DNA of 23,344 nucleotides from a virus. The DNA lies in IMG/VR virus record IMGVR_UViG_3300048773_000012, positions 1 to 23,344 of that record; one strand, 5' to 3'. The notes beneath the pieces are model-generated. The model searched no databases. It worked only from the letters and a program-made list of their open reading frames with translations, and had not been told where the DNA came from. Position 1 is the first letter of the stretch; each line of letters opens with the position of its first letter. Below are positions 1 to 23,344 of the stretch, in pieces. Position numbers and translations under genes: made by a program.

Positions 1-17
1 CGGGGCTTCGCCCCGAC

Positions 18-53
18 CCGGTTTCACCGAAGCGTCTCGGTTCCGGATTTTTT
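18..53 (+). terminator. Possible intrinsic terminator of an upstream gene
   Basis: ACCGA (26-30) pairs with TCGGT (37-41) around a six-base loop, CCGG flanks the stem on both sides, and six T residues follow at 48-53. A separate short GC hairpin (CGGGGC/GCCCCG) occupies 1-15. Both would end a transcript entering from the left of the window. The stem is only five perfect pairs plus an outer CCGG pair, so the call is tentative. No gene is seen in 1-138. Confidence 0.4.
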
Positions 54-103
54 ATAGGATTTTTGGTTGAGTCCGGGATTTTGGACGGGCGTGCATTTTT
101 CGC

Positions 104-132
104 TTGCAGTTTATTGGGATTGGTTTTAGGGT
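104..132 (+). promoter_or_regulatory. Promoter P1 (TTGCAG-17-TAGGGT) for the PAPS-reductase-like gene
   Basis: TTGCAG (104-109) lies 17 bp from TAGGGT (127-132), inside the recurrent element TCGCTTGCARTTT. The start codon at 139 is only six bases past the -10, so transcription would begin at or next to the ATG, giving a leaderless mRNA. No Shine-Dalgarno sequence lies at normal distance. The repeat of this arrangement elsewhere in the window supports it. Confidence 0.55.
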
Positions 133-138
133 GCGGAG

Positions 139-885
139 ATGGGTTACAGGAAGCAGTTCGCGTTACTTTCGGGTGGGGATCATTCGTTTGTGGCAACGCA
201 CCATGCGGTGGAGCAGGGCGGGGTTGACGAAGTGATTCACATCAGGACAGGGATAGGGGTGAAGGAGTGCGAGGAATTCGTTCGGGATGTGTGCGCATCT
301 CAAAAATTTCGATGGCCGCTGCGGGTGATTGAACCGCCGGCATTGGGGTATGAGGATTTGGTGTTGAAGTACGGTTTCCCGGGACCTGGGATGCACTACC
401 TGTTCTACCGGATGCTGAAGGAGAGGGCGATCAGGGTGTTGGTAAGGGAAGCAAAAACCCGGCGGCTGGACGAAATCGCGCTTTACAGTGGGGTGCACCA
501 GCAGGAGTCGGCGCGGAGGATGGGGTTTGTGGCGCCCCGGGTAAAAGTGGGGTCACAGATATGGCTTGCCGACCTATTCAACTACAACGCCATAGATTTT
601 GCCGACTACAAGCGGCGGTACTCGCTGCCGACAAGTCCGGTTAAGGCGAAGCTCGGTTTCAGCGGGGAGTGTCTCTGCGGTGCGTTTGCGCAGCCGAATG
701 AGATCGTGAAGCTGGAAACGTTCTTTCCAGACGTGGCCAATCGGATCCACGAACTACAGCGGAAGGCGAAGGCGGCAGGGAAGCATTGCGTCTGGGGTAC
801 GAGGCCGGTTAAGCAAAAGCCGCTGAGCCAGTACGACCTTCCGTTCATGCCGATGTGTTCGAGTTGCCCAAGCCGGGCAAGTTGA
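139..885 (+). CDS. PAPS-reductase-like PP-loop ATP pyrophosphatase family protein
   Basis: The 248-residue protein carries a PP-loop, SGGDHS at residues 11-16, a variant of the SGGxDS ATP-binding loop of PAPS/APS reductases and related adenylating enzymes. A second family signature, SG-x3-ES-x-RR, is at about 117-127. Cysteines C178, C180, C240 and C243 form two pairs that could hold an Fe-S cluster or zinc. Phages often encode relatives of this family; their substrates are mostly unknown, and roles in sulfur chemistry or nucleic-acid modification are inference. The ATG is chosen because it is the only start near the N-terminal PP-loop and is fed by promoter P1. It stands alone, with a promoter and leader after it. 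Confidence 0.75.
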   Translation: MGYRKQFALLSGGDHSFVATHHAVEQGGVDEVIHIRTGIGVKECEEFVRDVCASQKFRWPLRVIEPPALGYEDLVLKYGFPGPGMHYLFYRMLKERAIRVLVREAKTRRLDEIALYSGVHQQESARRMGFVAPRVKVGSQIWLADLFNYNAIDFADYKRRYSLPTSPVKAKLGFSGECLCGAFAQPNEIVKLETFFPDVANRIHELQRKAKAAGKHCVWGTRPVKQKPLSQYDLPFMPMCSSCPSRAS

Positions 886-915
886 CGGTTTTCCACAGTC
901 TTTTTCATTTCTCGC

Positions 916-944
916 TTGCAATTATATAATTTGTGGTTTAGGGT
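916..944 (+). promoter_or_regulatory. Promoter P2 (TTGCAA-17-TAGGGT)
   Basis: TTGCAA (916-921) lies 17 bp from TAGGGT (939-944). The -35 context CTCGCTTGCAATT and the -10 plus following bases (TAGGGTGCG) are nearly identical to P1. Unlike P1, the next convincing gene begins more than 100 bases downstream, so this transcript would have a structured leader. Confidence 0.55.
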
Positions 945-1008
945 GCGTGAAGGTCTGGAACAAGCGGGATAGACGGACCTTAAAAATGTCCTGTGCCGCA
1001 GCCGCATG

Positions 1009-1031
1009 AGGGGGGCTGGTAGAGTCCCCCT
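1009..1031 (+). promoter_or_regulatory. Leader hairpin upstream of the DUF2158-like gene
   Basis: AGGGGGG (1009-1015) pairs with TCCCCCT (1025-1031) around a nine-base loop. An alternative GGCT (1014-1017)/AGCC (1032-1035) pairing would exclude part of it. It sits between promoter P2 and the GAGGAGGAG ribosome site at 1048-1056. No T-run follows, so it is more likely a leader or processing structure than a terminator. Confidence 0.35.
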
Positions 1032-1062
1032 AGCCGCTTAATCTTTTGAGGAGGAGATGACG

Positions 1063-1278
1063 ATGGCAAAGATTGAGGCAGGATCAGTGGTCAGAATGAA
1101 GCATGAAGGCGAGAACGATACTTCGATGACAGTAGGAAGCGTCTATCTTGAATCTGAGGGGAATATGGTAGCGAACGTAGTCTGGTTCGACGCGGAAAGT
1201 CACTTGTGTCGGGCAATAGTTCCGGTGGTGGCGTTGAAGTTGTGGCCGGAGGCAAACACACTCACGGCTCAGACCTAA
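1063..1278 (+). CDS. DUF2158 (YodC-like) small protein
   Basis: A 71-residue protein with the layout of DUF2158: a beta-rich start (GSVVRMKHEG), an SMTV motif in the first third and a central VVWFD. The family is widespread in bacteria and phages and has no established function. I chose the ATG at 1063 over the one at 1057 because the ribosome site GAGGAGGAG ends at 1056, leaving six bases to 1063 but none to 1057. It is the first gene of a long run of tiny genes under promoter P2. Confidence 0.65.
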   Translation: MAKIEAGSVVRMKHEGENDTSMTVGSVYLESEGNMVANVVWFDAESHLCRAIVPVVALKLWPEANTLTAQT

Positions 1279-1297
1279 AATTTTTCGAAGGTGGACG

Positions 1298-1465
1298 ATG
1301 AAGATCACAGTGGACGTGAAGAAAGACCGGGACGTGGTGATCGTGGCGGATGCGGAGAAGGGGTTGGCGCCGTTGCCGGTTTACCTGACGTGTGAGCAGG
1401 CGCGGTCGCTGGCGATCGTGCTGGTGCACAAGTTGGGGATGACGAAGGAGGAAGTGTTCGGATGA
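1298..1465 (+). CDS. Small hypothetical protein (55 aa)
   Basis: ATG at 1298 follows GAAGGTGG with seven bases between. The product begins MKITVDVKKDRDVVIVADAE and ends KEEVFG. It reads as a beta-rich N-terminus followed by a helix (TCEQARSLAIVLVHKLG). Its stop overlaps the next start as ATGA, the usual coupling here. The family is not recognised. The dense overlap and good third-position GC support it as real. Confidence 0.7.
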   Translation: MKITVDVKKDRDVVIVADAEKGLAPLPVYLTCEQARSLAIVLVHKLGMTKEEVFG

Positions 1466-1746
1466 GTGGACCGTATTTCCAAGGTCAGACGCCAAATAAG
1501 TGCGGGTGCTTCTACCCGGACGTCACACGGGTGGGCGACGACATGATTCGGCGAAGGCGGATATGCCATTGCATCATCCACGGGCGGTTTGAAATTCCGC
1601 TCGGCGTCGATACGATCAGGGAAATGAATGCGACCGGATTCGACGTGTGCCATCCGAGAGTGCCAACGGAAAAATGGCGACGGAAAGAAAAGAGAGGAAG
1701 CGGATCATGGGACCAGAGCGAACTCCGGCGGATAAGCACACCATGA
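1462..1746 (+). CDS. Small Cys/His-rich hypothetical protein
   Basis: A 94-residue protein starting at an ATGA overlap with the preceding gene and preceded by GGAGGA. It contains CGC (residues 14-16), CHCIIHG in the middle and a later CHP, so a metal site is plausible. The last 25 residues (from about 1670) overlap the next gene in another frame and look compositionally poor (Arg/Lys/Ser-rich). The C-terminus may be poorly constrained. Family unknown. Confidence 0.55.
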   Translation: MSGPYFQGQTPNKCGCFYPDVTRVGDDMIRRRRICHCIIHGRFEIPLGVDTIREMNATGFDVCHPRVPTEKWRRKEKRGSGSWDQSELRRISTP

Positions 1747-1916
1747 GCCAGCAGTGGTGGCAGGAGACGGCTGAGGAGTTAGCTGCGAAGGTCCGCGGCT
1801 ACTTCACGAACCGGGATGGCAAGGTGGAGATTGGGGAGAAGCTGAACGGCGACCGGGATTTGTACATGACGGCATCGCGGTTGACGACGCGAGTGGTGCA
1901 GCCGGGTGAGAAATGA
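1707..1916 (+). CDS. Small hypothetical protein
   Basis: A product of about 69 residues whose core is WWQETAEELAAKVRGYF followed by a charged segment. Three starts compete. 1674 has little support. 1707 is preceded by GAGAGGAAG at good distance. 1743 forms an ATGA overlap with the preceding stop but lacks a ribosome site. I chose 1707. The core from 1743 onward is certain to be read in any case. Function unknown. Confidence 0.55.
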   Translation: MGPERTPADKHTMSQQWWQETAEELAAKVRGYFTNRDGKVEIGEKLNGDRDLYMTASRLTTRVVQPGEK

Positions 1917-2098
1917 TGACGCCTTGCCCCTGGTGCGGTCTGGAATACGATCTGATGCCGGATACCGAGAAAGCGCATTTAGCGGTTTGCTCGGTTTTCC
2001 AGAAGCTTCCGGTAGCGGAGACGACTTCGGATGGGAGAACGTTTGTGGCGTTGCCGGATGACGAAGGCATTTTGGTGGAGCGGGTGAGGGTGAACTGA
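1913..2098 (+). CDS. Small zinc-finger-like protein (61 aa)
   Basis: Begins MMTPCPWCG and has CPWC at residues 5-8 followed by H22 and C26, a spacing that fits a C2HC zinc finger. Starts at an ATGA overlap with the gene before and ends in a TGATG overlap with the gene after, so translation is probably coupled. No specific target can be inferred. Confidence 0.65.
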   Translation: MMTPCPWCGLEYDLMPDTEKAHLAVCSVFQKLPVAETTSDGRTFVALPDDEGILVERVRVN

Positions 2099-2400
2099 TG
2101 GACGTCGAAGAAACGGTTCCGGAGATTGTCGAGTTGAAATTCTCCCCGCGCCCGTGGTGGATATTCGAGACCACGGCTCCGACAGTTCTGATCGCTACGT
2201 TCGCGGATGGCAAGCAGGCATGGGTTGGTTGGAACGGTTTGACCGCGATTGAACTCGTGAACGCGGGTAAGATGTGGTACTACTTCATGGTCAAGATGGA
2301 GATGCTGGTATTAACTTTAGAGCACATCTACCTGAGAGACATCAAGAAGGTTCCACGGTTTCAGCGCGTCGAACATTTTCCGGTGAGAGGTATCGAATGA
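2098..2400 (+). CDS. Hypothetical protein (100 aa)
   Basis: Begins at a TGATG overlap. The middle has a beta-rich pattern (TVLIATFADGKQAWVGWNG). The C-terminal part is basic. No recognised domain, signal peptide or membrane segment. It is bracketed by overlapping small genes and its stop overlaps the next start. Confidence 0.65.
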   Translation: MDVEETVPEIVELKFSPRPWWIFETTAPTVLIATFADGKQAWVGWNGLTAIELVNAGKMWYYFMVKMEMLVLTLEHIYLRDIKKVPRFQRVEHFPVRGIE

Positions 2401-2573
2401 CAGAAGAGTACTTCATTGACTTCGACACAAAGATCGAGCCCGGCAAGATACAGGCCGTGCGGATCAGGATCGACCTTGTGACGATCACGGATATGAATAA
2501 GCCGTTGGCGGTTAATCTGTGCGAGCATCCGCTGTATCCCGAGTTGAAGCGGTATGTGCTGGAGAACCAATGA
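2397..2573 (+). CDS. Small hypothetical protein (58 aa)
   Basis: Begins MTEEYFIDFDTKIEPGK at an ATGA overlap, with GGTGAGAGG upstream as ribosome site. A beta-strand pattern (IQAVRIRIDLVTITD) dominates. Upstream in-frame codons overlap the preceding gene, so the ATG at 2397 is the sensible start. Not recognised. Confidence 0.65.
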   Translation: MTEEYFIDFDTKIEPGKIQAVRIRIDLVTITDMNKPLAVNLCEHPLYPELKRYVLENQ

Positions 2574-2746
2574 AACTTGTCGAATTCACGGTCTACAACG
2601 TTGGGTCTCTGGTCTCCGTCAACCCAGAGGCCGTGTCTCAGGTTGGGATGATGAAGGACGGACACGCCATCATCCATCGAATCGACGGTGTCTCGGTTGA
2701 GACTTCGGAAACTTACGAAGAAGTTTGCAAGGCGCTAGTCGAATGA
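2570..2746 (+). CDS. Small hypothetical protein (58 aa)
   Basis: Begins MKLVEFTVYNVGSLVSVNPE, with GGAG eight bases upstream and an ATGA overlap with the gene before. The pattern (N-terminal strands, VSVNPEAVSQV, a central IIHRIDG, C-terminal helix) resembles LytTR-like or flagellar FlbD-type small beta proteins, but I cannot assign a family. Confidence 0.65.
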   Translation: MKLVEFTVYNVGSLVSVNPEAVSQVGMMKDGHAIIHRIDGVSVETSETYEEVCKALVE

Positions 2747-3201
2747 AAGCTCTGACCCTATGGCAGCCGTGGGCCTCGCTGGTCGCGATGGGCCACAAGA
2801 CAGTTGAGACCCGAGGCTGGAAGACCGACTACCGCGGCGAGATAGCAATCCACTCGGCTGCGAAACTCCCGCCAAAGTGGCTTGGAGCTTCCCGGCACCA
2901 ACCTGATTTCAGAACCGAGCTTGCCGATTGCTTTAACGTTAGACGCGACGTGGACGATCGCTGCGGCCGCCACGTAGACGAAGCAATCCTCGCCTTGCCT
3001 TACGGCTCTGTCCTGTGCATCGTGAAGTTGATGGACATCGACGAGATCGACGGCATTGTGCGCTACACGGTTTCCGACCGCGATCTGATCTTTGGAAATT
3101 ACGAAGACGGCCGCTACGCTTGGTGGTTGGAGTTAGTTGAAGTCTTTGAGAATCCAATCCCCGCCAAGGGAAACAGGATGCTATGGAACTGGGAACGATA
3201 A
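2743..3201 (+). CDS. ASCH-domain protein
   Basis: 152 residues. The N-terminus reads LTLWQPWASLVAMGHKTVET followed by RGW, the hallmark of ASCH domains (a PUA-like fold linked to RNA binding or nucleoside handling). Further family features are GEIAIHSAAK, a central SVLCIVKL strand and a C-terminal GRYAWWLE plus LWNW. Phage ASCH proteins are common; some bacterial relatives hydrolyse N4-acetylcytidine, but that activity is not shown here. The ATG at 2743 overlaps the preceding stop (ATGA). The 3' end overlaps the next gene by 19 bases. Confidence 0.85.
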   Translation: MKALTLWQPWASLVAMGHKTVETRGWKTDYRGEIAIHSAAKLPPKWLGASRHQPDFRTELADCFNVRRDVDDRCGRHVDEAILALPYGSVLCIVKLMDIDEIDGIVRYTVSDRDLIFGNYEDGRYAWWLELVEVFENPIPAKGNRMLWNWER

Positions 3202-3392
3202 AGTGGAAAAACTTTCTGCATCGGCTGGCGCATCGGATTGGGTCTAATCCGTGCGATCTACTGGAAGTGATCCACGAACCAGACTGTCCGGGTTTTTGTG
3301 GGATCGGCATAATGCGCGGCTCGACGTCGAAGGTCTGCAATGTGAAACTGAAACTGCGGTGCCGGGTGTGTGGCGTGGTGGAGACGACCTGA
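3183..3392 (+). CDS. Small Cys-rich hypothetical protein (69 aa)
   Basis: Starts inside the end of the ASCH gene. The protein has six cysteines: one in NPCDLL, two in DCPGFCG, then CNV and a terminal CRVC pair. Paired cysteines suggest a zinc ribbon. No family recognised. Its TGA overlaps the next ATG. Confidence 0.55.
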   Translation: MELGTIKWKNFLHRLAHRIGSNPCDLLEVIHEPDCPGFCGIGIMRGSTSKVCNVKLKLRCRVCGVVETT

Positions 3393-3604
3393 TGAAGATG
3401 GTCCAAGTCCAATTCGAGCGGCGGTTGAAGAGCGGCGTGAAGCGCCACACAACCGCTTGGGTGGATGGGTCGTGGAAGCTCCGGCCCGGCAAGATAGTCG
3501 AGTTCGAATCGCAAGAGGATGTCCAGTGGGTTGTGGTTTCAGTTGGGACCATCGTCCAAGAGTACGAAGAGATCAACCGGGCGTGGCGAGTTGGTGGACT
3601 GTGA
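3392..3604 (+). CDS. Small hypothetical protein (70 aa)
   Basis: Begins MKMVQVQFERRLKSGVKRHT at a TGATG overlap. The pattern is beta strands with a basic N-terminal third and SQEDVQWVVVSVGTIV in the middle. Codon use agrees with neighbours. Contains two half-sites (GTCCAAG at 3401 and 3554) of the palindrome described elsewhere, not significant on their own. Function unknown. Confidence 0.6.
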   Translation: MKMVQVQFERRLKSGVKRHTTAWVDGSWKLRPGKIVEFESQEDVQWVVVSVGTIVQEYEEINRAWRVGGL

Positions 3605-3900
3605 CGCGCTTCAATGAAGACATGATTCGCCGCAAGGGACTGCCGGCGGATGTGCGCGGCTTGATCCATGACCTGTGCTACGACCACGAAGGACGCGACC
3701 GGGAGCAGTACAAGAAACGAGCGCAGGAAATTATGAAGCGAGACAAGAGCCCACTCGATTTCTCGAAGGGGGTTCGCGGCAAGTACGTTGGCAAATTTAG
3801 GATCACTTCGAACGGATTCAAATGCCGCGGCTGCAGGGCTCGCGTTCGATTCGCCGGAGATTACTGCGGAGAGTGCATCTGTGAGGACGATAGCGAGTGA
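3601..3900 (+). CDS. Small protein with C-terminal four-Cys zinc ribbon (99 aa)
   Basis: Starts with GTG in a GTGA overlap; an in-frame ATG at 3622 is the alternative. The N-terminal two thirds are helical and charged. The C-terminus has CRGC followed by CGEC, then one more Cys, a standard zinc-ribbon spacing. The stop again forms GTGA with the next gene. A role in nucleic-acid or protein binding is inference from the ribbon only. Confidence 0.65.
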   Translation: MTRFNEDMIRRKGLPADVRGLIHDLCYDHEGRDREQYKKRAQEIMKRDKSPLDFSKGVRGKYVGKFRITSNGFKCRGCRARVRFAGDYCGECICEDDSE

Positions 3901-4382
3901 CATCTTCTGCTCTCTTCTCTGACGACCGCCGGTATAGATACTGGCTCCTCAGAACATGGGAGTCGGGACAACCGAGAGTCGCGTTTGTGGGCCTAAACCC
4001 CTCCAAGGCAACGGAAACCGAAGATGACAATACGATCCGGCGCTGCATCGGCTTTGCTCAGCGCTGGGGCTTTGGTGGACTGCTGATGCTCAATTTGTAT
4101 GGCTATATGAGCACCCAGCCGGCTCGGATGTGGGAGCACCACAAGCGCGGTGGGGACATCATCGGCGGCGAGAAGAACTACTTGGCGTCGTTACAGCACT
4201 ACGTCGAGCATTTCGGGGTAGAGCAGACGATCGCGGCTTGGGGTAACGACAAACTCGGCCGCGAGCGAGCGTTTCGATCTTCTGGATGGAAACTGGATTG
4301 CCTGAAAAAGAACAACGACGGATCCCCTGGCCACCCGTTATATCTGCCGTACCTGGCAGAGCGGCAGCCGTGGAATTACTGA
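3897..4382 (+). CDS. DUF1643 family protein
   Basis: 161 residues. The segment RYRYWL ... RVAFVGLNPSKATETEDDNT followed by IRRCIGFAQRWGFGGLLMLN and LYGYMSTQP is the defining DUF1643 pattern. AAWGNDK in the second half is also typical. The family is common in phages and plasmids. It has no established biochemical role. It starts with GTG in a GTGA overlap and is the last gene before a promoter gap. Confidence 0.88.
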   Translation: MTSSALFSDDRRYRYWLLRTWESGQPRVAFVGLNPSKATETEDDNTIRRCIGFAQRWGFGGLLMLNLYGYMSTQPARMWEHHKRGGDIIGGEKNYLASLQHYVEHFGVEQTIAAWGNDKLGRERAFRSSGWKLDCLKKNNDGSPGHPLYLPYLAERQPWNY

Positions 4383-4395
4383 TTTCACTTTTCGC

Positions 4396-4424
4396 TTGCA
4401 ATTTCTTTCCGCGAGGTCTAAAAA
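4396..4424 (+). promoter_or_regulatory. Promoter P3 (TTGCAA-17-TAAAAA)
   Basis: TTGCAA (4396-4401) sits in TTCGCTTGCAATTT, the recurrent element, 17 bp from TAAAAA (4419-4424). It would drive the operon that holds the signal-peptide protein and the tag-bearing genes. An ATG at 4424 overlaps the -10, so the first translated gene must be further downstream unless another -10 is used. Confidence 0.5.
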
Positions 4425-4502
4425 TGTGGAACGTCCTGTTGGATCCGTACCATGCCGCAGATGATTACGAACCGGCATCGGCTCCACAGGAAAGTGCGTG
4501 GC

Positions 4503-4670
4503 ATGAAGGCAACCACAAGACTTTCGGTTCGCAGAACCAAAACGCCGGTTCCGGCAAGAGAACACCAGCGCGTGCGGATTCCGTTGTTGCCGCATTTGGC
4601 CGGTGAGTGCATTGCCCGTGGCTGGCCAACAAGGGTTCCAAACAAGAGATCGTTTATCGCGAAAGGATAA
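4503..4670 (+). CDS. Small basic hypothetical protein (55 aa)
   Basis: ATG at 4503 is preceded by CAGGAAAG at good distance. The product (MKATTRLSVRRTKTPVPARE ... RSFIAKG) is strongly basic, with no acidic stretch. An upstream in-frame ATG at 4452 gives 72 aa. A competing frame from 4424 to 4606 encodes a 60-residue hydrophilic product with no ribosome site and an ATG within the -10 of P3. I prefer 4503 because of its ribosome site. Its last codons hold the ribosome site (AAAGGA) of the next gene. Confidence 0.45.
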   Translation: MKATTRLSVRRTKTPVPAREHQRVRIPLLPHLAGECIARGWPTRVPNKRSFIAKG

Positions 4671-4673
4671 TCA

Positions 4674-5072
4674 ATGAAGCGAATTGCCGTAGTTCTGTTG
4701 TCTCTGCTGTCGATTGTGGCGGTTGCGCAAACGAAGCCGGTTGTAAAAAAGCCGGTCAAGAAGGCCGTCGAGAAGTGCTTGGCTGGCGTGAATGAACTCT
4801 GTGCCTCGGATAAGTTCTATGCCGAGTACCAGAGATACAAAGACTACCAAGTGAAGTACGCTCCACCGAAAGACGTGCAGTTGATCATGAAGGGCATCAC
4901 GGCTGATTTGAACGAAGAGATTCAGGTGGAGATGAAGCAGGGGTTTACGTGGAATGAGCAGAAGATGCGGTTTGTGAAGCCAGAGCCGCCGGTCGCGGCG
5001 AAGCCAGCGACTCCACCGCAAGTCGCGCCCGTAGCGCCAGTGCCTGATCCTAAGCCGCTACCAAAGAACTAG
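4674..5072 (+). CDS. Secreted or periplasmic small protein with signal peptide
   Basis: 132 residues starting MKRIAVVLLSLLSIVAVAQ: two basic residues, a hydrophobic core and an AVA cleavage motif predicting cleavage after A18. A Lys/Pro-Val segment follows, then two cysteines (CLAGVNELC), a helical Tyr/Lys-rich centre (YAEYQRYKDYQVKYAP) and a C-terminal Pro/Ala/Val tail. No lipobox is seen. Ribosome site AAAGGATAA lies just upstream. It leads the operon containing the tag genes. Its site of action would be the cell envelope. Family unknown. Confidence 0.7.
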   Translation: MKRIAVVLLSLLSIVAVAQTKPVVKKPVKKAVEKCLAGVNELCASDKFYAEYQRYKDYQVKYAPPKDVQLIMKGITADLNEEIQVEMKQGFTWNEQKMRFVKPEPPVAAKPATPPQVAPVAPVPDPKPLPKN

Positions 5073-5073
5073 C

Positions 5074-5090
5074 AGTCCAAGTCTTGGACT
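5074..5090. repeat. 17-bp perfect palindrome, site 1
   Basis: AGTCCAAGTCTTGGACT: two 8-bp arms that are exact reverse complements around one central base. It lies in the short gap between the stop at 5072 and the ATG at 5114, just upstream of the ribosome site, the position of a repressor operator. The same arms recur exactly at 7038. It lacks the loop and T-run of a terminator. Confidence 0.7.
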
Positions 5091-5113
5091 TTATCAGAAG
5101 AAAGGATTCAGCG

Positions 5114-5371
5114 ATGAGCAGCCGTCAGAAGTACCGCAAAGTGAGCCTCGGTCCTAGTGAGAAGATCACGGCTCGAAACTCGTTAGCCGGTCTGGTCGTG
5201 TTGGCGGATTATGTGGACCCGTCGAGCGGTCAGCGCACATTGGTGTTGGAGCGGCCAGCGAAAGCCGTGGCTGATGCTCCGAAGGTTGTGACGCGGAAGA
5301 AGAAGGCTGCTGCCGATCAACCGCAGGATGCTGGGCTGGCGTTTCCGGCTGGGCAGACATCGGGAGCGTAG
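5114..5371 (+). CDS. Hypothetical protein (85 aa)
   Basis: ATG at 5114 follows AGAAAGGA with eight bases between; the in-frame ATG at 5084 would start inside the palindrome and lacks a ribosome site. The N-terminus is basic (MSSRQKYRKVSLGPSEK). A beta-like core (LAGLVVLADYVD) and a Lys-rich, Ala-rich tail follow. An internal LERPAKAV vaguely recalls the C-terminal tag of the next five genes but is not at the C-terminus. Function unknown. Confidence 0.65.
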   Translation: MSSRQKYRKVSLGPSEKITARNSLAGLVVLADYVDPSSGQRTLVLERPAKAVADAPKVVTRKKKAAADQPQDAGLAFPAGQTSGA

Positions 5372-5374
5372 CTG

Positions 5375-5590
5375 ATGGCAAGAGGGCGGCGACATCACAA
5401 GCATGGAGGTCGCAAAGATGGGCATCGTCATCACCGCAAGCACAGTTGGGATTATGATGATGATGTTCCAAGTGTTGTCGTTTCTCCTCGAAAGCCGCGT
5501 GCTCCACGAAAGAAGAAGTCAGAACCCCTCGGCTCAATCGAAGAAGTGGCGAGCCGTCCGGTACGGAAGATCAGGATCGTGAAAGAATAA
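5375..5590 (+). CDS. His/Arg-rich protein with C-terminal RPVRKIRIV tag (tag gene 1)
   Basis: 71 residues. The first 27 are almost wholly His, Arg, Lys and Gly (MARGRRHHKHGGRKDGHRHH), then an acidic YDDD, then VVVSPRKPRAPRKKK. The C-terminus is SRPVRKIRIVKE, the first of five consecutive genes with this ending. A His-rich tract could bind metal or nucleic acid. The start at 5375 is three bases after the preceding stop, with GGGAGCG upstream. No family recognised. Confidence 0.65.
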   Translation: MARGRRHHKHGGRKDGHRHHRKHSWDYDDDVPSVVVSPRKPRAPRKKKSEPLGSIEEVASRPVRKIRIVKE

Positions 5591-5878
5591 ATGGCGACTC
5601 TCTACCAGTGCGCGATGTGTGACGGCATCACGAATACGACATGGAAAGTGGGCGACCGGAATCTATGCCGCGCATGCTTTGGCCGGGAGAAATTGGGAAC
5701 CTACGGCACGGACGACATCAAACACGAATCGTCTTTACGGTTAGTTCGCGGCGATGGCACGATCTGGGAGATTGATACGCTGTCTGGTAGGCCGGTGGGC
5801 GGAAAAGTTGCGGCTGGGACGATTGACGTGGCACGGCCGGTGCGGAAGATTCGAATCCTGGCGGAGACGCAGAAGTGA
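5591..5878 (+). CDS. Zinc-ribbon protein with C-terminal RPVRKIRIL tag (tag gene 2)
   Basis: 95 residues. The N-terminal 30 hold CAMC and CRAC, a four-cysteine zinc ribbon. The middle has short strands (LRLVRGDGTIWEIDTLSG). The C-terminus reads ARPVRKIRIL followed by six further residues, so the tag here is not fully terminal. ATG at 5591 directly abuts the preceding TAA. The stop is overlapped by the GTG of the next gene. Confidence 0.7.
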   Translation: MATLYQCAMCDGITNTTWKVGDRNLCRACFGREKLGTYGTDDIKHESSLRLVRGDGTIWEIDTLSGRPVGGKVAAGTIDVARPVRKIRILAETQK

Positions 5879-7179
5879 ATCAAGAAGTGCTGGACTACAT
5901 TCTCGCGAGTTGCGACCACGTTGCCCGGGTGTGGGACATTTCCCTCTTATACCGCGACGTCGACACCCTCGCGGGCGACCTTTTGGTTGTCGGGCACAGC
6001 CTCAACTGGATTCGATCCCGGCGGTCCGAGATACGGGAGCACGTAGGAGACGGCGCGATTCACTCCACTTCGCAGCGAAGGCTTGTATTTGTCAATACTC
6101 GGACAGTTGATTTTTCAACATCGACCAACTTGAACGCCTTTCGTGGATACCATTGGGTGCGAGCTTACGTGCAGGATTTTATGGCGGAAACCGTGAACGC
6201 CCCTGGCTCGATGCCGGTTTGGCGGATTCCATCGCAAGCCGACTGGCACAACGTGAGCGATGCCGTCGAAGACGCCACGGAGTTCTTGCGGACCCACGAA
6301 GGCGAAGTGGAATTCGACTTTCAGGGGAACCGCTACAAGGTTCCTTACGGCTGTGACTACTGCGTGATGGTGGGTTCGGTGATGCCGGAACAGCGAGCCC
6401 GGTATAGCACTTCAGGCTTGCGGACGCAGCCTTTCTGGATGGGTGGCGATGAGAACATGTTGGCGAGGGATGCCGGCGCGATCTCATTGCGCTCGGTGCA
6501 GGATGCTTACGCCTCAGCGATGTTTTCGACTTCTCCAGCAGTCCCGCAGCATGTTATAGACCAAGCCTTGGTAGCGAGTGCCGTAGCCGACAATGCCACG
6601 GCTGCGGCTTCGCCCAATGCGGCAATTACACGGCAGCACGCAGAGCAGGCAATGCAGCGTATCAATGAGATCACAAACCAGCGGCTAGCCGACTATGTGT
6701 ATGGGCCGTCGCCAACCTTCGAGCGGCTGCGCTCCAGAGGTCGCCAGGCTTTCGATGGCGGCGATGTGCTGCGGAACCCAATTCAGTTCGCGTTGCCAGA
6801 TCCGATTCGCGTGGACCCGCTGGACTTACCCGGCGTGGGGAACACGGGCGCGCCGCAGTGGAATTTCAGTGAAGTGGCACGCTGGCCAACGGCTGCACCG
6901 TCAGCCCGTGAACTGGACTTGCAGCGGCGGCTGGATACCGTGCGGGAGTGCCTATCGAGGGGGCCGAATCCGATTGTATTTGGCACCCCAGAGGATGCAC
7001 GGAGCGCAATGGAAGCGTTGAATTACCCTGCGGCTCCAGTCCAAGACTTGGACTCTTACGTTTACCGCTACGAGTTCGTAAACGGGCAGGCATTGAAAGT
7101 GAACGACAAGCTCTCTTGCGGGACGATTCTGGATGCGGCTGCGAGGCCGGTGAGGAAGTTCCGGCTGGTGGAGGAGTAG
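5875..7179 (+). CDS. Large unknown protein with C-terminal RPVRKFRLVEE tag (tag gene 3)
   Basis: 434 residues, the largest of the tag set. It starts with GTG in a GTGA overlap with tag gene 2. Segments of note: an N-terminal alpha/beta region (MNQEVLDYILASCDHVARVW), an Ala/Thr-rich helical part around 225-265, a Pro-rich linker near 290-330, and the C-terminus ARPVRKFRLVEE. No signal peptide or membrane helix. No enzyme motif I recognise. It contains a perfect copy of the 17-bp palindrome at 7038-7054. Size and position allow a structural or injected protein, which is inference only. Confidence 0.75.
   Translation: MNQEVLDYILASCDHVARVWDISLLYRDVDTLAGDLLVVGHSLNWIRSRRSEIREHVGDGAIHSTSQRRLVFVNTRTVDFSTSTNLNAFRGYHWVRAYVQDFMAETVNAPGSMPVWRIPSQADWHNVSDAVEDATEFLRTHEGEVEFDFQGNRYKVPYGCDYCVMVGSVMPEQRARYSTSGLRTQPFWMGGDENMLARDAGAISLRSVQDAYASAMFSTSPAVPQHVIDQALVASAVADNATAAASPNAAITRQHAEQAMQRINEITNQRLADYVYGPSPTFERLRSRGRQAFDGGDVLRNPIQFALPDPIRVDPLDLPGVGNTGAPQWNFSEVARWPTAAPSARELDLQRRLDTVRECLSRGPNPIVFGTPEDARSAMEALNYPAAPVQDLDSYVYRYEFVNGQALKVNDKLSCGTILDAAARPVRKFRLVEE
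7038..7054. repeat. 17-bp perfect palindrome, site 2 (inside a gene)
   Basis: AGTCCAAGACTTGGACT: same 8-bp arms as site 1 with the central base changed from T to A. It lies within the 3' part of the 434-residue gene and about 130 bp before the next gene, so selection on protein sequence does not explain the symmetry. Confidence 0.7.
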
Positions 7180-7185
7180 GTGGGA

Positions 7186-7701
7186 GTGGGAAGGCGCGGC
7201 AGAAAACGTCATCGAACTGGCAGAAGAGGCGGCTGGCTTATTGAAGTCGGAGCCGACACTCTACCGCACTTGGTTCGCACACAGCCGATTCTTAGGATTC
7301 CGTGGTACAAGAGATTGTGGAGGTGGGTTATGGGTGGAAACGGAGTCGGAGGAGTATTCGGTGGACCGTTTGATTCGCAAATGATGGCAGAGCCGCCGAT
7401 GTGGCGCGGAGTCGGTATGACTACGACGGCAACCGATGCACAGTCGTATGCACAAGGCGGGCAGGCTGCGTGGCAGCACGGCCTGGCCGGGACGCTGGGC
7501 GGTATCGCCGCAGCCGTTGGCCCTGGCGAAGCCAACTCCTACCAATTTGGTTTCACGGGATGGCAGGAAGGCAGAGGCTACGTTCCGAGAGGCTACGTTC
7601 CGATAGAAACAAAACCCGCCCCTGCACCTTCCGAGCCCGGCAAGCCGATCTCCGAGGCTGCGGCTCGGCCAGCTCGTAAAATCAGGATCGTGGAGGAGTA
7701 G
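7186..7701 (+). CDS. Gly-rich protein with C-terminal RPARKIRIVEE tag (tag gene 4)
   Basis: About 171 residues. The GTG at 7186 is nine bases after the GGAGGAG ribosome site; a GTG at 7180 is too close to it, and an ATG at 7330 with its own GGAGGTG is a valid alternative giving 123 aa. The N-terminus is Arg/His/Lys-rich, followed by a Trp-rich patch (WYKRLWRWVMGG) and a Gly/Ala-rich body. A 15-bp tandem repeat gives RGYVP twice. The end is AARPARKIRIVEE. Function unknown. Confidence 0.65.
   Translation: MGRRGRKRHRTGRRGGWLIEVGADTLPHLVRTQPILRIPWYKRLWRWVMGGNGVGGVFGGPFDSQMMAEPPMWRGVGMTTTATDAQSYAQGGQAAWQHGLAGTLGGIAAAVGPGEANSYQFGFTGWQEGRGYVPRGYVPIETKPAPAPSEPGKPISEAAARPARKIRIVEE
7573..7602 (+). repeat. 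Perfect 15-bp tandem duplication
   Basis: AGAGGCTACGTTCCG occurs twice back to back (7573-7587 and 7588-7602) and encodes RGYVP twice in tag gene 4. The exact identity implies a recent slippage event that kept the frame. Confidence 0.85.
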
Positions 7702-7707
7702 CGTGTT

Positions 7708-7872
7708 GTGCCCGGCAACTACATTGAATTCCCTTTCCGAATCATCGAGAAGCGCCGGCGCCGTGGCAGAAAGAAAAACTGCCAGTGTAAAGCGTGTCGG
7801 GACAAAACCGCACGCACGGTGATGACGGGAGCGGAGCGGCCGGTTCGTAAAATCCGCGTGGTGAAGCGCTGA
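7708..7872 (+). CDS. Arg-rich Cys-pair micro-protein with C-terminal RPVRKIRVV tag (tag gene 5)
   Basis: 54 residues from a GTG at 7708, preceded by GGAGGAG. The sequence runs MPGNYIEFPFRIIEKRRRRG, then RKKN, a CQCKAC motif, and ends ERPVRKIRVVKR. The shared tag confirms that this short frame is a real gene. Three close cysteines in a basic setting could bind zinc. It is the last gene of the tag set; promoter P4 follows. Confidence 0.7.
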   Translation: MPGNYIEFPFRIIEKRRRRGRKKNCQCKACRDKTARTVMTGAERPVRKIRVVKR

Positions 7873-7917
7873 AAAGTCAGATCAAAAGTGAGCAAGTGAA
7901 GAAAAATAAAAAAGTGC

Positions 7918-7946
7918 TTGACTCGCTTGCAGTTTCGGGGTAAGGT
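7918..7946 (+). promoter_or_regulatory. Promoter P4 (TTGACT-17-TAAGGT)
   Basis: TTGACT (7918-7923) lies 17 bp from TAAGGT (7941-7946). The recurrent element TCGCTTGCAGTTT is also present, but here it falls inside the spacer (7923-7935) and not at the -35. ATG 7955 is eight bases past the -10 with no ribosome site at normal distance, so a leaderless or nearly leaderless mRNA is likely. An A-rich tract (7899-7913) lies upstream like an UP element. Confidence 0.55.
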
Positions 7947-7954
7947 TCGAGGCG

Positions 7955-8794
7955 ATGAACAACTGGATAGGGCTTGCGAATCTCGTCGTGAATGCAGCGG
8001 TTCTGCTAACGCTCATCTTCGTTGTCCTAAAAGAACTCAAGGAGATTAAGATTATGGCAACCGCATCTCAGGCTCTTACCGACCTACAGGCCATGCTAAC
8101 CGCGCTTGTCGCAGACGTTGCGGCAGCGGTCACGGACATTGCTGACCTGATCGAACAAGTCTCGGCCTTGAATGGCCTTAACCCAACGGCAGTCGAAGCC
8201 GTTGTTGCGCAGGGCAACGCGGCTCTGGCCAGCCTTCAGGCTTCGGTCGCCAATGCCAACAACATCCTGAATCCGTCGACGGTGACGATCTCGATCTCAC
8301 CAACGACTGCTTCTCTGGCGCCGGGCGCAACACAGCAATTCACGGGCACCGTGAGCGGCAACGCGAACACGGCTGTGACGTACAGTTGCTTGACGGGAAG
8401 CATCTCGCAGACCGGGCTCTACACCGCTTCGACGACTCCGGGAACCGACACGGTTACGGCTGCAAGTCAGGCGAACCAGGCCAAGGTCGCGACCGCTCTG
8501 GTCACGGTCTCGGCTACGGTTGCTCCGACGATCACGGTTTCGATTTCACCGACTAGCGCTGGTCCCGTGGCTCAGGGCTCGACGCAGCTATTCACGGCTT
8601 CGGTTACCGGCGATCCGGCGAACGCTGGCGTGACTTGGTCGCTGGCTCCGGTGGCCGTTGGTGTGTCGACCGGAACGATCAACCCGACGACCGGGATCTA
8701 CGCACCGCCAACCACGCCGGGTGGAACTGACACGGTCATCGCGACCAGCGTCAGCGCTCCGACTGTGACTGCCACCGCAACGGTGACGTTCTAA
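7955..8794 (+). CDS. Membrane-anchored protein with two Ig-like (Big_2-type) domains
   Basis: 279 residues. Residues 6-26 form a membrane helix, then a short charged linker, an Ala-rich helical stretch (35-105) and two Ig-like repeats (about 109-187 and 192-279). Each repeat starts VSISPT-like, contains QQFT/QLFT, then GLYTAS/GIYAPP and a TDTVTA-like strand. Such repeats mediate surface binding in phage and bacterial proteins. An internal ATG at 8054 (residue 34) has its own AAGGAG ribosome site, so a soluble form lacking the membrane helix may also be made. A host-surface or virion-decoration role is inference. Confidence 0.8.
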   Translation: MNNWIGLANLVVNAAVLLTLIFVVLKELKEIKIMATASQALTDLQAMLTALVADVAAAVTDIADLIEQVSALNGLNPTAVEAVVAQGNAALASLQASVANANNILNPSTVTISISPTTASLAPGATQQFTGTVSGNANTAVTYSCLTGSISQTGLYTASTTPGTDTVTAASQANQAKVATALVTVSATVAPTITVSISPTSAGPVAQGSTQLFTASVTGDPANAGVTWSLAPVAVGVSTGTINPTTGIYAPPTTPGGTDTVIATSVSAPTVTATATVTF

Positions 8795-8815
8795 GCTGAT
8801 GGTTCTGTTCTCCCA

Positions 8816-8849
8816 GGGAGACATCTGAAAATGGTGTCTCCCTACTTTT
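8816..8849 (+). terminator. Probable intrinsic terminator after the Ig-like gene
   Basis: GGGAGACA (8816-8823) pairs perfectly with TGTCTCCC (8835-8842) around an 11-base loop, followed by TACTTTT. The T-run is short and interrupted, so it may be leaky. An upstream TCTCCC (8809-8814) could pair with the left arm instead, giving two alternative folds as in attenuators. Confidence 0.5.
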
Positions 8850-8863
8850 GGAGCAAATTCCGC

Positions 8864-9259
8864 ATGACTGAGCGTTGGGAAATAACGGTTGGAGAGATCG
8901 AAGAGGGCGTCAACTGCAAGTTCTTCCGCAACGATTTTCAGGTGTACCGCTTTACGGCTCCGGATATGATTCTCGCAATGCTGGCACTCCCAGAAAAAGT
9001 TCGCAAGCTGAGCCAGTTCCCGGTTCGTATCAACAATCGCAAGGACGTGAACGATAACGTATTGGGGCGAGAGATTTATTACCGGGAGATGACTGCTATC
9101 GTTGCGGACTTCGACGGCGAGAACGGTAGAGTTCTCATGCGAGCACCATATCCTCGTGGGTTCTTGTCGGAGCCGTGGGTCGATGGGTCCAAGTCTTGGA
9201 ATCAGGACATCTGGGAAGACCTGCTATCGCCGCACATTCATTGGCACAGAGAGGAATAA
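8864..9259 (+). CDS. Hypothetical protein (131 aa)
   Basis: The in-frame ATG at 8831 lies in the loop of the terminator-like hairpin, so I take the ATG at 8864, which has GGAG 11 bases upstream. The product starts MTERWEITVGEIEEGVNCKF and is mixed alpha/beta. It has a basic middle (QFPVRINNRKDVNDN) and a C-terminus rich in Trp and His (SPHIHWHREE). No domain recognised. It contains palindrome site 3. The next start follows after five bases. Confidence 0.65.
   Translation: MTERWEITVGEIEEGVNCKFFRNDFQVYRFTAPDMILAMLALPEKVRKLSQFPVRINNRKDVNDNVLGREIYYREMTAIVADFDGENGRVLMRAPYPRGFLSEPWVDGSKSWNQDIWEDLLSPHIHWHREE
9186..9202. repeat. 17-bp palindrome, site 3 (near copy)
   Basis: GGTCCAAGTCTTGGAAT: the central TCCAAGTCTTGGA (13 bp) is fully symmetric; the outer bases differ from the perfect copies. 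Lies inside the 131-residue gene, about 70 bp before the next start. Confidence 0.5.
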
Positions 9260-9264
9260 AAACC

Positions 9265-9483
9265 ATGAGCAACATCGTCAGTCCGCTGTTCCAGTTCCAT
9301 AAGCTCAACGAGGCTGGGATCAAGAACGCCCAACTCATAGCCGAATCGTTTGACAGCGTGTTGTGCTACCTGTCGAAAATCTGTCCAGACGGTCGAGAGT
9401 TTTCGATCACAAAAACCAAACTGGAAGAGGCTAGCTTCTTCGCCAAGAAAGCCATGGCGATGCGGCCTGAAAATCAGGCATGA
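9265..9483 (+). CDS. Acb2/Tad1-hairpin-like (DUF7681-like) small protein, candidate anti-CBASS
   Basis: 72 residues starting MSNIVSPLFQFHKL, with GAGGAA nine bases upstream. The second half, CPDGREFSITKTKLEEASFF followed by AKKAMA, matches the pattern P-x-SRE-xSLA-xTKLEEA-x-WA-x-AIA that I recall from phage proteins of the Acb2/Tad1 hairpin family. Acb2 and Tad1 are sponges that sequester cyclic-nucleotide or gcADPR signals of CBASS and Thoeris defence. Whether this short member binds a signal is unknown. It is followed by an ATGA-coupled gene. Confidence 0.5.
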   Translation: MSNIVSPLFQFHKLNEAGIKNAQLIAESFDSVLCYLSKICPDGREFSITKTKLEEASFFAKKAMAMRPENQA

Positions 9484-9719
9484 AGCAGATCGTCACCGTC
9501 TCCCCCTTATCTCCGGCTGAGGTTGCACAGATGGCGGAAGCCGAGAAGAATCTCGGGATCTCCCGGGCGGTGTACGAGGGTCGCCAGCGCGAGTACATGG
9601 CCGCGTTGGAAGGGTTGAAGAAGCGCTACGATCCAAAGTTTGCGGAGAATTCAAAGAGTCCGATTTATAAGTATTCGGCTCAGGTGGTCAACAACTGTGT
9701 GGTTATCTCCTTGGAGTAG
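9480..9719 (+). CDS. Hypothetical protein (79 aa)
   Basis: ATGA overlap with the preceding gene. It begins MKQIVTVSPLSPAEVAQMAE, a short strand then a long helix (to about residue 50), and ends in a beta-like KYSAQVVNNCVVISLE. Its tail GGAG provides the ribosome site of the next gene. Not recognised. Confidence 0.65.
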   Translation: MKQIVTVSPLSPAEVAQMAEAEKNLGISRAVYEGRQREYMAALEGLKKRYDPKFAENSKSPIYKYSAQVVNNCVVISLE

Positions 9720-9723
9720 ACCG

Positions 9724-10026
9724 ATGCCAGTCCCGCTATGTGAGCCGTGCCTTCGCCGTAGTCGACAGAGTCGGGCGTCACGCAAGGTTGGAGACGAATG
9801 GTTCTGCGATACCTGCTGGGTGGGTGGCGGCGCTGAAGAACGGAAGTGTCGGCTGTGTCCGCGGAACATTCGGGAATCGAACCAAACAGAGTACTGCGCA
9901 CGCTGCCAGCAATCGGGCGCTGCGAAGAAAGACATCAAAAAGCGAGAGGAAAATGAATCAGTACGACCGAGTCCTAACGTGGAACACGAGCCTGGTGGGT
10001 TTGCCGTGCCAGCCGACTTCAAGTGA
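9724..10026 (+). CDS. Double zinc-knuckle protein with four CxxC motifs (100 aa)
   Basis: Contains CEPC, CDTC, CRLC and CARC at regular intervals in the first 70 residues, enough for two four-Cys zinc sites, followed by a Lys-rich and a Pro/Glu tail. GGAG lies eight bases before the ATG at 9724. The last 74 bases overlap the deformylase gene in another frame. Nucleic-acid or protein binding is likely for such ribbons, but no target is evident. Confidence 0.65.
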   Translation: MPVPLCEPCLRRSRQSRASRKVGDEWFCDTCWVGGGAEERKCRLCPRNIRESNQTEYCARCQQSGAAKKDIKKREENESVRPSPNVEHEPGGFAVPADFK

Positions 10027-10504
10027 AGAGTGCTTCGCGCTAAACCTTCGCCAGCGGCTTTTGCGGACGTGTGTGGCCTACGGTGGCGTTGGAGTGGCGG
10101 CTTCGCAGATCGGCGTGAATCTCCGAGCCGCTCTGGTCAATTACGAAGACCGGACGATTATGTTTATCAATCCGGAGATTACGGAGACATCAGGCGGGTC
10201 GCTGTTCTGGGAGGGGTGCTTGAGCCTCCCGCTCTGCACCGGGGGCCGTGCCAAGAACAAGACGTACCAGGGTGGCAAGGTCCATCGGCCTGACAAGATC
10301 ACCGTGAAGTACCAGAACGACGGCGGCGAAGAGAAGGTCGAAGAGTTTACGGACTACATGGCGCACATCGTTCAACACGAACTCGATCATCTCGACGGCC
10401 GATTTTACGTTGAGCATTTGAGCAGTGTGGAGCGGGACATTATCTTCCGTAAGTTCCGGCGATTTCAGCGGTACTTTCAAGTGGTTGAGGAGGTCAAGGT
10501 CTAA
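9953..10504 (+). CDS. def: Peptide deformylase
   Basis: 183 residues with all three deformylase motifs: motif I GVGVAASQIG (45-54, Gln52; the usual Pro is Ser51), motif II EGCLSLP (87-93, metal ligand Cys89) and motif III QHELDHLDG (141-149, HExxH with His142, Glu143 and His146). The enzyme removes the formyl group from nascent protein N-termini with a catalytic metal. Phage deformylases are known from marine phages. Catalytic residues are intact, so it should be active. Start chosen at 9953 with AGAGGAAA upstream; the reading frame extends farther back only through the preceding gene. Confidence 0.93.
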   Translation: MNQYDRVLTWNTSLVGLPCQPTSSEECFALNLRQRLLRTCVAYGGVGVAASQIGVNLRAALVNYEDRTIMFINPEITETSGGSLFWEGCLSLPLCTGGRAKNKTYQGGKVHRPDKITVKYQNDGGEEKVEEFTDYMAHIVQHELDHLDGRFYVEHLSSVERDIIFRKFRRFQRYFQVVEEVKV

Positions 10505-10875
10505 TGTGGACATATCATCAGGCAAGCGGATGTTTGGAAGACGCGGACGGGGTGATTGCCGGAACCGGCTACAGTGGACACGGTCCCGGAGTCAATAATC
10601 CGACGCTGCAGAACGATCCAGATGTCGGTCCCATACCGCAAGGTTTTTGGACGATCAGCCCATCGTTTTCGAGTCCAACCAAAGGGCCGGTGGTGATGGA
10701 CCTGATGCCGAACGCGGCTACAGAAACGTTTGGGCGTAGCGGTTTTATGATGCACGGCGATTCGGTGGAGCACCCGGGCGCGGAAGGGGCAAGTTTGGGT
10801 TGCATCATCATGGCGCGGTCGATTCGCCAGGCTGTGGCTGCGAGCGCGGACAAGGAATTGCAGGTGGTGGCATGA
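10504..10875 (+). CDS. DUF2778 / L,D-transpeptidase-like protein
   Basis: 123 residues. Motifs are YSGHGPGVNNP near 23-33, GPIPQGFW (42-49), GRSGFMMHGDS (77-87) and a SLGCIIM (97-103). The His-Gly followed by Ser-x-Gly-Cys mirrors the L,D-transpeptidase catalytic His/Cys pair and the Tlde1-type DUF2778 family, which acts on peptidoglycan peptides. There is no signal peptide, so export would depend on a holin or lysis. It could be a lysis or wall-editing enzyme. Starts at a TAATG overlap with the deformylase gene; its stop overlaps the next ATG. Confidence 0.8.
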   Translation: MWTYHQASGCLEDADGVIAGTGYSGHGPGVNNPTLQNDPDVGPIPQGFWTISPSFSSPTKGPVVMDLMPNAATETFGRSGFMMHGDSVEHPGAEGASLGCIIMARSIRQAVAASADKELQVVA

Positions 10876-11459
10876 GCAAGCCGATTCTAGTTCTCGACTT
10901 CGATGGTGTCTGCCACAGCTACACAAGTGGCTGGAAGGGCGCGGACGTGATCTCCGATCCGCCAGTCGAAGGCTTATGGCATTTCCTTAACGATGCCGTC
11001 AAGGTCTTCGAGGTCAACATCTTCTCGTCTCGCTCGAATCAGGCCGGAGGGATCGAAGCGATGAAGGTGTGGTTCGCTCATGAAGGCGATGTGGTGCCGG
11101 GGATTGTGGCCGAACTTCGCTTTCCAACTGAGAAGCCGCCAGCGATGATCACATTGGATGATCGCGGCATATTGTTTGAGGGGACGTGGCCATCCGTGGA
11201 GAAGTTGAAATCTTTTCAACCTTGGTATCTTCGAAAGAAAGGAGGGCCAAACATGCAACCACACCAAGAACGAGTTGTAGCGGAAATGAAGGAGTTGGAT
11301 GAGAAGATCGTCAAACTTGACACCTTCCGGCATAGTCCGCTTTACGAAACGCTGCCAGATGCAGAGAGAGATCGGCTGACGCGGCAGTACGCCCACATGA
11401 AGGATTACTCGAATGTGCTCGCTGAGCGCATCGTTGCGTTCGACGTGCCGCAGTCGTAA
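10872..11459 (+). CDS. HAD-family phosphatase fused to a crAss001_48-like domain
   Basis: 195 residues. The N-terminal HAD part has motif I LDFDGVCH (8-15, Asp9 nucleophile and Asp11), SGWKGADVISDPP, motif II FSSRS (51-55) and motif IV LDDRG (95-99). This is a typical phage HAD group of unknown substrate. Residues 128-195 form a separate helical module (ERVVAEMKELDEKI, HMKDYSNVLAERI) resembling the small phage proteins annotated as crAss001_48-related. The junction holds AAAGGAGGG and an in-frame ATG at 11253, so the second module can also be made alone. ATGA overlap at the start. Confidence 0.82.
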   Translation: MSKPILVLDFDGVCHSYTSGWKGADVISDPPVEGLWHFLNDAVKVFEVNIFSSRSNQAGGIEAMKVWFAHEGDVVPGIVAELRFPTEKPPAMITLDDRGILFEGTWPSVEKLKSFQPWYLRKKGGPNMQPHQERVVAEMKELDEKIVKLDTFRHSPLYETLPDAERDRLTRQYAHMKDYSNVLAERIVAFDVPQS

Positions 11460-11470
11460 ATGGGTATCGC

Positions 11471-11499
11471 TTGTAATTTAGACGAACGGAGCGTATAAA
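11471..11499 (+). promoter_or_regulatory. Promoter P5 (TTGTAA-17-TATAAA), probably leaderless
   Basis: TTGTAA (11471-11476), in context TCGCTTGTAATTT, lies 17 bp from TATAAA (11494-11499). The ATG at 11506 is six bases after the -10, at the expected transcription start, and no ribosome site lies between. Confidence 0.65.
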
Positions 11500-11505
11500 A
11501 ACCGC

Positions 11506-11844
11506 ATGTCAGTGATCGAGCAAGTCTGCTTAGTCAAGGGACACAACATCCAAAGTCTCATTGCGAAAGACCTCGTGGACCCCATGTTTAAGCTGGTGGT
11601 CCATGAGTACGAACGCCGCTGTACTCAGTGCGGCAAGACTCTTACTGAAATCGAAAGATACAAAATCAGTTCTCGCGGGACGGCCCGCCAGAAGAATGGA
11701 AAACCGAATGCCCATAGCACCCGAAGTAAAATCGAAGCCGGCGCCGCCGGTGAATCTCACCAAACTCCCGAGCCTAAGCCCGTACCTAGTCCCGAACCTG
11801 CTGTGCTCGAACCGAGCGTGCAACCGGCTCCTGACCAATCCTAA
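11506..11844 (+). CDS. Zinc-pair protein with Pro/Glu-rich tail (112 aa)
   Basis: Begins MSVIEQVCLVKGHNIQSLIA. It holds one CTQC pair (39-42) in a setting like the C-terminal ribbon of small phage zinc proteins. The tail (from about residue 83) is rich in Pro, Glu and Val. It is the first gene under P5 with no ribosome site. The last 137 bases overlap the next gene in the +1 frame; both frames look coding. Confidence 0.6.
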   Translation: MSVIEQVCLVKGHNIQSLIAKDLVDPMFKLVVHEYERRCTQCGKTLTEIERYKISSRGTARQKNGKPNAHSTRSKIEAGAAGESHQTPEPKPVPSPEPAVLEPSVQPAPDQS

Positions 11845-12013
11845 GACCGGGATCGACAAGGATACCGGCGAGCAGATTGTCTACTTCCATTGCGACAACT
11901 GCCACTACGACGCGATGCTGTCGTTGCAGCACAGCAACGCGAAGTGCGTGAAGGAAGGAACGATCGGACTCAAGAGCAGCCTGACGGAAGGGCTACTGGG
12001 CAGCGCGCGGTAA
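11708..12013 (+). CDS. Zinc-ribbon protein (101 aa)
   Basis: From ATG 11708 the product begins MPIAPEVKSKPAPPVNLTKL. Then come LLCSNRAC and HCDNCHYD, four cysteines in ribbon spacing, followed by a short helix-rich tail. A GGAAAACC lies before the ATG. The ribbon part lies mostly beyond the overlap with the preceding gene, so the gene is real even if the start is not certain. Its TAA overlaps the next ATG. Confidence 0.6.
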   Translation: MPIAPEVKSKPAPPVNLTKLPSLSPYLVPNLLCSNRACNRLLTNPKTGIDKDTGEQIVYFHCDNCHYDAMLSLQHSNAKCVKEGTIGLKSSLTEGLLGSAR

Positions 12014-12282
12014 TGAACCTTCTCGACCAATTCGGCCGTGTCCTTGATGTTGGTGATTCGGTTGTCCCCAAGGATCCATCCGTGCAAAACTGGGTGATCG
12101 CCAACATTGAGGATTCCGGCATTTCTCCCGCTCCCGGCCAACCCCCAGTCGTAAAAGTCATCCTGCGTTGCGAGTTGACTATGGTGTTGCCGAACATGGG
12201 TCAGCCGGTGCAGGCGCTCCCCCTTTACTTGATCAAGAAATCGGACACGGAAAAGAAACCGAACTTGGTGGTGATGAACTGA
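12013..12282 (+). CDS. Hypothetical small beta-rich protein (89 aa)
   Basis: TAATG overlap with the gene before. MNLLDQFGRVLDVGDSVVPK and PPVVKVILRCELTMVLP suggest a small barrel (SH3- or KOW-like), but this is only a pattern impression. The C-terminus is Lys-rich. Its TGA overlaps the ATG of the next gene. Confidence 0.65.
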   Translation: MNLLDQFGRVLDVGDSVVPKDPSVQNWVIANIEDSGISPAPGQPPVVKVILRCELTMVLPNMGQPVQALPLYLIKKSDTEKKPNLVVMN

Positions 12283-12719
12283 TGGGTGGAATTTACGCTA
12301 TCGTCGCATTCTTTGGTGGCATCTTCCTCTGCGGCGTAGCCGCCTTCTGCTGGTACATCCTCACGGTTCTGAGGGAACTTAAAGCTTCGATCGACCTGCA
12401 GGCTAAGACTACGCAAGAGCTTCTGGGCGAGGGTTCCTTCACTCGGATCAGCAAGGCGCTGACGACGTTGAATGGCTCGGTTCCGGATATTCTCAAGGGC
12501 ATCACGGAATTTGCCGGTGTGATGCGGATGGTTTTCGAGGCGAACCAAGAGGCGAAGCCGCCAGCGAAGGGCGCACCGATTGAGGATTCCGGTTCTGGAT
12601 TCTACGCGCACAACGATCAGCAGGCCGCGATTAACGAAGTGGCGGAAGAGGCGCGGCGGCAGCGAATCATCATCCCGCCGGAAGACTTTGCGAAGATGCA
12701 CACGGACGAAGCCACCTAG
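12282..12719 (+). CDS. Single-span membrane protein (145 aa)
   Basis: Residues 4-29 form one membrane helix with small residues and Phe/Cys (GIYAIVAFFGGIFLCGVAAF). A helical segment that may form a coiled coil follows (LRELKASIDLQAKTTQELL). The C-terminal half is hydrophilic and acidic. One span plus a cytoplasmic or periplasmic coil is compatible with a holin-like or spanin-like accessory, but nothing specific supports that. TGATG overlap with the preceding gene. Confidence 0.65.
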   Translation: MGGIYAIVAFFGGIFLCGVAAFCWYILTVLRELKASIDLQAKTTQELLGEGSFTRISKALTTLNGSVPDILKGITEFAGVMRMVFEANQEAKPPAKGAPIEDSGSGFYAHNDQQAAINEVAEEARRQRIIIPPEDFAKMHTDEAT

Positions 12720-12729
12720 GAGGTGAGTT

Positions 12730-13239
12730 ATGGAGCAAGCAAGTTTGCGCGATCTAATGGAGTCGAATACACCAAAGACCGACTCCTTCCTTCCGGTCAA
12801 GCAGTTCGATGATCTCCTGAAATCGCTCAATCAGAAGAGCCTCGAAACGTGGTCGGTTGGCGGTGCCGTGTGTGCGATTATCTATCGCGTCGAAGGTGGA
12901 CTCGTACGAATCTATCGCGGCGATCCGCATCGGTGGGGTATGGTGCAACAGCGTCTCGCGCTCGGAACTCTCGGTCTCGATACGATAGCTGATAGCCCTC
13001 TGGGCAGCGGCGTGCTGGGCGGGGAAATGGCGAGAGAGTTATTGTCCGAGAGGGCTGGTCTCGATGCTCGCGAGTACGGCCCGCCAAGCAGTCCTCCGGC
13101 AGCGGTCGCGATCAACTGTATCCCAGATCAGCAGCGAGAGTGGGCTGCGAAAGCCGAAGCACAAAAGAAAACAAGGCGACCTAACAAAGCCAAGAAGAAA
13201 GCGAAGTCCAAGACTCGGACTCGCCGCAAGTCCACCTAA
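12730..13239 (+). CDS. Hypothetical protein with basic tail (169 aa)
   Basis: Has the strongest ribosome site in this region (TAGGAGGTGAGTT before the ATG). N-terminal helices, a hydrophobic patch (WSVGGAVCAIIYRVEGGLVR), an Ala/Ser/Pro-rich middle and a highly basic tail (from about residue 143, KKTRRPNKAKKKAKSKTRTR). The tail suggests binding to DNA or RNA. Palindrome site 4 lies in the tail codons. It is the last gene before the terminase promoter. Confidence 0.7.
   Translation: MEQASLRDLMESNTPKTDSFLPVKQFDDLLKSLNQKSLETWSVGGAVCAIIYRVEGGLVRIYRGDPHRWGMVQQRLALGTLGLDTIADSPLGSGVLGGEMARELLSERAGLDAREYGPPSSPPAAVAINCIPDQQREWAAKAEAQKKTRRPNKAKKKAKSKTRTRRKST
13205..13221. repeat. 17-bp palindrome, site 4 (one mismatch)
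   Basis: AGTCCAAGACTCGGACT differs from the perfect copy at 7038 by one base (T to C). It lies at the end of the basic-tail gene, about 30 bp before promoter P6, so it is well placed to affect terminase expression. Confidence 0.6.
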
Positions 13240-13246
13240 CTGCTAT

Positions 13247-13275
13247 TTCCAAAATCCGCAAGGTGTGCCTACAAT
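13247..13275 (+). promoter_or_regulatory. Candidate promoter P6 (TTCCAA-17-TACAAT) for the terminase genes
   Basis: TTCCAA (13247-13252) lies 17 bp from TACAAT (13270-13275), one of the best -10 matches in the window. The ATG at 13283 is seven bases beyond the -10, again suggesting a leaderless mRNA; no ribosome site is visible. The -35 differs from TTGCAA by one base but lacks the TCGC extension. Confidence 0.4.
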
Positions 13276-13282
13276 CTGGTCT

Positions 13283-13867
13283 ATGGTTACCCGCGCAGAG
13301 ACCAGCCTCGGCTCTCCCAAGCACATCTCCCGGTTCATTCGTTCCAAGGCTGGAAAGACCTACGACGAGATTGCCGCAGAAGACAATATCAGCGTCGAGC
13401 AGGTCAAGAAATCTATCCGTACGGTTGAGTTCAAGCAGGGCTTCCATACCAACGAGTATCTAAACGCCGAACTTATCGGCATGATCCTAAAGGCATCCCC
13501 TCCCGCGCTCTCTGCTTTGATCGAGGCTTTGAAAGCTGGCAAGAATCGTGAAGCTACAAACGAGCAAGGCGAGAAGTTCACGGTTTTCGAGCCGGATCAC
13601 GACACGCGGCTGAAGGCTCTTTCGGAGTTCCAGAAGATTGCCGTAGCCGCACAGCCAAAGGCCGGGCACCAGACGAACGTCAAGGTGGGTGTGGGTGTCG
13701 GAGTTGGCGTCACCCAGGCGAGCGGCAGCTATGTTGGTATGGAAGACCGCATGCGCGAGCTTCGCCAGAGGATGAAAGACCAGCCTGTGCTCCCCGGAGT
13801 TGTTATCCAAACCGCTTCTCTGAAGACCATCGACGCCGAAGTTGAGGACGAGGCTGACGATGAGTAG
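13283..13867 (+). CDS. terS: Terminase small subunit (by HTH and position)
   Basis: 194 residues directly before the large terminase. A helix-turn-helix (TYDEIAAEDNISVEQVKKSI, about 27-46) would recognise the packaging site. The middle is helical. A VGVGVGVGV stretch (135-143) and an acidic tail (VEDEADDE) follow, a layout seen in other phage small terminases. The start is the ATG at 13283; the same frame is open upstream but overlaps the preceding gene. The stop overlaps the large subunit start by eight bases. Confidence 0.75.
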   Translation: MVTRAETSLGSPKHISRFIRSKAGKTYDEIAAEDNISVEQVKKSIRTVEFKQGFHTNEYLNAELIGMILKASPPALSALIEALKAGKNREATNEQGEKFTVFEPDHDTRLKALSEFQKIAVAAQPKAGHQTNVKVGVGVGVGVTQASGSYVGMEDRMRELRQRMKDQPVLPGVVIQTASLKTIDAEVEDEADDE

Positions 13868-16853
13868 CCTAACCAGAAAGAATCCCTACCTCAACGAAGC
13901 GATTGAGATTTTGGACCAGCATCTTCGGCGCTGCAAGTACGACGTTGCCGTAGCCGCGAACACCCTGAGTCACGTTTACAGCGAGTTCGTCAACGAAGAG
14001 TTAATGAAGTGCATGGTGGACCCGCGGTACTACCTTGAAAACTACCACGTCATCAAAACCAAAGACGAAGGGTTCAAGACTCTAAACCCATTCTTCGAAG
14101 CACAGGAAATCATCTACTCCGAAATCATGGAACTGCTGGCGGCTGGGAAGCCGGCCAAAGTTTTAATTGACAAGGCGAGACAGCAAGGTAGCTGCTTGGA
14201 CCCTGAGACTCCGATTCTCACCGACGATCTACGTTGGATCGCGATCGACGAAGCAGAACCGGGACAAGGTCTGGTCTCAGTTGAAGAAGAATTCCGCGGC
14301 GGTAGGGGTAAGGGCCGAGAATTAAGACAAGCACACGTTGTGGCCCGAAGGGATGTATTTGAGCCAGCGTTCCGATTGGTAATGAGCAATGGAAGTAGTC
14401 TCATAGCGACCGGCCCGCACAGGTTCTTGTCACGAGTTCGAGGTGGCGTGTCGACTATCTGGCGTACCGTAGAAAACATGAAAGCGGGAGATGTGATTCG
14501 TCACATCGTTAAGCCGTGGAGTGATCCAACTGTGGAAGACGGTTGGTTTGGTGGATTCACCGATGGTGAGGGTTGTTTACGAGTTAAGCATTGGGGTGGA
14601 GTTGAGGTAAGCGTATCGCAACGATTCAATGAAGCATATGAGCGGGCTCTCGCCTACATGCAATCCCGTGGCTACACGTTCCGCGTAGAAGTAGACAACA
14701 GGAAGGGCGGAGAAAATAGCAAGTTTGGGAATGAGCCTGTCGCGCGATTGGTCGTCAATCGACTGGGGGAAATATTTAGGCTGATGGGCCAGACTCGCCC
14801 CGCTCGCTTCACCGGGAAAACGTGGTGGGAAGGTAAGGACATTCCTGGGCGTACCGGGGAAGGGGAGGCATGGTCGGAAATCGTTGCCATTGAACCACTC
14901 GGTAAGAAGCGCATGGTAGACCTACAAACCACGACCAAAACTTATATCGCCAATGGATTCGTATCACACAACAGCACGCTCGCGGAAGGTCTTATCTTCC
15001 AACACACCATCTTCAACGAGGCTGTGAATACGCTGATCGTCGCGCAAAACCCAGCGCAGTCGGACTACCTGTTTTCGATGTCGCTGCTGGCGATGGAAAA
15101 CCTGCCGTGGTGGATGCAGCCGCGAGTCCGGTTCCGGTCGAAGGCGCGGTACTTGGTGCTTGATTCTGACAACCCAGAGATGCGCGGCTTGAACTCCACG
15201 ATCTACGTGGACGCAGCGAATAAATTAACCGGCGTATCGGTTGGTCGAACCATCCACTGTGCTCACTTGAGCGAACTTTCAGACTGGGATAACGCGGAGA
15301 TTCTTACGGAACAAATCTTCCCGACGATGTCTGGTAAGAACGTCATCGCCATTCTGGAATCCACGGCTCGCGGTGCGGATGGATTTTGGTACGACTTCTG
15401 GACAGAGGCCGTGGAAAGCTGGGGCGAAGAAGACTGGGAGTGGAAGCCGATCTTCGTGGAGTGGTTCCGGTGTAGCGACTACTCGATGCCGAGCGAGAGT
15501 AAATTCAACCGCACGGCCGAAGAAGAAAAGATTTGTGACAAAGTTCTGCGCGCTTCCGGATACAACCTTACGGATGAGCAACTGAACTGGCGGCGAATCA
15601 AGCGCAAGGAAACAATCAAGATCAAGGGCGACGACACTTCATTCCTGCAGGAGTATCCACTTACATGGCAGGAGTCGTTCCAGGCGAGCGGCTTGTGCGC
15701 TTTCCCGAAGTCTCTGCTGTACGAGATCATGAATACGACTTGCTGTGATCCGCTCTGGTATGGCGAGTTGGAATACAGCCATGGGGCAGCACAGGAGTGT
15801 AAGCCACATCTTACTTCGACGTTCGACGAGGCGGAGCGCGCAAGGACTGGCAATGTGGTTTACAAGCGCGATCGGTTCATCCCCCCGGCAAAGAAGTACG
15901 GTGCGCGCATGAGAGTCTGGGAAATGCCAGAAGCCGGGGAATCGTACTACGTTGCTGGCGATCCGGCTCACGGTTTGGAAGGTGGAGACTTTTCTTGTGC
16001 GCAGGTGATTCGTATCGGGCACGGCTCAGAACCGGACGTTCAGGTGTGTGAGTGGAACGGCTGGATCAACCCAACACCGTTCGGGCACGTCTTGGTCGGT
16101 TTGGCGAAGTGGTACAACAATGCCGAGCTTTCGGTGGAGATGAACGCGGTCGGGGAGCGGACGTACATCGAAATCTTCCGCATCTTGGAATACCCAAACC
16201 TGTTCCGGTGGAAGCACTACGACAAGGTCAAAAACTTCTGGTCGGATTACATGGCGTGGCTGACGACGTCGAAGACCCGTGATCTGATCATCACAAATTT
16301 GCGCGAGCGCATCATGGAAAAAACCGTGACGCTCTACAGTCAAGAACTATTGACCCAGATGCTTCACTTCACGGCCGACGAGGATGGATCGAAGTTCCAA
16401 GGGCAGGCCAGCAATGATGACCGCGTTATGGCGATGCAGATTTGTTTGTGGTGCGCGCATGACTCGGATTACGGGCGCCAGGCCGCGATGGCTCCGAACA
16501 CAGGGAGTGAGGCGCACAAGAAGTACTACGTCATCGACGACGTAAACCGGGTGGTATTTACGAGCCAGCAAAAAGACGAAGCCTACGCCGCGGCTTACGT
16601 GAAAGGCGAAGCGAGAAATATTAAAGGGGAGATCATTCCAACCCATGCGGTGATGCGGCCGGGCTGGTCCGTGGCACACATGCCAAACAAGAAAGACTTC
16701 AACAACAGCGATTTTTCTCCGGTGCACGATAAGGCTGGTCCGCGAGCGCAGATTCATGCGTTCGGAGTTCCGGCTGAGAGTATTCGGTTGGATAACATTC
16801 AAGAGTGGGAGATGATGCGAGAATCGCAGGACAGGGACTGGATGACGATCTGA
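13860..16853 (+). CDS. terL: Terminase large subunit with an internal intein
   Basis: 997 residues encoded, about 737 after intein removal. The packaging motor ATPase and nuclease of the phage head. Residues 78-111 lead into the Walker A region KARQQGS, interrupted after Ser111 by the intein and resumed at STLAEGL. Walker B region is near TIHCAHLSELSDW. An ESTARGADGFWYDF motif follows. The RNase H-type nuclease part shows YVAGDPAHGLEGGDFS, LSVEMNAVGE and a DDRVMAMQ. The ATG at 13860 is chosen because the codons before it lie in the small subunit gene. TGATG overlap joins it to the next gene. Confidence 0.93.
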   Translation: MSSLTRKNPYLNEAIEILDQHLRRCKYDVAVAANTLSHVYSEFVNEELMKCMVDPRYYLENYHVIKTKDEGFKTLNPFFEAQEIIYSEIMELLAAGKPAKVLIDKARQQGSCLDPETPILTDDLRWIAIDEAEPGQGLVSVEEEFRGGRGKGRELRQAHVVARRDVFEPAFRLVMSNGSSLIATGPHRFLSRVRGGVSTIWRTVENMKAGDVIRHIVKPWSDPTVEDGWFGGFTDGEGCLRVKHWGGVEVSVSQRFNEAYERALAYMQSRGYTFRVEVDNRKGGENSKFGNEPVARLVVNRLGEIFRLMGQTRPARFTGKTWWEGKDIPGRTGEGEAWSEIVAIEPLGKKRMVDLQTTTKTYIANGFVSHNSTLAEGLIFQHTIFNEAVNTLIVAQNPAQSDYLFSMSLLAMENLPWWMQPRVRFRSKARYLVLDSDNPEMRGLNSTIYVDAANKLTGVSVGRTIHCAHLSELSDWDNAEILTEQIFPTMSGKNVIAILESTARGADGFWYDFWTEAVESWGEEDWEWKPIFVEWFRCSDYSMPSESKFNRTAEEEKICDKVLRASGYNLTDEQLNWRRIKRKETIKIKGDDTSFLQEYPLTWQESFQASGLCAFPKSLLYEIMNTTCCDPLWYGELEYSHGAAQECKPHLTSTFDEAERARTGNVVYKRDRFIPPAKKYGARMRVWEMPEAGESYYVAGDPAHGLEGGDFSCAQVIRIGHGSEPDVQVCEWNGWINPTPFGHVLVGLAKWYNNAELSVEMNAVGERTYIEIFRILEYPNLFRWKHYDKVKNFWSDYMAWLTTSKTRDLIITNLRERIMEKTVTLYSQELLTQMLHFTADEDGSKFQGQASNDDRVMAMQICLWCAHDSDYGRQAAMAPNTGSEAHKKYYVIDDVNRVVFTSQQKDEAYAAAYVKGEARNIKGEIIPTHAVMRPGWSVAHMPNKKDFNNSDFSPVHDKAGPRAQIHAFGVPAESIRLDNIQEWEMMRESQDRDWMTI
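14193..14972 (+). mobile_element. Intein in the TerL Walker A loop, with LAGLIDADG-like homing domain
   Basis: 260 residues in frame (TerL residues 112-371). It starts with Cys (CLDPETPIL, splicing block A), has block B with ATGPHRF (T184, H187) and ends KTYIANGFVSHN (blocks F and G: His370, Asn371), with Ser as the +1 residue. All catalytic residues for protein splicing are present. The core holds WFGGFTDGEGCL (229-240), a LAGLIDADG motif, and LMGQTRPARF, resembling a conserved end region of such nucleases. Splicing would restore KARQQGS joined to STLAEGL. Confidence 0.93.
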
Positions 16854-17065
16854 TGGAGAAGATCGAAAAAGTCGTCAAGCAAACAGTGACGGACGCCATT
16901 GTCGAGGCTATGGGTAATGCTGGCGACATGGAGCATGTGCTGATAATCTCCATTGGTAAGGACGATGTGCCGTCGAAGTTCTTTACCGATAGTGAGCAGA
17001 CGATAGCCGAAACCCTCTGGATGGTCGAGTGTTTTAAGATGCGCCTCATGGCGCCCGGGGAATAA
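16853..17065 (+). CDS. Small hypothetical protein, paralogue A (70 aa)
   Basis: Starts at a TGATG overlap with the large terminase. The core VTDAIVEAMGNAGDMEHVLI aligns with VTDALISATEQAEEMKHVLI in the next gene. The fold looks like helix, strand, helix. No known family. It is placed between terminase and portal, where some phages carry non-structural extras. Confidence 0.65.
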   Translation: MEKIEKVVKQTVTDAIVEAMGNAGDMEHVLIISIGKDDVPSKFFTDSEQTIAETLWMVECFKMRLMAPGE

Positions 17066-17286
17066 TGGGCGAGGGAATCAAGCGGATCAAAGGCGGCAGC
17101 GTTACGGATGCGCTGATCTCCGCCACAGAGCAGGCGGAAGAGATGAAGCACGTTCTGATATTGTACGAAGAGGCTGACGGCGAGCACGCCGGATTCATCG
17201 TTGACGACACGTTCGACAAAAAGACCGCGAATTATCTGGTCGACAAGTTCAAAGCTTTCCTCTTCAATGGAATCGAGGGATTCTAG
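17065..17286 (+). CDS. Small hypothetical protein, paralogue B (73 aa)
   Basis: TAATG overlap with paralogue A. It contains VTDALISATEQAEEMKHVLI at residues 13-32, matching paralogue A over about 20 residues, and then a different C-terminal half (GFIVDDTFDKKTANYLVDKF). A tandem duplication followed by divergence is the simplest reading. The stop is directly followed by the next ATG. Confidence 0.65.
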   Translation: MGEGIKRIKGGSVTDALISATEQAEEMKHVLILYEEADGEHAGFIVDDTFDKKTANYLVDKFKAFLFNGIEGF

Positions 17287-18078
17287 ATGCCATCAAACCC
17301 AGTTACAGGAATGGAAGCCGCTCCCGTTCAAGATGTCTTCGGGGGCGAGCGCAAGACACCCCACGCGGTTTTCTCCCAGAGCCGCGCTGAAAGCGGTTGG
17401 ACCCCAACGAATCCAAATGGCAACGTAGCCGTCACGCATCGTCCAAACGATCTGGCTCTTGAGTGCCCAGATTGCGCGATGGCCGGAGAAGCGGGTGTGC
17501 GGCTGTTCGCCCGTGAAGGTGTCGGCTACTACTGCATCAAGGGTTCACACGTTTGGAAGGACATCGACGCGCTGCTGGCGCGGAACCCGAAGAAGCTGGA
17601 GTATCGCGGCATCGTGGCAAAGCAGGTTGGCTACAAGGAAATCAAAATCTCTGTGCCGGGGAACGTTGCGGATGCTTTCATGACGCGGTTTGGCGAGCGC
17701 GGAGCCGCAACGCTGGCCTCGATCATGAATACGCTCAGCGATTCACGGTCGATGATGCTGACCGAATCCGACCTCAAGAACATCGAAGAAAAACTTGGCA
17801 AGCCGGTAAACAACGGGACGATGATTGCCGGGGAGTTCTATTCGATGAAGACGCAGTTGGATGAGCAGAAAGCCACGGTCGAGCGGCTGCGAAACAATCT
17901 TCAAACGGCGGCGCGTGGCAGCCGAGTCCAAGTATCGGACTCGACGGTAGTGGTGGAGTTGAATGACGACGTGGCCGAGAAGGTCAGACAGGTGGTAGCT
18001 GGTCTGGGTGAGCCGTGGACGGTGGAGAGTTACATCGCAGAAGCGGCGCGACTGGGAGCCGAAGGGGGATGGGTATGA
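17287..18078 (+). CDS. Hypothetical protein with Cys pair and coiled coil (263 aa)
   Basis: Begins MPSNPVTGMEAAPVQDVFGG, ATG abutting the preceding TAG. A CPDC pair (about residue 60) and one more Cys (YYCIKGSHVW) could form a partial zinc site. A VSVPGNVADAFMTRFGERGA-like alpha/beta stretch follows. Then comes a coiled-coil segment (YSMKTQLDEQKATVERLRNN). The C-terminal part is beta-helix-rich. Palindrome site 5 is in the coiled-coil to C-terminal region. ATGA overlap with the next gene. Function unknown. Confidence 0.7.
   Translation: MPSNPVTGMEAAPVQDVFGGERKTPHAVFSQSRAESGWTPTNPNGNVAVTHRPNDLALECPDCAMAGEAGVRLFAREGVGYYCIKGSHVWKDIDALLARNPKKLEYRGIVAKQVGYKEIKISVPGNVADAFMTRFGERGAATLASIMNTLSDSRSMMLTESDLKNIEEKLGKPVNNGTMIAGEFYSMKTQLDEQKATVERLRNNLQTAARGSRVQVSDSTVVVELNDDVAEKVRQVVAGLGEPWTVESYIAEAARLGAEGGWV
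17925..17941. repeat. 17-bp palindrome, site 5 (two mismatches)
   Basis: AGTCCAAGTATCGGACT: the left arm is identical to sites 1 and 2 and the right arm differs at two bases. The outer symmetry continues one base each side (GAGTCC...GGACTC). Lies within the 263-residue gene. Confidence 0.45.
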
Positions 18079-18563
18079 GTCAAGCTGTTGCGACACCGAA
18101 AATCAACGCTCTAATTGAGGCGCAGCAAGCGCTGCACAAGGCCAATTCTGCTGTAGCTGATCCGTTAACCGTTCTTGCCAATCAGTCGATTGGCGAACTG
18201 CTCCCGCGTGAATATCGCGGTGGGATGACAAAATTTACAGGATGGAAGTATGGATTCGGACAGAGTTCAGGATTTGTGGCGCAGGTGATTTGGAGTCCAA
18301 GTGAATATGATCGCAAGAGTAAGGGAATGCTCGGCGTCTACGTCAACCTTCCCGGCTTCGAGTGTGGGCATTTTGAGCGAGGAGCTGAGTTTGACATTGG
18401 GACTATGCGTATTCAGGGATGGGAGAAAGAAGCCATTCCCGAGCTTTCCGTGGCAGGCGTTAAGTGTCTACTTACATTGGTCGATGCCTATTGCCGGTCC
18501 CATGAATTACACAACCTCAAGAAACTAAGTGGACGCGAAGCGATTAAGACGTGGCTGCGATAA
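18075..18563 (+). CDS. Hypothetical protein (162 aa)
   Basis: Starts at ATGA overlap (18075), with GGGGGA upstream. It begins MSQAVATPKINALIEAQQAL. Later parts look like a compact alpha/beta domain (YGFGQSSGFVAQVIWSP, VYVNLPGFECGHF). The codons look somewhat more A/T-rich than those of the terminase and portal genes. I do not recognise a family. Its TAA is adjacent to the portal ATG. Confidence 0.7.
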   Translation: MSQAVATPKINALIEAQQALHKANSAVADPLTVLANQSIGELLPREYRGGMTKFTGWKYGFGQSSGFVAQVIWSPSEYDRKSKGMLGVYVNLPGFECGHFERGAEFDIGTMRIQGWEKEAIPELSVAGVKCLLTLVDAYCRSHELHNLKKLSGREAIKTWLR

Positions 18564-20435
18564 ATGTCATCCTCCGCACAAACGCCGTTCTTTCCTGAAC
18601 TTCCGGCCTCCGCTTCGCAGCGGACGGCGGAAGCCGAGTCACAGGCCGATGCCGCGATTCGGTTGTGGTGTGAAGCTGCTTACGAAGAAGCCGAAGCCGA
18701 TCAGAAATCTTCCGAAGAACTGAAAATGGTTGACAGGTATGTCGAGTACCTGCAAGGCGTCCAGTGGCCCACGGCAAGACCTTCCTACCGGGCGAAGCCG
18801 ATCGACAACAAGATGTTTGGGCTCTTCCTCGAATTGCTTGGCCTCCTGACCGACATCCGGCCTATTTCCGAAGTGACCTCGGTAAGCCGTGAGAAGCAGT
18901 TCATGGATCAGGAAGAGGCGATCAACAAGCGCATGAAGGCGTGGTGGGTGGGGAACAACATCGAGTCAACCTTCGCCATGGGGGTTGTGTACGCGATCTT
19001 GACGTCTTCATTTCTCAAGTTGGAGTGGGATCCGCGCGCGCGCCCGATGGGCCGCGGCGAAGTGTGTTTGCGGCCATTGTCTCCGACTTCGGTTTTACCG
19101 TTGAAGGCTGGGAACACGCTCCAATCCGCAGAGGCTTTGATCTACGCCGACTGGAAGCCGGTGGGATGGGTGAAAGCGAAGTATCCCGGGAAGGCGCATC
19201 TCGTTCGTCCCGACATGGGCGTATCGCAATACTCTGTCGACTCTGGGCCTCCAGGGAATGTAACGCCGCAGTTGTTTAACCTTTTGACTCCGGCCTTCAA
19301 GCGGCTGATGACGAAGGACAAGGCGCGTGTGGGGATCAGCGCGTATCCGGAGTGCCGGTATCGGGAATTCTGGATCAAGGACTACACGGTCAACACGTCC
19401 AATCAAAAAGTGGTGATGGGCGATGTGGCGAACCCGTGGAGAACTTCCTACGAAGTAAAGCCGATGGAATTGTTCTATCCGCGTGGCCGGCTGATCGTGA
19501 TGGCGGGCCGGGAGATTGTCGAGGATTGTCCGAACCCGTACTGGCATGGGCAGTTTCCGTTCTCGTTGCTGAGGCTGAATGCCGTTCCGTGGCAGTTGTA
19601 CGGCATGAGTGATCTTCGCTCATGGGCTGACCTACAGGACATCATCAACACGATCTTGGCGGGCGTGATTGACATGATCAAGAAAGCCGTGAACCCGCCA
19701 TTCTTCGCGCCGAAGACGGCGTTCTCGGAACAAGTGTGGAACTCGATTGACTTCTCGATGCCGGGCGCGCGTGCGGCCTACAACGCGGTTTCTCCGCAGG
19801 GTCCACAGATGTTCAAAACCGGAGAGCTTCCGGGTTACGTCCTTCCAGTGATGCAGCACATCACGCGAGAGATGGACCAGCGCTCGGGTATCGCATCGGT
19901 CGGTGAAGCTGTTCGCAAAAAGCAAGTACCTGGCGGCGACACGCTTGACCAGATTCGCCAGTCGCAGCAGGGGCCGATCCGTTACAAGGGCCGGAATATC
20001 GAGACTTGCATTTCCGAGCTTGGCCAGCAGATGGTGCCAAATATATTTCAGTTCTATAATCGCGATGAGCGCGTGCGAGTTCCGATGCCGCCGGGTGCAC
20101 CGACGAACATGATGGACTGGAACGGCGCGTCTATGATTCCGGAGAAGATGCAGCCGGCGGAGTACATCAAGAATTTTGAGTTCACGGTGATCGAGGGATC
20201 GTTGCTCGGCATTGAGCGTTTCGAGCAAGCGACGAACCTGATGAAGCTGTACCTCGGCCATGTGATCAGCCGTAAGACGCTCTGCGAGAAACTCGATAAG
20301 CTGGGATACATTCACATCGACCCAGACGAGGAAGAGAAGCGACTGGTTCACGAGATGCAGACCGGAACCGCAGCGGCTCCGCCGAAGGGTAAAAAAGGAC
20401 AGGGGCCAGCGGGCGGTGGAGGGAAGGCGGCGTAA
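18564..20435 (+). CDS. Portal protein
   Basis: 623 residues, located after the terminase and before the scaffold and capsid genes. The N-terminal third (WCEAAYEEAEADQKSSEELK and VEYLQGVQW) and the central QDIINTILAGVIDMIKKAVN followed by NPPFF agree with tailed-phage portal proteins that form the dodecameric DNA channel at a capsid vertex. The C-terminal tail (KGKKGQGPAGGGGKAA) is a flexible basic/Gly stretch. Family size (500-750 aa) fits. Start: ATG at 18564 directly after the preceding stop. Confidence 0.85.
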   Translation: MSSSAQTPFFPELPASASQRTAEAESQADAAIRLWCEAAYEEAEADQKSSEELKMVDRYVEYLQGVQWPTARPSYRAKPIDNKMFGLFLELLGLLTDIRPISEVTSVSREKQFMDQEEAINKRMKAWWVGNNIESTFAMGVVYAILTSSFLKLEWDPRARPMGRGEVCLRPLSPTSVLPLKAGNTLQSAEALIYADWKPVGWVKAKYPGKAHLVRPDMGVSQYSVDSGPPGNVTPQLFNLLTPAFKRLMTKDKARVGISAYPECRYREFWIKDYTVNTSNQKVVMGDVANPWRTSYEVKPMELFYPRGRLIVMAGREIVEDCPNPYWHGQFPFSLLRLNAVPWQLYGMSDLRSWADLQDIINTILAGVIDMIKKAVNPPFFAPKTAFSEQVWNSIDFSMPGARAAYNAVSPQGPQMFKTGELPGYVLPVMQHITREMDQRSGIASVGEAVRKKQVPGGDTLDQIRQSQQGPIRYKGRNIETCISELGQQMVPNIFQFYNRDERVRVPMPPGAPTNMMDWNGASMIPEKMQPAEYIKNFEFTVIEGSLLGIERFEQATNLMKLYLGHVISRKTLCEKLDKLGYIHIDPDEEEKRLVHEMQTGTAAAPPKGKKGQGPAGGGGKAA

Positions 20436-20629
20436 TGGGAACGCAACCAATGTCGAACAACGGAGCGTATCTCGTAAACTCTGACGGGAGTGTGCGAATC
20501 GCCTTGAAAGGCGCGGCTCTGCGCGCTGTGCAACGCATCGTGGAAGGAAAAGAAAACGGCGAAGTCACGTTGCAATTCAAGGGTGGAGCGAACGCTGGAG
20601 TGACGACGCGGACTGTTTACTCCGATTGA
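20435..20629 (+). CDS. Small hypothetical protein (64 aa)
   Basis: TAATG overlap with the portal stop; an in-frame ATG at 20450 is the alternative. The product reads MSNNGAYLVNSDGSVRIALK then AALRAVQRIVEGK and a beta-like end. Small genes of this kind next to the portal are usual in such phages. No function is known. It is followed by a 155-bp gap holding a probable small RNA. Confidence 0.6.
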   Translation: MGTQPMSNNGAYLVNSDGSVRIALKGAALRAVQRIVEGKENGEVTLQFKGGANAGVTTRTVYSD

Positions 20630-20645
20630 ACCTGTACGAATGTGC

Positions 20646-20673
20646 TTGACAGTTAGTTGTTAATTTGTAACAG
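20646..20673 (+). promoter_or_regulatory. Candidate promoter P7 (TTGACA-16-TAACAG)
   Basis: TTGACA (20646-20651) is a consensus -35. TAACAG (20668-20673) at 16 bp is a weak -10. An overlapping second candidate is TTGTAA (20665-20670) with TAGACG at 17 bp, in the style of P1 and P5. Either would fire into a segment ending at a strong terminator, giving a short RNA. Confidence 0.35.
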
Positions 20674-20679
20674 TTGTCT

Positions 20680-20774
20680 CGACATCATAGACGGCCCTGA
20701 TTCTGATTCCCGCGAAAGCGGAAGCGATCTGAAACGGCTTTGAAGAGAAAATCTTCGAGGCCGTTTTTCTTTTT
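20680..20774 (+). ncRNA. Candidate small RNA between portal and scaffold region
   Basis: Bounded by a candidate promoter and by a 15-bp-stem intrinsic terminator, giving a transcript of roughly 75-95 nt. It contains a CCGC-GAAA-GCGG hairpin (20710-20721) with a GNRA tetraloop, extended by TT/AA past a bulge. No reading frame fills the gap. It matches no RNA family that I recognise. It could equally be a leader that regulates the genes downstream. Confidence 0.4.
20732..20774 (+). terminator. Strong intrinsic terminator
   Basis: AAACGGCTTTGAAGA (20732-20746) pairs with TCTTCGAGGCCGTTT (20752-20766), a 15-bp stem with two G-U pairs and a GAAAA loop, followed by TTTTTCTTTTT (20764-20774). The ribosome site GGAG of the next gene begins immediately after, so read-through or a new promoter is needed for that gene. 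Confidence 0.92.
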
Positions 20775-20784
20775 GGAGTGAATG

Positions 20785-20979
20785 ATGCCGTGGCGACCGG
20801 AAGATGCAAAACGCCACACGAAGAAAGCGCGGAGCCCGAAAGCAAAAAGGCAATTCGCGCACGTTGCAAATTCGATCTTGCAACGAACCGGTGATGAAGG
20901 CCGGGCGATTCGTGGAGCGAATGCAGCGGTAGCGAAGCGCGGCAAGAAAAAGCGGCACGGAAGAAGTTCGAGCCGCTAG
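20785..20979 (+). CDS. Small basic protein of a portal-adjacent phage family (64 aa)
   Basis: GGAG ends six bases before the ATG at 20785; the ATG at 20782 is too close. The product MPWRPEDAKRHTKKARSPKA continues with QFAHVANSILQRTGDEGRAI and ANAAVAKRG. This pattern recurs in many tailed phages as a small uncharacterised protein near head genes. It is strongly basic, with Lys/Arg/Ser at the C-terminus. A nucleic-acid role is possible but not shown. Confidence 0.65.
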   Translation: MPWRPEDAKRHTKKARSPKAKRQFAHVANSILQRTGDEGRAIRGANAAVAKRGKKKRHGRSSSR

Positions 20980-21002
20980 TCCCCCGGGATGTAGCACTTG
21001 GA

Positions 21003-21161
21003 ATGTCGTACTCGCATTGGGTGGAGGCCCAATCAAAAACCCGCAGCCGGAATTCAAACCGGTTCGCGCGAGAAAGGGGGCAAAAATTCATGCTGGCAAT
21101 CAACAAGTTCGACATGGCCAACAAGCGCAAGAAGAAAGGCCGCGGCAAGCACGGCCGCTAA
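21003..21161 (+). CDS. Very small basic protein (52 aa; or 23 aa from 21090)
   Basis: In the frame from ATG 21003 the product starts MSYSHWVEAQSKTRSRNSNR and ends MANKRKKKGRGKHGR. The ATG at 21090, with AAAGGGGG nine bases upstream, gives a 23-residue basic peptide and has the better ribosome site. The basic tail resembles that of the gene before. Confidence is in the C-terminal part; the N-terminus may be untranslated. Confidence 0.4.
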   Translation: MSYSHWVEAQSKTRSRNSNRFARERGQKFMLAINKFDMANKRKKKGRGKHGR

Positions 21162-21164
21162 CCA

Positions 21165-21199
21165 TTAACCGGGTGAGGGCTCTGGTCCTCACCCGTTAA
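21165..21199 (+). terminator. Strong stem-loop, possible terminator or processing site
   Basis: TTAAC plus GGGTGAGG (21165-21178, one bulged C) pairs with CCTCACCC plus GTTAA (21187-21199) around an eight-base loop: 13 pairs. A short TCTGTTTC follows but no true T-run. It lies between the small basic gene and the next ribosome site, so it may protect an mRNA 3' end instead of stopping transcription. Confidence 0.5.
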
Positions 21200-21221
21200 C
21201 TCTGTTTCGAGGTGAGATTTC

Positions 21222-21440
21222 ATGGCAAAGCGAATGGCGAACACGCCAGCAACGGATGCCCGAGAGGGTCACGGCGATGAATCCTACGTTCCTTCGGTGA
21301 GCAAGGGAACGTTCGTCGACGGCGGCGGAACCTACGAGTCGCTGAATCACACGCCGATGAGCGTAAACAAGAAGTCGGGTGGACCCAGTGGATCGGAAGC
21401 TGGTGGAGTTTCGAGCGGCCCAGCGTTTGGCCGTAGCTAA
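21222..21440 (+). CDS. Small Gly/Ser-rich hypothetical protein (72 aa)
   Basis: Starts MAKRMANTPATDAREGHGDE with GAGGTGAG upstream at good distance. It is disordered-looking, with many Gly, Ser and Thr, and ends SGPAFGRS. Its location next to the scaffold hints at a head-associated role, but nothing in the sequence shows it. Confidence 0.65.
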   Translation: MAKRMANTPATDAREGHGDESYVPSVSKGTFVDGGGTYESLNHTPMSVNKKSGGPSGSEAGGVSSGPAFGRS

Positions 21441-21448
21441 GAGAGATC

Positions 21449-21823
21449 ATGCCGCCAACGTTGGACGCAGCACCTCCATTACCGGATAGCGTCAAGAGTC
21501 AAATGGGACCACCCGACCCGGGCGCTGGGATGGCTGGCGCCGGAGACATGCTGAAGAAGACGACGGCCTTCGGCGGCGCACCGAACGCGCAAGGCGCATT
21601 GAAGGCGCAGGCCGACGCGGTGAAGGCGGTAGTCCAGAAGATGGCGGATGCCGCGAGTGCCGGCAAGACATTTTTCAGCCGCGCGATGCAGTTGATTGAT
21701 CAGGGCATGGCGGCTGAAGCGCAAGGCGGGCCGGGTAGTGCACCGAACCCGAAGGATTCGATGATGGGTGGCGGCGATGCCACTTCATCCGGTAACAAAC
21801 CCCCGGGAGCGTTCCCGGGCTAG
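21449..21823 (+). CDS. Pro/Gly/Ala-rich hypothetical protein (124 aa)
   Basis: N-terminal Pro-rich part (MPPTLDAAPPLPDSVKSQMG), a central helix (KAQADAVKAVVQKMADAASA) and a C-terminal Gly/Met/Asn-rich tail. A weak ribosome site (AGAGAG) precedes the ATG. Its stop codon follows a perfect CCCGGGA/TCCCGGG inverted repeat (21802-21819). It may be a minor head component; this is from position only. Confidence 0.6.
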   Translation: MPPTLDAAPPLPDSVKSQMGPPDPGAGMAGAGDMLKKTTAFGGAPNAQGALKAQADAVKAVVQKMADAASAGKTFFSRAMQLIDQGMAAEAQGGPGSAPNPKDSMMGGGDATSSGNKPPGAFPG

Positions 21824-21863
21824 ACCCCGCAGCCGAGGCTCAGCCGGGTAACCGGAAGCTGAG
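21802..21863 (+). promoter_or_regulatory. Two hairpins before the scaffold gene
   Basis: CCCGGGA-GCGT-TCCCGGG (21802-21819) is inside the end of the preceding gene. CTCAGC-CGG-GTAA-CCG-AA-GCTGAG (21839-21863) follows. Neither is followed by a T-run. The pair could regulate relative output of scaffold versus the gene before, or be a processing site. The scaffold ribosome site (GAGGAGAAAG) lies just beyond. Confidence 0.35.
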
Positions 21864-21890
21864 GAAGGGGAACTGAGGAGAAAGATTTTT

Positions 21891-22817
21891 ATGGCACTGT
21901 CTGCTGAGCTTGAAGCATTGTGCGCTGAGATCGACAAGGTTGACCCCGCAGCCGGAAAGGCGCAGCGGGAAGCGCTGGAGAAGTTTCCAGCCCTCGCGAC
22001 AGTGACACAGGAGCAGAGGCTCCGCCAGGCTGACTACGACAAGAAGATGAACGACAGTAAAAAAGAGATCGAGTACGGCAAGACGATGAAGGATTGGGCC
22101 GACAAGAACGTCCCCAAGTTCGACGAGATGAAGAACGAGCGCGATACGGCTGTAGCCGCGCAGAGGAAAGCCGACGAGGCGCTGGCCAAGGCGCAGAAAG
22201 ACCTTGCTGCGAAAGTCGATACGGCCGCTGCCGCAGCCGGTGTTGACCCCGACAAACTGGCCGAAGCGGTTCGTCTGAAGATTGGCGGCGATTACGTCCC
22301 GAAAGCAGAGCTTGCGAAGTTGGTGAAAGATGAAGCCAACAAGCTTGTCGACGATGGGTTGAAGACGGCAACCAATAAGTTCTACAACGAAGACGTTCCG
22401 CGCCTTTCTGGCCTCAATGCCGCGCTGACCGAGGGTATGAACCGCTTCCATGATGAGTTCGGTGACCACATGGATCCTGAAGCTTACGTGGCTCACCTGG
22501 CAACCGGTGGCGACAAGTTCATGACGGACGGCAAGTTCGACCGCAAAAAGGCGTATGACGCTTTCGTTACTCAGCAGCGTTCGGACAAGGGCCGCGCAGC
22601 CGAGATCGAGAAAGAAGCGCAGAAGCGCGCGGACAAGATTATGGAAGAGCGCGGCATGGCCGGCGGCTTCCCGGGAACCAGTGGACCTGCTGGACCGATC
22701 CAAGTTCGATTGAATGCGAAGAGTGCGGACGACCCACTCTTCGGCGGCAAGATGGCGTTGGGTGATGGCGGCGCAGCAGCGCAGGCCGCAGCCGAACTCC
22801 ACGCTGAAGGCAAATGA
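21891..22817 (+). CDS. Head scaffolding protein (probable)
   Basis: 308 residues, very Lys/Glu/Ala-rich and largely helical, with a long coiled-coil centre (MKNERDTAVAAQRKADEALA onward) and a Gly/Ala-rich C-terminal end. Position directly before the major capsid gene and the acidic/basic helical character fit a scaffold that guides procapsid assembly and is then removed. There is no protease motif. Ribosome site GAGGAGAAAG lies upstream. Assignment by composition and context. Confidence 0.75.
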   Translation: MALSAELEALCAEIDKVDPAAGKAQREALEKFPALATVTQEQRLRQADYDKKMNDSKKEIEYGKTMKDWADKNVPKFDEMKNERDTAVAAQRKADEALAKAQKDLAAKVDTAAAAAGVDPDKLAEAVRLKIGGDYVPKAELAKLVKDEANKLVDDGLKTATNKFYNEDVPRLSGLNAALTEGMNRFHDEFGDHMDPEAYVAHLATGGDKFMTDGKFDRKKAYDAFVTQQRSDKGRAAEIEKEAQKRADKIMEERGMAGGFPGTSGPAGPIQVRLNAKSADDPLFGGKMALGDGGAAAQAAAELHAEGK

Positions 22818-22830
22818 TCTTTGAGTAGTG

Positions 22831-22874
22831 AGCGCTCCGGGAAGGAATAACCTTCCGCAGCCCGTTGAAGCGCT
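22831..22874 (+). promoter_or_regulatory. Structured segment upstream of the major capsid gene
   Basis: The 148-bp gap 22818-22965 holds an inner hairpin GGAAGG-AATAA-CCTTCC (22840-22856) enclosed by two copies of AGCGCT (22831-22836 and 22869-22874), which can pair as an outer stem. No gene and no T-run is seen in the gap. It could stabilise or regulate the highly expressed capsid mRNA. Confidence 0.35.
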
Positions 22875-22965
22875 GTCGTACAGGTGACGCGAAAGGGAAG
22901 TCGAATAGACGCAGCCCTAGAGCCAGCCGGCAAACGAAAATTTTGCTGTAAAGGATGGCTCGTTT

Positions 22966-23344
22966 ATGGCGCTTACATATGACGATTTGACTTCTAAGAC
23001 AAACAAGTTCATCGTCCCGCGAATGGTGGACGAAGTCTACAAGTCCTCTCCGCTGTTTACTCGCCTCCGCACCCGCAACATGGAGCGCTTCGAAGGTGGG
23101 CAGACCATCCGCCATCCAATCATGTATGCGAAGCTGAAGGGCGGCGCGTTCACGCGCGGCGGATCGTTTGACACGTCGTACGTGCAGACCGATACCGCGC
23201 TCGAAGTTCTCGTGAAGTACTACTACGTGAACGTCACCCTTTACGGCGTGGACAACGTTCTGAACCGCGGCGCCGAAGCCGCGATGTCTTTGGTTGAATC
23301 GAAGATGGTCAACGCCTCCGCCCGCATGGCCGACCTGTTGGGCG
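22966..23344 (+). CDS. Major capsid protein (5' part; cut by window end)
   Basis: About 126 codons are visible. The product starts MALTYDDLTSKTNKFIVPRM and includes SSPLFTRLR, EGGQTIRHPIMYAKLKGGAF and KYYYVNVTLYGVDNVLNRGA. These agree with HK97-fold major capsid proteins that follow a scaffold gene and form the capsid shell. AAAGGA lies 11 bases before the ATG. The gene continues beyond the right edge with no stop. Confidence 0.85.
   Translation, partial: MALTYDDLTSKTNKFIVPRMVDEVYKSSPLFTRLRTRNMERFEGGQTIRHPIMYAKLKGGAFTRGGSFDTSYVQTDTALEVLVKYYYVNVTLYGVDNVLNRGAEAAMSLVESKMVNASARMADLLG

Follow-up and report, generated by a model that had tools for sequence, protein, structure and literature searches.

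Five consecutive genes of a tailed soil phage encode proteins of different bodies that end in one shared nine-residue core, R-P-[VA]-R-K-[IF]-R-[ILV]-[VL], followed by the stop codon 2-5 residues later; we tentatively read this core as a C-terminal docking peptide that would recruit the five accessory products to a common partner, which most likely sits in the assembling head. The cassette occupies positions 5375-7872 on the plus strand of the window, as the whole stretch of 23,344 nucleotides analysed is called here, in which the gene order comprises terminase, portal, scaffold-like and capsid genes, with the scaffold at 21891-22817. The tagged genes are:

5375..5590, plus strand: tagged gene 1 (P1, 71 aa, His/Lys/Arg-rich), core RPVRKIRIV at 5555-5581, ending in VKE before the stop, C-terminus SRPVRKIRIVKE
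5591..5878, plus strand: tagged gene 2 (P2, 95 aa, zinc-ribbon-like CxxC..CxxC), core RPVRKIRIL at 5834-5860, then AETQK, C-terminus ARPVRKIRILAETQK
5875..7179, plus strand: tagged gene 3 (P3, 434 aa), core RPVRKFRLV at 7144-7170, ending in VEE before the stop, C-terminus ARPVRKFRLVEE
7180..7701, plus strand: tagged gene 4 (P4, 173 aa from GTG 7180), core RPARKIRIV at 7666-7692, ending in VEE before the stop, C-terminus ARPARKIRIVEE
7708..7872, plus strand: tagged gene 5 (P5, 54 aa, Arg/Cys-rich), core RPVRKIRVV at 7837-7863, ending in VKR before the stop, C-terminus ERPVRKIRVVKR

All five reading frames and their C-termini lie where the earlier note had placed them, the residues after the second core being five (AETQK) and not the six it had counted. 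An ATG at 7330 with a good Shine-Dalgarno sequence offers an alternative start for P4, shortening the protein to about 123 aa. The codon-usage scores of P1 and P4 are poor; the best evidence for translation of all five ORFs is that five separate frames display the same pS/pN pattern, described below. The IMG/VR contig 3300037342_000010 represents the same phage (query proteins at 100% identity), begins within gene 3 and extends 14 kb beyond the window end.

The similarity of the tags exceeds chance. In the alignment of C-terminal tails from 43 genes, the ten possible pairs of tags all reach 39-59, against 32 for the highest-scoring pair without them, and a control of 100 residue shuffles of the 43 genes gives a best pair with a median of 29, a 95% value of 36 and a largest value of 39. 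The earlier claim that selection acts on the peptide and not on the DNA is borne out by the nine core codons, which, pooled over copies, show a pS of 0.63, near saturation, versus a pN of 0.14: synonymous differences are almost saturated and non-synonymous ones are few, with the arginines of the tags encoded by CGT, CGG, CGA, CGC and AGG. The same synonymous divergence rules out a recent DNA duplication of the tags. R, P, R, K and R do not vary among the copies and have hydrophobic residues interspersed; four of the nine residues are basic, and a loosely similar linker precedes the core among the tagged proteins. The bodies are unrelated within the detection limits, as had been proposed; the closest pair of bodies, P1 and P4, aligns at E 0.19 through basic segments.

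The ends of genes 3 and 4, GTG GAG GAG TAG, include the Shine-Dalgarno sequence GGAGGAG of the next gene:

7168..7179, plus strand: Shine-Dalgarno overlap at the P3 end, GTGGAGGAGTAG, where the final tag codons double as the Shine-Dalgarno sequence of gene 4
7690-7701, plus strand: the same overlap at the P4 end, serving gene 5

Because the terminal EE of these two copies doubles as a Shine-Dalgarno sequence, the signal comprises the nine-residue core only; gene 5, which has no abutting downstream neighbour, ends differently and keeps the core. The docking or cargo-tag interpretation put forward in the earlier note stands in part: it gains from the selection on the peptide, and the suggestion of cleavage by a phage protease finds no support, since what follows the core is variable and the Shine-Dalgarno-bearing EE terminates two of the copies. 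A prohead-protease site likewise finds no support, the post-core residues differing among copies and P5 carrying no Glu there. A mimic of another phage protein was also considered and discarded, as none of the predicted plus-strand genes elsewhere approaches the tags in score.

The tag is known from one phage only, where it is confined to the protein ends of a single tight operon. It is absent from every other gene of the window, as first reported, and likewise from the 14-kb continuation on the overlapping contig. Searches elsewhere comprised (i) IMG/VR (2.9 million viral contigs; DNA-pattern and alignment scans), which returned the same phage and short non-gene frames only; (ii) 84,980 species genomes, where 17 matches approximate a rough chance estimate from base frequencies and none is a repeated or convincing gene end; (iii) phage and plasmid records (tblastn), with nothing beyond the same phage or chance; (iv) the PDB and (v) 41 relatives, in neither of which the tag was found. 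A profile search with A1 over 11 records used a set without a positive control. Regarding the bodies, none of the five matches a family in the family libraries or a defence family, no homologues were found for the bodies searched, P2 has no relatives among viral contigs, and P3 retrieves only the same phage from IMG/VR. The open-access literature yielded no earlier description of one phage with such a shared C-terminal tag.

P3 includes a short stretch of the capsid protein:

6658..6792, plus strand: P3 segment, residues 262-306, homologous to major capsid protein residues 11-55 (N-arm and E-loop start), by BLAST and profile

The alignment with the phage's own capsid protein is ungapped, with 19/45 residues identical (BLAST E 2e-7 and profile E 6e-8 in its own proteome; E 2e-6 among the 12,158 ORFs of relatives). 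As a query in the relatives, P3 matches every capsid gene via residues 261-306, and the only strong capsid-profile matches among the 12,158 ORFs are P3 and genuine capsid proteins or fragments. The segment keeps 11 of the 15 residues invariant across 22 capsid proteins and just 8 of the 30 variable ones; with a DNA identity of 67/135 (50%) it is not a recent copy, yet it retains capsid-constrained positions. P3 does not comprise a whole capsid fold, the significant match being confined to residues 262-306 of 434. The capsid protein is of the podovirus type (NF033394), and its model (mean pLDDT 58) displays an HK97 fold by Foldseek, in which the segment corresponds to the first long strand and, in a part modelled at low confidence, to the N-terminal helix region; the AlphaFold model of P3 alone (pLDDT 33) is unusable.

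A second, shorter resemblance to the capsid protein occurs in P4:

7534..7572, plus strand: P4 capsid-like peptide NSYQFGFTGWQEG, compared with capsid residues 277-290 KYQFGFTGWKEA, suggestive only

The P4 stretch YQFGFTGWQE parallels YQFGFTGWKE of the capsid protein with different codons. The match is significant, at E 3e-4, in a search of just the five tagged proteins and has E 0.02 in the phage's own proteome; at E 0.8 among 12,158 ORFs it is not significant in the large search, and it was downgraded from a strong match to a suggestive hint that P4 may carry a capsid-like peptide. The capsid segment in P3 lends indirect support to virion targeting, with this fainter hint beside it.

The relatives considered here come from the 46 loci retrieved with the capsid protein, which, apart from the contig of the phage itself, are 52-84% identical; the sequence covered amounts to large parts of many contigs. 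Neither the tag nor the tagged bodies occur in the fetched relatives. In the nearest syntenic one (G039, capsid 83% identical), the gene order is common from the Ig-like gene at 7955-8794 rightwards and the cassette is absent upstream of it, other small genes occupying its place, which identifies the cassette as accessory. About 15 kb separate it from the capsid gene, its site being an accessory region outside the head cluster, and its neighbours left of the terminase are accessory genes including ASCH, DUF1643 and peptide deformylase genes.

Several further features of the window were observed. Accessory genes for an ASCH domain, DUF1643 and a crAss001_48-related C-terminal domain are located at 2743-3201, 3897-4382 and 10872-11459, the ASCH gene having a 72% identical homologue in the relative G036, and a Tlde1 domain protein (10504-10875; Pfam 2e-12) is encoded immediately following the phage peptide deformylase (9953-10504). 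A dispersed 17-bp palindrome, AGTCCAAGnCTTGGACT, is found at 5074-5090, 7038-7054, 9186-9202, 13205-13221 and 17925-17941 with 0-2 mismatches (chance expectation 0.11), is present also in the near relatives L077, L073, L022 and L061, and appears operator- or stoperator-like. The large terminase gene (13860-16853) contains an intein at 14193-14972, which splits the P-loop region RQQGS|STLAEG.

Several related phages have another module at the C-terminus, FKxGGxVKKTGxxxLHKGExV with a basic tail, on 2-4 neighbouring small genes no more than a few kb from the capsid gene, with four such genes in each of G007 and G011, three in G005 and two in G028:

L025, 13554-14614: GGxVKKTGxxxLHKGExV module genes
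L023, 12261-13002: GGxVKKTGxxxLHKGExV module genes
L049, 6223-6761: GGxVKKTGxxxLHKGExV module genes

The phages with this module have a capsid protein about 67-74% identical. Like the tagged cassette, the system comprises consecutive, mostly dissimilar small genes (no similarity of the bodies in G005 and G028, little in G007) with a common C-terminal module of high pS and low pN (0.69-0.76 versus 0.17-0.21). It differs from the tag in being longer, near the capsid gene and tape-measure-like, resembling tape-measure C-termini (phrog_15478) with weak similarity to halovirus tape-measure proteins, whereas RPVRKIRIV matches nothing; the GG-x-V..G..LH-x-GE core occurs neither in the window nor in its continuation. 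In this phage group, then, neighbouring small proteins habitually share one C-terminal module, and RPVRKIRIV may represent the same usage with a different peptide. Small proteins encoded near the portal and capsid genes bear Arg/Lys/Ser-rich tails, such as RKxxRGSSRR, group-wide:

Window, 20782-20979 and 21003-21161: Arg/Lys/Ser-tail proteins
L011, 9844-9972: Arg/Lys/Ser-tail protein
L051, L052 and L063: Arg/Lys/Ser-tail proteins

A docking or cargo tag is the most economical reading of the shared peptide. In the proposed mechanism, the RPVRKIRIV core would act as the C-terminal docking (targeting) peptide of the five accessory proteins. Once these are translated, their cores, basic and strand-prone, would bind the same site on one partner, and five different payload domains would therefore reach one place. 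Three points are inferred: binding by the tag as such, a partner common to all five proteins, and the residence of this partner in the head. A component of the assembling head, either capsid or scaffold, is the first guess for this partner because P3 carries a copy of the capsid N-arm and E-loop and because the parallel in the relatives is linked to the head; a head location of the tagged proteins, like this reading as a whole, is rated slightly below even odds. The points against head docking are the restriction of the tag to one phage, which leaves no homologues across which to follow it, the distance of about 15 kb from the capsid gene, the non-significance of the P4 peptide in the large search and the poor codon usage of P1 and P4. 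The fuller version, in which the five accessory proteins enter the virion via the nine-residue peptide, one of them also by a copied capsid arm, and the other C-terminal modules of the relatives serve the same purpose, is possible, on the doubtful side.

The main alternative to a head partner is a host enzyme or early phage protein, on which the tag would dock the five proteins as takeover or counter-defence factors. The setting of the cassette among accessory genes (ASCH, DUF1643, peptide deformylase) and its absence from the nearest syntenic relative would suit such a role, as would the zinc-ribbon-like and strongly basic small proteins, since early phage factors are often zinc-binding or very basic small proteins; this reading is nevertheless unlikely, leaving the capsid segment of P3 unexplained and meeting no defence-family match. 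Less probable is a basic nucleic-acid-binding tail without a protein partner, by which the small proteins would coat DNA or RNA: the four basic residues of the core, the other basic stretches in P1, P4 and P5 and the Arg/Lys/Ser tails on small proteins by the capsid gene of relatives are consistent with it, but the core keeps its Pro, its hydrophobic positions and their exact order, unlike those loose tails. An accessory cassette could also be directed at competing phages, P3 mimicking a capsid arm and diverting the head assembly of a co-infecting relative while the tag holds the inhibitors together; the P3 segment is indeed slightly nearer to the capsid proteins of other relatives (21/45) than to its own (19/45), yet a gap of two residues provides no evidence of specificity and the other four proteins have no capsid part save the weak P4 match, which makes this improbable. 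The least probable account, already disfavoured by pS/pN, regards the tags as remnants of serial duplication with replaced bodies, kept mainly as a translational coupling signal, as the Shine-Dalgarno sequences in P3 and P4 and a P1/P4 tail similarity reaching a few residues upstream might suggest, but coupling involves no more than two or three codons at the very end, the core upstream of them is conserved as protein with saturated synonymous sites, and the last gene retains it without an abutting neighbour.

If the tag loads the head, it would represent a portable C-terminal cargo signal of phages, recognisable from sequence alone, and would disclose a route to injected accessory proteins missed by homology search. 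The search principle, which combines unrelated neighbouring genes, conserved C-termini and saturated synonymous sites, is applicable to any phage collection and also picked up the second, different module in the related phages.

Compared to known targeting peptides, the putative docking tag shares features with two systems. The capsid targeting sequence of phage T4 sits at the N-terminus. Carried by diverse internal proteins, it brings defence proteins into the prohead core (PMC3012670). As in T4, diverse proteins of one phage are united only by a short peptide; the peptide here differs in sequence and in being C-terminal, 2-5 residues from the stop. On the other hand, family 1 encapsulin cargo displays a short C-terminal targeting peptide, hydrophobic and basic, bound by an HK97-fold shell (PMC10960027). 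The tag is likewise C-terminal, short and hydrophobic/basic, but encapsulins are bacterial nanocompartments, whereas the present tag, known from sequence alone, belongs to a phage with a podovirus-type, HK97-fold capsid. By analogy, RPVRKIRIV would work similarly to the T4 and encapsulin targeting peptides while probably being a member of neither.
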